64,000 nucleotides of DNA, from NCBI GenBank assembly GCA_024508935.1, contig JANINW010000027.1, positions 94,376 to 158,375 of the forward strand, written 5' to 3'. Position numbers and translations under genes: made by a program. The notes under the pieces were generated by a model. That model searched no databases. It had not been told where the DNA came from and saw nothing but the letters and a program-made list of their open reading frames with translations. Positions 1 to 64,000 of the stretch are shown here, piece by piece; the stretch's first letter is position 1; each line of letters starts with the position of its first letter. The stretch comes from Flavipsychrobacter sp. GTDB taxonomy: Bacteria > Bacteroidota > Bacteroidia > Chitinophagales > Chitinophagaceae.

Positions 1-533
1 AAATAGCCGTACGAAACAGCAAAATAGGCGAACTGGGATTGTCGTACATGAGTGGTGTGTACAATAAATTTGAAGATGATGGTTTGACGTTGGATAAGAA
101 AAGACATGTGAATGTGTATGCGACCGATTTCAATACTACATTGCCTAAACTTCATACTAATATCAATGCAGAATGGGCATGGGTATTAGTTGATATACCG
201 GCTACATATAGTCAGCAATATGGCGACAAGCAACATGGTGGTTTTATTGACATAGTGCAACCAGTATATAAAGGTAGCCTGTTGGGCTTTGAAAGATCGG
301 TGATAAATATGGCGTGCAGGCTGGAATATGTTGACTGGAATACCGGCACCTTCAGGGAAACCGGCGGTAATATTGCCGACCAGCTTGCCGGTATAAGTCC
401 AGCTGTAAGCTGGCGGCCTACACCACAAACAGTTATTCGCATCAATTATAAATATAACTGGCAGTGGGACCTGCTTGGCAATCCGCCAGCCAGGACAGCC
501 GGTCTGCAGGCAGGTTTTTCAAGCTATTTTTAA
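1..533 (+). CDS. outer-membrane beta-barrel (porin-like) protein, C-terminal part
   Basis: The reading frame is open to the left edge, so the gene starts outside the window; the first visible TTG at 39 is probably not the start. The visible 176 or so residues alternate polar and hydrophobic positions, have many aromatic residues (WAWVLVDIPATY, FIDIVQPVY, SVINMACRLEYVDW) and end in a terminal Phe (GLQAGFSSYF), which is the usual signature of the last strand of an outer-membrane barrel recognised by BamA. It probably belongs to the Bacteroidota porin-like families. The substrate cannot be read from this fragment. Confidence 0.6.
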   Translation, partial: IAVRNSKIGELGLSYMSGVYNKFEDDGLTLDKKRHVNVYATDFNTTLPKLHTNINAEWAWVLVDIPATYSQQYGDKQHGGFIDIVQPVYKGSLLGFERSVINMACRLEYVDWNTGTFRETGGNIADQLAGISPAVSWRPTPQTVIRINYKYNWQWDLLGNPPARTAGLQAGFSSYF

Positions 534-638
534 TCCAATCTTCACATGCGCGCGATTTAACCTGAAAACTTTCAAAAAACTGGCATTATTACTATCTTCA
601 ACCCTGTTAACCGTATACAAACACATAAAGAAACCTAT

Positions 639-1082
639 ATGCAACGTTTAAAATTCCTCATCGCAATTCTTCTTATGGCAAGCAGCACCCTGAGCTTTGC
701 TAAATCAGGCGGTGAAGCCAGCCTTGAAAAAACATACTGGAAACTGGCAGATGTAAATGGTAATGCCATCAACCCGTCTTCTAACGGAAGGGAAGCCTAT
801 ATCATGCTGATATCCAAGAAAAGCCGCGTAGAAGGCAACACAGGTTGCAATAGCCTGGCAGGCAAATACGAAATGGGCAGGCATGGTTATATAAAATTCA
901 CCGTAGCAGGTACAAAAATGGCTTGCGGCAATATGGAGACTGAAAACTACATGCAAAATGCCCTCAGCAATGCCAACCGCTATGTAATAAACGGTCAGAA
1001 TCTTTTGCTGTATAACGACAACCTGTTGCTGGCTATATTCGAAGCGCGCGAAGACCAGGACATGGATGATAAAAAGAAATAA
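639..1082 (+). CDS. META-domain (HslJ-like) secreted protein
   Basis: A 147-residue protein with a Sec signal peptide (residues 1-21, ending LSFAK). The body is one META domain: it starts with the typical LEKTYWKLADVNG, then GNTGCNSLAGKY and a TKMAC motif, with the two Cys residues placed as in HslJ-type proteins. HslJ/META proteins are small periplasmic or outer-membrane-associated proteins linked to stress or to antibiotic tolerance, and no enzymatic activity is established. The lysine- and aspartate-rich C-terminal tail is low complexity. A strong hairpin terminator follows at once. Confidence 0.85.
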   Translation: MQRLKFLIAILLMASSTLSFAKSGGEASLEKTYWKLADVNGNAINPSSNGREAYIMLISKKSRVEGNTGCNSLAGKYEMGRHGYIKFTVAGTKMACGNMETENYMQNALSNANRYVINGQNLLLYNDNLLLAIFEAREDQDMDDKKK

Positions 1083-1103
1083 TTGTTTTTAAACTAAATA
1101 ACG

Positions 1104-1127
1104 AAAGGCAGCAATCGCTGCCTTTTC
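1104..1127 (+). terminator. rho-independent terminator after META gene
   Basis: Arms AAAGGCAGC (1104-1112) and GCTGCCTTT (1117-1125) pair perfectly around a 4-base loop and run into a T-rich stretch. Confidence 0.85.
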
Positions 1128-1153
1128 TTTTTAATACAACCGGGCCATAAAAT

Positions 1154-1180
1154 AAAAGCGGGGCTGAATGCCCCGCTTTT
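1154..1180 (-). terminator. terminator of the aldehyde dehydrogenase gene
   Basis: Arms AAAAGCGGGGC (1154-1164) and GCCCCGCTTTT (1170-1180). The flanking A and T runs make it usable from both sides. It lies just past the minus-strand aldehyde dehydrogenase stop at 1202. Confidence 0.85.
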
Positions 1181-1201
1181 ATTATTTATAGCATTTAATA
1201 A

Positions 1202-2734
1202 CTATACTGTAAACTTAATGCCTTGTGCCAATGGCAATTGATCGCTCCAGTTGGTAGTATTGGTCTGGCGGCGCATATATGCTTTCCAGCTATCAGAGCC
1301 ACTTTCACGTCCACCGCCGGTTTCTTTCTCACCACCAAAAGCACCACCTATCTCAGCACCACTGGTACCTATGTTCACATTGGCTATGCCACAATCGCTG
1401 CCTGCGTGCGACAGGAAATATTCTGCCTCGCGCATATTCAGCGTCATGATAGACGAAGACAATCCTTGCGGTACGCCGTTTTGCAGCGCTATAGCTTCAT
1501 CCATTTTCTTATACTTCATAATGTACAGTATCGGCGCAAAGGTTTCATGCTGCACGATCTGCATATCGTTACTCGCTTCGTAAATACATGGCTTTACATA
1601 GCAGCCGCTTTCATAACCCTTACCCTCCAGTACGCCACCTGCTACTACTACTTTACCACCTTCTTTTTTCAGGGCCGCAAGTGCATCCAGGTAATTCTGT
1701 ACGGCATCTTTATCAATCAGCGGCCCTACGTGATTGTTTTGGTCCAGCGGGTCGCCAATGCTCAGTTGCTTATAGGCCGCTACCAGTTTTTTCTTAAATG
1801 CATCATATACATTCTCATGAATGATGAGGCGACGTGTAGTAGTACAACGCTGCCCTGCAGTACCTACAGCACCAAACAGGCAGGCACGCAATGCAATATT
1901 CAGGTCGGCGTGCTCGGTAATGATGATGGCATTGTTACCACCCAGTTCCAGCAGGCTGCGCCCCAGACGTGCGCCGACAGCGGCCCCTACCGCTTTGCCC
2001 ATGCGCGTAGAACCTGTAGCTGATACCAAGGGTACACGGGTATCATTGCTCATCCATTCACCGGTATCGCGTGCACCCACTATCAGGCCGCAAACACCTT
2101 CCGGTACATTATTAGCTTTAAATACATCTGCTATGATATTCTGGCAGGCAATAGCCGTAAGCGGTGTTTTTTCAGATGGCTTCCATACAGCAGTATCTCC
2201 GCATACCCATGCAATAAAACTATTCCAGCTCCATACGGCCACCGGGAAGTTGAATGCGCTGATAATACCAACTACACCCAGCGGATGCCATTGTTCGTAC
2301 ATGCGGTGCAGGGGACGCTCACTATGCATAGTAAGCCCATATAACTGGCGCGAAAGGCCTACCGCAAAATCAGCTATGTCTATCATTTCCTGCACTTCAC
2401 CGTAACCTTCCTGCAGGCTCTTGCCCATTTCATATGATACCAGGCGGCCCAGGGGTTCTTTATATTTACGCAGTGCCTCACCTACCTGGCGTACTACTTC
2501 GCCACGCTTTGGTGCCGGCCACATACGCCATTCAGCAAATGCTGTTTCTGCTTGTTTTATTACCGTGTCGTAAGACTTACGGTTAACGCCGGTAACGGAA
2601 GCAATGAGCTTGCCATCTACCGGCGAATAGGAATCTATTTTTTCACCGCCGCTTTTCAGCCATTTAGTGCCTGTGCCGGCGCCTTCGTTCATTTTGTTGA
2701 TACCCAGCGTGCTGAGTACTTTGCTCATTTTCAT
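1202..2734 (-). CDS. amaB: ALDH7-family aldehyde dehydrogenase (alpha-aminoadipic semialdehyde / piperideine-6-carboxylate dehydrogenase)
   Basis: A protein of 510 residues that matches the usual length of ALDH7 (antiquitin-like) NAD-dependent dehydrogenases. Visible landmarks are the cofactor and Rossmann region ([24 protein letters not shown]), the catalytic Glu motif LLELGGNNA and the catalytic Cys in [12 protein letters not shown]. Members oxidise L-2-aminoadipate 6-semialdehyde in lysine breakdown. The frame stays open to 2884, but the extra 50 residues are not ALDH-like, overlap the next gene and lie across the TAnnTTTG box at 2757-2764. The start is therefore ATG 2734 (MKMSKVL) or 2728. 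No other lysine-degradation gene is adjacent, so the physiological substrate is inferred. Confidence 0.9.
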
Positions 2735-2756
2735 ATCGTTACTGAATTTGGAATGG

Positions 2757-2764
2757 CAAAAGTA
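2757..2764 (-). promoter_or_regulatory. Bacteroidota -7 box of the aldehyde dehydrogenase gene
   Basis: On the minus strand this reads TACTTTTG (TAnnTTTG consensus), 22 bases upstream of the ATG at 2734. It rules out the longer upstream start. Confidence 0.6.
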
Positions 2765-2816
2765 GGGAGAATAATCAGGACAAATAATATTTGATAAGTT
2801 TTGTATATTTCTTACG

Positions 2817-3641
2817 ATGAAATCCTTCATTTTCATATTCATAACCGGCATTTTTTGTTCTTGTACCTCCCAAAAGAGTTTCACACCCCCAACTGTCCAA
2901 AGAAGCGGGTACTTGAAATTCAGAAATGATCCAACGCTTTCGAATTATCAGGGAATCCCTTTAAAATATCCAATTTACTTTTTTCCGACAGAGACCTTTT
3001 GCGACAGTTTTCTAACAGATGGGGATCATATTATGAATAAAAATCTAACTAATAAAGCAGAGGCCAGTAAGTATTGGAATATATCGGCCGATAAGATTAG
3101 AGATACTATGATTGTAGATTCTTTTGAACCTCAACTTTTCTCGAGTATACTTACAACAATGCACCTACCAATTCTATATAATTATTTTCAAGGAAAGACA
3201 GTTTATCGTCTATCATATATTCCAGGAGTTATGGGAGAGTATTGGTCTGTTACAGTGTATAGTAATGGTAAAGACTCAGCTTTCGTTTCATCAAAAATCC
3301 TTTTCACAGGAAATGATAGTCTTTTAAAAAAAATACCGTTTATTGATTCAAACAGAGTGGTGAGCTTTAAAGAAACAAATATAAGCTACACTGATTGGGA
3401 AACACTTGATTCGTTAGTAACCTATACTGGTATAACCAATGAATGGTATGACCATTACGACAACACAATGAATGATGCAGTGGGATTTTTATTTGAAGTG
3501 CATCGTCCGCAAGGTTATTACTACATATTTAGATGGGATCCTAAAAACAAGACTTTCCGAGAAATAATTCGAAAAATAGTACTTGTAAGTAGTATTTCGG
3601 AAAAAGAACAAAACATTTACAACCTGATTTATAAGTTCTAA
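2817..3641 (+). CDS. orphan lipoprotein, AT-rich
   Basis: I do not recognise the family. The 274-residue product begins with a short signal peptide and a lipobox-like Cys cluster ([10 protein letters not shown]), so it is probably a lipid-anchored envelope protein. The body is rich in Tyr, Phe, Ser and Asp without repeats or membrane segments. Base composition is visibly lower in G+C (about one third in sampled lines) than both neighbours (about one half), which suggests recent acquisition or relaxed selection. It starts 82 bases from the divergent aldehyde dehydrogenase start and its 3' end overlaps by 4 bases the convergent MNIO gene, so it is not part of that operon. Confidence 0.7.
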
Positions 3642-4765
3642 TCTTTCTTCTTCCATTTCTGCGCTATGTTCATAGCGGTTTCCAGCATATATGGCTCCCA
3701 TCGCTCCACCTCCCATGCAGTATTGGCAAGTGATGAGGTACACAGGGCATGCAGCGCTTCCTCATAACAGGCAGCAGTCTCCAGGATATTAGATAATTCC
3801 ATCTGCTGCGTGTATAGCTGTTCGTCAGCAAGCGGATGTGATAATAGTAATTTAGCGGGCAGGAATGTATTGTATGGCAGATGATCTGCATTGCTATTCT
3901 TCGCAGCTACTATCTCCTGCATCTGCAAAAAGTCTTTGTAAAACTGCTGCCTGCTTATTCCTGTTTTTAAGCCGGAACCCAATTGCTCCAATACAACATA
4001 CTTCAGGTTGGGGCATATATCTATTGCTGTCTTTAACAATTCAAATACTTCTGCAGGTACACCATTGTCATGGGTATCTCTTCTTACTTTTTTGCCAGGA
4101 GAGGTTTTTGCAGGCTCCCAGCTGCCGCCGGAAATATGTATCTCGCGTACACGCTGTAAAGGATATAGCCGGACAATATCATCAAATGGCAAGGAGAAGT
4201 TGTGTAACTGGCAATAGAGATTGTGCAGATCAAGAATAATAAACCCATTAACAGGCGACACTAATTGTTCCAAAAAATCGCCATGACGTTTTACATCATC
4301 AGCCGTATAAGAAAAAGCCAGGTTTTCGAGCCCTACAGGCAGGCCACAGGCATCCTGTATCCTCGCCAGCCTGTCGCGGCCTAAAGCAAGTGTACTATTG
4401 GTGTAAGGTATACTTAATGGGGCACCGGAATGAAAATCCTTACCTGTCATAAAACCGAAATGCTCAGTAACATGATCGAAATTATAGAGGGTGGCTACCT
4501 GTCTTAAATGACGCAACCACTGCTCTTGTTCTGCTGACCATCGTCCCGAGAACAAAGAGAAGAAAATACCGTGACCTATAAGCCGGCGCTCTTTACCATA
4601 CGTATGCAGCAGCTCCAGGAACCAGGGCGGGATATTGTTTTTCTTATACAGCGCATCGAAAGACCATTCAATGGCCTCTACCCTTGCCTCACTCAGCAAA
4701 GGAAAAGATGCCGACAAAATATCAACATCAAGATTGCATGCTATTGATGATAATATTGCCGGCAC
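3638..4765 (-). CDS. DUF692 / MNIO-family RiPP-modifying oxidative enzyme with C-terminal extension
   Basis: Residues 1-285 form a DUF692 (multinuclear non-heme iron oxidative, MNIO) TIM barrel. Candidate metal ligands and family motifs are all present: GHG (His65), TEHFGF (Glu101, His102), GLENLA (Glu147), ILDLHN (Asp179, His181), REIHISGG (His210), DTHD (Asp230, His232) and VVLEQ (Glu260). Relatives (MbnB, TglH, ChrH, BufB) use iron and oxygen to convert Cys residues of ribosomal peptides. Family members are usually about 280-300 residues; here about 90 further residues (285-375, helical, with Cys333 and Cys342) could be a fused partner or peptide-recognition domain, because no separate partner gene is next to it. 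The start is GTG 4765, in the same frame as and 33 bases after the stop of the peptide gene at 4799-4963, its probable substrate. Confidence 0.88.
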   Translation of the reverse strand: MPAILSSIACNLDVDILSASFPLLSEARVEAIEWSFDALYKKNNIPPWFLELLHTYGKERRLIGHGIFFSLFSGRWSAEQEQWLRHLRQVATLYNFDHVTEHFGFMTGKDFHSGAPLSIPYTNSTLALGRDRLARIQDACGLPVGLENLAFSYTADDVKRHGDFLEQLVSPVNGFIILDLHNLYCQLHNFSLPFDDIVRLYPLQRVREIHISGGSWEPAKTSPGKKVRRDTHDNGVPAEVFELLKTAIDICPNLKYVVLEQLGSGLKTGISRQQFYKDFLQMQEIVAAKNSNADHLPYNTFLPAKLLLSHPLADEQLYTQQMELSNILETAACYEEALHALCTSSLANTAWEVERWEPYMLETAMNIAQKWKKKD

Positions 4766-4798
4766 CTTTACGAGAAATGAAACACTATAACACCAATT

Positions 4799-4963
4799 TT
4801 AACCAAGCCCGCAAGCAGGGCATGGATCATGATTTTCTTCTACCTGCACCGGCGTACCATTGGGGTTGGCAGGTGTTGGCAGGTTCTTATCTTTTTTACA
4901 GGAAGTTGTTTGTACGGCTATCCCTAATAAGATAGCACCCAGTAAAGCTTTCGAAAGTTCCAT
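4799..4963 (-). CDS. 54-aa lipoprotein-like RiPP precursor ending CPACGLG (probable MNIO substrate)
   Basis: Short gene that starts with ATG at 4963 and stops with TAA at 4799. The peptide has a charged start (MELSK), a hydrophobic helix (ALLGAILLGIAV), a lipobox-like QTTSC followed by KKDK, a Pro/Asn/Thr-rich linker, acidic VEENHD, and the C-terminal core CPACGLG with a CxxC pair. It has coding character in only this frame and lies 33 bases upstream of the MNIO gene. This layout matches known MNIO RiPP precursors of Bacteroidota (chryseobasin-like), in which C-terminal Cys residues are modified. The lipobox implies export and anchoring of a peptide with a modified CxxC, a plausible metal-binding surface lipopeptide. 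The modification and the metal role are inferred. Confidence 0.85.
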   Translation of the reverse strand: MELSKALLGAILLGIAVQTTSCKKDKNLPTPANPNGTPVQVEENHDPCPACGLG

Positions 4964-4998
4964 AATCAAGGTTTTAGTTTCTGTTCAAAAAGCATAGT

Positions 4999-5030
4999 GT
5001 AAATCGGCATTATAAATTTACGCCGATTAC
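4999..5030. promoter_or_regulatory. inverted repeat upstream of the peptide-MNIO operon
   Basis: Arms GTAAATCGGC (4999-5008) and GCCGATTAC (5022-5030) are complementary except for one missing base, around an AT-rich 13-base spacer. It sits 36 bases upstream of the peptide ATG in the promoter region and could be an operator or an early-transcript hairpin. No exact TAnnTTTG box is visible here, which would suit a regulated promoter. Confidence 0.35.
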
Positions 5031-5114
5031 TATACGCACAAACAGCCGAAAGCATTTATGAAACTTGCATGACCAAAAATCACCCTTTCCGGGTTGCAGC
5101 TTATAAGCTTTCAA

Positions 5115-5654
5115 TTAAAAATCACCCCTGAACTCACCCAATGTTGAGAAGGAAAGATCTCTTGCAGAAATAACAGGCTCCTCTACGCCCCAGTCGAAAC
5201 CAAAACTATTGTACAGTATACCTGTATCGCTGTCTTTATGATACTCTGAAGAAACGAGGTAATATGTAATAGCATCGTCCGTCAAGGCTTTGAAGCCATG
5301 TGCAAAACCGGCCGGGATATAATAGGCTTTATGGTTTTCGGCAGACAATTCCTGCGCATAATACTGCCCATAGGTAGGCGATTTGCTGCGCAGGTCTACT
5401 ATCACATCCAGTATAGCTCCCTGCGGGCAAAAAACCACTTTGGCATGATGATGTGGTGGCAACTGGAAATGCATGCCGCGTATCACATCTTTTTTTGAGA
5501 GGGAAAAATAACTTTCCTTCAGCGTAAAATTGACGCCATGCTCCTTAAACATACAATCGTGAAATGTCTTTATAAAACTGCCACGGTCATCATAAAAAGC
5601 AGGCATAGTAATTACATAAGCCCCTTGCAGAGGTATAGGATGGAATTGTGCCAT
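5115..5654 (-). CDS. RmlC-like cupin NDP-4-keto-6-deoxysugar epimerase
   Basis: A 179-residue protein of the dTDP-4-dehydrorhamnose 3,5-epimerase (RfbC/RmlC) family. It has the DDRGSF start motif, VIRGMHFQ with the catalytic-region His, an HHHAKVV strand and the YIPAGFAHGF motif. The ATG at 5654 shares one base with the rfbG stop (TAATG), so translation is coupled to rfbG and the sequence upstream of it is not used. Because its partners make a CDP-linked, not dTDP-linked, sugar, this enzyme probably epimerises CDP-4-keto-6-deoxyglucose or a later intermediate at C3 and/or C5. The exact sugar is unknown. Confidence 0.85.
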   Translation of the reverse strand: MAQFHPIPLQGAYVITMPAFYDDRGSFIKTFHDCMFKEHGVNFTLKESYFSLSKKDVIRGMHFQLPPHHHAKVVFCPQGAILDVIVDLRSKSPTYGQYYAQELSAENHKAYYIPAGFAHGFKALTDDAITYYLVSSEYHKDSDTGILYNSFGFDWGVEEPVISARDLSFSTLGEFRGDF

Positions 5655-6751
5655 TATACTTCTATTACCCCAAAATAATTTACTATCTGGCGCATACATT
5701 TTGTGTGCGCATCATGTTCCTTATCAGCATACCAGTCTGCCGTCCAGCGTATAGCAGTGGTCGCGTCAAGTTGCGGTTTCCAGCCCAGCAACCGTTCAGC
5801 TTTGCTGCTGTCCAACAACAGCAGTTTTGCTTCATGCGGTGCGGTTTCCTGCGCTGTTATTTTATAATCTCCTCCCCCAAAGCGCTCCAGGAAGATCTTG
5901 GTCAGGTCTTCTACCGTTACCGTATCATCCGGGTCTGGGCCAAAATTGAAAGCACTGCTATAGCTGATTTTATCCTCGCTCATTTTAGCAGCCAAAAACA
6001 AATATGCACCCAGTGGTTCCAGCACATGCTGCCAGGGGCGCACAGATTTAGGATTGCGCAAACCGACAGTTTCACCAAAATCAAGCGCGCGTACGATGTC
6101 TGGGATGATGCGATCATCGGCAAAATCTCCACCACCTATCACATTACCGGCCCTTACAGATGCTACTGCCTTTTGGTGGTAGTCATAATGCGCAGGATGA
6201 AAAAATGAACGGGTATAGGATTCAATGATTATTTCTGCTGCGGCCTTGCTGGCAGAGTATGGGTCATAGCCACCCAGTTTATCGTCTTCCTTAAATGCAG
6301 TACCGCGTTCCGGATTCTCGTACACCTTATCGGTAGTAACCATTACCGCTACGCAGGGGTGCGGCAGTATACGTATGGCATCCAGCACATGAGCAGTGCC
6401 TTGTGTATTTATCATGAACGTATGCACCGGCATATCGTAACTGCGGCGCACCAAAGACTGTGCAGCAAGATGAAAAACAAAATGAGGTTCAAAACGCACT
6501 ATCTCCCCCTGCAGTTTATGCAGGTCGGTTAGGTCGGCTATTTTAGAACTATAACAAAGCTTATCACCATCAATAAGATTATACAGATCATTCGTTTTTT
6601 CCGGCGCCAGCGAATATCCTTTTACTTCTGCACCCAGCCAATGCAATATCTGTATCAGCCAGGAGCCTTTGAAGCCCGTATGACCGGTTACAAATACACG
6701 CTTGCCGTTAAACACCGAATGCAGGTAGGTAGCATTTACCACTTTTTCCAT
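5654..6751 (-). CDS. rfbG: CDP-glucose 4,6-dehydratase
   Basis: A 365-residue extended short-chain dehydrogenase. The N-terminus carries the NAD-binding motif VTGHTGFKGSW, followed by HLAAQSLVRRSY, a TTDKVYEN stretch, and YSASKAA with the catalytic Tyr and Lys. These motifs, with the GHTGFKGSW form, are typical of CDP-glucose 4,6-dehydratases, which make CDP-4-keto-6-deoxy-D-glucose for lipopolysaccharide and S-layer sugars. It overlaps rfbF by 16 bases and the epimerase by one base, so the three genes form one translationally coupled operon. Confidence 0.92.
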   Translation of the reverse strand: MEKVVNATYLHSVFNGKRVFVTGHTGFKGSWLIQILHWLGAEVKGYSLAPEKTNDLYNLIDGDKLCYSSKIADLTDLHKLQGEIVRFEPHFVFHLAAQSLVRRSYDMPVHTFMINTQGTAHVLDAIRILPHPCVAVMVTTDKVYENPERGTAFKEDDKLGGYDPYSASKAAAEIIIESYTRSFFHPAHYDYHQKAVASVRAGNVIGGGDFADDRIIPDIVRALDFGETVGLRNPKSVRPWQHVLEPLGAYLFLAAKMSEDKISYSSAFNFGPDPDDTVTVEDLTKIFLERFGGGDYKITAQETAPHEAKLLLLDSSKAERLLGWKPQLDATTAIRWTADWYADKEHDAHTKCMRQIVNYFGVIEV

Positions 6752-7509
6752 AAAGGTTCAGTTTGCCAAAGGTTTTCCAATTCTTCTTTATCGCGCAGGG
6801 TATCCATACATTTCCAGAAACGGTTGTGCCTGTATGCGGCTATCTGGCGGTCTGCAGCCAGGTCATCCATAGGTTTGCGTTCCCACATTATATCGTCTGA
6901 ATCTGCCGGCAAATATTTAGCTATCGACGGTTCTATCACGAAGAAGCCCCCGTTTATCCAGGTACCCGAGTCTTCAGGCTTTTCTTCAAAGCTATCTATC
7001 GTGCCATCCTCTTCCATCTTTATCACACCAAAACGGCTGGTAGCTTGTATGGCGGTCATAGTACAAATCTTACCGCTTTCTTTATGGAATTTTACCAGTT
7101 CATCCAGGTTCACATCACAAACGCCATCGCCATAGGTAAGCATAAATGTTTCGTTGCCAATATAGGGCAATACACGCTTCAGGCGGCCGGCAGTCATGGT
7201 ATCGAGGCCGGTATCTATCAGTGACACTTTAAAAGGTTCGGCAAAATTATTATGTATTTGCAGCGAGTTTTGCGAAAGGTCGACGGTCACATCTGCATTA
7301 TGCAGGAAGTAATTGGCAAAATATTCCTTTATCATCCAGCCTTTATAACCCAGGCAGATGATGAATTCTGTATGACCATAGGCAGCATATATTTTCATAA
7401 TATGCCAAAGGATGGGTTTACCGCCTATTTCTATCATCGGTTTAGGACGCAGCGCAGACTCTTCTGATATACGCGTACCCCTGCCGCCTGCAAATATTAC
7501 TACCTTCAT
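6736..7509 (-). CDS. rfbF: glucose-1-phosphate cytidylyltransferase
   Basis: A 257-residue nucleotidyltransferase. It opens with the signature VVIFAGGRGTRISEES and PKPMIEIGGKPILWHIM, and has the YGDGVCDVN metal-binding Asp region typical of RfbF. It joins CTP and glucose-1-phosphate to CDP-glucose, the first step of the CDP-deoxysugar route continued by the next two genes. First gene of the rfbF-rfbG-epimerase operon; a TATTTTTG box lies 30 bases upstream. Confidence 0.93.
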   Translation of the reverse strand: MKVVIFAGGRGTRISEESALRPKPMIEIGGKPILWHIMKIYAAYGHTEFIICLGYKGWMIKEYFANYFLHNADVTVDLSQNSLQIHNNFAEPFKVSLIDTGLDTMTAGRLKRVLPYIGNETFMLTYGDGVCDVNLDELVKFHKESGKICTMTAIQATSRFGVIKMEEDGTIDSFEEKPEDSGTWINGGFFVIEPSIAKYLPADSDDIMWERKPMDDLAADRQIAAYRHNRFWKCMDTLRDKEELENLWQTEPLWKKW

Positions 7510-7539
7510 CAGGTTTCAGTGTTTTGATTGTGTGTGCAA

Positions 7540-7547
7540 CAAAAATA
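7540..7547 (-). promoter_or_regulatory. -7 box of the rfbF operon
   Basis: Reads TATTTTTG on the minus strand, 30 bases upstream of the rfbF ATG. Confidence 0.5.
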
Positions 7548-7561
7548 ATAGTAAAGAAAAG

Positions 7562-7590
7562 AAAAAGCCCGGCAATATGCTGCCGGGCTC
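7562..7590 (-). terminator. terminator of the dut-TPR-DUF4292 operon
   Basis: Arms AGCCCGGCA (7566-7574) and TGCCGGGCT (7581-7589) pair perfectly. On the minus strand the hairpin is followed by a run of U. Confidence 0.88.
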
Positions 7591-7609
7591 AAATATTTAA
7601 CGGAATTAT

Positions 7610-8476
7610 TTACTTCAAAGTATACGATTTGGGTATGGAAAACGGAAAATCAAGCTGCTCATCGAATACCGCATTATTAAAATCCATGTCCAGGTAGTAT
7701 TCTTTCCCCTCATTATTTATGGTCACCACCCTGCCATTGGCAAACTTGCGGCCCGTAACCATATCATAGCTGCCGTATTGCATCATGCCTTCTGTCTGCT
7801 TCTGCTTCAGGCGCATTTGCAGGCTGCGCATGTTGCTGTCTGCTTTATTGTATGCCACCTGCTGCACTATATCATCATTCTCTGCTTTCAGGTTCCAGGT
7901 GCCGCCAAAATCGGTAGCATCGGTTATCTTTCCCTGTTTTTGCAGCACATTACCAATAATAAAATTCTGCAGTGTCTGGAAGTCTACGGGTGCCGGCATC
8001 AGCTTATTAGCATCGGCAATAGGCATTTTGGTTACTTCTTTTTGCAGGTAGTTGAGCAGGATGATACTATCGGGCGTAACATATACACGTGCAGCATTTA
8101 CAAGCCCGAATGCAACAACATTTACCCAAATGATCTTGTCTTTCAGTATGCGGATATGTGCTGTAAATTCCTGGTTCTGGCCATTACCTTTATAATGCAT
8201 CTTAGCCTTCCCGCTAAAAGTATTGAAGTCAATATCCCGCTGCCAGAGATTGGTCAGCGAGGCTATCAGCGCAGCTTTTTTAGCATTATCAGCAGGTTTC
8301 TCAGGGATTACTTTGGTAGCGCCGGGCAATGTATCTACAGAAGTAGGGCCATACTTTTTAGTAATAGCGTACTTATCTATTTTCACATTTTTGCGTACCG
8401 GTTTTTTGCCGGTGGCGCAGGCAGCCATAAACAGTATTGTGAGAAATGTAAAGACCCGGTAAATGGGCTTATTCAT
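7610..8476 (-). CDS. DUF4292 lipoprotein
   Basis: A 288-residue lipoprotein: the start at 8476 gives a clean signal peptide and lipobox (FMAACATGKK). The ATG lies inside the end of the TPR gene (ATGAATAA overlap of 8 bases), so the longer upstream frame is rejected. The body matches the Bacteroidota DUF4292 family, with FNTFSGKAKMHYKG, an IWVNVVAFG strand and a QKEV-P-linker region. The fold is thought to resemble LolA/LolB-type lipid-carrying half-barrels, so a role in outer-membrane assembly is plausible but unproven. Last gene of the operon. Confidence 0.8.
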   Translation of the reverse strand: MNKPIYRVFTFLTILFMAACATGKKPVRKNVKIDKYAITKKYGPTSVDTLPGATKVIPEKPADNAKKAALIASLTNLWQRDIDFNTFSGKAKMHYKGNGQNQEFTAHIRILKDKIIWVNVVAFGLVNAARVYVTPDSIILLNYLQKEVTKMPIADANKLMPAPVDFQTLQNFIIGNVLQKQGKITDATDFGGTWNLKAENDDIVQQVAYNKADSNMRSLQMRLKQKQTEGMMQYGSYDMVTGRKFANGRVVTINNEGKEYYLDMDFNNAVFDEQLDFPFSIPKSYTLK

Positions 8477-10199
8477 ATAGCTTCCGTTCATTGATCTTTT
8501 TGTCGATCTCTTCATTATCTGTGCCACGTTCTTTAGCTTTTTTCCAGTATTCAACAGCTTTTTCTGTATTGTTCAATTTATAATATACATCTCCCAGGTG
8601 CTCCCACAAAGTACCATCAGCACCTTCCGGATTGGCTACTACAGCCTTTTCTATAAACTCTTTTGCCTGTTCATATTTGCCACGCTTGTATAATATCCAT
8701 CCATAGGTATCCAAAAATGTCGGTTCATTCTTGCGGATATCCAGCGAGCGTTTTGACATGCGTTCAGCGTCTTCCAGTCTTATACCTCTTACAGACAAAT
8801 AATAACTATAATTGTTCAATACAGATGCATTATCCGGTTCCAGCTTTAACGATTTCTCATAGCTGCTGTCTGACAAATTATATTGCTTCAGCAGGTTGTA
8901 CACATCGCCCAGCGAAGAATACATCTCTGCCAGTAAAGGAGCATTTTCTTCCGGCTGCATTTCTATGGCGCGATTAATAGATTTAATGGCCGAGTTTAAT
9001 TCGCGCTTGTTCATATAAGCTATCCCTTTCAGGTAGTGCAGGTTGGCCTGGTTAGGAAACAGGCGCAATGCCTTATCGGCATATACGATCAGCGAATCTG
9101 CATCCTTACGCTCGGTATAGTTATATAGCAGGTTTTGCCAAACAGGGTAACGGGAAGGATCGAGCAGCAACGATTTTTTATATTGGTCTATGGCCTCCGG
9201 CTTATGACCACTCAGGGACAGTATATCACCATATACACCTTGCACCTGTGCATCATTAGGATGCTGACCGGCAATTCTTTCCGCCAGGTGCAACCCATCA
9301 TTGCGCCTTACTGTATCTCCATTTATTTCCTGCAGGTAGGGAACTAATAAGGTGAGCTGAGTTTCTGCATCCAGGCTTTTATTGGTTATAGCCTTCCTTT
9401 TGTATTCATGATACTTAACCGCATCACCTTTTTTCTTGTAATATTCTGCAAGGCTTAGCTGCACATTAGCATCATCCGGAAAAAGCTGTTCCATACTTTT
9501 GTACACTTCTGCAGCCTTATCTGGTTGTTTATTATTGGCATACATCTCGGCCAGCATAGCATAAAACCTGCCTTCCTGCGGATTGTTGGTTATCAACCTT
9601 TTCATGATGGCAGCAGCACCTTCCACATCATTCATCTTCAGGTATAGCTGCTGTTGCTGCATCAGCAGGTCATCGTCATTGCCGTCTTTCTCTAAAGCCT
9701 TGTTCAGCTCTGTCATTGCTTCCTTCAGCTTGCCGGCACGCTGATAGAACAACGCTGCATTACGCAGGTAGTCGGGATTATTTTTTTCGGCTTTGGCCAA
9801 GTCACTGTATACTACCGCACCCTCTTCAAATTTATTCTGGTCGGCCAATATCATGGCATACTGCTCTTTGTAATACTTATTACCGTCTTGCAGCGATATG
9901 GCCTTTTTTATATACTCACTGGCCTTATCTACTTTTTTATTACGTTCGTAGATATTAGACAATTCATAGTATGCACCTGCCGCATCGGGGTCAACGCGGG
10001 TAACTTCAGTAAACAGTCTTTCGGCTTCTTTTTCGTCACCTTTCAGCCGGGCCCTTACCGCGTCATAATACAATGCTTCCGCTTGTAATTTCGGCAGGTC
10101 CTTTACTACGGGCAGCTTAGCTTCGGTTTCCTGGGCAGAAGCCTGCAAACCGCTGATAACTAATACCAAACTTGCTAACCCCGTCTTTAATGCATTCAT
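8469..10199 (-). CDS. secreted tetratricopeptide-repeat protein
   Basis: A 576-residue protein with a signal peptide (residues 1-22, ending ASAQE) and TPR motifs across nearly the whole length, from residue 35 on (ALYYDAVRARLKGDEKEAER, AAGAYYELSNIYERNKKVDK, and the last near ANPEGADGTLWEHLGDVYYK). TPR solenoids hold protein complexes together, here in the periplasm or at the outer membrane. Start and stop overlap both neighbours (ATGA with the nucleotidyltransferase, ATGAATAA with DUF4292), so expression is coupled. This gene order (dut, nucleotidyltransferase, TPR, DUF4292) recurs in the phylum. Confidence 0.85.
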   Translation of the reverse strand: MNALKTGLASLVLVISGLQASAQETEAKLPVVKDLPKLQAEALYYDAVRARLKGDEKEAERLFTEVTRVDPDAAGAYYELSNIYERNKKVDKASEYIKKAISLQDGNKYYKEQYAMILADQNKFEEGAVVYSDLAKAEKNNPDYLRNAALFYQRAGKLKEAMTELNKALEKDGNDDDLLMQQQQLYLKMNDVEGAAAIMKRLITNNPQEGRFYAMLAEMYANNKQPDKAAEVYKSMEQLFPDDANVQLSLAEYYKKKGDAVKYHEYKRKAITNKSLDAETQLTLLVPYLQEINGDTVRRNDGLHLAERIAGQHPNDAQVQGVYGDILSLSGHKPEAIDQYKKSLLLDPSRYPVWQNLLYNYTERKDADSLIVYADKALRLFPNQANLHYLKGIAYMNKRELNSAIKSINRAIEMQPEENAPLLAEMYSSLGDVYNLLKQYNLSDSSYEKSLKLEPDNASVLNNYSYYLSVRGIRLEDAERMSKRSLDIRKNEPTFLDTYGWILYKRGKYEQAKEFIEKAVVANPEGADGTLWEHLGDVYYKLNNTEKAVEYWKKAKERGTDNEEIDKKINERKLYE

Positions 10200-11203
10200 A
10201 TTTGTGTAGAAAAATCTCCCAGGCTTAATTCACGGGGTTTCTCTGCGTAAGTTACATTTTTACCTAATATAGAGTTGCTGATCTGGCTATTTTTAACAAT
10301 AGTATGCGCCTGTACAATACTATTCTGTATCCGCGCATCTTCAATAACAGCGCCTTCTTCCAGCGAAACAAAAGGCCCGATCACCGAATTGGTGATCTTC
10401 ACATTATCGCCAATATAGCAAGGCGCTATGATTACCGAATTTTCGAATACTGCAGTCTCAGATACCAGCTGTTCTGTATCCTGCTTTATATCCAGCACGC
10501 GGCCATTGGTATATACAGTATTATCCTTATTACCGCAATCCAGCCATTCGCTTACCTGGTCGGTATAGAACTTCACGCCATTTTTCAGCATGTGGTCCAT
10601 CGCGTCGGTTATCTGGTATTCGCCTTTTAGCTTAATGTCTTCATCTATCAGGCGCTGTAGTTGTTTCTTCAGCCCTTCACCATCCCTGAAGTAATACACA
10701 CCTATGATAGCCAGGTTTGATACAAAATCTTTGGGTTTTTCCACAAAAGCTTCTATCTCATTATTTGCGTTGAGTTTCACTACGCCAAAAGCAGAAGGGT
10801 CTTCTACGCTTTGCGTCCACACAATAGCATCTTTGTGGGTATCGATACTGAAGTTTGCTTTGAATAACGTATCTGCAAAGGCTATAAACACGTTGCCTTT
10901 CAGGCTGTCAGCCGCGCAAAGTATTGCATGTGCTGTGCCCAGCGGTGTTTCCTGGTAGCATATTTTGCCTTTGGCACCCAAGTCTTCGGCTACTTTGCAC
11001 AGGTGCGCTTCCACTTCTTTGCCAAAATCTGGCCCGATAATGAACGCTATCTCTTCTACATTCTCATTGCAGGTAGCCAGTATATCCTCTACCAGGCGCT
11101 GCACGATAGGCTTGCCGGCAATAGGTATCAAAGGTTTGGGAGTAGTAAGTGTGTGCGGGCGCATACGCTTGCCCATGCCTGCCATTGGAATTATGATGTT
11201 CAT
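10196..11203 (-). CDS. sugar-phosphate nucleotidyltransferase with left-handed beta-helix tail
   Basis: A 335-residue protein. The N-terminal half has the nucleotidyltransferase signature GMGKRMRPHTLTTPKPLIPI and FADTLF; residues 255-320 are a hexapeptide-repeat helix (VIIAPCYIGDNVKITNSVIG). It belongs to the glucose-1-phosphate thymidylyl/uridylyltransferase superfamily. The sugar and nucleotide cannot be told from sequence alone. It overlaps the TPR gene by ATGA. Confidence 0.82.
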   Translation of the reverse strand: MNIIIPMAGMGKRMRPHTLTTPKPLIPIAGKPIVQRLVEDILATCNENVEEIAFIIGPDFGKEVEAHLCKVAEDLGAKGKICYQETPLGTAHAILCAADSLKGNVFIAFADTLFKANFSIDTHKDAIVWTQSVEDPSAFGVVKLNANNEIEAFVEKPKDFVSNLAIIGVYYFRDGEGLKKQLQRLIDEDIKLKGEYQITDAMDHMLKNGVKFYTDQVSEWLDCGNKDNTVYTNGRVLDIKQDTEQLVSETAVFENSVIIAPCYIGDNVKITNSVIGPFVSLEEGAVIEDARIQNSIVQAHTIVKNSQISNSILGKNVTYAEKPRELSLGDFSTQI

Positions 11204-11240
11204 TATCGTTTAATTGCTTTTTATATGTAATGAGGTAATA

Positions 11241-11678
11241 TTAGTTGGTACCTGAATGCCCGAAGCCGCCTGCTCCCCGTTGGGTCTCGCCGAGCACATC
11301 AACGTCCTGCCACTCAATTTGTTCATAGCGGGCTATCACCATTTGTGCTATACGCTCTCCATCCGTTATCTCCTGTGGTTCGGCCGAAAGATTGATCATA
11401 GCTACCATGATCTCTCCGCGGTAATCACTATCTATCGTACCAGGTGTATTCACCATGGTCAGTCCGCGCTTGATGGCCAATCCGCTCCTGGGCCTTACCT
11501 GTGCTTCAAATCCTTCCGGCAGTGCCATATACAGGCCGGTAGGTATCAGCCGGCGCTCCATAGGGAGTAGTGTTACCGGCTGCGGCAGCCATGCACGCAG
11601 GTCGACACCGGCAGAACCGGAGGTTTGATACTGCGGCAGCGGGTGCGGCGATTTATTGACAATTGATACCTGTGCCAT
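11241..11678 (-). CDS. dut: dUTP pyrophosphatase
   Basis: A 145-residue trimeric-type dUTPase. All five family motifs are visible: [36 protein letters not shown] with the catalytic Asp, GERIAQMVI and the flexible C-terminal [10 protein letters not shown]. It cleaves dUTP to dUMP and PPi, keeping uracil out of DNA and feeding thymidylate synthesis. First gene of the operon; a TACCTTTG box ends only 8 bases before the ATG, so the mRNA has almost no leader. Confidence 0.95.
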
Positions 11679-11686
11679 TCAGGGCG

Positions 11687-11694
11687 CAAAGGTA
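11687..11694 (-). promoter_or_regulatory. -7 box of dut (near-leaderless)
   Basis: Reads TACCTTTG on the minus strand, 8 bases before the ATG. Confidence 0.65.
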
Positions 11695-11889
11695 ATAAGC
11701 AGGACTTAAATATACGTTGGTTAAATCCTGTATATGTATAGATAATTTGCACTCAATGTTAGAAATGTAACATACTGACAACCAATCAATTAATTACACA
11801 CCGAACAATCTCGGTCATTTATATGTTAAAAAAGCATTACGCATTTAAAACATATTAATGCATCTATTCCAAAACCTGAAAGGAATATT

Positions 11890-11897
11890 TACTTTTG
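11890..11897 (+). promoter_or_regulatory. -7 box of the GH3-family gene
   Basis: TACTTTTG, 33 bases upstream of the ATG at 11931. The upstream 200 bases hold only AT-rich sequence and a weak inverted repeat (ATATGTT at 11821-11827 with AACATAT at 11849-11855). Confidence 0.6.
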
Positions 11898-11930
11898 CCT
11901 TTCCTAAAAGATTAATAGAAAGGTAACGAA

Positions 11931-13478
11931 ATGGCATTGTTGGGGAATCTTATTGCACGTTCATTAGAAGTAAGGAAACAGTTCAAATTATCTGTAGCCT
12001 CGCCCCGCACCTACCAGCGGCATACTATACGCCAGCTGCTGGAACGCGGACAGTATACGGCGTTTGGCAAACACTACGATTTCGCAGGCATACTCAGTAA
12101 AGAAGTAGATTTCATAAAAGCATTCAGGGAGAAGGTACCGGTACATACATACAATGAGATGTATGACCAGTGGTGGCACCGCTGCCTGGAAGGCGAAGAG
12201 AACGTAACCTGGCCGGGCAAGGTAAAATACTTTGCACTTAGCTCCGGCACTTCAGAATCGGCCAGTAAACATATACCTGTTACGCAAGACATGCTGAAAT
12301 CAACCAAAAAGGTGGGGTTCAAGCAGCTATACAGCATGACGGAATTTAAAATTCCGGCGGTGGCCTTTCAAAAAGGGGTGCTGATGCTGGGAGGTACCAC
12401 GTCTTTGTTCAACAGGGGTGAGGTCTACGAAGGAGATATGAGCGGTATCAGTGCCAAGAATATGCCGCGCTGGCTATCTAACCTTTTTTATAAGCCGGGA
12501 CAAAAAATATCGAAACGCCCGAAATGGGAAGACCGCATAAAGCTGATAGTACGCAATGCAAAAAACTGGGACGTAGGCACCGTATGTGGTGTACCTGCCT
12601 GGGTGCAGATAGTGCTGGAAGAAGTAATACGCTACCATAAGGTGAAGAACATACACGAAATATGGCCTAACCTTAATATCTATATTCATGGCGGTGTATC
12701 GTTTGAACCCTACCGCGATAGTTTTAAAAAACTACTGGGCAAGAACATTACGTTCATTGAAACTTATATGGCCTCTGAAGGGTCGTTCGGCTTCAAGGCT
12801 CGCCCGGGCAATCACGGCATCAAACTGGTACTGAATGCCGGCATATTCTACGAATTTGTGCCTTTCACATCCGACAACTTTGATGAGGACGGCAATCCGA
12901 AACCCAACCCTACTACTTACCTGATAGACGAGGTAAAAGAAGACACCGAATATGCCGTAATGATAAGTACCTGCGCAGGCGCATGGCGCTATATCATTGG
13001 CGATGTGGTACGGTTTACCGATGCCAAAGAATACGAGATAGCCATTGTGGGTCGCACCAAGCAATTCCTGAGCCTGTGCGGCGAACATATGTCTGTAGAC
13101 AATATGAATAAAGCTATTGATACGGTGTCTAAAAAACTGGGCTTTACTATACGCGAATTTGCCGTAGCAGGTTTCCCTTATCAAAACCTGTTTGCACACC
13201 GCTGGTACATAGGCTGCGATGATGAAAGTATCAGCGCCGAAAAAGTAAAACAGATACTGGATGAGACCCTGTGTGAAGTAAACGATGATTATGCTGTAGA
13301 ACGTACATCGGCTTTAAAAGAAGTATTTGTAGAACTGATGCCGAACGATACCTTTTACGATTATATGCGCTCCATAGGTAAGGAAGGGGCTATGAATAAA
13401 TTCCCGCGTGTGCTGAAGAACGGTGCATTGAAAAAATGGGAAGAATACCTGGAACAAAATCACGTGGTACATCACTAA
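11931..13478 (+). CDS. GH3-family adenylate-forming enzyme
   Basis: A 515-residue member of the GH3 (auxin-responsive promoter) family. The ATP-binding signature is the SSGTSESASKHIP loop near residue 103; further family motifs are TYMASEGSFGF, an AGAWRYIIGDVVRFT stretch and the C-terminal domain. Plant relatives join amino acids to hormone carboxylates through acyl-adenylates. Bacterial ones are widespread in Bacteroidota but their acid and amine substrates are unknown. It is a single-gene unit with its own promoter box and terminator. Confidence 0.85.
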   Translation: MALLGNLIARSLEVRKQFKLSVASPRTYQRHTIRQLLERGQYTAFGKHYDFAGILSKEVDFIKAFREKVPVHTYNEMYDQWWHRCLEGEENVTWPGKVKYFALSSGTSESASKHIPVTQDMLKSTKKVGFKQLYSMTEFKIPAVAFQKGVLMLGGTTSLFNRGEVYEGDMSGISAKNMPRWLSNLFYKPGQKISKRPKWEDRIKLIVRNAKNWDVGTVCGVPAWVQIVLEEVIRYHKVKNIHEIWPNLNIYIHGGVSFEPYRDSFKKLLGKNITFIETYMASEGSFGFKARPGNHGIKLVLNAGIFYEFVPFTSDNFDEDGNPKPNPTTYLIDEVKEDTEYAVMISTCAGAWRYIIGDVVRFTDAKEYEIAIVGRTKQFLSLCGEHMSVDNMNKAIDTVSKKLGFTIREFAVAGFPYQNLFAHRWYIGCDDESISAEKVKQILDETLCEVNDDYAVERTSALKEVFVELMPNDTFYDYMRSIGKEGAMNKFPRVLKNGALKKWEEYLEQNHVVHH

Positions 13479-13487
13479 AAAATATGA

Positions 13488-13518
13488 AACGCCCTGACGG
13501 AAGTTGGGGCGTTTTTTT
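13488..13518 (+). terminator. terminator of the GH3-family gene
   Basis: Arms AAACGCCC (13488-13495) and GGGCGTTT (13508-13515), then a T run. Confidence 0.85.
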
Positions 13519-13539
13519 ATACACGGTGAATATGGCAAT

Positions 13540-13547
13540 ATTTTTGC
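13540..13547 (+). promoter_or_regulatory. -7 box of the 13560 gene
   Basis: TATTTTTG, 12 bases before the ATG at 13560. It covers part of the longer frame and so excludes the ATG at 13548 as a likely start. Confidence 0.55.
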
Positions 13548-13559
13548 TTGCATATCATC

Positions 13560-14069
13560 ATGAGAAACCTCTTTACCCTTTTACTGATACTCATTACATT
13601 GCATTCTTTTGCGGCAACTGATAGCGTGAACCTGGACAAATGGACAGCCTACAAGCCCGCGTTGAGAATAGGTATTGGTGTTACACCTAAGTTCTATCCT
13701 GAATTCGGATTTTGTCTTTTATCGCACTACCCCGGTAAACATCTTTCTTCATCCGCTTTTTATGCATCAATCGAATTGCTGAGCCTTATGAGCGCCGACA
13801 GGGGCTTTTTATTTGCCTGGCCCAAAATAGGTTATGAATATAGTTACCGAGGAGTCCTGCTGGCTTTTGAAGCTAAATACCAAACCGGTCTTGGCCGGTC
13901 AGATATTGTCTTTACACCCCGCATAGGTGCAAGTTTTGCCGGCATAGTAAATTGCAGCTACGGTTTCAATATTTCTACAAATGGTAGGCCATATCCTGAA
14001 TATCGTTCCAGCCAACTGAACCTGGCCTTCAACCTGTACAGGAGAATATTTACAAGACGTAAGCATTAA
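13560..14069 (+). CDS. small secreted barrel-like protein, unknown function
   Basis: Unrecognised. The 169 residues begin with a signal peptide (MRNLFTLLLILITLHSFAA). The remainder has amphipathic beta-like stretches (FWPKIGYEYSYRG-like, LLAFEAKYQTGLG, VFTPRIGASF), suggesting a small outer-membrane barrel. It ends with a basic tail (RRIFTRRKH) rather than an aromatic residue. The ATG at 13560 is preferred over 13548 because of the promoter box. It abuts the convergent recQ gene with no space. Confidence 0.6.
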   Translation: MRNLFTLLLILITLHSFAATDSVNLDKWTAYKPALRIGIGVTPKFYPEFGFCLLSHYPGKHLSSSAFYASIELLSLMSADRGFLFAWPKIGYEYSYRGVLLAFEAKYQTGLGRSDIVFTPRIGASFAGIVNCSYGFNISTNGRPYPEYRSSQLNLAFNLYRRIFTRRKH

Positions 14070-16241
14070 TCATGCACTCTTCATACGTTCATAGTGCATC
14101 ATGGCAAAACGTATCTCTCCGTAACTATAATCTTCTGGCAATAGATCTTTAAGTGGCTTTGCTGCCCTGCTTTCCCCGGTCTGCTTTATCAGCTCCAGTA
14201 TTTTATCCAGCTTATGCTGCGGTACAAGTTTATTAGCATTCAACTCTCCTGTAGCTACAAACACAGCCAGGTGGTTTTCTACTGTACTAACAGATAATCC
14301 GCGCTTCGAAGCAATATCAGCTATATCATAGCCTTCGTTAAATAATTCGAACGTGGCCAGCTGTGTATTACTTACTGCCGGCTTCTCTGCCTTAGCAGCA
14401 CGCTCTCTTTTAGGCATCTTAAAACTGATGCGGCTTTCCATGTTATGCTGCTTAGCAAATGGCTTTATCACCTCTATAAATGCAGGTCCGTATTTAGCCA
14501 CTTTATAATCACCAAAACCGGACACATTTCGCAATTCATCAAAGGTCAATGGCAGGTAGGTAGCCATTTCCATGAGGGTATTATCTCCAAGCACAATATA
14601 ATCAGGCACATTCTCTTCGCGTGCTATATCACGTCTTTTCTCCTTCAGCAGTTTAAACAACTCAGGGTGATGGGCAGGCGCTTCACTCAGTTTTATGGCT
14701 TCTTCCTGCGGCTTCTTCAGTACCAGTACCACTTCCTGTTCGCCTTTCAATATCCTGCGGCTGGCCTCATTTAGTTTCAGTGCTGGATATACACCATCGG
14801 ATTGCTCTACCAGGCGTTGCTGCAGCATTTGCTTTACAATAGCCAGCCATTCATCTTTCTTCAGTTCTTTACCTATACCATAGGTCTTTATCTCCTTGTG
14901 GGCGGCAAGTATCTTTGCACTCTGCGAGCCACGCAGGAAATCAATAAGATAATCTGCACCAAATTTTTCACCTGTACGTGTAACAGCTGATAACAATTTT
15001 TGTGCTTCAACAGTAGCGTTGCGCTGCTCCAGGTTGCTCAGGCAGTAATCGCAGCTGCCGCAGTACACTGGGGCACGTTCACCAAAGTATTGCAGTATAT
15101 ACTGGCGGCGACAGCCATCCTGCTCTGCAAACTCCTTCATCTGGTAGAGTTTCTTCTTCATAATAGAAGACTGCTCTGCATTGTTCTCTACCATTACAAA
15201 ATTCAACAGCTTACTAATGTCTCCTGCAGAATAATACAATATCGCATCGCTGTGCAGGCCATCACGGCCTGCCCTGCCCGTTTCCTGGTAATAGCTTTCC
15301 ATATTCTTAGGTACATCATAGTGTATTACATAGCGCACATTAGGTTTGTCTATACCCATGCCAAATGCAATCGTAGCCACTATTATTTTTGTCCGGTCGC
15401 GCTGGAAAGCCTCCTGCACCCGAGCCCGTTCGTCACTGCTCATTCCTGCATGATAATATGCAGCCTCAAAACCCATGCTGTGCAATTTATTGGCAATACT
15501 CTCTGTACTGCTGCGGGAGAGTGCATAAATAATACCGCTGTCTTCCCTGTGCTTATTAATGTACTGTACTATCTGTTCAAAAGACTTGCGCTTGGGTTGT
15601 ATATAATAACTGATATTGGCGCGGTTGAAACTGGAGATGAATACTGCCGGAGAAGGCAACTCCAACCTGCTGACAATATCTTTTTGTGTAATGGTATCGG
15701 CACTGGCTGTTAATGCTATAACAGGTGTTTTAGGAAAATACTTTTTCAAAACAGCCAGTTGCACATACTCAGGGCGGAAATCATGCCCCCATTGAGAGAT
15801 ACAGTGTGCCTCATCTATAGCAAACAAGGAACAGGGAAGCGTTCCTAAAAAATTCATGAACTGCTGCCCGTTACTGAAAAGCCTTTCAGGCGCCATATAC
15901 AGCAGTTTTATCTCTCCTTTCTTTACACGGCTTATAATTTCATTTTGTTCTCCTGCATTGAGTGTAGAATTGAGAAAAGCGGCCCGTATGCCGTTTGCTT
16001 CCAGTGCATCTACCTGGTCTTTCATCAATGCTATAAGCGGAGATATAACAATGGTAAGTCCCGGTAACAATACGGCCGGCAATTGGTAACAGATAGACTT
16101 ACCGCCGCCCGTAGGCATGATAGCCAATACATCCTTGCCGGCTAATACAGATTCGATAATAGACTGCTGGTTGAGCCGGAACTCATCGTAACCAAAAAAA
16201 TGCTTTAATGCCTGGTGAATGGTAGGTGCTGCCACAAACAA
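14070..16241 (-). CDS. recQ: ATP-dependent DNA helicase RecQ
   Basis: A 723-residue helicase. Domains in order are the helicase core (Walker A PTGGGKSICYQL near 43, DEAHCISQWGHDFR, QETGRAGRDG motif VI), a Zn-binding module with four Cys (GCRRQ, YCGSCDYC), the RQC winged helix, an HRDC domain near 520-600 (LKEKRRDIAREENVPDYIV) and a C-terminal helix-turn-helix with ADIASKRGLSVSTVENHL. It unwinds recombination and replication intermediates. No ATG precedes the conserved start; TTG 16241 or GTG 16235 must be used. Confidence 0.93.
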   Translation of the reverse strand: MFVAAPTIHQALKHFFGYDEFRLNQQSIIESVLAGKDVLAIMPTGGGKSICYQLPAVLLPGLTIVISPLIALMKDQVDALEANGIRAAFLNSTLNAGEQNEIISRVKKGEIKLLYMAPERLFSNGQQFMNFLGTLPCSLFAIDEAHCISQWGHDFRPEYVQLAVLKKYFPKTPVIALTASADTITQKDIVSRLELPSPAVFISSFNRANISYYIQPKRKSFEQIVQYINKHREDSGIIYALSRSSTESIANKLHSMGFEAAYYHAGMSSDERARVQEAFQRDRTKIIVATIAFGMGIDKPNVRYVIHYDVPKNMESYYQETGRAGRDGLHSDAILYYSAGDISKLLNFVMVENNAEQSSIMKKKLYQMKEFAEQDGCRRQYILQYFGERAPVYCGSCDYCLSNLEQRNATVEAQKLLSAVTRTGEKFGADYLIDFLRGSQSAKILAAHKEIKTYGIGKELKKDEWLAIVKQMLQQRLVEQSDGVYPALKLNEASRRILKGEQEVVLVLKKPQEEAIKLSEAPAHHPELFKLLKEKRRDIAREENVPDYIVLGDNTLMEMATYLPLTFDELRNVSGFGDYKVAKYGPAFIEVIKPFAKQHNMESRISFKMPKRERAAKAEKPAVSNTQLATFELFNEGYDIADIASKRGLSVSTVENHLAVFVATGELNANKLVPQHKLDKILELIKQTGESRAAKPLKDLLPEDYSYGEIRFAMMHYERMKSA

Positions 16242-16285
16242 AGAAAATGAACGACGAAATTAACCAGATTATTCCAAGTTCGGGA

Positions 16286-17284
16286 TTAATTCAGCGGAAG
16301 CAATTGCAGACACTCACGCAGCAATTGTGCTTTATTTACGGGTACTACACCTACAGATTCGCAAACCAGCCCGCCGGCGATATTGGATATTTCTGCCATT
16401 AACTTAGCATCTCTGGTAAGGGCATAAACAATAGATGCTGTGGCAATAACCGTATCGCCCGCGCCCGACACATCTAATATAGAACGATGGTGCGATGGCA
16501 GTATAGCCGAATTACCATCATTATAATAAACCCCTTTTTCAGAAAGCGTGATAAAGCTGATCTCATGCTGCATGGCAGCCTGTAATTTGTTATGCACCCC
16601 GTCAAGACTTGCCTGGTCTACATTTTCGAAGCCTATATGCAGTCCTTCCCGAACTTCTTTCAGGTTGGGCTTGAATACTGTTACGTTTTTATATGCCAGG
16701 AAGTTTTTAAACTTCGGATCTACGGTTGTAACGATTCCCAGTTCCTTACAGTGTGCAGTTATGCGGTGTATCACATTCTCCTTCAGCACACCTTTATTGT
16801 AATCTTCAAATATCACCACCTGCGGCTTTTCTATCTGCAGGTAGCGCATTACTTTGTCTATAAACGGGTGTTCTTCTTCTGTAGTAAGGTCATCGCATAC
16901 TTCCTCATCCAGGCGCAGCACATGTTTATTGTCAGCAATGATGCGTGTTTTGGTTGTTGTGGGCCGGTGCCTGCTATGTATGAGTAACGCAGTATCAACA
17001 CCTGCTTCTTCAGCCAGCTGTTTCAGTTGCCTGCCTTCATAGTCGTCGCCCACTACGCTGGCCAGTGTTACCTTTGCACCCAGCGCCTTACAGTTGAGCG
17101 CCACGTTTGCCGCACCACCCAAGCGGTTGTCTCTTTTTATTACGGAAACTATTGGTACAGGCGCTTCCGGCGACTGGCGCTCTATTACACCCCAGCGGTA
17201 ATTATCCAGCATTACATCTCCTATCACAACAACATGCAGTTGCTGCATATCCTCAAACAATCTGTTTAGTCCTTCTTTATTCAT
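16286..17284 (-). CDS. hldA: D-glycero-beta-D-manno-heptose-7-phosphate kinase
   Basis: A 332-residue PfkB-family sugar kinase closest to the N-terminal half of HldE (RfaE1). Features are the IGDVMLDNYRWG start, GGAANVALNCKALGAK, and the anion-hole and catalytic motif DVSGAGDTVIAT with its Asp base. It phosphorylates heptose-7-phosphate at C1 on the way to ADP-heptose for the lipopolysaccharide core. The adenylyltransferase half is a separate gene at 58119-58610. It overlaps the permease gene by ATGA. Confidence 0.87.
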   Translation of the reverse strand: MNKEGLNRLFEDMQQLHVVVIGDVMLDNYRWGVIERQSPEAPVPIVSVIKRDNRLGGAANVALNCKALGAKVTLASVVGDDYEGRQLKQLAEEAGVDTALLIHSRHRPTTTKTRIIADNKHVLRLDEEVCDDLTTEEEHPFIDKVMRYLQIEKPQVVIFEDYNKGVLKENVIHRITAHCKELGIVTTVDPKFKNFLAYKNVTVFKPNLKEVREGLHIGFENVDQASLDGVHNKLQAAMQHEISFITLSEKGVYYNDGNSAILPSHHRSILDVSGAGDTVIATASIVYALTRDAKLMAEISNIAGGLVCESVGVVPVNKAQLLRECLQLLPLN

Positions 17285-18708
17285 ACCGAAGTCCGGCTAC
17301 TCTTTTGCAGGAAGAAAAATATGGGTATACCTATTAAAACGATAATAAGGCCCGGCCATGTATAAGTTGGCTTATACATCAATAATACTGCGCAAATAAA
17401 TGCGGCTAGTAAAATGTATAGCAATGGTATTACAGGATAGCCAAACGCCTTGTATGGGCGTGGCATATCCGGCTGCGTTTTTCGCAGACGGAAGATACCT
17501 GCGATAGTAAGTATATAAAACAGTAGCACAGTAAAGATGATGAAATCGAGCAGGTTGCCATATTGTCCGCTCAGGCAAAGTACAGATGCCCAGATACACT
17601 GCATCCACAATGCTTTTGCAGGTACGCCTTTATTGTTCAGCTTACCGGCTGCAGGCAGGAATAGTCCATCTTTCGCCATGGTGTAGTACACACGTGCGCC
17701 GGATAGTATCAGTCCGTTATTGCAGCCGAAAGTAGACACCATGATAAGTGCGGCAATAAACCCGGTACCGAACGTGCCGAATATTTTTTGTGCTGCAGCT
17801 ACCGCTACCCTGTCGGCAGGGGCACTTGCTATTTCGCTAACACTCAGCACGTTCAGGTACATAAAGTTCATGCTTACATATAGCAGGGTCACTACTATAG
17901 TACCTATAAACAAACTGAGGCCTATATTACGTTCAGGTTTCTTTATTTCACCGGCAATGAAGGTCACATTGTTCCAGGCATCGCTGCTGAACAAAGCCCC
18001 TACCATGGCCACGCATATAGCTATGGTGAGGGTTGATGCAGATAAGCTCTCGTGGGCTATTACCCCATTACCACTCACTATTTTTTTAGCAAACCAGGCG
18101 CTATCCCAGTTACCATGCCATATACTGCTATCTTTTACCAGTATAAAACCGAATATAATAAGTGCTGCCATGGCAACTATCTTGGCCGAGGTGAATATCA
18201 ACTGTATCCATTTGCCGTTTTCTACTCCTCGTGAATTGATATAGGTGAGCAGGACGATGATGCCTATACCCAGCAACTGTGCGGCAGAAATATGGAACCC
18301 TTCAGCAGTGCCGATGAGAATATTGGAATCGCCCAATGATGGAATAAAATAACCGGTAAATTTTGCAAAGGCTACACCTACCGCGGCTATAGTTCCTGTT
18401 TGTATTACGGCAAAAAAAGACCAGCCATACAGGAAACCGAACATCTTGCCAAAAGCCTCACGCAGGTATACATACTGTCCGCCGGCTTTAGGGTACATGC
18501 CACTCAGCTCGCCATAACTAAGCGCTGCTGACAACGTAATGAAGCCTGATATAAGCCATACCACTACCAGCCAGCCTGCGCTGCCTACGTTGCGTGCTAT
18601 ATCGGCACTTACAATAAATATACCGGAGCCTATCATGGAGCCGATGACCATCAATGCGCCATCGAGCAAAGTGAGGGAACGGTGAAACGAGGTGTTGTTA
18701 TCTTCCAA
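17281..18708 (-). CDS. APC-family amino-acid permease
   Basis: A 475-residue membrane protein with about 12 hydrophobic helices. The first helix has the APC signature GSMIGSGIFIVSADIAR, followed by SYGELSGMYPKAGGQYVYLR. It resembles LAT/YfnA-type amino-acid transporters, which use proton symport or exchange. The substrate is not readable. The start codon is TTG at 18708 (MEDNNTSFHRS) and the stop overlaps the ATG of hldA. Confidence 0.87.
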   Translation of the reverse strand: MEDNNTSFHRSLTLLDGALMVIGSMIGSGIFIVSADIARNVGSAGWLVVVWLISGFITLSAALSYGELSGMYPKAGGQYVYLREAFGKMFGFLYGWSFFAVIQTGTIAAVGVAFAKFTGYFIPSLGDSNILIGTAEGFHISAAQLLGIGIIVLLTYINSRGVENGKWIQLIFTSAKIVAMAALIIFGFILVKDSSIWHGNWDSAWFAKKIVSGNGVIAHESLSASTLTIAICVAMVGALFSSDAWNNVTFIAGEIKKPERNIGLSLFIGTIVVTLLYVSMNFMYLNVLSVSEIASAPADRVAVAAAQKIFGTFGTGFIAALIMVSTFGCNNGLILSGARVYYTMAKDGLFLPAAGKLNNKGVPAKALWMQCIWASVLCLSGQYGNLLDFIIFTVLLFYILTIAGIFRLRKTQPDMPRPYKAFGYPVIPLLYILLAAFICAVLLMYKPTYTWPGLIIVLIGIPIFFFLQKSSRTSV

Positions 18709-18734
18709 AAGTCAGTGATTTAGCAAGAAAAATA

Positions 18735-19352
18735 CTACTTTTTCTTAGCTGTATCAACTGCATTTGCAGACTGTGAATTCATACCCTTTATTACATCCTG
18801 GGTAATATCCAGTTCTTTACTGGCATATAATATAGAACCCGATGGTGCATAAGACAGTATATAATCGAAATGCTTGTCTTTATTATATTCTGCCAGGAAA
18901 TTGTCCAGCCTGTCTTTCAGGTCTTTATTAAACGCCTCCTGCTCTGCCATCAGTTGTTCTGTAACAGCAGTCTTACGAGTTTCCAGGCTCTGGCCCATTT
19001 GTGCTATGCGTTTTTGAGCCGCTTCACCTTCAGCTTGTGTAAGGGTACCTGCCTGGTATTTACGCTGCACATTAGCAATATCTGCATCCATTTGCTGCTG
19101 CGAGCGTACCAGTTCTGCTTTTACAGCATCCTGCCTTTTCTCAAATTCTGCCTTTTTATTCTTCAAATAGGTATAGTTGGCTTCCAGCGTATCTATGTTT
19201 ACAAAAGCTATACGGCCATTGCCATTTACTACGGTAGATGCCGAACCTGTGCTGCCGCCGCCATTGCCCTTATTGCCGGAAAAATGCAAGCCAAACAGTA
19301 CCAGTACGCCTATTAAAGCCAGTGCACTAAGCACTGTAGAAAGGTTTTTCAT
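18735..19352 (-). CDS. OmpH/Skp-family periplasmic chaperone
   Basis: A 205-residue protein with an N-terminal membrane or signal segment (LSALALIGVLVLFGLHF), a Gly/Ser linker, then the OmpH pattern: GRIAFVNIDTLEANY, a long charged coiled coil (residues 62-150) and a C-terminal beta strand region (FDYILSYAPSGSILYA). Skp proteins hold unfolded outer-membrane proteins. The uncleaved-looking N-terminal helix suggests inner-membrane tethering. 26 bases upstream of the permease, so probably co-transcribed. Confidence 0.85.
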   Translation of the reverse strand: MKNLSTVLSALALIGVLVLFGLHFSGNKGNGGGSTGSASTVVNGNGRIAFVNIDTLEANYTYLKNKKAEFEKRQDAVKAELVRSQQQMDADIANVQRKYQAGTLTQAEGEAAQKRIAQMGQSLETRKTAVTEQLMAEQEAFNKDLKDRLDNFLAEYNKDKHFDYILSYAPSGSILYASKELDITQDVIKGMNSQSANAVDTAKKK

Positions 19353-19458
19353 TTATAAATTATTTATTGTGTGGTTGAAACTGCCGCGTTTAAAAAACGG
19401 TTAACGCGGCAAAAATAATATCTTATGTATAAGATTGTATGTGAATACTATCTTAAAA

Positions 19459-20553
19459 TCAAAAACCTGAACGGATAATGCCTCCGCCTATCACATCATC
19501 GCCCTCGTAAAACACGGCAGACTGCCCGGGGGCTATGCCGCTGACCATATGGCTGAAGTCTACACGCACCATATCTGCTTCTACAGACAGGCGGCTGTCC
19601 ATACCCGGATCTTTATAACGGATCTTGGTGGTAGCCTCCATACCGTCAGGTATCGCATCATATTTTACCATATTGATGCCCCCAACCAGCATACTGCCTT
19701 GTTGCAATTCATCTGCATCGCCTAGTACCACCGTATTTGTTTCAGGGATAATTTTGGTTACAAATATGGGCCTGCCAAGCGCTATATCCAGCCCTTTGCG
19801 CTGACCTATAGTGTAAAAAGGATATCCCCTGTGCTTGCCAACCACTTTACCATTGGTCAATACAAAATCTCCCCCCTCTACTTCTGCTTCCAGCGTAGGT
19901 ATCTGCCTTTTCAAAAATCCACGGTAATCATTATCGGGCACAAAGCATATTTCGTAACTCTCTGCCTTTTTCGACAACTCCTTATAGCCCATATCAAAAG
20001 CCATCTGGCGCACCTCGGTTTTCAGGTAGCCGCCCAGCGGGTATATGCTTCGGCTCAGGCAATCCTGCCCCAGGCCCCACAGCACATAGCTTTGGTCTTT
20101 GGTCAGGTCTTTTGCTTTGGAAAGCACAAAACGGCTATTCTCTTCACGCACCTTCACATAGTGGCCTGTTGATATATAATCACAATTCAGGGCATTGGCA
20201 CGCTTTAACAAAGCCGCCCATTTTATATGCGTATTGCAAAGCACACAAGGGTTTGGCGTACGACCTGCTATATATTCCTCAACAAAATTATTGATAACGA
20301 AATCACCGAATTCTTCGCGTATATCCAGCACATAGTGCGGAAAACCGTGATCTACAGCTGCCTGGCGGGCATCATTGAACGAATCCAGGTTGCAACAACC
20401 TGTTTCCTTCTTACCGCCACCCGAATGGGCGTAATCCCATGTTTTCATGGTAATACCTACCACCTCGTACCCCTGGTTGTGCAGCATAAGGGCTGCTACG
20501 GTACTATCTATACCGCCACTCATGGCCACCAATACTTTACCGTTCCTGCTCAT
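19459..20553 (-). CDS. mnmA: tRNA-specific 2-thiouridylase MnmA
   Basis: A 364-residue enzyme that thiolates U34 of Lys, Glu and Gln tRNAs. Visible are the PP-loop MSGGIDSTVAAL, GCCNLDSFNDAR, the nucleophile Cys in NPCVLCN, the second catalytic Cys in SYEICFVPDNDYRGF and the C-terminal PGQSAVFYEGD barrel. The start at 20553 (MSRNGK) is preferred: the next ATG upstream (20574) lies inside the TACCTTTG promoter box. Confidence 0.95.
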   Translation of the reverse strand: MSRNGKVLVAMSGGIDSTVAALMLHNQGYEVVGITMKTWDYAHSGGGKKETGCCNLDSFNDARQAAVDHGFPHYVLDIREEFGDFVINNFVEEYIAGRTPNPCVLCNTHIKWAALLKRANALNCDYISTGHYVKVREENSRFVLSKAKDLTKDQSYVLWGLGQDCLSRSIYPLGGYLKTEVRQMAFDMGYKELSKKAESYEICFVPDNDYRGFLKRQIPTLEAEVEGGDFVLTNGKVVGKHRGYPFYTIGQRKGLDIALGRPIFVTKIIPETNTVVLGDADELQQGSMLVGGINMVKYDAIPDGMEATTKIRYKDPGMDSRLSVEADMVRVDFSHMVSGIAPGQSAVFYEGDDVIGGGIIRSGF

Positions 20554-20571
20554 ATATTTACCGGAAAGGTG

Positions 20572-20579
20572 CAAAGGTA
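20572..20579 (-). promoter_or_regulatory. -7 box of mnmA
   Basis: Reads TACCTTTG on the minus strand, 18 bases before ATG 20553; it decides the start. Confidence 0.65.
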
Positions 20580-20649
20580 CGAATAAGCCGCGGAGCTACC
20601 ATTTTATTGCCCTATACATGTATTAATGCTTATTATCGGCTGCCTGTGC

Positions 20650-20657
20650 TAATTTTG
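20650..20657 (+). promoter_or_regulatory. -7 box of the aro operon (near-leaderless)
   Basis: TAATTTTG, 8 bases before the aroB ATG. Confidence 0.6.
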
Positions 20658-20665
20658 GGGTACAA

Positions 20666-21706
20666 ATGAATTATTCCGTTTCTTTCCCCTCCGGCACCGT
20701 ACAATACTATACGGCAGGCAGTTTCGCCACTTTACACGAAATAGTGGATACGGATGACTGTATTGTCCTTACAGACAATCACATAGCAACTATTTACCAT
20801 TCACTGCTTGCGCCTTACAGAACAATAGTAATACCGGCAGGTGAAGACCATAAAACGGCTGAAACCATCAGTTATATCACCGACGAGCTGCTGAAATACG
20901 AAGCTCACCGCCATACTACCCTTATAGCATTGGGAGGCGGCATGATAACAGATATAGGAGGTTATGTGGCATCGATATATATGCGGGGCCTGCACTACGG
21001 CTTTATACCCACCACTATCCTGGGTATGGTAGATGCTGCTATAGGTGGAAAGAATGGCATAAACCATAAGCTGCAAAAGAACCTGTTGGGCACCATTAAC
21101 CAACCACAATTCGTTCTGTATGATGCCGGTTTCCTGCAAAGCCTGCCGCTGGAAGAATGGAGCAACGGTTTTGCAGAGGTGATAAAATACGCGTGCCTGT
21201 TCGACAAACCTTTGTTTAAAGAACTGGAACAGCACGATATTGACTACTACCGTGGCAATCAAACAGCGCTGAATAAGATCATTGAAACATGTGCCGACTG
21301 GAAAAACAAAATAGTGCTGGCTGACGAACGCGAAACAGGCGCCCGCAAATTGCTCAACTTCGGGCATACTACCGGGCATGCTTTCGAAACATTGTACCAA
21401 CTTCCGCATGGATATGCCGTAGCATTGGGTATGATGGTAGCCTGCCAGGCATCAATAGAGCATTGCATGCTGGATGCATCAGTACCGCAGCGCTTGCAGC
21501 ATTTATTGCAGGCATATAAACTACCGGTGCAGCAGGCAATAGATATACCCAAAGTGATGGATGTATTGCGCATGGACAAAAAGCGCAACAAAAGCAGCAT
21601 TGATTTTATACTGCTCACAGAAATTGGCAACGCGGTAATAAAACCACTTTCAACGGAAGAAATACAATCTGCATTAGTATCTTTCAGCCATGCAAGCCAT
21701 AGTTAG
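20666..21706 (+). CDS. aroB: 3-dehydroquinate synthase
   Basis: A 346-residue enzyme of the shikimate pathway that cyclises DAHP to 3-dehydroquinate with NAD and a divalent metal. Motifs are ALGGGMITDIGGYVAS, the TTILGMVDAAIGGKNGIN segment and the metal His motif LNFGHTTGHAFE. First gene of aroB-aroA-aroC; its last 17 bases overlap aroA. Confidence 0.95.
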   Translation: MNYSVSFPSGTVQYYTAGSFATLHEIVDTDDCIVLTDNHIATIYHSLLAPYRTIVIPAGEDHKTAETISYITDELLKYEAHRHTTLIALGGGMITDIGGYVASIYMRGLHYGFIPTTILGMVDAAIGGKNGINHKLQKNLLGTINQPQFVLYDAGFLQSLPLEEWSNGFAEVIKYACLFDKPLFKELEQHDIDYYRGNQTALNKIIETCADWKNKIVLADERETGARKLLNFGHTTGHAFETLYQLPHGYAVALGMMVACQASIEHCMLDASVPQRLQHLLQAYKLPVQQAIDIPKVMDVLRMDKKRNKSSIDFILLTEIGNAVIKPLSTEEIQSALVSFSHASHS

Positions 21707-22982
21707 CCCGGGATTTCTGCAAGGAACCATCAAAGCCGTACCATCCAAAAGCATGATGCAAAGAGTATGTGCCGCGGCATTGCTACACCGGGGCCGCACA
21801 ACTATACATAATGCAGGACAGTCCGATGACGATAAAGCAGCCCTGCATATCATTCAGCAGTTGGGCGCTACCGTGCAACAGGCAGGGGACATTATAACTA
21901 TCGGCTCAGCTGGCATCCGCCCTGTAACCAATACGATTGATTGCGGCGAAAGCGGGCTGTCGGCACGTTTGTTCATACCCATTGCAGCTACTGCCTCAGA
22001 GACAATAACCATTACAGGACATGGCAGCCTCCTTAAAAGGCCCATGCATATTTATAGTGACATATTGCCGCAGCTTGGTGTACAGGTACAGTCACAAAAC
22101 GGGCATTTACCCTTTACAGTAACTGGTCCATTGCAACCACAATCAACAGAACTAGATGGTTCCTTAAGCTCGCAGTTTTTAACCGGCATGCTCTTCGCTT
22201 ATGCGTTTACGGCTATAGCACCTGTTACCATTACAGTAAAAGAACTGAACAGCAAACCTTATATAGACCTGACGCTGCAAATATTGGAGCTGTTCGGTAA
22301 AATTGTTACGAACGATAATTATGAGACCTTTACTATAGACCCTTCATTATTCAAACCGGTGCAAAATGTAGAGATAAGTATTGAAGGCGATTGGAGCAGT
22401 GCTTCTTTCTGGCTAGCCGGTGCAGCTATTTCAGGAGACGTGACGGTTCAGGGTTTAAATACAGCATCTGTACAGGCAGATAAGGCTATACTGGCTGTAT
22501 TGCAGTCAGCAGGCGCATGGGTGCAAATAAATGATGATAGCGTGCAGGTAAAATCGCCCGACCGGCTGCGTGGTTTTGAAATAGATGCGACTGACTGTCC
22601 CGACCTCTTCCCTATTCTATCTGTAATGGCCGGTTATTGCCGCCGTGATAGTACTATACACGGTGTACACCGGCTGTTTCATAAAGAAAGTAACCGCGCC
22701 GGCAGTGTTAGCGATATGCTGTACCAGTTCGGTACTTACTTCTCTATGGAGAACGATAGCCTGGTAATAGAAGGCAGGTACAAACTGGACTATACTACTA
22801 TCGACAGTTATAACGACCACCGCATAGCCATGTCAGCAGCTATTGGCGCATTGCGCGCAAAGGGTGATGTTATTATAAATGACGCTGGCGCCGTATCTAA
22901 ATCATATCCCGGATTTTTCAGAGATTTGGAGCAGTTGGGCATACACTGCAGTATCAACACAAACGAGATAATAAATGAATAG
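21690..22982 (+). CDS. aroA: 5-enolpyruvylshikimate-3-phosphate synthase
   Basis: A 430-residue enzyme joining shikimate-3-phosphate with PEP. Visible motifs are the N-terminal VPSKSMMQR, NSKPYIDLTLQ, ATDCPDLFPIL and the C-terminal SYNDHRIAMSAA with the basic residues that hold the phosphates. The N-terminus lacks the usual GSKS form (here PSKS), a variation seen in this phylum. It overlaps aroB by 17 and aroC by 8 bases. Confidence 0.94.
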   Translation: MQAIVSPGFLQGTIKAVPSKSMMQRVCAAALLHRGRTTIHNAGQSDDDKAALHIIQQLGATVQQAGDIITIGSAGIRPVTNTIDCGESGLSARLFIPIAATASETITITGHGSLLKRPMHIYSDILPQLGVQVQSQNGHLPFTVTGPLQPQSTELDGSLSSQFLTGMLFAYAFTAIAPVTITVKELNSKPYIDLTLQILELFGKIVTNDNYETFTIDPSLFKPVQNVEISIEGDWSSASFWLAGAAISGDVTVQGLNTASVQADKAILAVLQSAGAWVQINDDSVQVKSPDRLRGFEIDATDCPDLFPILSVMAGYCRRDSTIHGVHRLFHKESNRAGSVSDMLYQFGTYFSMENDSLVIEGRYKLDYTTIDSYNDHRIAMSAAIGALRAKGDVIINDAGAVSKSYPGFFRDLEQLGIHCSINTNEIINE

Positions 22983-23952
22983 CTTCGGACGCATATTCCG
23001 CTTGAGTATTTTCGGCGAATCGCATGGTGCGCTGGTAGGTGTAACAATAGATGGCTGCCCTGCTGGCATTGACCTGCAGGAAGCAGACCTCCTGCCCGAC
23101 CTGGAACGCCGAAAGGCAGGAGCAACAGGCACCACACCACGGCAGGAAGCAGACCAGCCCGAAATAGCTACAGGTCTCTTCAATAATAAAACAACCGGTG
23201 CCCCTATTACCATACTGTTTCGCAATACCAATACCCGCTCTGCCGATTATGATGCGATAAGAAATACACCACGCCCAGGACATGCAGATTTTGTACTTGA
23301 TAAAAAATTTCATGGCTATAACGATTACCGCGGTGGCGGCCATTCTTCCGGTCGCCTTACGTTGGCATTAGTAGCCGCCGGTGTAGTGGCTAAAAAAGTC
23401 CTGCAGGGTATTGAGATAAATGCACACCTGGCAGAAGCCGGCGGCAATACCGATATAGAAGCTGCTATACAAAACGCCGTAGATACGCAGGACAGCATAG
23501 GTGGCATTATCAGTTGCCATGTAAAAGGCTTGCCTATCGCATTAGGAGAACCTTTTTTTGATTCGGTTGAATCTGCCATCAGCCATATTATATTTTCCAT
23601 CCCGGCCATCAAAGGCATTGAATTTGGCAGTGGCTTTTCTGCCGCCAGGATGAAAGGCAGCGAACATAATGATGCTATTATAGATGCTGAAGGTCATACA
23701 AGAACTAATTATGCGGGTGGTATCAATGGCGGCATTACCAACGGGAATGAACTGTACTTCCGCATAGCAGTAAAGCCTACCAGCAGCACACCACAGCAGC
23801 AGCAAACCTGGAACAATGCATCGCAGCAGGTAGAAGCTTTTACTGTAAAAGGCCGCCACGATCTCTGTATAGCATTGCGGGTGCCTGTAGTTGCTGAAGC
23901 AGCCACAGCCATAGCATTGGTAGACCTTTTGCTTATCAACAAAGCTTATTAA
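22975..23952 (+). CDS. aroC: chorismate synthase
   Basis: A 325-residue, FMN-dependent enzyme that makes chorismate. It shows all three signatures: GESHGALVGVTIDGCP, RPGHADF..GYNDYRGGGHSSGR, and the C-terminal GRHDLCIALRVPVVAEA. Somewhat shorter than typical (about 350-360 residues) but all motifs are intact. ATG overlaps the aroA stop by 8 bases. Confidence 0.94.
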   Translation: MNSFGRIFRLSIFGESHGALVGVTIDGCPAGIDLQEADLLPDLERRKAGATGTTPRQEADQPEIATGLFNNKTTGAPITILFRNTNTRSADYDAIRNTPRPGHADFVLDKKFHGYNDYRGGGHSSGRLTLALVAAGVVAKKVLQGIEINAHLAEAGGNTDIEAAIQNAVDTQDSIGGIISCHVKGLPIALGEPFFDSVESAISHIIFSIPAIKGIEFGSGFSAARMKGSEHNDAIIDAEGHTRTNYAGGINGGITNGNELYFRIAVKPTSSTPQQQQTWNNASQQVEAFTVKGRHDLCIALRVPVVAEAATAIALVDLLLINKAY

Positions 23953-24008
23953 CTGCCGGTAAAAGCTCATCAACTTTAACGATTGCTTTCCTTTAAGACA
24001 AGTATATT

Positions 24009-24016
24009 TATATTTG
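24009..24016 (+). promoter_or_regulatory. -7 box of the 24032 gene
   Basis: TATATTTG, 15 bases before ATG 24032; supports that start rather than 24014. Confidence 0.5.
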
Positions 24017-24031
24017 AGAATAACATTTACA

Positions 24032-24595
24032 ATGAAGAAAGTACTGTTACCCTGTTTTGTTTTCCTGCTGACTGCTGCTGCATTTGCACAAACAAAAAAG
24101 ATTAATCCGCTCGATGCAAAAGTGATCGCTGCTGCGAAACAAATGGATAATGCCCTTGTTAAAAAGGACTATGCCACTTTCATGAAAACCGTGTACCCGC
24201 AGGTTATCAGCAGTACAGAAGGTGGCGCAGAACGTATGGCAAAAGAGCTGCAGGCACAGCTGGAAGGCATGGAAAAATCAGGCAATAGCATAACAGCAGC
24301 GTGGCCGGGTAACCCATCAAAAATGATAGATACAGCCGGAGAAATGCAATGCACACTGCCACAGTTCATGAAAATGAAATTACCGAATGGCGTACTTACT
24401 ACAGAGACCACATTAATATGCCTGTCTCCCGACAAAGGCAATACCTGGTATTTTATAGATGCTACAGACAAGCCGATTGAACAATGGCGTTCTGTGTTCC
24501 CCAACATTAGCGGCCGCCTGGAAATACCTAAACCTAAAGAGCCTAAGTTTGAACCAACAGAAGAAATAAAAAAGGAGATGAGCAAAAGGAAGTAA
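24032..24595 (+). CDS. secreted protein of unknown function
   Basis: Unrecognised. The 187 residues start with a signal peptide (MKKVLLPCFVFLLTAAAFAQ). A helical part (AAAKQMDNALVKKDYATFMK) is followed by beta-rich sequence with WYFIDATDK, a pattern reminiscent of NTF2-like folds, and a charged Pro/Lys/Glu tail (PKPKEPKFEPTEEIKKEM). No catalytic residues stand out. It abuts the convergent glycosyltransferase gene. Confidence 0.6.
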   Translation: MKKVLLPCFVFLLTAAAFAQTKKINPLDAKVIAAAKQMDNALVKKDYATFMKTVYPQVISSTEGGAERMAKELQAQLEGMEKSGNSITAAWPGNPSKMIDTAGEMQCTLPQFMKMKLPNGVLTTETTLICLSPDKGNTWYFIDATDKPIEQWRSVFPNISGRLEIPKPKEPKFEPTEEIKKEMSKRK

Positions 24596-25747
24596 CTATC
24601 CCATAACTTCCTGGTACACCCTCATCACATTGGCGGCGCACCTTTCCTGCGTAAAGTTTTGCGCATGTGCCAGCCCTTTACTTATCATTGATGCACGCAG
24701 TGATTTATCCGTAGCTACTTTCATCATAGCATCCGCCATACTGTCCACACTATAAGGGTCTACATAATAGGCTGCATCCCCACCTGTCTCCGGCATACAC
24801 GATACATTAGAGGTTATAACCGGTATTTCGCTGAATAAACCTTCTAATACAGGCAAACCGAATCCTTCAAATATAGTTGGGTATATAAGCCCTTGCGAAA
24901 GCTGGTATAAGGCGGGGAAATCCCATGATTTATGAAATCCTTCCGACTTAGCTTCCGGGTGTTCTGATAAAAAAATGATCCTGTCCTGCAGGTTGTGTTC
25001 AGCTATATAACTCTTCACCTTTTCCATATATGCGCCACCTCTGCCTATCACCACCAATGGCATGTCCAGCCTGCCTTTTAATGCGTTTATGGCCTGGCAT
25101 ATCAGCAGTAAATTCTTTCTTTCTATAATAGACCCTACCGATAAAAAATATTTATCCGGCAAATTGTACTTGGCCTTTATACGCTGCTTTTCATCCTCGC
25201 TTACTTTCTGCAGGTACATTTTCTCACAGCTGGGATAACATACCGTCACCTTCTCTGCTGGAATCTTATACATATCTACCACATCATCCTTGCTCTGTTT
25301 GCTTACGGTTATAATATGGTCGGCATGCTCACAGGCATATTTGAATTTGCGGCGGTATATCTGTACATCTATCGCATTATACTGTTCAGGGTACCGTTCA
25401 AATATCAGGTCGTGGATAGTGACGATGGATTTTATACCTGTGCGTTGTATGCCGTACGGTATCTCATGGCTCATACCATGATACAGGTCTATACCCAGGC
25501 GCTTCAGTTCGCTTTTTACACCGCTGCTGCGCCACATGGCGCTGAAGTATTTATAAATGCCCTGTGGAGTAAGCACGTGCATATTATCTCCCGCAGGTAC
25601 CTTGAAATAAGGCGTGAATTTGGGAGCTACGAGGTAATACTCATGCTCAGGGAAATCCCTCGCAAAAGAGGCTGTAAGTATGCGCACATAATTACCCAGG
25701 CCGGTATCATTTTGAAAAGCCCTTTTTGCATCAAATGCTATACGCAT
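24596..25747 (-). CDS. GT4-type glycosyltransferase
   Basis: A 383-residue GT-B glycosyltransferase of group 1. N-terminal MRIAFDAKRAFQNDTGLGNY with the acceptor-side Gly loop, then the sugar-nucleotide half with SVGSIIERKNLLLI and the PTIFEGFGLPVLEG motif carrying the E-x7-E pair. The start at ATG 25747 begins directly at the Rossmann strand. It probably builds a surface polysaccharide or lipopolysaccharide; donor and acceptor unknown. It follows comB on the same strand by 24 bases. Confidence 0.85.
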   Translation of the reverse strand: MRIAFDAKRAFQNDTGLGNYVRILTASFARDFPEHEYYLVAPKFTPYFKVPAGDNMHVLTPQGIYKYFSAMWRSSGVKSELKRLGIDLYHGMSHEIPYGIQRTGIKSIVTIHDLIFERYPEQYNAIDVQIYRRKFKYACEHADHIITVSKQSKDDVVDMYKIPAEKVTVCYPSCEKMYLQKVSEDEKQRIKAKYNLPDKYFLSVGSIIERKNLLLICQAINALKGRLDMPLVVIGRGGAYMEKVKSYIAEHNLQDRIIFLSEHPEAKSEGFHKSWDFPALYQLSQGLIYPTIFEGFGLPVLEGLFSEIPVITSNVSCMPETGGDAAYYVDPYSVDSMADAMMKVATDKSLRASMISKGLAHAQNFTQERCAANVMRVYQEVMG

Positions 25748-25771
25748 ACGCTGTTCTTTCAATGAATATGA

Positions 25772-26503
25772 TTATTTGCCGTACACTACTAATTCCGCAC
25801 CGCGCAATACTGGCACAACGGGGTGAAGATCTGGCGTAGCACAATACTCCATATCTCCCTGCAGGCCGTATGCCGATAGCCTGCGGTAATGCGAACTATC
25901 TCTGAGGAAATGAATAAAATCTTTGCCGCCGGACTGTTTATACAAAGCATTTGCAGCCCTGGCACTATCACAGTTCACTGAAAAATGCTCTTGTATCCTA
26001 TTTACAACAGCCCCCGCAAACAGGGTATCTTCAAGATTGAACCTGTCTTTCCATGCGGCGCAGCCCAGCAATACATTTTTACCTGAATTGATAAGATAAT
26101 CGCATACTACAGAAAGGTTTAAGAACGAACCGGTAATAATAGTATCTGCATCTTTCACCATATGCAGCAGACGTGTACCATTGGTTGTGGTTAATACCAG
26201 GGTCTTGCCCTTCACAAATTCAGCGGGGTATTCAGCAGGAGAATTACCATATTGCAGGCCTTCTGCTACTTTGCCATCCCTTTCGCCCGCAGTTATACTA
26301 TCAGGTATTCTTTGCCCGAGTTCAATACATTCGGCTACTGCAGCCACCGGTATCACGCATTTAGCACCGTTGTGCAAAGCCGCAGCTATGGTGGAGGTAG
26401 CGCGAAACACATCAATGATAACTACAACAGCTCCCTTCGTATCGTATAAATGCAGTAAGGCCGGAGATAAACATACTTCAAGCCTTGGCAATTCTTTGTT
26501 CAT
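25772..26503 (-). CDS. comB: 2-phosphosulfolactate phosphatase family protein ComB
   Basis: A 243-residue protein with the ComB motifs VVVIIDVFRATSTIAAAL, ITAGERDGKV, GNSPAEY, TTTNGTR and GCAAWKDRF-NLEDTLFAGA. ComB removes phosphate from 2-phosphosulfolactate (known from coenzyme M synthesis). In Bacteroidota, which do not make coenzyme M, the substrate may be sulfolactate or another organosulfonate, or a different acid phosphate. No ComA or ComC partner is adjacent. Confidence 0.87.
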   Translation of the reverse strand: MNKELPRLEVCLSPALLHLYDTKGAVVVIIDVFRATSTIAAALHNGAKCVIPVAAVAECIELGQRIPDSITAGERDGKVAEGLQYGNSPAEYPAEFVKGKTLVLTTTNGTRLLHMVKDADTIITGSFLNLSVVCDYLINSGKNVLLGCAAWKDRFNLEDTLFAGAVVNRIQEHFSVNCDSARAANALYKQSGGKDFIHFLRDSSHYRRLSAYGLQGDMEYCATPDLHPVVPVLRGAELVVYGK

Positions 26504-26587
26504 GTACAGTTCTTAATCCGCTGCAAGATAAAAGTATAAGTTGAGAGCGAAAAGCGCTGCGGGTTAAAGTATATCTATATGCAAATA

Positions 26588-26622
26588 AAAAAAGCCGTCC
26601 CAACTTATGGTTGGGACGGCTA
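26588..26622 (-). terminator. terminator of the gldKLMN operon
   Basis: Arms AGCCGTCCCAAC (26593-26604) and GTTGGGACGGCT (26610-26621) are perfectly complementary, with a U run on the minus strand. Confidence 0.92.
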
Positions 26623-26642
26623 ATATTTTAAGATGCCGGCTA

Positions 26643-27557
26643 TTAATAAACCCACATATCGTGTTCTTTGTTGAACAGCTTTTCGCTTTCTTTCTGTCCT
26701 TCATACAAAGCTTCCAGGTTTGACATGCCTCTTTCCCTGAAAGTGGCATCGAATGGATTGCTTGTTTTGATGACTTTGCTGGCGAAGAAACGGCCTTCAA
26801 AATATTCATCCCATGTCATGCGGGCTACGTCATTTTCAGGATTGAAAACTTCATACTGGGCCAGCATCGGGCGAATTTCAGGATAGTATAACCAGAAAAC
26901 AGCCTGTGATGCACGGAAAGAACCATCATCATTGTATTTATCCTGTATTGGAGCTATACCTATGATACGTACTACCTGGCGGCCTAAGTTACGGTCAAAT
27001 ACTACGTCTTCTTTAATACGGTATTTAGTAACCACATCAGGGTTGAACTCACGGCTGGTAATTTTCATTACCTGCTCACCTGTTACAGGGTCGGTAACCA
27101 TCAGCGTATCCGGTTTACCTATCAGTATTTCCAGTATCTGCTCTTTAGACAGGGCATTTGTAAAGCGGTCATCCATGTTAGAATACGCTTTGATCTTGCC
27201 TTTCTTAACAGCATCAAGGATAATTTCGATGAAGTACCCACCACCGGTGTAGTCATCACCAGGATAGCGGAAAGCCATGTTTTGCTTTTCACGGGTATCG
27301 ATCTCGCGCCATACCCTTTTCTTCCACATGATATCTGCTTCGCGCACAGACTGCCATCCTACGGGATTGCTGATATGCGGCACCCTGTCATAAACGCCAT
27401 CTGTTACCAGTGAAGGTTGCCAGGTAGTGTTTACTCCGTCATAACTGTTAAACTGTTTTACAGCCTGGTCAGTTACATTCTGGGCAAATGCAGTGCTGGT
27501 TGCGAAAAGTAATGCGGTAGTCGCGGCAATTCTGTATGATTTTAGGACATTCATCAT
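26643..27557 (-). CDS. gldN: T9SS ring protein GldN/PorN
   Basis: A 304-residue secreted protein (signal peptide ending TAFAQN). Family features are the VREADIMWKKRVWREIDTREK segment, GGGYFIEIILDAVKKG and VFWLYYPEIRPML. In the type IX secretion system GldN forms the periplasmic ring with the lipoprotein GldK. Last gene of gldK-L-M-N, then a strong terminator. Start either of two Met codons (27557 or 27554). Confidence 0.93.
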   Translation of the reverse strand: MMNVLKSYRIAATTALLFATSTAFAQNVTDQAVKQFNSYDGVNTTWQPSLVTDGVYDRVPHISNPVGWQSVREADIMWKKRVWREIDTREKQNMAFRYPGDDYTGGGYFIEIILDAVKKGKIKAYSNMDDRFTNALSKEQILEILIGKPDTLMVTDPVTGEQVMKITSREFNPDVVTKYRIKEDVVFDRNLGRQVVRIIGIAPIQDKYNDDGSFRASQAVFWLYYPEIRPMLAQYEVFNPENDVARMTWDEYFEGRFFASKVIKTSNPFDATFRERGMSNLEALYEGQKESEKLFNKEHDMWVY

Positions 27558-27597
27558 CCTTGAACAATTTGCTTAGTTAAACTAAAATTATGTAAAA

Positions 27598-29142
27598 TTA
27601 TTGAAGCGTCAAAGCAATAGTATTTAATGCACGGCCACGTTTATCCGGTCCTACACCCCTTATCTCTTCAATAAATACTTTATCACCCGGTTTAGCCCTG
27701 TTAATGGCATCTGTAACTTGCTTATTGCTGGAGAACAATGCACCGTTCACTTTAAACGGTCCTATCAGTTCACCGCGTTTAGGCAGCAGGCTGAATTCAA
27801 ATGCAGTGATGTTGAACCTTGCTTCGAAATCAAACCCGTCAAGTACTGCCAGCACACCCAACTGAGCTTTAAACTGGTTGGTAAGCATGCTACCGCCGGT
27901 TTTACCGCCTATTTTAGCTACAGGGTCAGGTATGAATTTAACGCGTACTTCCATACCGCCCACTTGCTTAACACCTGTTTCAGTTTTAGCATTGATAGCG
28001 GCAAATACTTTACCAGGCTGGTTTACTTCAACCACATATTGGCCTCTTGTACCGCCGGCAGTAACCGTAGCACTTGGGATGCTTACAGACACATCTTCCA
28101 GTGAATAACCCGCTGCTGATACAGTTATCGGGTTAGGTACACCAATGTAGAATACGTTCATCTTATCCAGCTGCATAGATGCACCTGTAGAACCTACCAT
28201 GTATTGGAATTCGTAAGGCTGTGTGATCGGCTGTCCGCCCATATCGATGGTAACTGTACCACGAACGGTTTGAAGGCCTACACCTGCTGCAGAAGTTTCC
28301 CAGTAAGCTATACCGTTCTCTACTTTAGATACGCGGCCACCGCTTGAAGTTACGCTTGGATTAACAGCTTTGTTATAGGCTGCCAGCATGATCTGGGCTT
28401 CTACTTTCTGTCCTACCAGTGCATAACTTGTTTTAGGTACAGCTATCGCCTGGAAGGCATCGAAACGAACTTGTTTCTGTGCAGCTTCTGTAAACAACTG
28501 GTTTACGATAGTAGCTTCACTGTTACGAACGTCGTTCTGGAATTTTGACATCAGGGTAACAACAGCCATTGTAGGCATGTTGTAGAAATAACCGGTAGAC
28601 CAGTCACCTTGAGGGTTGTTGTCTGATTTTTTAGGGTCATCTACTTTCATTGGCAGTTGCGCACCGATATTGTCTTTTACTTTAGGATCAATATTAGAGA
28701 GCAACAGGTCTTTGAAAGCCCTTAATTTAGCTTTTAATGTATCACCACCTTTTCTTTCAACCAGCAATAAAGTACTCGCATCTATATTATCTTTCCTTTT
28801 GATCTCACCATCTGTTTCACGACCACCTGATTCTATAATTACGCGTTCTTTCCAGTCCTCAAGATATTTATACATTTGATCGGCTGCAGCTTTAACGGCT
28901 TTAGCTTTATCATTATACGGCTTTACACGCTCACGCTGACCTTCCATTTTTTCGTTCTCTTCAAACTCCTGGTACAGTTTATTGTTCTTATCTGCAATAG
29001 AAGTATTAGAAGCGCTGATACTCTGATTGATAGTTTGGAACGCGTGCAGGATTTCTGAAGACACGTTTAGGGCCAGCATTGCTGTCAACACCAGATACAT
29101 CAGGTTGATCATTATCTGCCGCGGCTCTTTAGGTATGGACAT
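27598..29142 (-). CDS. gldM: T9SS motor protein GldM/PorM
   Basis: A 514-residue inner-membrane protein with one N-terminal helix (IMINLMYLVLTAMLALNVS) carrying the conserved pre-helix motif SIPKEPRQ, then a long periplasmic part made of a helical domain and several beta-sandwich domains. GldM spans the periplasm and transmits motion from the GldL proton motor to the GldK-GldN ring. Follows gldL by 62 bases. Confidence 0.94.
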   Translation of the reverse strand: MSIPKEPRQIMINLMYLVLTAMLALNVSSEILHAFQTINQSISASNTSIADKNNKLYQEFEENEKMEGQRERVKPYNDKAKAVKAAADQMYKYLEDWKERVIIESGGRETDGEIKRKDNIDASTLLLVERKGGDTLKAKLRAFKDLLLSNIDPKVKDNIGAQLPMKVDDPKKSDNNPQGDWSTGYFYNMPTMAVVTLMSKFQNDVRNSEATIVNQLFTEAAQKQVRFDAFQAIAVPKTSYALVGQKVEAQIMLAAYNKAVNPSVTSSGGRVSKVENGIAYWETSAAGVGLQTVRGTVTIDMGGQPITQPYEFQYMVGSTGASMQLDKMNVFYIGVPNPITVSAAGYSLEDVSVSIPSATVTAGGTRGQYVVEVNQPGKVFAAINAKTETGVKQVGGMEVRVKFIPDPVAKIGGKTGGSMLTNQFKAQLGVLAVLDGFDFEARFNITAFEFSLLPKRGELIGPFKVNGALFSSNKQVTDAINRAKPGDKVFIEEIRGVGPDKRGRALNTIALTLQ

Positions 29143-29204
29143 TCTTTAACTTTTACTAATGTTAATTATAATCGTATCTATTCAGTTCTTATCAATAAGA
29201 AATA

Positions 29205-30023
29205 TTAACGTCCTTGCATTGCAGCCAGCATGTTGCCATATATCTGGTTCAATGTTGTCAGGTTCTTAGACAGCATAGCGATCTGCTCTTTAGCAGCTAC
29301 TGCGTCAGTAGCGCTTGATGCCATTGCATCAGAAGCATTTACCAGGTTGCTGTAGAACTTGTTCATTGCTTTCAGATGGTTGTTTGCATCCTGCAGTTCT
29401 ACTTCATAGATCTGGTTCAGAGAACCCAGGTTCCTTGACAATACCTGTACTTGCTCGTGGAAACGTGCAGTATCATCTGCTGCGTTGTTGAAAGAAGCCA
29501 TTGTATTGCTGGCACCTACGAAAGTATTTTTCATTTCACCCAGGGCAGTAGCTGCTTCACGGGCGCTGCTTGAATATTCGTTAGTAGCTGCAGTTACATC
29601 AGAGATATCTTTTATCTGCTCTACAACTGTACCGAAGCGTGTAAAGCTTTCTCCCAGTTTACGGATATTGGCAGGAGAGATCTGAGCGTCTTCCATCATT
29701 TTATCCAGTGATGCTCCCGGAGAAATTTTACCTGCAGCAGAGTCGAATTTAGTACCCTTGCGGTAAGCTTCTACGTGTGGATTCTCGTCGATATTCGGAT
29801 AGAAACGTTCCCAGTAATAATCTTTATGTGGCGGGAGCAGACCCAGCATAGCAAAGATGAATGCTTCGGTCATCATACCTGCAGTAAGCATCACACCTGC
29901 ACCTGGCCAGTGTTGTATTTTGAACAGGGCTCCCATCAATACCACAGAGGCTCCAAGACCAATTATCAGGTTTTTTATGTATTTACCCTGTGTAGTTTCA
30001 AAAAACAATGCTATTGAACTCAT
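29205..30023 (-). CDS. gldL: T9SS motor protein GldL/PorL
   Basis: A 272-residue inner-membrane protein with two N-terminal transmembrane helices (LIIGLGASVVLMGALFKI and GVMLTAGMMTEAFIFAMLGL). The second contains the acidic Glu thought to take part in proton flow, and a short PPHKDYYWERFYP segment follows. The cytoplasmic tail is helical and coiled-coil-like. Together with GldM it is the proton-driven rotary motor that powers T9SS and gliding. Confidence 0.93.
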   Translation of the reverse strand: MSSIALFFETTQGKYIKNLIIGLGASVVLMGALFKIQHWPGAGVMLTAGMMTEAFIFAMLGLLPPHKDYYWERFYPNIDENPHVEAYRKGTKFDSAAGKISPGASLDKMMEDAQISPANIRKLGESFTRFGTVVEQIKDISDVTAATNEYSSSAREAATALGEMKNTFVGASNTMASFNNAADDTARFHEQVQVLSRNLGSLNQIYEVELQDANNHLKAMNKFYSNLVNASDAMASSATDAVAAKEQIAMLSKNLTTLNQIYGNMLAAMQGR

Positions 30024-30088
30024 TTTATTATATTTTTTCTACGGGTTGATTAAATTAAAAAGTAAACGGTAAAACGACTTATTAGATA

Positions 30089-31354
30089 TTAGCGCCTCAT
30101 TGGGGCATTATTTAATGCAGGGTGTATTTCCTGGTAGATGCAACGGAAACCGATATAAGATTTTGCTGTATCAGCATATTCATAATCGCGTGAACCTGTT
30201 TGCAGGTAGTAAGCTACATCGCGCCAGCTACCACCACGTACCACTTTACGGCGCATCCACTGAGGATCACTATCTGTCATTTTATAGTTGATATCAGGGT
30301 TCAGATCAGCAACCGCATTGTAAGCAGTACCAAAATAAGACGATGCTGTCCATTCTGCTACGTTACCAGCCATGTTGTACAGGCCGTAATCGTTTGGCCA
30401 ATATGTATCAACTTTTACAGTGTACAAGCCACCGTCTGCCGCATAGTTACCGCGCTGTGGTTTGAAGTTAGCCAGGTAACAACCTTTTTTGTTAACTATA
30501 TAAGGACCACCCCATGGATAAGGAGATTCTGCGCGGCCACCACGGGCTGCCCACTCCCATTGAGATTCTGATGGCAGTTGGAACTGGCCTTCAAAATACA
30601 GTTTGCTCTTTTCGCGTTCTGATCTCCAGCTGCGCGTGCGCCAGTCACAGAATGCGTTTGCCTGGTTCCAGTTTACACCTACTACAGGGTAGTTATTGAA
30701 AGCAGGGAACCAGTTGTATTGCATAGCAATTGGTTCGTTATAGGCATAAGTGAATTGTTTTACCCATACAGTAGTATCAGGATAAACAGGTACATCGTAT
30801 TTTTTGATGAAGCTGCTGCGTGGCTGTGAAGGATTCTTCACATTCTCAGCATAATCATATACTTCGTAATGGTAGATCAGTTTTGAGTTGTCGAACTCTT
30901 TCTTACCCCAGCCAGACTGTTCTGCAGGAATAAAGAAATTGCTCAGCTGGTCCTGAAGATCTGCATCCCTCCAGTTGATCTTCTTCCTCATATCAACACG
31001 CTGAGAGCCATCAGGGTTATCGATCATATCGCCCAGTTGCGCATGTGCCATAGAGTCGCGTACATAGCTGGTAAACTGGCGGTATTCCTGGTTAGCAATC
31101 TCAGTTGCGTCCATGTAAAAACCTGTCACCTGAACGGTACGGATCAACGCGTCGTTTTTCCCGCGAACATCTTCATCGCTCGCCCCCATTTTTAGTACAC
31201 CAGAAGGAACATACACCATGCCAAGTGGAACCGGCGCCTTATAGTTCATCATGGTCGGCTCACCAACCAATTGACCTCCAGAACCCGGTTTTCCACAGCC
31301 AGCAGCCAATGCGAGTAATGCTACAGCCGAGATCTTCAGGGAAAGTTGTTTCAT
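30089..31354 (-). CDS. gldK: T9SS ring lipoprotein GldK/PorK
   Basis: A 421-residue lipoprotein. The start at 31354 gives a lipobox (LLALAAGCGKP), so the 40-residue longer frame is rejected. The body is a formylglycine-generating-enzyme-like (SUMF1) domain: VYVPSGVLKMGASDED, the ATEIANQEYRQF strand, YPVVGVNWNQANAFCDW, LPSESQWEWAARGG, GNVAEWTASS and RGGSWRDVAYY, ending GFRC. The catalytic Cys of true FGEs is absent (positions are Tyr/Gly), consistent with a structural role. GldK forms the outer-membrane-attached ring with GldN. Confidence 0.93.
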   Translation of the reverse strand: MKQLSLKISAVALLALAAGCGKPGSGGQLVGEPTMMNYKAPVPLGMVYVPSGVLKMGASDEDVRGKNDALIRTVQVTGFYMDATEIANQEYRQFTSYVRDSMAHAQLGDMIDNPDGSQRVDMRKKINWRDADLQDQLSNFFIPAEQSGWGKKEFDNSKLIYHYEVYDYAENVKNPSQPRSSFIKKYDVPVYPDTTVWVKQFTYAYNEPIAMQYNWFPAFNNYPVVGVNWNQANAFCDWRTRSWRSEREKSKLYFEGQFQLPSESQWEWAARGGRAESPYPWGGPYIVNKKGCYLANFKPQRGNYAADGGLYTVKVDTYWPNDYGLYNMAGNVAEWTASSYFGTAYNAVADLNPDINYKMTDSDPQWMRRKVVRGGSWRDVAYYLQTGSRDYEYADTAKSYIGFRCIYQEIHPALNNAPMRR

Positions 31355-31540
31355 ACTACTGTTGTTATTGTTTTTGCTATTAGGCAAATAAAGTAAATTT
31401 TTTGGTTCAGAGATAGCTTCACCCCTAAACCGATGCACAATATTTAAAGTTTTTTCCAAAAATGCAAGTCTCAAAAAAAAATTTGTTAAGTTTTTTCCAC
31501 GCTTCCAATCGCTTCGAACAGGGAATATAAGCAGATAATT

Positions 31541-33562
31541 TTATTTACTACTGATTAATTCAATTGCTTGCTGAGCAAGGCTTACAGGCGGCATGCAATA
31601 AGTATCTGTACAAACATATACTGCTGCCGCACCTGCAATATATTTGTTTTTAAGCGCAGGCAGTTCAGATATTTCTTTTTGTGAAGTAATAAAGAATGCC
31701 TGCGGGAGGAGCTCTTTACGCATAATGTTTTGCTGCTCAGCTGCTTCTGCCCCCACCGAAACAACTGTTTTCAGGCCTTTGGCATAGCGCTGCAGCAGCA
31801 ATGCCCAATACCCGAAAGACGATGGATAACGCAGCACATTGCCACTCATCTGGCGCAGCATATACCCGCCCTGCTCGTACAGCGCGGGCTTGTCCATAGA
31901 CAGGCCAAGCAGTAAAAGATTATGTGCCATTACCGCGTTGGCAGAAGGGGTAGCGCCGTCGTACACATCTACCTTCCTGACCGGTATATCTTTTTGCCTA
32001 ACTGATGTATAATAAAACATATTCCCTTCCTCGTGCCCGAACTCATCGAGCACTGTTTGTGCATACTTATCTGCTGTTGCCAGCCATTCGTTTTTTCCGC
32101 TGGCCGAGGCAAGCTGCAACAGGGCTTGTATAAGGTAAGCATAGTCGTCAAGGTTGGCTGATATGCGCGCTGCGCCTTGCTTCCAGGTATGGCAGAGCGT
32201 ATCGGCCGCAGCAAATTTATCGAGCATCCAGTACATATGCTGCACTGCCCGTTCTTCGTATGCTGTATGTTCAAGGGCTACAGATGCTTTGGTAAGCGCA
32301 AGGTTCATTAGGGCATTCCACGAGAGCAAACTCTTATCGTCGGTCTGTGGTCTTATTCTTTGCGCACGCAAGTCAAAAAGGCGCTGTTTGGCAGCAACTA
32401 TTGCTGCTGTTATCTGTCCTGGTTCCAGTCCTGTTTCGGCTGCAATGGTTTCTACATTAACGCTTACGTGCAGGATATTAGTATGTTCCCAATTGCCTTC
32501 TTTTTGTATGCCGAAATAGCGTTCCAAAACAGGGTTGTTTCCCATCGCTGCCTGCCATTCTTCCCAGGTCCAGGTATAGAACTTGCCTTCTACCCCTTCG
32601 CTATCTGCATCCAATGCGCTGTAATAGCCGCCTGTAGGCTCTTTCAGCTCCCTTTCTACAAAGCTTATTGTCTCCGTTATAGCCCTTCGGTAGCCTTCCT
32701 GCTTTGTAAGGAGGTAGGCATCACATAAGGAAAGGATTATCAGCGCGTTATCATATAACATTTTCTCAAAATGGGGTGCCAGCCACTTATCGTCGGTAGA
32801 GTAACGGGCAAAACCACCACCCAACTGGTCATAAATGCCACCATTTATCATGCAATCCAGGCTCAGCAAGGCGTGTTTCAGTGCTGCATCATCCCCGGTG
32901 TAATAGTTATGCTCCAGCAGGTAGCTGATATTCATGCTGCCGGGGAACTTGGGGGCCCTGCCAAAGCCACCATTTTCTTTATCGGCATGTAACAACAAGG
33001 CTTCTGCCGCCTGCCGGCTCTGCTCATCCGTCCAGCTATCTGCTGTGGCGGCGGCCAGTTGCGAGATTTGGCGCAGGTATTGCAGCATTTGCTGCCCCTG
33101 TGCATCTATCTCAGTTTTCTGCTCTTTCCAAAGGGCATTTATACGTTCCAGCAATTGCGGCCAGGAAAGGCGGTTATACATTGGTCGGGGCGGGTAATAG
33201 GTACCGCCATAGAAGGGAGTACGGTGGGGCGTAACGAATACATTCAACGGCCAGCCCCCGCTGCCGCTGATGGCCTGCACCGCATCCATGTAAAAATGAT
33301 CCACGTCAGGGTGTTCTTCCCTATCTACCTTTATATTTATGAAATTGGCATTCATATATGCCGCAACTTCCTCATTTTCAAAGCTTTCATGCTCCATTAC
33401 ATGGCACCAGTGGCAGGCTGCATAACCAATACTTACCAGCACGGGCTTATTTTCCCTCCGGGCTACTTCAAAAGGCTCATCTCCCCAGGCATACCAATCT
33501 ACCGGGTTGTGCGCGTGTTGTAATAAATACGGACTTAATTCATTGATCAACCTGTTTGCCAT
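31541..33562 (-). CDS. YyaL/DUF255 thioredoxin-domain protein with glycosidase-like repeat
   Basis: A 673-residue protein. The N-terminal thioredoxin-like DUF255 domain includes [20 protein letters not shown] and the active-site-like [16 protein letters not shown]. The rest is an alpha/alpha-barrel related to six-hairpin glycosidases. It is the SPATA20/YyaL family; no enzymatic function is settled. Cytoplasmic, no signal peptide. Single gene followed by its own upstream neighbour in the same direction but with separate terminator. Confidence 0.87.
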
Positions 33563-33601
33563 ACTGCGAATTTAAGGGCTGGCTCAATGCAGTACACACA
33601 C

Positions 33602-33633
33602 AAAAAAAGAGCCTGTCGGCTGACAGGCTCTTT
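33602..33633 (-). terminator. terminator of the hemD unit
   Basis: Arms AAAGAGCCTGTC (33606-33617) and GACAGGCTCTTT (33622-33633) with a U-rich run on the minus strand, just past the hemD stop. Confidence 0.9.
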
Positions 33634-33653
33634 ATATTTATTATCTTTTATAA

Positions 33654-34454
33654 TTATTTTTTCAATTCTCCGAGGTAGCGCTCCAGTGCCGATACCATTG
33701 ATGGTGCATTAGGAGCAGGGGCTTTCACATCCAGCCTCAGGCCGGCATCTTCTATTGCTTTAGATGTGGTAGGACCGAAAGCGCCTATGAGGGTGCCATT
33801 CTGCTTAAACGCGGGGTCGTGGCTGAATAAGGTCTGTACGCTGAACGGACTGAAAAATACGATCATATCGTAATTATCCTGCATTACCGGCGCTATATCA
33901 TTAGCTACGGTACGGTACAGGGTAGCTTCCGCAAAGGTCATATTGTTCCTGGTAAGGAATTGAGCGATGTCGTTCTTACCATTATCTGCTGTAGGCACTA
34001 TGTATTTCTCATTGTGCTTGTGCTTACCTATCACTTCCAGCAGGCCATCTGTGCTGCCATCGGCAGAGAAGAATACTTTGCGCTTGCGGTACAGTATGAA
34101 CTTTTGCAGATACAGTGCTACTGCTTCTGTAATGCAGAAATACTTCATATCCTGCGATACTTTAACTTTCAGTTCTTCGCAGATGCGAAAAAAATGGTCA
34201 ACTGCATTGCGGCTGGTAAATATGATGGCGGTATATTCTGCTATGTCAACACGCTGCTTGCGGAAATCCTTACCGGAAAGGCCTTCTACACGTATGAAGG
34301 GGTGAAACGCCAGCTTCAGGTCGTACTTCTTAGCCAGGTCGTAATAAGGAGATTTGTCCGTTTCGGGTTTAGGCTGTGTAATAAGTATCGTATTAACCCT
34401 TACTTCTTTCTTTACTGCAGTTTTGCTTTTAGTAGAACGTTCAGCTTTTGCCAT
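33654..34454 (-). CDS. hemD: uroporphyrinogen-III synthase family protein
   Basis: A 266-residue two-lobed HemD family protein with VNTILITQPKPETD, AIIFTSRNAVDHFF, KYIVPTADNG, and the C-terminal FFSPFSVQTLF and GPTTSKAIEDAGL. The enzyme closes hydroxymethylbilane into uroporphyrinogen III in haem synthesis. The lysine-rich N-terminal tail (AKAERSTKSKTAVKKE) is unusual. The next gene upstream, DUF4271, is a common neighbour of hemD in this phylum and 62 bases away. Confidence 0.87.
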   Translation of the reverse strand: MAKAERSTKSKTAVKKEVRVNTILITQPKPETDKSPYYDLAKKYDLKLAFHPFIRVEGLSGKDFRKQRVDIAEYTAIIFTSRNAVDHFFRICEELKVKVSQDMKYFCITEAVALYLQKFILYRKRKVFFSADGSTDGLLEVIGKHKHNEKYIVPTADNGKNDIAQFLTRNNMTFAEATLYRTVANDIAPVMQDNYDMIVFFSPFSVQTLFSHDPAFKQNGTLIGAFGPTTSKAIEDAGLRLDVKAPAPNAPSMVSALERYLGELKK

Positions 34455-34516
34455 AATTGGGTTTGTTGCTATGGGTTAGTGCCAACAGGTAAACGGAAAG
34501 CTTTATAAATCAAGAT

Positions 34517-35383
34517 TTAATAGAGCAAGCCACGTACCAATAATTTCATTAAAACTGCCAATGGCAATAATTCCGAGGCGCAAAGGTACGTAAAAAAATG
34601 GAATTTGCTGTACTGGAAGAAGGAACCGAAAACCTGCCAGGAACGGGTATAGCGGTTGATGAACATGACCAGTATGACTATTGCAGAAATAATAATAGCC
34701 GGCCCCGCCAGCGAAGCATTGGCAAATGCCATTATGGCTACAAACGGCAGCAGCATAATTGCCGTCATTTTATTGATAAGAAATATATTATAGATATAAT
34801 TTTCAGTAATTCCTTCCACATTAAAGGCCCAGCCGCTAAAGCGTATCACCGCATATTTCCCCAGGTATATTACCCCTATGCCCCCAACCAGCATCAGCAT
34901 CAGCAAACCGGGCTGGATATTGCCGGTTTGGGCTGGAACTAATAAACGAACGAGATAATACACATACAGCCCTATCACCAGGGTAAAGAAAATGTTCATG
35001 AGCAGGTTGGCTACGAAGGCTATTTCTATCTGTTCTTTTATCTGCCGGCTGCTGAGTGTCGGGTTGCGGAATGCTTTCCAGAGATTATTGAAATAGTGGG
35101 GGTTGAAATATTTCATAAAACCCAGCATCAGGCATAAAAACAGCAGGACATAAAAATCCATAGTCTTATCCGCCATTATATGGCTGCGCTCTATGCCTAT
35201 CAGTACATTTTTATTAGCCACCTGCGGGTGTGCCTTCAACAGGCTGTCATATGCTTGCGCAGCCTGTACTTTTACGGTAGTTGCATCAACCGGTATACCA
35301 TATTTGGCCGCATTGATTTTTGCAGACAATGAGGTATTGGCAAGCAGCAATATGAACAGGAATATCAGTCTAACGAAAGGCAT
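34517..35383 (-). CDS. DUF4271 integral membrane protein
   Basis: A 288-residue membrane protein with a signal-like start (VRLIFLFILLLANTSLSAK) and then about six hydrophobic helices (MDFYVLLFLCLMLGFM, FVANLLMNIFFTLVIGLYVYYL, LLMLMLVGGIGVIYLG and others). It matches DUF4271 of Bacteroidota, found beside hemD. Function unknown; a role in haem or membrane homeostasis is guesswork based on position only. Confidence 0.78.
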   Translation of the reverse strand: MPFVRLIFLFILLLANTSLSAKINAAKYGIPVDATTVKVQAAQAYDSLLKAHPQVANKNVLIGIERSHIMADKTMDFYVLLFLCLMLGFMKYFNPHYFNNLWKAFRNPTLSSRQIKEQIEIAFVANLLMNIFFTLVIGLYVYYLVRLLVPAQTGNIQPGLLMLMLVGGIGVIYLGKYAVIRFSGWAFNVEGITENYIYNIFLINKMTAIMLLPFVAIMAFANASLAGPAIIISAIVILVMFINRYTRSWQVFGSFFQYSKFHFFTYLCASELLPLAVLMKLLVRGLLY

Positions 35384-35406
35384 AACGGAACGCCGTAAAG
35401 ATAGGA

Positions 35407-35946
35407 TTAATGACGGTTATTTAGCTGCAGGTCGGCCCGTATAAAAACATAAATTGCCTCCAGCCGCTGTTTGTTCTCATCACTGCATCGCTCGAGCGCC
35501 AAGGTGCGCGATGTTTTAAAGCAAGGCAGCAGGTCGCCGTCACAACCTTTTCTTATGTCTTTGGCCACAATACCTGCCCAGGCATACCGGTAATCAGGCT
35601 TCACCCCTTTGCAGAATAGCAAAGACATCAGTGCATCAGAATTGTTCTGTATATAATGAGTGCAGATGAAAGACATATTAGACGGCAGGCGCGAACTATG
35701 ATTCAGCAGCATTTTCGATACCAGGTACATGTAGAAGGGTCGGGTATCATCATTCTCGGTATACATGCTATCAAATATGGCATAAGCAATGCTGTCATTC
35801 AGCTGCACTTTACCACTATGAAAGTCTTTGGCGGTTTGCGACACATTGGGCAACTGCATATAATAGACAGTCTGCCTGAGTTCCTGTGCGGCAGATGCCG
35901 TACACATAATAAGGAATACAATCAGGTGTAATAGCTTTATTCTCAT
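35407..35946 (-). CDS. secreted protein of unknown function
   Basis: Unrecognised. A 179-residue protein with signal peptide (MRIKLLHLIVFLIMCTASAAQ). The mature part is helical with several Cys (FICTHYIQ, LLFCKGVKPDY, GCDGDLLPCF, ERCSDENK) that could form disulfides. No repeats or known active site. Preceded on the other strand by hemW. Confidence 0.6.
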   Translation of the reverse strand: MRIKLLHLIVFLIMCTASAAQELRQTVYYMQLPNVSQTAKDFHSGKVQLNDSIAYAIFDSMYTENDDTRPFYMYLVSKMLLNHSSRLPSNMSFICTHYIQNNSDALMSLLFCKGVKPDYRYAWAGIVAKDIRKGCDGDLLPCFKTSRTLALERCSDENKQRLEAIYVFIRADLQLNNRH

Positions 35947-36026
35947 TGCGCTTTCAGCCATACAAAATAGAAAATATTTTTAAATAGCAATAGTGCCGCA
36001 CCGCATGTACTTGTGCGGGTATTCTG

Positions 36027-36034
36027 TAAGTTTG
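36027..36034 (+). promoter_or_regulatory. -7 box of hemW (leaderless)
   Basis: TAAGTTTG ends only 5 bases before the ATG at 36040, so transcription would begin at about the start codon. Confidence 0.6.
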
Positions 36035-36039
36035 CAACC

Positions 36040-37182
36040 ATGGCCGGGATATACCTGCATATACCTTTCTGCAAACAAGCCTGCACGTACTGCAATTTTC
36101 ATTTCTCTACTTCGCTGAAATTAAAAGACGAAATGCTGCAAGCCATTCTTGCAGAACTGGAGATGAACCGGGGTTATTTTGAAGGACACGAAATTGAGAC
36201 CATTTATTTTGGTGGTGGCACTCCTTCCCTGCTTTCGGCCGATGAGATCAACCGCATCAGCGATAAGGTATTTGAGACCTTCCCTATAACCAGCCTTAAA
36301 GAGTTTACCCTTGAAGCCAACCCCGACGACCTTAGTAATACTTACCTCCGTGCGCTCAAACACACTCCCGCCAGCAGGTTCAGTATCGGCGTACAGTCAT
36401 TTTTTGAAGAAGACCTGCAATACATGCACCGCGCGCACAATGCACAGCAGGCCGACTATGCCATTAAGGCGGCGCAGGACGCGGGCTTCAGCAACATTAC
36501 CATAGACCTTATTTACGGCACACCCGGCCTTACAGATGCGAAATGGAAGCAGAACCTGGAGAAGGTAGCCGAATTATCTATTCCTCACTTCTCAGCCTAC
36601 GCGCTAACGGTGGAAGAAGGCACCGCGCTGCACCATGCCATAAAGAAGAAGAAAACCCACCCGGTAGATAATGAACAAGCAGCCGGGCAGTTTGAAATAT
36701 TGATGCAGGAGGCGGAACGAATGGGCTACGAACATTACGAGATATCAAACCTGGCCAAAGGTGGTGCTTATGCGGTGCATAATACTAACTACTGGAAGGG
36801 ACAACCCTATCTTGGCATCGGCCCATCGGCACACTCATTTAACGGCAGGCATACACGCCGGTGGAATATTGCTAATAACGCGCTGTATATAAAAGGCATA
36901 TTGCAGGACAAAAAGCCAGTGTATGAAGAAGAACAGCTATCGCCGGTAGAACATCTTAATGAGTACATCATGACCAGCCTGCGCACTATGTGGGGCTGCG
37001 ACCTGGATAAGATACGCGCAGAATGGGGAAATGAATACGCCTACCTGGTAGAAAAAAGTGCAGAAACATTTGAAGAGCGCGGCTGGCTGCAAAGACAGGA
37101 ACAAAAACTAATACTAACACCCGCAGGCAAGCTCTTTGCCGACCGTATAGCAGGCGAACTATTCGTTGAAGAATTGAAATAA
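36040..37182 (+). CDS. hemW: radical SAM haem chaperone HemW
   Basis: A 380-residue radical SAM protein of the HemN/HemW family. The cluster motif is CKQACTYCNF (CX3CX2C), then YFGGGTPSLL and SIGVQSFFEEDL; C-terminal HemN domain present. HemW-type proteins lack the coproporphyrinogen oxidase activity of HemN and load haem. The start at 36040 (MAGIYLHIPF) begins directly at the conserved YxHIPFC motif, so the upstream ATG 36013 is rejected. Confidence 0.9.
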   Translation: MAGIYLHIPFCKQACTYCNFHFSTSLKLKDEMLQAILAELEMNRGYFEGHEIETIYFGGGTPSLLSADEINRISDKVFETFPITSLKEFTLEANPDDLSNTYLRALKHTPASRFSIGVQSFFEEDLQYMHRAHNAQQADYAIKAAQDAGFSNITIDLIYGTPGLTDAKWKQNLEKVAELSIPHFSAYALTVEEGTALHHAIKKKKTHPVDNEQAAGQFEILMQEAERMGYEHYEISNLAKGGAYAVHNTNYWKGQPYLGIGPSAHSFNGRHTRRWNIANNALYIKGILQDKKPVYEEEQLSPVEHLNEYIMTSLRTMWGCDLDKIRAEWGNEYAYLVEKSAETFEERGWLQRQEQKLILTPAGKLFADRIAGELFVEELK

Positions 37183-37214
37183 CTTCATAACTTCAGTGGG
37201 CCAAAATCTACCTT

Positions 37215-37916
37215 ATGAAAAAGCCTGCACAACTGCTCCTATTGCTGTTGAGCTTTTCGTTCTTTTCAGCAAAGGCACAACATATTTCAGTACAAAAAGT
37301 TGTCAATCGTTATGATGACAAAATAGTTTTCACTGCCAACACACTGCAGCGTATCAGCGACTCCATGTACAACGTAGGAAATCCAAGGTACTTGTGGTTA
37401 GACCTGTACCGCGACGGACTGATAGAATGGGACGCGGACTATATTATTACCATATCATTAGTTGATACCGAACGCCTTGTAGGTGAAATACCCATATCGC
37501 ACGCACTGGCTAATAGATACATTTCGAAATGGATGGCTTTCCTGCAACAAATGGAAGAACCGCTAAAAACGAGGTATAATCTTAGCATGGATGCCATCGT
37601 GTCGTTCTACTATGATAACCGTTTCCACCAGGGAACTATAAATTCTATGCTTGCCTCTATGAGCCTTACCCGCAAAGCAGAGAACAGGATGATAGATGAA
37701 ATGGTAAAAGATGGCTTGGCGAAATACGACCAGGATTTCAACTTATACATAGATCATGAAATATTGCTGGTAAATACACGCCAGTTGGATGGCCCGCTGG
37801 AAAAGAAATACCGCAATATCTTTTTTGCTGAATTGGGCTATGAGAGCTGTATTAATTGCAGTCAGTCCAGGAGGATATCCAATCTACGACCATTTTTTAG
37901 TCGTGGAGACTTCTAA
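37215..37916 (+). CDS. secreted protein of unknown function
   Basis: Unrecognised. The 233 residues begin with a signal peptide (PAQLLLLLLSFSFFSAKAQ). Sequence is mixed alpha/beta with no obvious catalytic motif; one C-terminal pair of Cys (ESCINCSQS) could bind metal or form a disulfide. It follows hemW by 32 bases, possibly in one unit. Confidence 0.6.
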   Translation: MKKPAQLLLLLLSFSFFSAKAQHISVQKVVNRYDDKIVFTANTLQRISDSMYNVGNPRYLWLDLYRDGLIEWDADYIITISLVDTERLVGEIPISHALANRYISKWMAFLQQMEEPLKTRYNLSMDAIVSFYYDNRFHQGTINSMLASMSLTRKAENRMIDEMVKDGLAKYDQDFNLYIDHEILLVNTRQLDGPLEKKYRNIFFAELGYESCINCSQSRRISNLRPFFSRGDF

Positions 37917-38017
37917 TTGCCACAATGTGATTTAATCATTTCCCTCCCTCGGTCATTTTGACTTACCGGGGAAAACAATTAATTTCAAAACATCTTAATT
38001 AAGCATTCTCAAAAACT

Positions 38018-39145
38018 ATGATAATAGGCGTATTGAAAGAGCAGTCTGGCGAAACAAGGGTTTCGCTGGTGCCCGAAGTTGTGGCTGCATTGGTAAAAAT
38101 AAATGTGGGCGTGTGGGTAGAAAACGGCGCAGGCGACAATGCTTTTCATAATGACAAAGCATATACCGATGCAGGTGCCCAAATAAAAAGCCGTGCAGAT
38201 ATTGCTACCGGCTGCGATATTGTTCTTACTATTCATGCCAATAATATCCCCGACAATGTAAAGGCAGGTACGGTGCTGTTGGGTGTTTACCAACCCTTGT
38301 TCAATGCAGGGCTTATGCAGCGGCTGGCCGATAAAGGCTTTAGCATTTTCAGCCTCGACACCATACCACGCACCACTCGTGCGCAGGCTATGGACGTACT
38401 GAGCTCGCAGGCAAACATTGCAGGCTATAAAGCAGTACTGCTGGCAGCTTACCAGTACAGCCGCTACTTCCCTATGTTTATGACCGCGGCCGGCAGTATA
38501 GCCCCTGCCAAAGTGCTGATATTGGGTGCCGGTGTGGCCGGCTTACAGGCTATTGCTACAGCACGCCGCCTGGGTGCTGTGGTAGAAGTGTTTGACACAC
38601 GCCCGGCTGTAAAAGAAGAGGTAATGAGCCTGGGTGCCAAATTTGTAGAAGTAGAGGGCGCCGCCGACGCATCAAAAGCCGGTGGTTATGCAGTAGAACA
38701 AAGTGAGGACTTCCAGCGCAAGCAACGCGATAAGATACATGAGCATGCAAAGAAGGCTGATATTATTATAACCACTGCACAAATACCGGGAAGAAAAGCA
38801 CCTATCCTCATCACCAGGCAAATGATAGAAGATATGCGTGCAGGTTCTGTAATAGTAGACCTGGCTTCTGTAACAGGGGGCAATACCGACCTGACCCAGG
38901 ACGCAACCACTGTAATGCACAATGGTGTGGCTATAATAGGCAACTCGGCACTGGCAGCTACTATGCCTGCCGATGCCAGCAAAATGTACAGCAAGAATGT
39001 GCTCAACTTCCTGAAGCTTATTATTGACAAAGACGGCAATATGAACCTGAATTTTGCAGACGACCTGGTAGCAGGTACCTGCATTACTAATGACGGTAAA
39101 ATAGTGAATGAACGCGTAGCCGCTGCACTGCCGGTAGCAGGATAA
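38018..39145 (+). CDS. pntA: NAD(P) transhydrogenase subunit alpha, NAD-binding part (dI)
   Basis: A 375-residue protein corresponding to domain I of proton-translocating transhydrogenase: MIIGVLKEQSGETRVSLVPE at the start, the dinucleotide motif ILGAGVAGLQAIATARRLGA, and GSVIVDLASVTGGN. It binds NADH. In this organism the alpha subunit is split: the membrane part is the next gene. Confidence 0.92.
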   Translation: MIIGVLKEQSGETRVSLVPEVVAALVKINVGVWVENGAGDNAFHNDKAYTDAGAQIKSRADIATGCDIVLTIHANNIPDNVKAGTVLLGVYQPLFNAGLMQRLADKGFSIFSLDTIPRTTRAQAMDVLSSQANIAGYKAVLLAAYQYSRYFPMFMTAAGSIAPAKVLILGAGVAGLQAIATARRLGAVVEVFDTRPAVKEEVMSLGAKFVEVEGAADASKAGGYAVEQSEDFQRKQRDKIHEHAKKADIIITTAQIPGRKAPILITRQMIEDMRAGSVIVDLASVTGGNTDLTQDATTVMHNGVAIIGNSALAATMPADASKMYSKNVLNFLKLIIDKDGNMNLNFADDLVAGTCITNDGKIVNERVAAALPVAG

Positions 39146-39183
39146 TTTTATTCAACAAACACATCTCAAACTAATATACCAAC

Positions 39184-39498
39184 ATGGATGCATTGTTAGC
39201 TTTTTTTACAGACAATTACCAGATGATCACCATCGTGATATTGTCTATTTTCTTAGGTATCGAAGTGATATCGCGCGTACCTTCTGTACTGCACACCCCG
39301 CTGATGAGCGGTGCCAATGCTATACACGGTGTAGTTATTATAGGTGCCATCATAGTAATGGGCGAAGCACCTGAAGATGATTACCTGGCATTGACCTTAG
39401 GTTTTCTCGCAGTGATACTGGGTACGCTAAACGTGGTTGGCGGCTTTGTGGTAACAGACCGTATGCTGGAAATGTTCAGCAAGAAAAAGAAGAAATAA
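39184..39498 (+). CDS. pntA2: NAD(P) transhydrogenase subunit alpha, membrane part (dIIa)
   Basis: A 104-residue membrane protein with three or four helices, including the IFLGIEVISRVPSVLHTPLMSGANAI stretch typical of transhydrogenase domain II and the GVVIIGAIIVMGEA helix. Encoded as a separate polypeptide, as in several bacteria with a three-gene operon. Lys-rich tail KKKKK. Confidence 0.9.
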   Translation: MDALLAFFTDNYQMITIVILSIFLGIEVISRVPSVLHTPLMSGANAIHGVVIIGAIIVMGEAPEDDYLALTLGFLAVILGTLNVVGGFVVTDRMLEMFSKKKKK

Positions 39499-39539
39499 TC
39501 ATTCACATTCTATCAGCTTCGTATTAATCTTTCCGCACA

Positions 39540-40985
39540 ATGCAACATGCTATTCTGTTATTAAGTTACCTTATTGGTTCGGTAACATTTATCATAGGTC
39601 TTAAAATGCTTTCGCACCCCGATAGCGCACGCAAGGGTAATCTTGTTGCTGCCGCAGGTATGACGATAGCTATTGCCGCTACCATATTCCTATACAAGGA
39701 TGGCGACACCGGCGAAGGCCTGCACAACTACGGCTGGATATTCGGCGGCCTTATCATAGGCAGCATAGTGGGCACACTGGCTGCCAAGAAAGTACAGATG
39801 ACGGCCATGCCCGAAATGGTAAGCCTGTTCAATGGTATGGGCGGTGCCTGTGCCATGCTTATATCTATTATAGAATTCAAGCACCATACTATTGGCAATG
39901 TAGAGTTTTATGAAGAGGCGGGCACGTCCATTTATAGCACTTTACCCGGCACTTTGTTTGTCACCATCATTCTCGGTATGGTCATAGGCAGCGTATCCTT
40001 CGCAGGCAGCATTATTGCCTGGGGTAAGCTGAATGGAAAGATCAAGGACTTCTCCTTCAACGGCCAGCATATCATGAACATACTGCTGATGGGCATTATT
40101 GCTGCACTTACAGTGTATATGGTAGCCGTTAAGCCCGACAATACGCCTATGCTTTTTTACGGCACACTGGTCTTAGCGCTTATATACGGTGTAATGTTTG
40201 TGCTGCCTATTGGCGGTGCAGATATGCCGGTGGTTATCTCTTTATTGAACTCATTTACCGGTGTTGCTGCTGCATTTGGCGGTTTCCTTTATGACAACCC
40301 CGTAATGCTTACAGGTGGTATATTGGTTGGCTCCGCAGGTACAATCCTCACTATACTGATGTGTAAAGCTATGAACCGCTCGCTGAAGAATGTACTGATC
40401 GGTTCTTTTGGCGGCAATAAGGCAGGTGGCGCGACAGGCAGCAAAGAACAAGGCAATTACAAGGAAATATCACTTAATGATACAGCGGTATTGATGGCCT
40501 ATGCACAGAAGGTAATGATCATACCGGGCTATGGCCTGGCTGTTGCACAGGCGCAGCATATATGCCACGAACTGGAAAAACAACTCCAGGAAAAAGGTGT
40601 AGAAGTCTCTTATGGTATACACCCGGTAGCAGGCCGTATGCCGGGCCACATGAACGTATTGCTGGCAGAAGCCGATGTACCTTATGAAAAGCTGCTGGAA
40701 ATGGAAGATGCCAACGACCAGATGGGCAGCACCAATGTAGTGCTGATACTGGGTGCCAACGACGTGGTGAACCCCGCAGCAAAAGAAGACCCGTCGAGCC
40801 CTATATACGGTATGCCTATACTGGAAGTAGAAAAAGCAGAACACGTAATAGTGAACAAACGCAGTATGAAACCAGGCTATGCAGGTATTGAAAATGAACT
40901 CTTCTTCAAACCCAAAACATCTATGCTGTTCGGCGATGCTAAAAAAGTATTGCAGGACCTGGTGGCAGAATTGAAAAACGTATAA
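39540..40985 (+). CDS. pntB: NAD(P) transhydrogenase subunit beta
   Basis: A 481-residue protein: nine or so helices (dIIb) followed by the NADP-binding domain III, with IIPGYGLAVAQAQH, GIHPVAGRMPGHMNVLLAEA, and ILGANDVVNPAAKEDPSSPI, all typical. Couples hydride transfer from NADH to NADP with proton inflow, supplying NADPH for biosynthesis. A good hairpin terminator follows. Confidence 0.94.
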   Translation: MQHAILLLSYLIGSVTFIIGLKMLSHPDSARKGNLVAAAGMTIAIAATIFLYKDGDTGEGLHNYGWIFGGLIIGSIVGTLAAKKVQMTAMPEMVSLFNGMGGACAMLISIIEFKHHTIGNVEFYEEAGTSIYSTLPGTLFVTIILGMVIGSVSFAGSIIAWGKLNGKIKDFSFNGQHIMNILLMGIIAALTVYMVAVKPDNTPMLFYGTLVLALIYGVMFVLPIGGADMPVVISLLNSFTGVAAAFGGFLYDNPVMLTGGILVGSAGTILTILMCKAMNRSLKNVLIGSFGGNKAGGATGSKEQGNYKEISLNDTAVLMAYAQKVMIIPGYGLAVAQAQHICHELEKQLQEKGVEVSYGIHPVAGRMPGHMNVLLAEADVPYEKLLEMEDANDQMGSTNVVLILGANDVVNPAAKEDPSSPIYGMPILEVEKAEHVIVNKRSMKPGYAGIENELFFKPKTSMLFGDAKKVLQDLVAELKNV

Positions 40986-41008
40986 ACTACAGCATTTAAT
41001 TATAATGG

Positions 41009-41032
41009 AAGCCCCGCATAGTCGGGGCTTTC
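41009..41032 (+). terminator. terminator after pntB
   Basis: Arms AAGCCCCG (41009-41016) and CGGGGCTT (41023-41030). The next promoter box starts at 41034, directly after it. Confidence 0.75.
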
Positions 41033-41033
41033 G

Positions 41034-41041
41034 TATCTTTG
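41034..41041 (+). promoter_or_regulatory. -7 box of the ABC-F gene
   Basis: TATCTTTG, 19 bases before ATG 41061. Confidence 0.6.
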
Positions 41042-41060
41042 CACCCTTTCTATTTCAGCA

Positions 41061-42947
41061 ATGCATTACGTTTCAGCAGAGGATATCAGTAAATCGTTTG
41101 GGGTAAAGCCTTTATTCAGCAATATCTCCTTTCACATCAACGAAGGGGAAAAAATAGCCCTGGTGGCTAAGAATGGTAGTGGTAAATCTACCCTGCTGAA
41201 GATACTGGCCGGGCAAGACCAGCCGGATAGCGGCACTGTGTGGATACATAAGGACGTAACAGTTGCCCTATTTGAGCAGGACCCGAAATTCAACGAAGAC
41301 CTTTCCGTTGTAGATAATATATTTCATTACAAGCACCCGGTTGCAGAAGCGTTGCGCGATTATGAACGTGTGCTGGACTCACCGGAGAAAGACCCTGCAG
41401 CACTCTCGGAGGCGCTGATGAAGATAGATGAATTGGGTGCATGGGACTTTGAGGCCAAGGTGAAACAGATATTAGGCAAACTGAACATTCACAACCTCGA
41501 TCAGCCTGTAAAAACCTTATCGGGCGGGCAGCGCAAGCGTGTAGCCCTGGCTCAAACACTTATAGACATAGGCTTTGAGCATAAGCACGTATTGCTGATA
41601 ATGGACGAGCCTACCAACCACCTGGATGTAGAAATGGTAGAATGGCTGGAACATTACCTCAACCAGGAAAAAGTGACCCTGCTGATGGTGACCCACGACC
41701 GTTACTTCCTGGATGCGGTGTGCGACGAAATATGGGAATTGGATGGCAGCGAGCTGTACGAATACAAAGGTGACTACGAAAACTATATTGAGAAAAAAGC
41801 CGCGCGCATAGAAAGCAAGCAGGCCAGTATAGACAAAGCGCGCAACGAATACCGAAAAGAGTTGGAGTGGATGCGCAAGCAGCCTAAAGCACGCAGCACT
41901 AAGGCCCGCAGCCGCATTGATAATTTTTACGATGTAGAAAGCCGCGCCAAACAAAAGATAGAAGACAGTAAGCTGGAACTGCAAATGAAGATGAACCGAC
42001 TGGGCGGTAAGATTGCAGAGCTGAAGAAGGTATATAAAAGCTATGGCGAAAAATTTATCCTGAAAGGGTTTGATTATACCTTTAAAAAAGGAGACCGTAT
42101 AGGCATTGTAGGTAAAAATGGTGCGGGCAAATCTACCTTCCTGCAAATGCTGCAGGGCCACGAGCCTGCCGATAGCGGTAAAATAAACATAGGTGACACA
42201 GTTATCTTCGGTAATTTCTCGCAGCACGGACTGGAGATAAAAGAAGACATGCGCGTGATAGAGTATGTAAAAAATATTGCAGAGAGTTTTCCGCTGGCCG
42301 GCGGCGGCTCTATCAGCGCTGCGCAATTCCTGCAGCTATTCCTTTTCCCACCGGAACAACAATACACTTATTTGTCAAAACTGAGTGGCGGTGAAAAAAA
42401 GCGCCTGCAATTACTATCTATACTCTTCCGCAATCCTAATTTCCTGATACTGGATGAACCTACCAACGACCTTGACCTTCCTACCCTATCGGTACTCGAA
42501 AACTTCTTAGGCGAATACCAGGGTTGTTTGCTTATCGTATCGCACGACAGGTATTTTATGGACAGGCTGGTCGACCACTTGTTTGTATTCGAAGGCGATG
42601 GCGTAGTACGCGATTTCCCCGGCAACTATACCTTATATCGTATAGCTCAAAAAGAAGACGAGAAAAAAGTAAATACAGCACCCGTTGCAGCCGAAGCAAC
42701 AACAGACACTACACAGAACAAAGCAAAAGATAAAAAGAAACTATCCTTCAACGAGAAGCGCGAGTTTGAACAACTGGGCAAAGACATACCTGCGCTGGAA
42801 AAAGAGAAGATTGAGATCACCGAAAAAATGGGCACACCCAACCTGCCTTACGACGAACTGCAAAAACTGAGCAACCGCATAACCGAAATTACCGGCCTGC
42901 TGGAAGACAAGGAACTGCGCTGGCTGGAACTAAGCGAACTGGTATAA
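41061..42947 (+). CDS. ABC-F ATPase, Uup-like
   Basis: A 628-residue protein with two ATP-binding cassettes: Walker A GKNGSGKSTLL near residue 37 and GKNGAGKSTFL in the second half, signatures LSGGQRKRVALAQ and LSGGEKKRLQLL, Walker B MDEPTNHLD and LDEPTNDLD. The linker carries the helical region of ABC-F proteins and the C-terminus a Uup-type coiled coil (FEQLGKDIPALEKEKIEITE). Such proteins act on the ribosome or DNA and have no membrane domain. A specific antibiotic-resistance role is not suggested. Confidence 0.87.
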   Translation: MHYVSAEDISKSFGVKPLFSNISFHINEGEKIALVAKNGSGKSTLLKILAGQDQPDSGTVWIHKDVTVALFEQDPKFNEDLSVVDNIFHYKHPVAEALRDYERVLDSPEKDPAALSEALMKIDELGAWDFEAKVKQILGKLNIHNLDQPVKTLSGGQRKRVALAQTLIDIGFEHKHVLLIMDEPTNHLDVEMVEWLEHYLNQEKVTLLMVTHDRYFLDAVCDEIWELDGSELYEYKGDYENYIEKKAARIESKQASIDKARNEYRKELEWMRKQPKARSTKARSRIDNFYDVESRAKQKIEDSKLELQMKMNRLGGKIAELKKVYKSYGEKFILKGFDYTFKKGDRIGIVGKNGAGKSTFLQMLQGHEPADSGKINIGDTVIFGNFSQHGLEIKEDMRVIEYVKNIAESFPLAGGGSISAAQFLQLFLFPPEQQYTYLSKLSGGEKKRLQLLSILFRNPNFLILDEPTNDLDLPTLSVLENFLGEYQGCLLIVSHDRYFMDRLVDHLFVFEGDGVVRDFPGNYTLYRIAQKEDEKKVNTAPVAAEATTDTTQNKAKDKKKLSFNEKREFEQLGKDIPALEKEKIEITEKMGTPNLPYDELQKLSNRITEITGLLEDKELRWLELSELV

Positions 42948-42962
42948 AAATAAACTGCTACA

Positions 42963-43000
42963 AAACAAGAAAGGAGCACCATGGTGCTCCTTTCTTGTTT
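42963..43000. terminator. perfect bidirectional terminator between ABC-F and porV
   Basis: An 18-base arm (AAACAAGAAAGGAGCACC) pairs perfectly with its complement at 42983-43000, with AT at the centre. A- and T-rich outer ends let it stop transcription of both convergent genes. Confidence 0.9.
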
Positions 43001-43015
43001 ACAGTATTATCTTTT

Positions 43016-44224
43016 TTATTGAGAAGAAGATGAAGACTCTTCTTTTGGTTTACCATCAAAATCAAACAACAGCGAGAAACGCAGTGTATTTGAAAGCGGG
43101 TTGCGGTTGATGCCGCTGCCTGAAGGCACCAGGTAAGCAAAGTTCAGGTTGAATACGTTGTAGCGAACACCCAGGCCACAAGTGAAATACCTGCGGTCAC
43201 CCTTGTCTTTGTTCTCGTAAAAATAACCTGCACGTACGGCAAACTGGTTTTGGTACCAGTATTCAGCACCCAGTGATATCTGGTATTCTTTCAGCTCTTC
43301 GCTGAAGCCACCCGGCGCATCGCCAAATGAGCTGAATACACCCGATACAACTGTTTTCTCAGGTATATAATACTTCTTTACACCGGGTGTAGTAGAAGAA
43401 TCCTGCGGTGTAGGCACCATCAGTTTGTTGATGTCCAACGCAACCGTGATCGCATTGTATTCATCAGCCTTATAAGTATAGGCAGCACCTAAGCCCAGGT
43501 TGATAGGTATGAAATCTTTACGTGTATTGCTGTAAGATATTTTTGTACCCAGGTTGGTAATGGCTGCACCAAAGTTGAAAGTAGTAGCACGGAACTCATC
43601 CAGTTCTTTGGTTTTGCTATAGTATATACCCAGGTCTGCACCAAAGGCATTACCAGGTTTATAATTCACATTAGAATTGGCAGCGAGACCCGAGGCTATA
43701 GCCGAATGTATATAGCGGAAAGCAAGGCCGGTAGACAAATAAGGAGACAGTTTGCGTGAATAGCCGAGGTCGAAAGAGAACTCATTTGGCTTACCTGTAC
43801 CCAGCGGCTGTGCGTTGATATCTGTATAGTTGATCTCACCCAGCGAGAAATAACGCAATGAAGCACTGATGGCCTGGTTATCGTTCTCACCGAATTTTGC
43901 ATAACCGGAAAGGTATGCCAGGAATATATCAGGTACCAGGTCTTTCAGCCATGGAGTATAGGTTGCAGATATACCGTATTTCTTAGTAGCAAAAGGCAGC
44001 TTCGACACGTTCCAGAATTGAGCATTGGCATCAGGAGAGATTGCTAAACCTACATCACCCATTGCGCCTGAACGGGCATCGGGAGAGATACGCAAAAATG
44101 GTACTGCGGTAGTTACTGTATTTACAGAGCTGGTGCCGTTGATATTAGTAGTCTGGGCTATAGCACTGGTGGAAAAAAGTCCGGCGGCTATACATAATCC
44201 AATTGAAGCAAAGCGTTTTGCCAT
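43016..44224 (-). CDS. porV: T9SS outer-membrane protein PorV (LptO)
   Basis: A 402-residue outer-membrane barrel protein. The start at 44224 gives a signal peptide (LCIAAGLFSTSAIAQT). Family features are PFLRISPDARSGAMGDVGLA near the mature start, then AQFWNVSKLPF and many beta strands. PorV carries CTD-bearing cargo from the Sov translocon to PorU for attachment. Promoter box TACCTTTG lies 27 bases upstream of the start, excluding the longer frame. Convergent with the ABC-F gene; next to porU. Confidence 0.93.
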   Translation of the reverse strand: MAKRFASIGLCIAAGLFSTSAIAQTTNINGTSSVNTVTTAVPFLRISPDARSGAMGDVGLAISPDANAQFWNVSKLPFATKKYGISATYTPWLKDLVPDIFLAYLSGYAKFGENDNQAISASLRYFSLGEINYTDINAQPLGTGKPNEFSFDLGYSRKLSPYLSTGLAFRYIHSAIASGLAANSNVNYKPGNAFGADLGIYYSKTKELDEFRATTFNFGAAITNLGTKISYSNTRKDFIPINLGLGAAYTYKADEYNAITVALDINKLMVPTPQDSSTTPGVKKYYIPEKTVVSGVFSSFGDAPGGFSEELKEYQISLGAEYWYQNQFAVRAGYFYENKDKGDRRYFTCGLGVRYNVFNLNFAYLVPSGSGINRNPLSNTLRFSLLFDFDGKPKEESSSSSQ

Positions 44225-44251
44225 TCTATGATAATTTATTTTAAAGTCTTG

Positions 44252-44259
44252 CAAAGGTA
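44252..44259 (-). promoter_or_regulatory. -7 box of porV
   Basis: Reads TACCTTTG on the minus strand. Confidence 0.6.
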
Positions 44260-44334
44260 AAGGTATTTTTATTGTATGTACAAACAACTATACAGTCAAA
44301 GGAGGAGGCAATATACTCCAACTCTGCCATATTA

Positions 44335-47300
44335 TTAACGTACAATGACCAGTTTTTGGTATGCTAATGTGCTAATTCCCTTATCTGTGGAAATTTTAAC
44401 ACGGTAAACATATACCCCCGACGGCAATCTTGCCCCCTGGTTGTCGGTACCATCCCAGCTTATCTCGTTACTGCGGCTGCCGGTAGGTGTAAAGTTCTGT
44501 TTCAGGTTGCGTACATTCTGCCCTGAAGTATTATATACATTTATTTCTACAGCCATCGGTTCATCCGGGTGGTTATGTTCAAACATAAAATGGGTCACAT
44601 CTGTGAACGGGTTTGGATAGTTGATAAGATGCTGCACCTTCACCACGCCGCCTTCCACTACTTCAAAATCAACTGTACCTTCTGCCGAATTATTATTTAC
44701 ATCCCATGCCTTTACCGTAAGCGAGTGCCTGCCCAGCGGTAAATTGGTAATAGGGAAATTGACGTAACCACGCTTGTAAGTGTTAGGAGCCGTTTCATAA
44801 TAATCATTCATGATGTACGGATTTTTAATATCACCATCCAATACAGCTGTAAGATCATGCCCAACACTGTTACCCGATACATTGATACCGGTCTCATCTT
44901 CCAGTATCACAAACAAAGTAGTATTGGGATTAGTAATGCCGCCGTTTACAAACAGGCTGTCTTCAATAAACGGCCTTACTTTAGGCGGGTTATTTTCAAT
45001 TACCGGGTAGTCCGAATATCCGCCTACACTCTTAGAAGTATCGGCACCGGCAGCGTCGGTCATACCGTTCTCTGCATAATAGCTGATCTTACCGCCGCCC
45101 ATATTGTAATTGATATCCTTGGGGGTGATAAATGAAAATGCAAAATGCCCGTTGCTTACTGTGGCCTTGCCTTTATAAATAATATTGTTCTGTACCTGGA
45201 ATGTTTTATTGATAGATGTAATTGTTTTTACGGTACGCGGCTTATCAAAAATGGTAACCGACAATATACCATTGAAATTGCTCAGCAGGTTTTGGTTAAT
45301 ATCCGTAACGCTGCCTTTAATGATATATTCACCTAAGGCGCTCATAGTGGTTACCGGCTTACCGGTGGCACCTTCTATCAGCGAATCGGTAGAGATAAAG
45401 AATTCAGGAAAATCAGGCTCCAGCGCTGGGTCTCCCAACAGGGCAAATTTCCTGAAGTTGATGATGTCTGAAGATGAAGTGCCCGACTTGCCATACGTAA
45501 GGTTCTTACCAATACGGAAGGCATCGCCAAATGTATTCCAGCGCCCGTTTATATGCTGGAACTGTGCATTCAGGAAATCTTTATTGATGATGCGGTTGGC
45601 ACTTTGGTATACTAACTGTGTAGTGGTTAGTGCCGTAATAACACCACCATCACTTTTCAGCACTACACGCTCGCCTGCCGATACGTATTCAGGATGGTCG
45701 AACCGGCCGAAATCGCAGGTAGCGGTTACCATGAAAGGCATCGCTTTTATATTCTTCCACTTGGTATAATCGTCTTGGGTAACAATACGCTCGTGCGATA
45801 ATACATCGGTATTACCGTGGCCATTATAGTTGATGAGGAAGGTACCTCTTATCATCTGGTCGTTGATAGTCTTATTCGCATCGGGGGCACGTGTACCGCC
45901 CGGGCTCGATACCATTGGAATGGCATCTTCATATATCTTGGTAGCATTATAGATATTGCTGTTCCTTACAATGGTAGAATCCATTACTTCACCATCTTCC
46001 ATGTGCGGGCCGGCATCATCTTGATTATCTGTCACCAATGTGGTAGAAATACGCCACGGGCCTAATGCATCAGGCGATTTGTATACGAATATCTTGTCCA
46101 CTACAGCGCGGGCCTCGTCCAGGCTTTTCACCGGCAAGCGGCCCACGCCAAGGTCCAATGTATTAGCTATACTTGTATTCTCTACGTTCTCATTATCATC
46201 GAGGAAGGCAAAGAAATCATCGTTACAAAAACTGTTTATGAGGAAAGTAGATTCTGCCGATTCGAAGGTCGGTACATAATTGGTATTGTTCGGAACACGG
46301 TCTTTATAATCGTAAGAGGCATCGCCAAACAACAAGAGGTATTTAGGCATTTCGGTAGAATCATTACCCGCACGGTCATAGAACATACGCGCCATATTGC
46401 GGATGGCCGAAATATCCTGGCGGCCGGAAGAGAATTCATTGTATACCTGCGGGGTAGTAGCTACCAGTACACGCATATTGCTGCGCTGGCGGTGAAATTC
46501 TGCGAGCCTTTCTGCCTGCGACAGGAAATCAGGGTGCGTAACAATGATATAGTCTACCTGGCCTGAACCATGTATATCCTGGTTGGCTACAGTGCAGGTA
46601 TATTCAGGTACCGGAAGCTGGTCATTATTCATAGCAGCAAATTCATGCAGTGAAGATGCCGATTGTGTAAACTGGTAAATATTCCCGCTCAGGCTGCCAT
46701 TCATGCGTACAGGGTTCAGCGGGTCGGTTACATCCCATACCTGTGTGGCACCTGTGGCATTGCCCAATTGATAACCGGCAATATTACTTGCACCTACGCT
46801 GTTCAGGTCGCGAAAATTGAGGCGTGGGCCGGAGAATGCCAGTCCGCAGCGCGTGTTTATTTCTATATAGCCAAGATAGCCTATACCACTGCTTACAGCG
46901 GCCTGGTAATCCAGTTTTATAGTAGCAGCATTGCTGTTGTATGGTATATGCCAGTCAGCATCCTCGATACTTACCTGTGCGCCCTGGTCGTCTGTCCCGG
47001 CCGTACTCAAAGTATAGGTACCTTGTTGTACACCATTCAGCGAAAGGGTAAATACATTGGGCGCTGAAGCACTGCGTGATGCCAGCTTTATACGAAAATC
47101 AGCGTCGCCAATAGAATTACCCTGCAGGTTCAGGGTAAAATCCCTGGTCGATACTTTACCGGGATCAGCGCCAAAGTCTTCGCCCCACCATGTTTTACCA
47201 AAAGCACCGGGGTTAAAAAGGTCTTCTTCATGCGCGGCATAATCATTAAAACTGGTCACAAAAACATTGGCACTGCCAACACTTCCCTGCCCTGTTATAC

Positions 47301-48087
47301 GCTTGCCCGCACCCTGGTCAAAATTTAAAAAGTAATAAGATTTGTCATCATAAAGATTCTTCTCGTGCCTGAAGCCGTTGATACTTGCATCGGCCGTCCA
47401 GGCGGTAGGTCCCTGGGCGTAGAAAACAATATAATCGCCGGGATTGAACACACCATCGCCACCATCATTTACCCATATAGCATTTTCTGTCAGGTTCTCG
47501 TTGTAAGGCAATGCATTGTTCTCCGGCAGCATATGGCCGCCATTGCCAAACACACGGATATTGGCCGTGCTGAAAGAGGCTGCATTCACACCTAGTTTCG
47601 AGGTAACGAAATCGTAATCTATTTTGTAAAGTCCACTTTCTGTCACCGCTATTTTATACCAGTTGCCCACAGCCAATGGAGAAGGGGCTGCAGTACCTTT
47701 AGCAACCGGCTTCAGTGCTGCATTTACAGGCTTTTCAGCATAGCTCAGGGTAAAGCCGGTAATACGTTTAAGCTGGCTGGTAGTTTTATCAAGACTGTAT
47801 ACAGGTATCCTTACCAGGGCAAAGGGCTTTTTGCGCTCTTTACCCAGTACTATATCAAAACCGGCGGGGTCAGATGGTATGGCATTTTGCGGCAGGGTCA
47901 CCTGCGTAGTATAGGAGATCCAATCGAGTTTTACCGCAGGTATCTCAAAATTTTGCAGCCAGATTTTCTTTACCACATAACCATTACTCACATCCCGTTC
48001 GTCTACGCTGAAGGTGGTGGTATTATCTGCAAAAACTGCTGTGGATAAAGACAGCATCAGGGCGAGGTTTATAGCTGCTTTTTTCAT
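44335..48087 (-). CDS. porU: T9SS C-terminal signal peptidase/sortase PorU
   Basis: A 1250-residue secreted protease of the gingipain (C25) clan: signal peptide (INLALMLSLSTAVFAD) from Met 48087. The catalytic domain shows the His motif INYNGHGNTDVLSHE near residue 720 and the catalytic Cys motif TATCDFGRFDHPEY. The C-terminal end has a FlgD/CTD-like beta-sandwich (NYPNPFTDVTHF). PorU cuts off the CTD of exported proteins and attaches lipid-linked A-LPS. Co-directional with porV and divergent from gldJ. Confidence 0.93.
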   Translation of the reverse strand: MKKAAINLALMLSLSTAVFADNTTTFSVDERDVSNGYVVKKIWLQNFEIPAVKLDWISYTTQVTLPQNAIPSDPAGFDIVLGKERKKPFALVRIPVYSLDKTTSQLKRITGFTLSYAEKPVNAALKPVAKGTAAPSPLAVGNWYKIAVTESGLYKIDYDFVTSKLGVNAASFSTANIRVFGNGGHMLPENNALPYNENLTENAIWVNDGGDGVFNPGDYIVFYAQGPTAWTADASINGFRHEKNLYDDKSYYFLNFDQGAGKRITGQGSVGSANVFVTSFNDYAAHEEDLFNPGAFGKTWWGEDFGADPGKVSTRDFTLNLQGNSIGDADFRIKLASRSASAPNVFTLSLNGVQQGTYTLSTAGTDDQGAQVSIEDADWHIPYNSNAATIKLDYQAAVSSGIGYLGYIEINTRCGLAFSGPRLNFRDLNSVGASNIAGYQLGNATGATQVWDVTDPLNPVRMNGSLSGNIYQFTQSASSLHEFAAMNNDQLPVPEYTCTVANQDIHGSGQVDYIIVTHPDFLSQAERLAEFHRQRSNMRVLVATTPQVYNEFSSGRQDISAIRNMARMFYDRAGNDSTEMPKYLLLFGDASYDYKDRVPNNTNYVPTFESAESTFLINSFCNDDFFAFLDDNENVENTSIANTLDLGVGRLPVKSLDEARAVVDKIFVYKSPDALGPWRISTTLVTDNQDDAGPHMEDGEVMDSTIVRNSNIYNATKIYEDAIPMVSSPGGTRAPDANKTINDQMIRGTFLINYNGHGNTDVLSHERIVTQDDYTKWKNIKAMPFMVTATCDFGRFDHPEYVSAGERVVLKSDGGVITALTTTQLVYQSANRIINKDFLNAQFQHINGRWNTFGDAFRIGKNLTYGKSGTSSSDIINFRKFALLGDPALEPDFPEFFISTDSLIEGATGKPVTTMSALGEYIIKGSVTDINQNLLSNFNGILSVTIFDKPRTVKTITSINKTFQVQNNIIYKGKATVSNGHFAFSFITPKDINYNMGGGKISYYAENGMTDAAGADTSKSVGGYSDYPVIENNPPKVRPFIEDSLFVNGGITNPNTTLFVILEDETGINVSGNSVGHDLTAVLDGDIKNPYIMNDYYETAPNTYKRGYVNFPITNLPLGRHSLTVKAWDVNNNSAEGTVDFEVVEGGVVKVQHLINYPNPFTDVTHFMFEHNHPDEPMAVEINVYNTSGQNVRNLKQNFTPTGSRSNEISWDGTDNQGARLPSGVYVYRVKISTDKGISTLAYQKLVIVR

Positions 48088-48218
48088 GCTAAAAATTGTC
48101 ATACGTCGTATACAAGTCAGTTATCAAAGTTAAGGCATTAGGCAGATATTTAATCCATTGTAAATACTGCAATTACCATGCTAAAACGCTAAATTTCACA
48201 TAATATTATCAGGCCTTG

Positions 48219-48252
48219 CCACATAAAAGCTGATATTTTTTAGTTTATGTGG
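48219..48252. promoter_or_regulatory. inverted repeat between porU and gldJ
   Basis: CCACATAAA (48219-48227) and TTTATGTGG (48244-48252) are perfect complements around a 16-base AT-rich spacer, in the divergent promoter region. It could be an operator shared by both T9SS genes or a transcript hairpin. Not proven. Confidence 0.35.
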
Positions 48253-48347
48253 TTTGAAAGCTTGACTTTGTGAAAAGAATGCTCTAACATTGTAACACTT
48301 TTAACAAATTGTTCAACCAATTTCGTAGCTAATATTTGTCTTTGATT

Positions 48348-49883
48348 ATGAAAAGAACTCTCGTCGGCGTGAGCTTGTTTTGCATAGGAGCTGCTACATT
48401 TTTGTCTGCCTGCTCTTCTAAAAAATCTGTCGGTGTTTCTAGGGCTACCGGCTGGGAATACAACGACCCGCGCCTTGGTGGTTTTGATGTTGCTAACTAC
48501 CCAGGACAACAAACAGGTCCGGGCCTTACTTTCGTAGAAGGTGGCCGTTTCACAATGGGCCAGACAGAAGAAGACCTGTCTATCGAACGTAACAACATCC
48601 CACGCACTGTATCCGTTTCATCTTTCTACATGGATGAGACTGAAGTTGCAAACATTCACTACCGCGAGTATATCTACTGGCTGGGAAGAACTTACGGTTC
48701 TGACTATCCTGAGATCATCAAGAATGCATTGCCTGACACCAGCTGCTGGCGCAGGGCTTTATCTTATAACGAACCACTGGTACAGTACTATTTCCGTACT
48801 GCTGCTTACGACTACTATCCTGTAGTAGGTGTAAACTGGTACCAGGCCAACGAATTCTGTAAATGGCGCAGCGACAGGGTTAACGAACAGATCCTGATCA
48901 AAAACGGTTTCCTGAGGCGTAATCCTAACCAGGTGAATGAAGATGAATTCACTTCTGAAACTTACACCAACGGTCAATACGAAGGTACTCCGGGCAGGGG
49001 CCGCAAACGCGACCTGGATCCGCAAAGCTCTGGCAAACGTAACCTGAGGTATTCTGACGGTTATTTGCTGCCAAACTACCGCCTCCCAACAGAAGCTGAA
49101 TGGGAATATGCTGCACTGGGTAATATAGCTAACAACCCTGAGCGCGAAACTAAACGCCGCCGTGGTGAAGAAGTTATTACAGACCGTAACTCTTACCCTT
49201 GGGGTGTAAAAGACAACAACGTACGTTGGGGTCTGCGTAACCAATACCAAGGTCAGTTCCTGGGTAACTTCAAACGTGGTAAAGGTGATGCGATGGGTGT
49301 TGCCGGTGGCCTGAACGATAACGCAGATATCACTGCTCCTATCTTCTCTTATGCTCCTAACGCTTATGGCCTGTACAACATGGCCGGTAACGTGAGTGAG
49401 TGGGTACTGGATACTTACCGCCCTTACACTTCTGACCTGAACGACTTCCGTCCTTTCCGCGGTAACGAATACGAAACTTACAAACGTATTGCTGAAGATA
49501 ACTCACTGGATGAAAAAGACAGCCTGGGTCACCTGACTACACGTAAAGTAACTAACGAAGAGATCGCTTCTAAAGAAATATTTGACGGTAACACTGCTGA
49601 CCTGAGGGATTACAATGATGGTGACAGTTCTTCACAGTTCACTTACAACTACGGAACTAACACGCTCATCAGCAACGACGCTAAAATATACAAAGGTGCT
49701 TCATGGAACGACCGCGCTTACTGGATGTCTCCGGGTACACGCCGCTTCATGCAGGCTAAGCAATCAAGCGCTACTGTAGGTTTCCGTTGTGCTATGGACC
49801 GCCTGGGTTCTCCTAACGGCCAGAACGACGAAAAACCAGGTAACTACTTCGGTAAAAAAGGCGGCAAACGCCCTGGTAAATGA
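48348..49883 (+). CDS. gldJ: gliding motility lipoprotein GldJ
   Basis: A 511-residue lipoprotein with lipobox (FLSACSSKK). FGE/SUMF1-like body as in GldK: FVEGGRFTMGQTEEDLS, DETEVANIHYREY, YYPVVGVNWYQANEFCKW, LPTEAEWEYAALG, NMAGNVSEWVLDTY, and KGASWNDRAYWM with GFRC at the end; the FGE catalytic Cys is missing. GldJ stabilises GldK and is needed for T9SS and gliding. Codons are strongly biased (AAC, TAC, GGT, CGT), a sign of high expression. The adjacent gene is murF, as in other gliding Bacteroidota. Confidence 0.92.
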   Translation: MKRTLVGVSLFCIGAATFLSACSSKKSVGVSRATGWEYNDPRLGGFDVANYPGQQTGPGLTFVEGGRFTMGQTEEDLSIERNNIPRTVSVSSFYMDETEVANIHYREYIYWLGRTYGSDYPEIIKNALPDTSCWRRALSYNEPLVQYYFRTAAYDYYPVVGVNWYQANEFCKWRSDRVNEQILIKNGFLRRNPNQVNEDEFTSETYTNGQYEGTPGRGRKRDLDPQSSGKRNLRYSDGYLLPNYRLPTEAEWEYAALGNIANNPERETKRRRGEEVITDRNSYPWGVKDNNVRWGLRNQYQGQFLGNFKRGKGDAMGVAGGLNDNADITAPIFSYAPNAYGLYNMAGNVSEWVLDTYRPYTSDLNDFRPFRGNEYETYKRIAEDNSLDEKDSLGHLTTRKVTNEEIASKEIFDGNTADLRDYNDGDSSSQFTYNYGTNTLISNDAKIYKGASWNDRAYWMSPGTRRFMQAKQSSATVGFRCAMDRLGSPNGQNDEKPGNYFGKKGGKRPGK

Positions 49884-49908
49884 TAAATAAATCATAGTCA
49901 CAGACATA

Positions 49909-49946
49909 AAGAAACCCCTTTCAATCGAAAGGGGTTTCTTATTTTT
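49909..49946 (+). terminator. terminator of gldJ
   Basis: Arms AAGAAACCCCTTTC (49909-49922) and GAAAGGGGTTTCTT (49927-49940), then T-rich. Confidence 0.9.
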
Positions 49947-49974
49947 AGGTCCTCAAACCTAAACAGCATTCTGC

Positions 49975-51264
49975 GTGGATATAGCATCTCTCTACGATAT
50001 TTACAAAGCATACCCTTCGGTACAAACCGATACCCGGAAGATAAAACAAGGTGACCTATTCTTTGCCCTGAAGGGGCCCAATTTCAATGGCAATACATTT
50101 GCAGCACAGGCACTGGAATCAGGGGCTGCTTATGCCGTGGTAGATGAGGCAGCCTATGTTGTAAATGATAAATACCTGATGGTGGCCGATGTACTCACCT
50201 GCCTGCAGGACCTGGCCAGGTTCCATCGCGAACAGTTCAGCATACCTTTTATAGCGATAACCGGCTCCAATGGCAAAACGACCACCAAAGAGCTCATTAC
50301 CGCCGTATTAAGCAGCCAGTACAAAACCTATGCTACAGAAGGCAACCTGAACAACCATATAGGCGTGCCACTAACGCTGCTGAAAATAAAAGAAGATGCG
50401 GAAATGGCTATCATAGAAATGGGCGCCAACCACCTGAAGGAAATTGAAAGCTATTGTAAAATAGCCCTGCCCACGCATGGTATCATTACCAACTGCGGCA
50501 AAGCCCATATAGAGGGTTTTGGCGGCATAGAAGGCGTGCGTAAGGGTAAAGGTGAGCTGTACGACTTTTTAAGGGCCCATAACGGCACTATATTCCGGAA
50601 TGCCGACCTTGACTACCTGGAGGGCATGGCCAGCGGAATAGCCACCCAAATAACCTATGGCAGCAATAATGCCGGCTATACCGGGCAGCCAGTCATGCAA
50701 GGGGTATTCCTCAACGTACAAATGCAGCAGCCGCCTCATACTGATCTGATCCACTCTCACCTTGTAGGCGATTATAATTTCCCTAACCTGATGGTGGCGA
50801 TAGCTGTGGGTTTACATTTCGGGATAAGCATAGATAAGATACGCAGGGCTATAGATGCTTACCAGCCCGATAACAGCCGCTCACAGTGGCTTAAAAAAGG
50901 CAGTAACAGCATTATACTGGATGCATACAACGCCAACCCTACCAGTATGCAGGCGGCCATCAGCAATTTTGCCAAAGCAGACCTGGCGAACAAAATACTG
51001 TGGATTGGCGCTATGAAAGAAATGGGCGATGCCAGCCTTGCTGAGCATGAGGCGCTGGTAAAACTGATAAACAGCCATCAATGGCAGGATGTGATACTCG
51101 TAGGCAAGGAATTTGAGCCAGTAAAAGGCAGCCTGCCCTATTTCGATACATCGGCAGAAGCGGCAGCTTATATAGCCGGCAAACAGCCTGCAAATGCGTC
51201 TATACTCATAAAAGGCTCCAGGGGTAGCAAGATGGAACTATTGCTGGACGCGTTGGAAAATTAG
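49975..51264 (+). CDS. murF: UDP-N-acetylmuramoyl-tripeptide--D-alanyl-D-alanine ligase
   Basis: A 429-residue Mur ligase. ATP loop AITGSNGKTTTKELI near residue 100, TEGNLNNHIGVPLTL, EMGANHLKEI, NCGKAHIEGFGG and the C-terminal DAYNANPTSMQ all fit MurF, which adds D-Ala-D-Ala to the peptidoglycan precursor. The start is GTG 49975 (translated MDIASLY). Confidence 0.94.
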   Translation: MDIASLYDIYKAYPSVQTDTRKIKQGDLFFALKGPNFNGNTFAAQALESGAAYAVVDEAAYVVNDKYLMVADVLTCLQDLARFHREQFSIPFIAITGSNGKTTTKELITAVLSSQYKTYATEGNLNNHIGVPLTLLKIKEDAEMAIIEMGANHLKEIESYCKIALPTHGIITNCGKAHIEGFGGIEGVRKGKGELYDFLRAHNGTIFRNADLDYLEGMASGIATQITYGSNNAGYTGQPVMQGVFLNVQMQQPPHTDLIHSHLVGDYNFPNLMVAIAVGLHFGISIDKIRRAIDAYQPDNSRSQWLKKGSNSIILDAYNANPTSMQAAISNFAKADLANKILWIGAMKEMGDASLAEHEALVKLINSHQWQDVILVGKEFEPVKGSLPYFDTSAEAAAYIAGKQPANASILIKGSRGSKMELLLDALEN

Positions 51265-51302
51265 AAAGCAGTATTTACCCGACTGAAGTTCTCTAAAATA
51301 AT

Positions 51303-51330
51303 AAAGCCCCCGCAATGCAGGGGCTTTTAT
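51303..51330 (-). terminator. terminator of groEL
   Basis: Hairpin with arms AAAGCCCC and GGGGCTTT around GC-containing inner pairs; U run on the minus strand. Confidence 0.8.
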
Positions 51331-51350
51331 CATTCAAGTATCTGAGGATA

Positions 51351-53009
<1,659 letters not shown>

Positions 53010-53063
53010 TTAAAGGAAATGTAAGCCAGGCGACTTTTTAATTTTGACTTTTTAATTTCTTAC

Positions 53064-53345
53064 TTATACCACTGCCAGTATATCGCTTTCGCGCATGATC
53101 AGGTAATCGCTACCTTCCAGAGATATTTCAGTACCGGCATATTTGCCATACAATACTGTATCTCCCGATTTTACAGTCATAGGTTCATCTTTCTTGCCCG
53201 GGCCGGCTGCTACTACAATACCACGTTGAGGTTTTTCTTTTGCAGTGTCCGGAATGATGATACCACCTGCAGTTTTCTCTTCTGCCGCTGCTGGTTTAAC
53301 GATCACCCTGTCATGCAGCGGGGTAATGTTCACATTGTTTGCCAT
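53064..53345 (-). CDS. groS: co-chaperonin GroES
   Basis: A 93-residue co-chaperonin: [12 protein letters not shown], the mobile loop [29 protein letters not shown] and a C-terminal [10 protein letters not shown]. The start at 53345 begins the family fold; the frame extends 34 more residues upstream but these are not GroES-like. Confidence 0.96.
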
Positions 53346-53570
53346 CTTTATATGTTTTAAAGTTTTTGAATGGTTATATCCCTTCCAATCATTTTCTGTG
53401 CCATTGGCTTTGGGGGCACGAAGTTCCGCCAATTTTTCAGAAAACATGAAAATTTTTTATACGAATTTGTCAGTCTGCTTGTCAGGTGACGGTATTTCTG
53501 CGGCAATCTTAAACCTTTCATTTTGACAGAACGTTATCTTGGCATTATTTTACCAAAAAACTAATAGATA

Positions 53571-54044
53571 ATGGCACTGAAAACAGGTGAAACAGCACCG
53601 GATTTTACCCTTAGGGACACAGAAAAGAAAAAAGTAACGCTGAGCGAACAGCGCGGCAAGAATGTAGTATTACTGTTCTTCCCGCTGGCATTTACCAGCA
53701 CCTGTACTCAGGAACTGTGCGATACGCGCGACAACCTGGGCATCTACAACAGCCTGGATGCAGTAGTGTACGGTATTTCAGTTGATTCATTGTTCGCACT
53801 GGGGAAATTCAAAGAACAGTTAAACCTGAACTTCAGCCTGCTCAGCGATTTCAATAAAACCGCCTCTAAAGCTTATGATACCATCTACGACCATTGGTTC
53901 AATGACATGGACGGGGTTTCAAAACGCTCGGCCTATGTAATAGATAAAGAGGGAGTGATACGCTATGCCGAAGTACTGGAAAATGCCAGTGAAGTGCCTG
54001 ATTTTAAAGCCATTCAGCATGCGCTGGAGAGCTTAAAGGGATAA
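53571..54044 (+). CDS. Bcp/PrxQ-type peroxiredoxin
   Basis: A 157-residue thioredoxin-fold peroxiredoxin. The peroxidatic Cys is in the FTSTCTQELCDTRD motif, with a second Cys five residues later, as in atypical 2-Cys Bcp enzymes. Reduces hydroperoxides, using a thioredoxin-like reductant. Single-gene unit. Confidence 0.85.
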   Translation: MALKTGETAPDFTLRDTEKKKVTLSEQRGKNVVLLFFPLAFTSTCTQELCDTRDNLGIYNSLDAVVYGISVDSLFALGKFKEQLNLNFSLLSDFNKTASKAYDTIYDHWFNDMDGVSKRSAYVIDKEGVIRYAEVLENASEVPDFKAIQHALESLKG

Positions 54045-54077
54045 AAACCCCTACCTTTGACATTCAAAAACCTATAT

Positions 54078-55022
54078 ATGAAAAAAATAGCTACTTTCTT
54101 ATCTGTACTTTTCATGTCTGCAGCTGCATCAGCACAATATGTGCAGGAGCCGGGTATGGAAACATGGAAAAACTATAATGCAGGTATCTTCCCTGCCGTG
54201 GCACTCGAAAGGCCTGACAACTGGCATGGTTCTGACTCGCTGGCATGTGCACTGGGCCCTATTGCTACAGGTGGTGGCACCTGGGTAAAACAGTTATACA
54301 AGTCTACCGATAAACATAATGGCACCTATGCGGCCCGCCTGGTTACCAAAGACCAGGGTTCTATCGGTGCCCTGCCCTGCCTGATGACCAATTCAACAAT
54401 CAATATAGATGTGTCTACCCTGGACTATACCATTGAAGGTGGTACGCCAATCAACGGCCGTATAGACCATGTGAGTGCATGGGTAAAATATGCACCGCAG
54501 GGAATGGATAGTGCACTTATACTGGTACAGTCGGTTTTAGCTGGTGCAGGCTCGGCCGGTGATTCTGTTGTGGGCACGGGTATGGCCATGTTTGGGGCAC
54601 TGAGCGCATACACGCTTAAGGATATAAAACTTACTTATGTAGACCCTACTACTGTTCCTGACAAGCTGCAGATAACTTTCTTCAGCAGCGGGGGCGATTC
54701 ACTTACCAACGGCTCTGAACTGTATGTAGATGATGTGGCTGCATCCCTGTTCCAGTTAGGTATATCTATTCCTGTATTCAACGGCGAAGCGGTAAAATGC
54801 TATCCTAATCCTGCAGCAAATATGCTGAACATCAGCAGCACGCAGGCCGGCACCATCAACTGGCAGGCTTACACTACCAACGGACAGGTAATTGCTGCAA
54901 AACAATTCAGCGGTAATACAACGGTTGACATAAGTGCATTACCTGCCGGTTTGTATTTCTACACAGTTACCAATGCAAACGGTGAAATTATCCAGCGCGA
55001 TAAATTTACCGTGGCTAAATAA
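54078..55022 (+). CDS. T9SS cargo protein with C-terminal sorting domain
   Basis: A 314-residue secreted protein from Met 54078 (signal peptide ATFLSVLFMSAAASAQY). The N-terminal part begins EPGMETWKNY and looks like a beta-sandwich, possibly a carbohydrate-binding fold. The last about 75 residues form a type A CTD: CYPNPAANMLNI, AYTTNGQVI, LPAGLYFYTV and a terminal KFTVAK. It would be exported by T9SS, cut by PorU and anchored on the surface. Its ligand is unknown. Confidence 0.82.
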   Translation: MKKIATFLSVLFMSAAASAQYVQEPGMETWKNYNAGIFPAVALERPDNWHGSDSLACALGPIATGGGTWVKQLYKSTDKHNGTYAARLVTKDQGSIGALPCLMTNSTINIDVSTLDYTIEGGTPINGRIDHVSAWVKYAPQGMDSALILVQSVLAGAGSAGDSVVGTGMAMFGALSAYTLKDIKLTYVDPTTVPDKLQITFFSSGGDSLTNGSELYVDDVAASLFQLGISIPVFNGEAVKCYPNPAANMLNISSTQAGTINWQAYTTNGQVIAAKQFSGNTTVDISALPAGLYFYTVTNANGEIIQRDKFTVAK

Positions 55023-55040
55023 GCTATACATAGTGTAAAA

Positions 55041-55074
55041 GAAAAGCACCGTCGTTTGATGGTGCTTTTCTTTT
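55041..55074. terminator. bidirectional terminator between T9SS cargo and ppx
   Basis: Arms GAAAAGCACC (55041-55050) and GGTGCTTTTC (55061-55070), with T and A tracts on both sides of convergent genes. Confidence 0.87.
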
Positions 55075-55959
55075 TTAATGACTACTCAGTTCTTTGTAGA
55101 GTATTTTCACAAGGCCGTCGGCAAGGCCTATTTTAGGTACGTAAATTTCTTCTGCATTGGCCCAGCGCATAATGGCTATATATATCTGCAGGGCGGGCAC
55201 TATTACATCTGCACGGTCGCCGCGCAGGTTATACAGGTGCTTTCTTTCTTCAAATGTATTATTGCTGAGTTCTTTGTGATAGTCTTTCAACAATTCCAGC
55301 GATAGTGGCTTGCCTTCTTTGCGTTTGGAGATGGAGAACACTTTGTTGATATTACCACCGCTACCAATAGCTTCCAGTGGCTGAAAATCTTTGGTATACG
55401 TTTTTATATACCATTTCATATGTTCCCATTGCTCGTCTGTTACCTTATTGTTCAACAGGCGTATGGTACCTATATTGAATGATTCTTTGAACACGATGTG
55501 GTTATCTGCAAACAGCGTAACCTCTGTACTGCCACCGCCTACATCTATATACAGGTAAGATTTATCACTCAGTAGTTTTTCGGCGATATGTGTTTCGTAT
55601 ATCACATTGGCTTCTTCCTGCCCCGTGATGATGTTTACTTCTATACCTGTTTGTTTCTTTATTTCTGCCAGTATCTCTGTACCGTTAGATGCATCGCGCA
55701 TGGCAGATGTGGCACAGGCTTTCACACCTTCCACTTTATACAGGTCCATCAGCAGGCGGTAAGCCTTTATGGTATCTATCAAGGCCTTTTTCCTGTCGTC
55801 GCCTATGCAGCCTTTTTCAAACACGTCGAAACCCAGGCGCAGGGGTATGCGCAATAAATTCAGTTTAGTGAAATCTACACTACCGTCTTTATAAACCGAT
55901 GTTTCCGTTATCAGCAGGCGGGCAGCATTCGAACCAATATCTATAGCAGCAAGTATCAA
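55075..55959 (-). CDS. ppx: Ppx/GppA-family phosphatase
   Basis: A 294-residue phosphatase of the actin-like ATPase fold: AAIDIGSNAARLLI at the start and YIDVGGGSTEV. Degrades inorganic polyphosphate or pppGpp. The start is TTG 55959, three bases after the ppk stop, so ppk-ppx are one operon. Shorter than E. coli Ppx, lacking the C-terminal HD-like domain, as is usual for this phylum. Confidence 0.88.
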   Translation of the reverse strand: MILAAIDIGSNAARLLITETSVYKDGSVDFTKLNLLRIPLRLGFDVFEKGCIGDDRKKALIDTIKAYRLLMDLYKVEGVKACATSAMRDASNGTEILAEIKKQTGIEVNIITGQEEANVIYETHIAEKLLSDKSYLYIDVGGGSTEVTLFADNHIVFKESFNIGTIRLLNNKVTDEQWEHMKWYIKTYTKDFQPLEAIGSGGNINKVFSISKRKEGKPLSLELLKDYHKELSNNTFEERKHLYNLRGDRADVIVPALQIYIAIMRWANAEEIYVPKIGLADGLVKILYKELSSH

Positions 55960-55962
55960 CCG

Positions 55963-58032
55963 TTAGTATTCCTTTTTATGCAAATATCCGTAAATAGCCA
56001 CTTGAGAACGCACCTCCGGTTCATTTTCTTTTCGCACCACATAGCGGTTGCGCTGCTCGTTATCCAATATACGGCCTTTCACATTTTCGGCAAGCTGTAT
56101 GTTCAATATATCAATAAGTTCTTTCTGTATTTCAGGCTCATATACAGGGCATGCCGTCTCTACCCTATGGTCCAGGTTGCGCACCATCCAGTCGGCAGAT
56201 GATATATATACTTTAGGGTTGCCTTCGTTGTGAAAAACAAATACACGGCCATGCTCCAGGTATTCATCGATAATGCTGATGGCCTGTATATCTTTTTTAA
56301 ACACTTTTTGCTTTGTATAGGCACAACAACTGCCACGCAGTATCATCTTAATATCTACACCCACTTTTGCTGCTTCATATAGCTTGCTTATCAGCACCTG
56401 GTCTACCAGGCTGTTGGATTTAATAATAATAGATGCCGGTTTCTTCTTTTTTGCCGTACGTATCTCTTTGTTGATAAGGTCTACAAATGTTTTGCGCATA
56501 TTCACCGGGGCCACCGGCAGTGTAGTACATGCCTTCAGGCTTTCCAGTTTTGGCCTTGGCGATTCAAGGAAAGTAAAAATGCGGTTGATATCTGCCAGTA
56601 TATTTCGGTTGGTGGTCAGCAGGCAGAAATCGCCGTAATACTGTGCCGTATTCTCGTTGAAATTGCCGGTAGAGACAAAACCATATTGGCGGGTTTTATT
56701 GAACTCTCTTTTCTTGATGACACATATCTTAGCATGTACCTTCATATTGGGTAATCCCAATACTACTTTCACGCCTTCTTCTTCCAGCCGCGTCTTCCAC
56801 TGCAGGTTGGCCTCTTCATCAAAGCGGGCCCGCAGTTCCAGCATCACGGTTACCTGCTTGCCGTTACGCACGGCATTTATCAGTGCATTCACCACCTTCG
56901 AATCTTTTGCCAGGCGGTAGGCTGTAATTTTTATGCTCTGCACAAATGGGTCTATGGCCGCCTCGCGCAGCAGGTCTATTACCGAATCGAAAGAATGGTA
57001 GGGAAAGTTCAGCATCACATCGCGCTTGTCCATCACCTCCATGATACGGCAGGGCTGTTTCAGCAAAGGATGTACAAATGCGCCTGGGCGTGGCTGCAGG
57101 TTGGCAAACACGCTGGCCGGGAAGTTCATGAAATCTTTGAAGTTATGTATCCGCCCGCCGGGTATCAGGTTATCTTTCTTCGACAGGCTGAGGCGTTTGA
57201 TAAGGTACTCCAGCAAGGGTGTATCAATATGACGGTCGAAGACAAAACGTGTGGCGCGGCCGCGCTTACGGTTCTTCAGGCCTTTTTCCAGTTCGTCTAT
57301 CAGGTTGGTGTTTACATCATTATCTATTTCCAGTTCCGCATCGCGCGTTACCTTGATGATATAACCCATAAAACGGTTGAACCCGAAAGGAGCAAACAGG
57401 TGCGGCAGGTTGAAGCGGATAATATCTTCCAGCAGGATGATGTCTTTTTCTTTCCCTTCTGAAGGTAATATCACAAACCTGGGCAAAACCTTGGTGGGTA
57501 TCTCTATCAGCGCATAGCGCTGCAGCATAGGGTTGGATGTTTCGCCCAGCACACAGGCCAGGTAGATAGATTTATCGCGCAGCAGGGGTATATGCGGTAT
57601 ACTTTCTATCATCAGCGGGATGATCTGCGTACGCACTTTATTATCGAAATATGCTGCTACAAATTCCTTTTGGGCTTTGGTAAGCTGCTTCTCATTCTTG
57701 ATGAATATCTTTTTCCGTTCCAGCTCGTCAATGATACCTGCATACACTTTATCAAATTCATTTTGCTGGTCTATTACTATATCCTGTATCTCGGAAAGTA
57801 TCTTATCGGGATTTGTCTCGAGGTGTACCCGCGCCGATTTGCCCAGCCGTATCATCTTGTTGAGCGTGGCCACCCGCACCCGGAAAAATTCATCGAGATT
57901 GTTGGAGAATATACCTAAGAAACGAAGGCGGTCGTATATATGGTTAGAAGGGTCTTTGGCCTCCTGCAGTACTCTTGCATTAAATGATAACCAGCTTATG
58001 TCGCGTATGATGAATTGCTTGGCAGATTTCAA
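55963..58032 (-). CDS. ppk1: polyphosphate kinase 1
   Basis: A 689-residue PPK1. Conserved parts are RDISWLSFNARVLQEA near the start, NNLDEFFRVRVA, and the catalytic region MKVHAKICVIKKREFN with its His, GFVSTGNFNENTA and a second PLD-like motif with DHRVETACPV. Makes polyphosphate from ATP. Start is TTG 58032; no ATG precedes it in frame. Paired with ppx to set the polyphosphate level. Confidence 0.92.
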   Translation of the reverse strand: MKSAKQFIIRDISWLSFNARVLQEAKDPSNHIYDRLRFLGIFSNNLDEFFRVRVATLNKMIRLGKSARVHLETNPDKILSEIQDIVIDQQNEFDKVYAGIIDELERKKIFIKNEKQLTKAQKEFVAAYFDNKVRTQIIPLMIESIPHIPLLRDKSIYLACVLGETSNPMLQRYALIEIPTKVLPRFVILPSEGKEKDIILLEDIIRFNLPHLFAPFGFNRFMGYIIKVTRDAELEIDNDVNTNLIDELEKGLKNRKRGRATRFVFDRHIDTPLLEYLIKRLSLSKKDNLIPGGRIHNFKDFMNFPASVFANLQPRPGAFVHPLLKQPCRIMEVMDKRDVMLNFPYHSFDSVIDLLREAAIDPFVQSIKITAYRLAKDSKVVNALINAVRNGKQVTVMLELRARFDEEANLQWKTRLEEEGVKVVLGLPNMKVHAKICVIKKREFNKTRQYGFVSTGNFNENTAQYYGDFCLLTTNRNILADINRIFTFLESPRPKLESLKACTTLPVAPVNMRKTFVDLINKEIRTAKKKKPASIIIKSNSLVDQVLISKLYEAAKVGVDIKMILRGSCCAYTKQKVFKKDIQAISIIDEYLEHGRVFVFHNEGNPKVYISSADWMVRNLDHRVETACPVYEPEIQKELIDILNIQLAENVKGRILDNEQRNRYVVRKENEPEVRSQVAIYGYLHKKEY

Positions 58033-58118
58033 AACTTTACCTCTTGGTTTACAATCTCCTGTAAAATTAAACCATGCATCTTACCTGCCATATAGCCAGC
58101 CGGCAGGAAACATAAAGT

Positions 58119-58610
58119 TTACAATTTCTTAATGGTATCGATAAGGCTGCTGGTAGAATAACCCTGCACGAACGGTATGATCTCTACCCTGCCGCCATGT
58201 GCCTGCACATAGTCTGCACCCACTATGGTATCTATGTTGTAATCACCGCCTTTTACCAGTACATGCGGGCGTACCAGTTCTATCAAGTCTTTAGGGGTAT
58301 CTTCGTCAAACAGGCATACGGCATCTACGCACAATAGCGATGCCATCTGGAACAACCTGTCTGCTTCGGTATTAATGGGCCTGTCAGGGCCTTTCAGTCT
58401 TTTTACAGAGGCATCGGTGTTGAGGCCTACCACCAGTACATTGCCCATATCGGCAGCTTGGGCTATAAGGTCTAAATGCCCGTGGTGCAGTATATCGAAA
58501 CAGCCATTGGTAAAAACCACTTTCTTACCCAAAGACTCCCAAACATTGCGCTGCTTCAGCAAAGCATCTTTACTGAATATCCTGTGCTGTATCCATTCCT
58601 GCTTGTGCAT
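58119..58610 (-). CDS. hldC: D-glycero-beta-D-manno-heptose 1-phosphate adenylyltransferase
   Basis: A 163-residue cytidylyltransferase-like nucleotidyltransferase: VFTNGCFDILHHGHLDLIAQ with the HxGH motif, GLNTDASVKRLKG and a VKGGDY segment. Corresponds to the C-terminal half of HldE. It acts after HldA (gene at 16286-17284) to give ADP-heptose. The start overlaps the flippase-like gene by 41 bases. Confidence 0.9.
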   Translation of the reverse strand: MHKQEWIQHRIFSKDALLKQRNVWESLGKKVVFTNGCFDILHHGHLDLIAQAADMGNVLVVGLNTDASVKRLKGPDRPINTEADRLFQMASLLCVDAVCLFDEDTPKDLIELVRPHVLVKGGDYNIDTIVGADYVQAHGGRVEIIPFVQGYSTSSLIDTIKKL

Positions 58611-59583
58611 CGTGTTGCCTCCTGTTATAAACGGGTAAAATAATAAGTGCTGCTATACCAAGTATCAGCACTACGCCTACCTGCCCCAGCCACGAGGCCC
58701 AGCCAAATGCCTGGCCCTGTGCCGTAGCTATACCGTAAAATACTAAAATTTGCGCTACCAGTAAAGTATAGGCGCCGATACCACCTTGTGTGGCTATCAT
58801 ACCTACACTGCCAAATACCAGCACTACCAATGCTACCGATACAGACAGGTGCGCCGTTGCCGGCAGGCTCCAGAAACCAATAACTACCTGCAGCAAATAC
58901 ATGCTCCAGATAAGCACGGTATAGCCTATGAATTGCCCGCGCTTCTGCAATTGTAAGATAGATTTTACACCATCGCCAAGCCCTTTTATGAACTGCCCGA
59001 TTTTAGAATGTTTGAATTTGCGGTACACCATTACCAGCGCTACGATCAATACTACCAGGGCAATGACGGCGATGACCAGGCTGCTGCTTTTTTCTGCTAC
59101 TTTTTCCAGCAGCCCTTTGGCATAGGTGCCAATCACATCGGCCTGCAATAAAAAGGCCAGAACCGTAATTACCCCCAGGCACAGTACATCAAAAGCGCGC
59201 TCTGCCACTATGGTACCTATCATCTTATCGGCAGGTACCTTTTCATAGCGCGCCAGCACCGTGCACTTGGCTACCTCGCCTGCACGGGGCAATGCCAGGT
59301 TGGCAATATAGCCTACCAATACTGCCAGTGTTGTGTTCATGGTAGTGGGGCGGATCTGCATGGGTTCCAGCATCAGCTTCCAGCGCAGCGCGCGGAACAG
59401 GTGCGAAAGAAAACCAACAAAGAAAATGGGGATGAACAACCAGTAGTTGACGCTCTTGATGGCATCGAACATTTCGGCCTTGTCTTTTTCAGACAGCTGG
59501 CCGAACATGTAAAAGATAATGGCTACTCCTAATCCTAAAAAAACGATGTACTGAATGAGGGTAACCAGTGTCTTTTTACTCAT
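58570..59583 (-). CDS. flippase-like (LPG synthase TM / UPF0104) membrane protein
   Basis: A 337-residue protein with about eight transmembrane helices (IQYIVFLGLGVAIIFYMFGQ at the start), the family signature GYIANLALPRAGEVAKC and FLSHLFRALRWKLMLEP. This domain moves or modifies lipids and sugars at the membrane. Its C-terminal 14 codons overlap the hldC start, which suggests coupled expression and perhaps a role in lipopolysaccharide assembly. Confidence 0.84.
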   Translation of the reverse strand: MSKKTLVTLIQYIVFLGLGVAIIFYMFGQLSEKDKAEMFDAIKSVNYWLFIPIFFVGFLSHLFRALRWKLMLEPMQIRPTTMNTTLAVLVGYIANLALPRAGEVAKCTVLARYEKVPADKMIGTIVAERAFDVLCLGVITVLAFLLQADVIGTYAKGLLEKVAEKSSSLVIAVIALVVLIVALVMVYRKFKHSKIGQFIKGLGDGVKSILQLQKRGQFIGYTVLIWSMYLLQVVIGFWSLPATAHLSVSVALVVLVFGSVGMIATQGGIGAYTLLVAQILVFYGIATAQGQAFGWASWLGQVGVVLILGIAALIILPVYNRRQHDAQAGMDTAQDIQ

Positions 59584-59600
59584 AACTGTAAAGATAAGCT

Positions 59601-59945
59601 TTACAATTTATTACCTTCTTTAGGGAAAATAACTGCAGGATTGTATTTTTTAGCCTCTTCAAAATCCATGTGGGCATAAGAGATAACGATAACCGTATCG
59701 CCAACAGAAATGCGGTGCGCAGCAGGGCCGTTCATGCATATCATACCACTGCCTCTTTTACCTTTTATTACATAGGTTTCCAGGCGCGCGCCATTGTCCA
59801 TGCTCAGTACCTGTACCTTCTCGTTCTCTATCAGGTTGGCGGCGTCCATCAGGTCTTCATCAATAGTGATGCTGCCTATATAATTAAGATTTGCTTCCGT
59901 AATTTTTACGTGATGCAGTTTCGACTTCAATACTTCTATTTGCAT
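59601..59945 (-). CDS. panD: aspartate 1-decarboxylase
   Basis: A 114-residue proenzyme with the self-cleavage site NYIGSITID (Gly-Ser bond giving the pyruvoyl group). Makes beta-alanine for pantothenate. The start at 59945 ([11 protein letters not shown]) is used: the TACCTTTG box 59953-59960 ends 7 bases before it and covers the start of the longer frame. Confidence 0.94.
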
Positions 59946-59952
59946 AGCGGCG

Positions 59953-59960
59953 CAAAGGTA
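59953..59960 (-). promoter_or_regulatory. -7 box of panD (leaderless)
   Basis: Reads TACCTTTG on the minus strand, 7 bases before ATG 59945. Confidence 0.62.
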
Positions 59961-60030
59961 CAAAACCTATATGAAGTGCCCGCATTGATAATTGCAATGT
60001 ATTTATATGGATAGCTGCAAGGCACAAAAT

Positions 60031-60056
60031 AAAAAGGGCTGCCATGGCAGCCCTTT
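60031..60056 (-). terminator. terminator of the rpsF-rpsR-rplI operon
   Basis: Perfect palindrome GGGCTGCCATGGCAGCCC (60036-60053) flanked by A and T runs. Confidence 0.9.
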
Positions 60057-60079
60057 ATGCAATATGTAATCAATGTTTA

Positions 60080-60526
60080 TTATTCGCCTACTACTTCAAA
60101 TTCAATTTCCAGTACGTTTTCTTTACCGAAATCGATCTGAGCTTTGTGTGTACCGGCTTCTTTTACTTCATCCAGCAGGGTGATGCGGCGGCGGTCAATT
60201 TCATAACCTTTCTGCTCGCGGATAGCACGTGCCAGTTGTATAGAAGTTACAGAACCGAATATTTTACCACTGGTACCGATCTTAGCACCCAGTTTCACAG
60301 GGCTTGATTTCAGTACTTCAGTAACCTTAGCTATTTCGGCCATCAGTTTTGCTTCACGCTTAGCCATTTGTTTCTGGCGCTCCTGCATAATTTTCAGGTT
60401 GCCGCCATTGGCTTCGATAGCATATTTCTGAGGTATTAGGTAGTTGCGGGCATATCCCGGTCTTACATCTACCAGCTCATGGGCACTGCCCAGGTTGTCT
60501 ACGTCTTTTATTAATATTACTTGCAT
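60080..60526 (-). CDS. rplI: 50S ribosomal protein L9
   Basis: A 148-residue L9 with MQVILIKDVDNLG at the start, GYARNYLIPQKYA and the long connecting helix. Stabilises the base of the L1 stalk. Last gene of the rpsF-rpsR-rplI operon. Confidence 0.97.
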   Translation of the reverse strand: MQVILIKDVDNLGSAHELVDVRPGYARNYLIPQKYAIEANGGNLKIMQERQKQMAKREAKLMAEIAKVTEVLKSSPVKLGAKIGTSGKIFGSVTSIQLARAIREQKGYEIDRRRITLLDEVKEAGTHKAQIDFGKENVLEIEFEVVGE

Positions 60527-60534
60527 GGCTTATT

Positions 60535-60801
60535 TTACTTTAAAAGGTCAGTAACATAAGGCAACAGTGCCATCTGGCGTGCCTTCTTTACAGCTTGTGC
60601 TACTTTGCGCTGGAATTTCAGCGAGTTGCCGGTAATACGGCGAGGCAGCATTTTGCCCTGGTCGTTAACAAATTTTTTCAGGAACTCGGCATCTTTATAA
60701 TCGATGTATTTGATGCCCATTTTCTTGAAGCGGCAGTATTTTTTCTGGCGCCTTTCTACGCGCGTAGAAGTAAGAAATTTTATATCGTTTTGCTTTGCCA
60801 T
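60535..60801 (-). CDS. rpsR: 30S ribosomal protein S18
   Basis: An 88-residue S18 with [19 protein letters not shown] and [20 protein letters not shown]. Binds S6 in the small-subunit platform. Confidence 0.97.
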
Positions 60802-60824
60802 TGTTGATCGTTTTTTAAGGATGA

Positions 60825-61184
60825 TTAAGCTGTTACAGCTTCTGCCATTTTATTACGTTTCCTGCCGTTATAAGCTACAGCATATTTATCCAGGCGGGTG
60901 ATCATGTGACGCATCAGATTTTCATCGCGGTTCATCTGGATCTCCAGTTTCGCGTTTACATCTGAAGCAGCTTTGTACTCCATTACCCAATAAATACCGG
61001 TAGTTTTTTTAGCTATGGGATAAGCCAGTGAACGGAGGCCCCATGCATCCTGGTGTACGATCTCGCCACCATTTTCTTTGATGAAGTCTGAAAACTTCTT
61101 CTGAGCTGCTTTATAATCATCTTCAGCCAGTACCGGCGTGAAAATAACCATCAGCTCATAGCTTTGAAGGTTTTGTGTTGCCAT
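60825..61184 (-). CDS. rpsF: 30S ribosomal protein S6
   Basis: A 119-residue S6 ([49 protein letters not shown]-like end). Forms a pair with S18. First gene of the operon, preceded by a structured leader that may bind S6:S18. Confidence 0.96.
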
Positions 61185-61265
61185 AAAAAAATTAAGTTGT
61201 TTAAAAAAAATCCCTCAGCCCGGCAGCAACGCTGGATACCCTTTCGGGCAGCCGGGCATATTTTG
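61185..61265 (-). promoter_or_regulatory. candidate S6:S18-binding leader of rpsF
   Basis: Between the TACCTTTG box (61272-61279) and the rpsF ATG the transcript can fold: outer arms GCCCGGC (61218-61224) and GCCGGGC (61251-61257) enclose two small hairpins, CCC/GGG (61239-61241 with 61246-61248) and AGC/GCT (61225-61227 with 61231-61233). This layout and position fit the known autoregulatory rpsF leader bound by S6:S18. A U/A-rich tail separates it from the start codon. Confidence 0.5.
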
Positions 61266-61271
61266 GGAACG

Positions 61272-61279
61272 CAAAGGTA
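61272..61279 (-). promoter_or_regulatory. -7 box of the rpsF operon
   Basis: Reads TACCTTTG on the minus strand, followed by an about 80-base leader. Confidence 0.65.
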
Positions 61280-61415
61280 AGACAAAAATCGTTTCAAATG
61301 GCAAAATTGCTCAATAACTTGATGTCTCAGTTAAAAAAGCCCCATATAGAGGACATGCAGGCCTGCCAGCAATACATTGCAAATATATACATATTCAAAA
61401 AGTTAATTTACAAGC

Positions 61416-61447
61416 ATTGAGCCATTAAGCCACTCAGCCATTGAGCA
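61416..61447. repeat. four tandem copies of an 8-bp repeat
   Basis: ATTGAGCC, ATTAAGCC, ACTCAGCC, ATTGAGCA in direct tandem order, ending 7 bases before the TATCTTTG box of tmRNA. The -33 region of that promoter falls inside the repeat. Confidence 0.75.
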
Positions 61448-61454
61448 ATTGTCG

Positions 61455-61462
61455 TATCTTTG
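61455..61462 (+). promoter_or_regulatory. -7 box of the tmRNA gene
   Basis: TATCTTTG, 51 bases before the mature tmRNA 5' end at 61514; the precursor leader would be removed by RNase P. Confidence 0.55.
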
Positions 61463-61513
61463 CGCCAGTTCTTTGACAATAGTACCCTTCACAAAAATAC
61501 TGTTATCAAAACC

Positions 61514-61882
61514 GGGGCCGACTGGTTTTGACAGCATAGGGCAGGGTAAGTAAGCATGTCGTGCGTTGGATAATTAGCACGTAAATCTGAATATTCAACT
61601 ATTAAATGGCGAATATAACTACGCCATGGCTGCCTAATTTAATTTAGAGCAACCATTTTGGCCGCAGACGGGCTTTTGCCTGTTGACGCTCCTGCCGCCT
61701 AACTCATCCTTCAACAGGATAGTACCTGCATTCGCTGTGGTGCCGGTATGAAACTCAAAGCAGATAAGGAAAAGGTAAGTTTGCCCGGTTCTGGCCTTTT
61801 CCCGACAATCGATTCCGGGATACACATGTAGAAAGCTTATCGGGCATATGTTTGGACGCGGGTTCGACTCCCGCCGGCTCCA
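61514..61882 (+). ncRNA. ssrA: tmRNA (ssrA), tag AGEYNYAMAA
   Basis: The 5' end (GGGGCCGACTGGTTTTGAC) pairs with the 3' end (CGGCTCC at 61875-61881), giving the 7-bp tRNA-like acceptor stem with one G-U pair. The T arm GGTTCGACTC is just before it. The CCA tail is not encoded. The tag reading frame runs from GGC 61608 to the TAA at 61635 and gives GEYNYAMAA after the charged Ala, close to the GENNYALAA type of Bacteroidota. tmRNA with SmpB frees stalled ribosomes and tags the product for proteolysis. An open frame on the opposite strand here is antisense noise. Confidence 0.96.
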
Positions 61883-61892
61883 CAAGAATGAT

Positions 61893-61917
61893 GGCCTGCT
61901 GCAAAGCGGGCCTTTTT
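61893..61917 (+). terminator. terminator of tmRNA
   Basis: Arms GGCCTGCT (61893-61900) and AGCGGGCC (61905-61912), with one T-G pair, loop GCAA, then a T run. Confidence 0.85.
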
Positions 61918-61932
61918 TATTTTATTCAATCT

Positions 61933-61940
61933 TAGCTTTG
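61933..61940 (+). promoter_or_regulatory. -7 box of the GNAT gene (leaderless)
   Basis: TAGCTTTG, 7 bases before ATG 61948. Confidence 0.55.
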
Positions 61941-61947
61941 CAGCGCT

Positions 61948-62469
61948 ATGATACCCGATTTTCACCCCATTCTGGAAAATGATATTGTTGCCTTATACCC
62001 ATTGCAGGAGCGTGATTTTGATGAAATGTTTGCTGTAGCTGCCGACCCGAAAATATGGGAGCAACATCCCTACAAAGACCGATGGAAGGAAGATATATAC
62101 CGTGTATTCTTCAATGCCAGCATGAAAAGCAATGGTGCATTCAAAATTGTAGATAAACGTAATGGTGCAGTAATAGGAGGCACGCGTTTCTATGAATATG
62201 ATGCAATAGAAAACAGCGTGGCGATCGGTGGTACTTTTTATGCCGCCAGCTATTGGGGGACAGGTATCAATAAACAGATAAAATACCTGCTGCTTGACCA
62301 TATCTTCAATTATGTATCAAAAGTGTATTTTTTTATTGATGAACGTAATATTCGTTCACAAATAGCTATCGACCGATTAGGTGCTGTAAAAACAGGGGAA
62401 AAACCTAGGGGTGACCACATGATAGATTATGTGTATTGTATAACCAAAACAGCGTGGCTGCAAAAGTAA
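61948..62469 (+). CDS. GNAT-family N-acetyltransferase
   Basis: A 173-residue acetyltransferase of the RimJ/RimL-like GNAT group: LYPLQERDFDEMFAVAADPK, then GGTFYAASYWGTGINKQIK with the acetyl-CoA loop and DERNIRSQIAIDRLGAVKTG. Substrate unknown (protein N-terminus, ribosomal protein or small molecule). Confidence 0.87.
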   Translation: MIPDFHPILENDIVALYPLQERDFDEMFAVAADPKIWEQHPYKDRWKEDIYRVFFNASMKSNGAFKIVDKRNGAVIGGTRFYEYDAIENSVAIGGTFYAASYWGTGINKQIKYLLLDHIFNYVSKVYFFIDERNIRSQIAIDRLGAVKTGEKPRGDHMIDYVYCITKTAWLQK

Positions 62470-62504
62470 CAGCACTAACATACTGCCTGTTTCACCCTTA
62501 CTAT

Positions 62505-62909
62505 TTACCTGGAGAATTTCTTCATAGCTTCCGGGCTTACAGGCGTAAAAAAGTTGACCAGGTTTCCATCCGGGTCGCGAAATAGGAGGGAACGGTTTCC
62601 CCAGGGCATTGTTGTCGGCCCCTGAATAAGATTTGGCTGAACAAGTCCAGCAATGTTATTATATATAGCATCCACATCGTTTACCATAAATTCAATAATT
62701 GCCGACCGGTTATGGGCTGCTTCTGCCACCTCTCCACCTCCAAAAAAGGCTAAAGTGCGTGTGCTGCCGATTGCCAGTGTAGCAGACTCACTAAGTATTT
62801 CTGCAAAGTCTTCGGTGTATTTTACCCCGGTAATTCCGGTTACCTGCTCATAAAACCCAAGCAGTTTATTTACATCGGCTGTAATGATACGAATTGAAAC
62901 GAGATTCAT
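62505..62909 (-). CDS. VOC (glyoxalase-like) family protein
   Basis: A 134-residue VOC protein of two beta-alpha-beta-beta-beta modules: VSIRIITADVNKLLGFYEQV at the start and SLLFRDPDGNLVNFF at the end. It may act as a glyoxalase, bleomycin-type binding protein or other metal enzyme; the residues seen do not decide. Next to a WYL regulator in the same direction. Confidence 0.83.
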   Translation of the reverse strand: MNLVSIRIITADVNKLLGFYEQVTGITGVKYTEDFAEILSESATLAIGSTRTLAFFGGGEVAEAAHNRSAIIEFMVNDVDAIYNNIAGLVQPNLIQGPTTMPWGNRSLLFRDPDGNLVNFFTPVSPEAMKKFSR

Positions 62910-62963
62910 GTTTTTGCTTTAAAGTGTTCTTGTTAAAGCAAAGGTCCGGGCCGCTTAGGACAA

Positions 62964-63680
62964 CTAGGTGTCAGGGGTGATAAAATTCTTTTTCTTACGG
63001 TCCAGGTACTCCGGCAGTGTAAGCTTGTGCGGTTCGAAAGAGAGATCAAGCAATTCAATTTTGCCGATCCTGTCCAGCCGGAACATCCTGAAATCTTTCC
63101 GCAACCTGCAAAAAGCAATCAGCAGCCAGCTTTCCTCCAGGCTATAGTACAGCGCAAAAGGCTCTATCTGCCGCTCGGTCTTTTCATGCTGCAAAGAGCT
63201 ATAAGTAATTAATAAAACCCGGAAAGAAGTGAGTGCATGCTGAATGAGCGTGAGAGAAGAACTTTGCGGAAGCCCTGAAATTGCCGGGCTGACCGCAATT
63301 CTACCGGATAGTAATTCCACTTTCTCTTTGATGGAATAACGTAAAACGGCCCGGATCTTTTCAATTGCTTTCATATATTCATTCCGGAATGAACTGTCGG
63401 AACTTTTAAGGATCAGCTGCTCCGCGGTGATCAGTGCATTGGCCTCACCTTCCGTAAACATAACCGGGGGCACGGTATAACCTTCCATAAGCAGGTAGCC
63501 CTTACCTTCTTCCGTAAGAATTGGAACACCGGCCTGCTCCAGTACTTTTATATCGCGGTAAATGGTACGTACACTTACCTGGAACTTTTTTGCCAGCTGC
63601 GTAGCAGTAAGCAAACGTTTTGTTTGCAGCTGGGTGATGATAGCTGTGAGACGGGAAATACGTTTGATATCATTGTTCAT
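62964..63680 (-). CDS. YafY/PafC-type WYL transcriptional regulator
   Basis: A 238-residue regulator. N-terminal DeoR/HTH_11 winged helix (LTATQLAKKFQVSVRTIYRD near 25-45) and a WYL domain (WLLIAFCRLRKDFRMFRLDRI near 195-215) that senses ligands or single-stranded DNA. Probably controls itself and the adjacent VOC gene, 54 bases downstream on the same strand. Confidence 0.9.
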   Translation of the reverse strand: MNNDIKRISRLTAIITQLQTKRLLTATQLAKKFQVSVRTIYRDIKVLEQAGVPILTEEGKGYLLMEGYTVPPVMFTEGEANALITAEQLILKSSDSSFRNEYMKAIEKIRAVLRYSIKEKVELLSGRIAVSPAISGLPQSSSLTLIQHALTSFRVLLITYSSLQHEKTERQIEPFALYYSLEESWLLIAFCRLRKDFRMFRLDRIGKIELLDLSFEPHKLTLPEYLDRKKKNFITPDT

Positions 63681-63807
63681 AAGAGAATGAGAAGCCGAAG
63701 CAGAATGAAGTATAAAAATAGTGATGCCTGGTGAGGGTAAAGCGAACGGGAAACAAATTGGGATAAAAAAAACCGTTTGTTGAAGCGGCTTTTTATTTTT
63801 TTACATA

Positions 63808-63838
63808 TTTGACACTTTAACATAGGATTGTATATTTA
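63808..63838 (+). promoter_or_regulatory. promoter of the MBOAT gene (-33 and -7 boxes)
   Basis: TTTG (63808-63811) and TATATTTA (63831-63838) are 19 bases apart, the canonical Bacteroidota spacing; ATG follows at 63844. Confidence 0.55.
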
Positions 63839-63843
63839 AGCCC

Positions 63844-64000
63844 ATGTTATTCAACTCTTTTGAATTCCTGGTCTTCTTCCCGCTGGTAACGGTACTGTTT
63901 TTCCTGTTGCCGCACCGGTTCCGCTGGTTTCATTTGCTGGTAGCAAGCTGCATTTTCTATATGGCATTCATACCGGTATATATCATCATATTACTGGTAA
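63844..64000 (+). CDS. MBOAT-family O-acyltransferase, N-terminal part
   Basis: Cut off by the right edge after 52 residues. The start MLFNSFEFLVFFPLV, with HRFRWFHLLVASCIFYMAF, is the typical N-terminus of AlgI/PatA-like membrane-bound O-acyltransferases, which acylate polysaccharides at the cell surface. The remaining domains and active-site His are outside the window. Confidence 0.85.
   Translation, partial: MLFNSFEFLVFFPLVTVLFFLLPHRFRWFHLLVASCIFYMAFIPVYIIILLV

Follow-up and report, generated by a model that had tools for sequence, protein, structure and literature searches.

A 54-codon gene ending in CPACGLG and the MNIO enzyme gene beside it, both found in a 64,000-nucleotide stretch of a Flavipsychrobacter sp. 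assembly (here called the window), raise the question of what peptide the two produce, and whether it is of a new kind. The pair is real and well conserved, and it belongs to a published kind, the DAG-RiPPs, rather than to a new one, because peptides of this kind from related bacteria, that of DybA and DybH among them, have already been reported and produced in laboratory work (PMC12636315). That the locus is of DybAH type seems to us very probable, its chemistry and lipidation being extrapolated from those published for DybA and DybH. What the DNA itself displays is the gene pair, the motif, the conserved positions of the putative ligands, the predicted domain layout, co-conservation, and the presence of lgt and lspA.

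DAG-RiPPs, comprising DybA/DybH of Dyadobacter crusticola and relatives, are the subject of a bioRxiv preprint of November 2025, which describes a minimal unit of precursor and MNIO genes without an obvious partner gene, the enzymes carrying a fused C-terminal helical bundle (PMC12636315). The seven-residue CPACGMG motif alone suffices for DybH, whose product is lighter by 4 Da, contains a macrocycle and a hydantoin, and is without the UV feature that methanobactins or bufferins owe to their aromatic groups; DybA is lipidated through the lipoprotein pathway, and the function of DAG-RiPPs is stated there as unknown (PMC12636315). The CPACGLG tail is absent from the main text of the preprint. 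The window pair adds a further host and this tail variant to a widespread peptide kind.

The gene pair and the families of its products

Features of the window locus, with positions counted from the first nucleotide of the window
Feature	Position	Strand	Basis
Precursor peptide gene, DybA/ChrA-related, 54 aa	4799..4963 (stop included)	-	NF050125 match; aligned with DybA and nine relatives
Predicted signal peptide, residues 1-21, TTS before the lipid-accepting Cys	4901..4963	-	Sequence reading
Cys22, predicted lipidation site	4898..4900	-	Alignment; equivalent Cys lipidated in DybA (PMC12636315)
CPACGLG C-terminal substrate motif, residues 48-54	4802..4822	-	CxxCGxG end common among related loci
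MNIO enzyme, DybH/ChrH branch, 375 aa, GTG start	3638..4765	-	PF05114, DybH identity, structure model
Branch-specific extra domain, enzyme C-terminal helices, residues 315-370	3656..3823	-	Model; NF050165 alignment

The precursor frame opens on the minus strand with an ATG at 4963 and closes with a stop codon at 4799-4801, and a 33-base gap (4766-4798) separates it from the downstream enzyme gene, whose GTG start at 4765 coincides with the start of the DybH match; the initial annotation had placed the 54-codon gene, its CPACGLG end and the 33-base spacing exactly so. A 274-residue lipoprotein-like frame on the plus strand (2817-3641) converges on the enzyme gene, the two ends overlapping by four bases. 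This protein has no clear family (best Pfam match 13.7 bits, cut-off 25; none in NCBIfam), and no counterpart was seen in the other 87 neighborhoods compared.

Comparisons draw on 88 related loci, from which the duplicates L058 and L065 were removed and the window's own entry (L057) was left out. They rely on the best 80 of 170 confirmed loci from a contig scan (including D. crusticola DSM 16708, L131), which were chosen by likeness to the window enzyme and so represent near relatives; other Hymenobacter and Chitinophaga species than the published HymAH and ChsAH strains are among them.

When peptide and enzyme were run against family models, as the initial annotation had proposed, each had a match over cut-off (NF050125 and PF05114). 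The precursor passes the NCBIfam model NF050125, "chryseobasin-related MNIO class RiPP peptide" (67.2 bits, cut-off 40, E = 1.6e-18), so the NCBI library already names such a peptide kind; the model had no match in 14 control genomes. Against the Chryseobasin ChrA model (NF050124) the precursor falls short, at 13.2 bits versus a cut-off of 50. It consists of a hydrophobic start, TTS followed by Cys22, a linker that contains several Pro, and the CPACGLG end. Sequence reading and alignment place a lipobox, TTSC, at the end of the hydrophobic signal, closing at residue 22; this Cys is identical in all 11 aligned precursors chosen from the 88. Among 88 precursors (the window's included, the relatives drawn on the best 80 of 170 loci), the predicted lipidation Cys lies at residue 21-27, preceded in 87 by Ser, Ala or Gly.

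The DNA pattern that encodes exactly CPxCGxG and a TRR stop, counted in the 11 genomes having the pair, occurs once in the window's own assembly (98 contigs), at the window locus, where the reversed-pattern control gives none. Each other pair-bearing genome has one to five occurrences, some of them chance matches away from an enzyme; the reversed pattern gave a single match over all 11 genomes.

The enzyme is the one protein of its assembly that matches Pfam PF05114 (MbnB_TglH_ChrH; 101.5 bits, cut-off 25). Residues 11-372 align with NCBIfam MNIO_ChrH (NF050165) as far as profile position 361 of 363, and the score of 378.9 bits lies below the 600-bit equivalog cut-off, which is passed in none of the 147 family genomes; DybH-side enzymes seem to fall below it likewise. 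Identity to DybH of D. crusticola is 60% (222 of 373 aligned columns). By FastTree distance the nearest enzyme is that of Taibaiella (L077; relatives drawn on the best 80 of 170 loci), and in another tree no well-supported group of up to half the rows held the window enzyme.

All 91 aligned enzymes, two ChrH-type proteins included (relatives again drawn on the best 80 of 170 confirmed contig loci), have the same residue at nine positions (H65, H102, E147, D179, N182, H210, D230, H232 and E260), in keeping with the earlier statement that the candidate metal-binding residues are intact. As metal ligands these nine are candidates, some assigned from what we take to be the ligands of MbnB, and the positions were also compared by alignment with two solved DUF692 chains, 8hci and 3bww. 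Published passages on HvfB, in which N175, D242 and H244 are the site-3 residues, contributed to the assignment (PMC13419390). An AlphaFold2 model (44 alignment rows; pLDDT 88.6, pTM 0.90) predicts a barrel followed by C-terminal helices at 315-330, 334-342 and 358-370, that is, a C-terminal helical bundle, and its nine top-ranking matches among solved structures are chains of TglH, MbnB and 3bww.

Co-conservation and neighborhood

Co-conservation had been named beforehand as a test by which the pairing could fail, and it was found in each sample in which both genes were sought. Among 147 family genomes, the peptide exceeds its cut-off in eight and the branch enzyme (E < 1e-100) occurs in the same eight; a further eight have partial enzyme matches only (38-60 bits), and a further four have peptide matches only, all below cut-off. 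Both genes are present in the same four of 15 genus genomes, the window's own included, and neither in the other 11. In a phylum sample of 395 genomes, six (again counting the window's own) have an enzyme match with E no higher than 1e-60. A frame ending in CxxCGxG lies on the same strand within 700 bases upstream of the enzyme in 87 of the 88 related loci (from the best 80 of 170), the exception being L096, a MAG contig whose available stretch has the enzyme without a recognizable peptide gene. As a two-gene unit with patchy spread (four of the 15 genus genomes), the pair offers a convenient case for deletion and phenotype work.

Some relatives carry more than one precursor. Two or three CxxCGxG genes stand within 700 bases upstream in 8 of the 88 loci (from the best 80 of 170), and two or three precursor-like genes stand within 1100 bases in L062, L064, L077, L085, L088, L097, L100, L105 and L126; four of the extra copies in these nine end in CxxCGRG. 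Tails without Pro, where the published motif is CPxCGxG, include CITCGRG (L064) and CIACGRG (L097), as well as CLSCGMG (L083) and CQGCGMG (L095) in single copies. One genome of the same genus has a weak second peptide match away from its enzyme (G152:C6:179592-179726; 22.6 bits, below cut-off), and three pair-bearing genomes (L032, L033, L034) contain another, distant MNIO-like frame, 305-341 codons long, which scores 67-69 bits with NF050165.

Besides the enzyme, the most widely shared neighbor recurs in 10 of the 88 loci (from the best 80 of 170), as judged from frames of at least 100 residues within 6.5 kb compared by blastp at E up to 1e-12; several contigs end nearby, and L101 (whose enzyme frame was unmatched to its hit) was left out together with the duplicates L058 and L065. 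The genes upstream of the window pair read as CDP-glucose and deoxysugar enzymes; they are common to L066 and L067, two of the three other pair carriers of the genus, and so probably belong to the chromosomal background. The pattern TTTG-N17-21-TAnnTTTG, which we take to be a Bacteroidota promoter consensus, was absent from the 300 bases preceding the precursor in all 88 loci (from the best 80 of 170).

No partner gene adjoins the pair. A search of the assembly for DUF2063 (E up to 0.001) came up without a match, and the sole match to PF08592 (Anthrone_oxy), presumably the DUF1772 of ChrI, scores 41.5 bits and lies on another contig, so an unlinked helper is possible. The initial annotation was right that no partner stands beside the pair, and went too far in contrasting this with most systems, a partner-less pair being what the preprint describes for the branch (PMC12636315).

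The predicted product

The window locus and DybA/DybH share a precursor gene upstream of the enzyme gene, a lipobox Cys, a CPxCGxG end, the lack of a partner, the helical bundle and 60% enzyme identity. They differ in the tail (CPACGLG in the window, CPACGMG in DybA, thus Leu for Met), in the longer linker of the window precursor (54 versus 50 residues in all) and in genus, the window pair being known from sequence. By their published description, HymA/HymH of Hymenobacter and ChsA/ChsH of Chitinophaga belong to the same branch (PMC12636315). HymA shares the Leu of the window tail and, with its end CPGCGLG, was modified to a product 4 Da lighter (PMC12636315).

The earlier likening of the pair to chryseobasin- and bufferin-type systems holds for the chryseobasin branch, by the NF050125 and DybH matches, and fails for bufferins, the DybH product being a macrocycle with a hydantoin (PMC12636315). 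Kinship with chryseobasin would allow an S-methylated product (+10 Da) in place of the unmethylated one: subfamily and tail motif are the same (ChrA ends in CPACGMG, and its MNIO has extra C-terminal residues; PMC10214503), and ArlAH, a myxobacterial relative, yielded a product mixture (PMC12636315). We nevertheless consider this improbable, since the window enzyme shares 60% identity with DybH and 40-42% with L149 and L150, the two enzymes passing the ChrH cut-off (DybH itself is 41% identical to L149), and since DybAH, ChsAH and HymAH, three named Bacteroidota pairs outside Chryseobacterium, all gave the -4 Da product (PMC12636315). The published chryseobasin cluster differs in having ChrI, ChrE and ChrP and an S-methylated product (PMC10214503), and the precursors beside L149 and L150 have no Cys outside the tail, as described for those of Chryseobacterium (PMC12636315).

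That the product is a copper-binding lipopeptide of bufferin or oxazolin type, bearing a thiooxazole or an oxazolone-thioamide, is very unlikely. BufB and HvfB share the MNIO superfamily and Cys chemistry with the window enzyme, and lipoprotein signals occur on a subset of bufferins and oxazolins (PMC12636315), but those systems have DUF2063-type partners (for which the search of the window's assembly came up empty), other motifs and copper-binding groups (PMC12636315, PMC12452194). The window precursor, for its part, lacks EGKCG and had no bufferin family among its matches up to E = 1, and its enzyme scores far below the cut-offs for BufB (NF050167; 85.1 versus 310 bits) and the HvfB family (68.2 versus 360 bits). 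Nothing was found in support of the copper-handling role that had been suggested for a surface peptide. It is just as hard to credit that the small gene encodes an unrelated lipoprotein while the enzyme acts on another substrate: DybH needs the motif and not the rest of the peptide, which makes other substrates conceivable in principle (PMC12636315), but peptide and enzyme co-occur without exception in the family and genus samples, and the assembly holds no second exact CPxCGxG-stop pattern in a search confined to Pro-bearing tails.

On the DybAH-type reading, which we prefer, an enzyme with two or three irons, its own C-terminal helical bundle taking the place of a partner protein, would act in the cytoplasm, recognizing the CPACGLG tail and using O2 to remove four hydrogens. 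By analogy with DybA, a macrocycle would join Cys48 to the former Cys51, a hydantoin would form and one thiol would stay free (-4.03 Da), after which the modified peptide would be exported, lipidated on Cys22 by Lgt and cut by LspA. The mature lipopeptide would then stay anchored in the envelope, perhaps exposed on the cell surface, although such display is speculative. Of the new modified lipopeptide foreseen by the initial annotation, the exported lipopeptide is thus probable, while novelty of kind falls to the published DAG-RiPPs (PMC12636315).

Lipidation and a possible surface-export signal

Lgt and LspA both have matches over cut-off in the window's assembly, whereas the Lnt matches there (22.9 and 19.6 bits) lie below the cut-off of 132.9, which makes triacylation in this host uncertain. 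In other Bacteroidota, lipoproteins are directed to the surface by the K-(D/E)2 signal of Capnocytophaga and by the acidic signal of Bacteroides (PMC6222051; see also PMC11885536), and the residues after the lipidated Cys of many relatives resemble such export signals. The terms "export signal" and "surface" are absent from the main text of PMC12636315, and the wider literature search was confined to the export signal. We suggest, tentatively and with more doubt than confidence, that the ring-modified lipopeptide is displayed on the surface or in outer-membrane vesicles by means of such a post-Cys signal (Lys, then acidic residues); the resemblance, if real, would make the cell surface the place to look for a function.

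The resemblance was counted in 88 precursors (87 relatives, drawn on the best 80 of 170 loci, and the window) aligned on the lipidated Cys. Lys stands at +3 in 49 of them, and an acidic residue (Asp or Glu) fills +4 in 42 and +5 in 51. In 17 of the 88, Lys at +2 or +3 precedes two acidic residues; with each linker shuffled 2000 times, which was the comparison used, the mean was 1.3 and the maximum 6 (the precursors themselves are related rather than independent). Under the same control, Lys at +2 or +3 with at least one acidic residue after it occurs in 31 (shuffles: mean 6.9, maximum 16), and two acidic residues from +3 or +4, whatever precedes them, in 24 (mean 6.3, maximum 14). The corresponding stretch of DybA, CADMDI, is without Lys; that of the window, CKKDKN, offers Lys and a single acidic residue, a partial match to the export signal.
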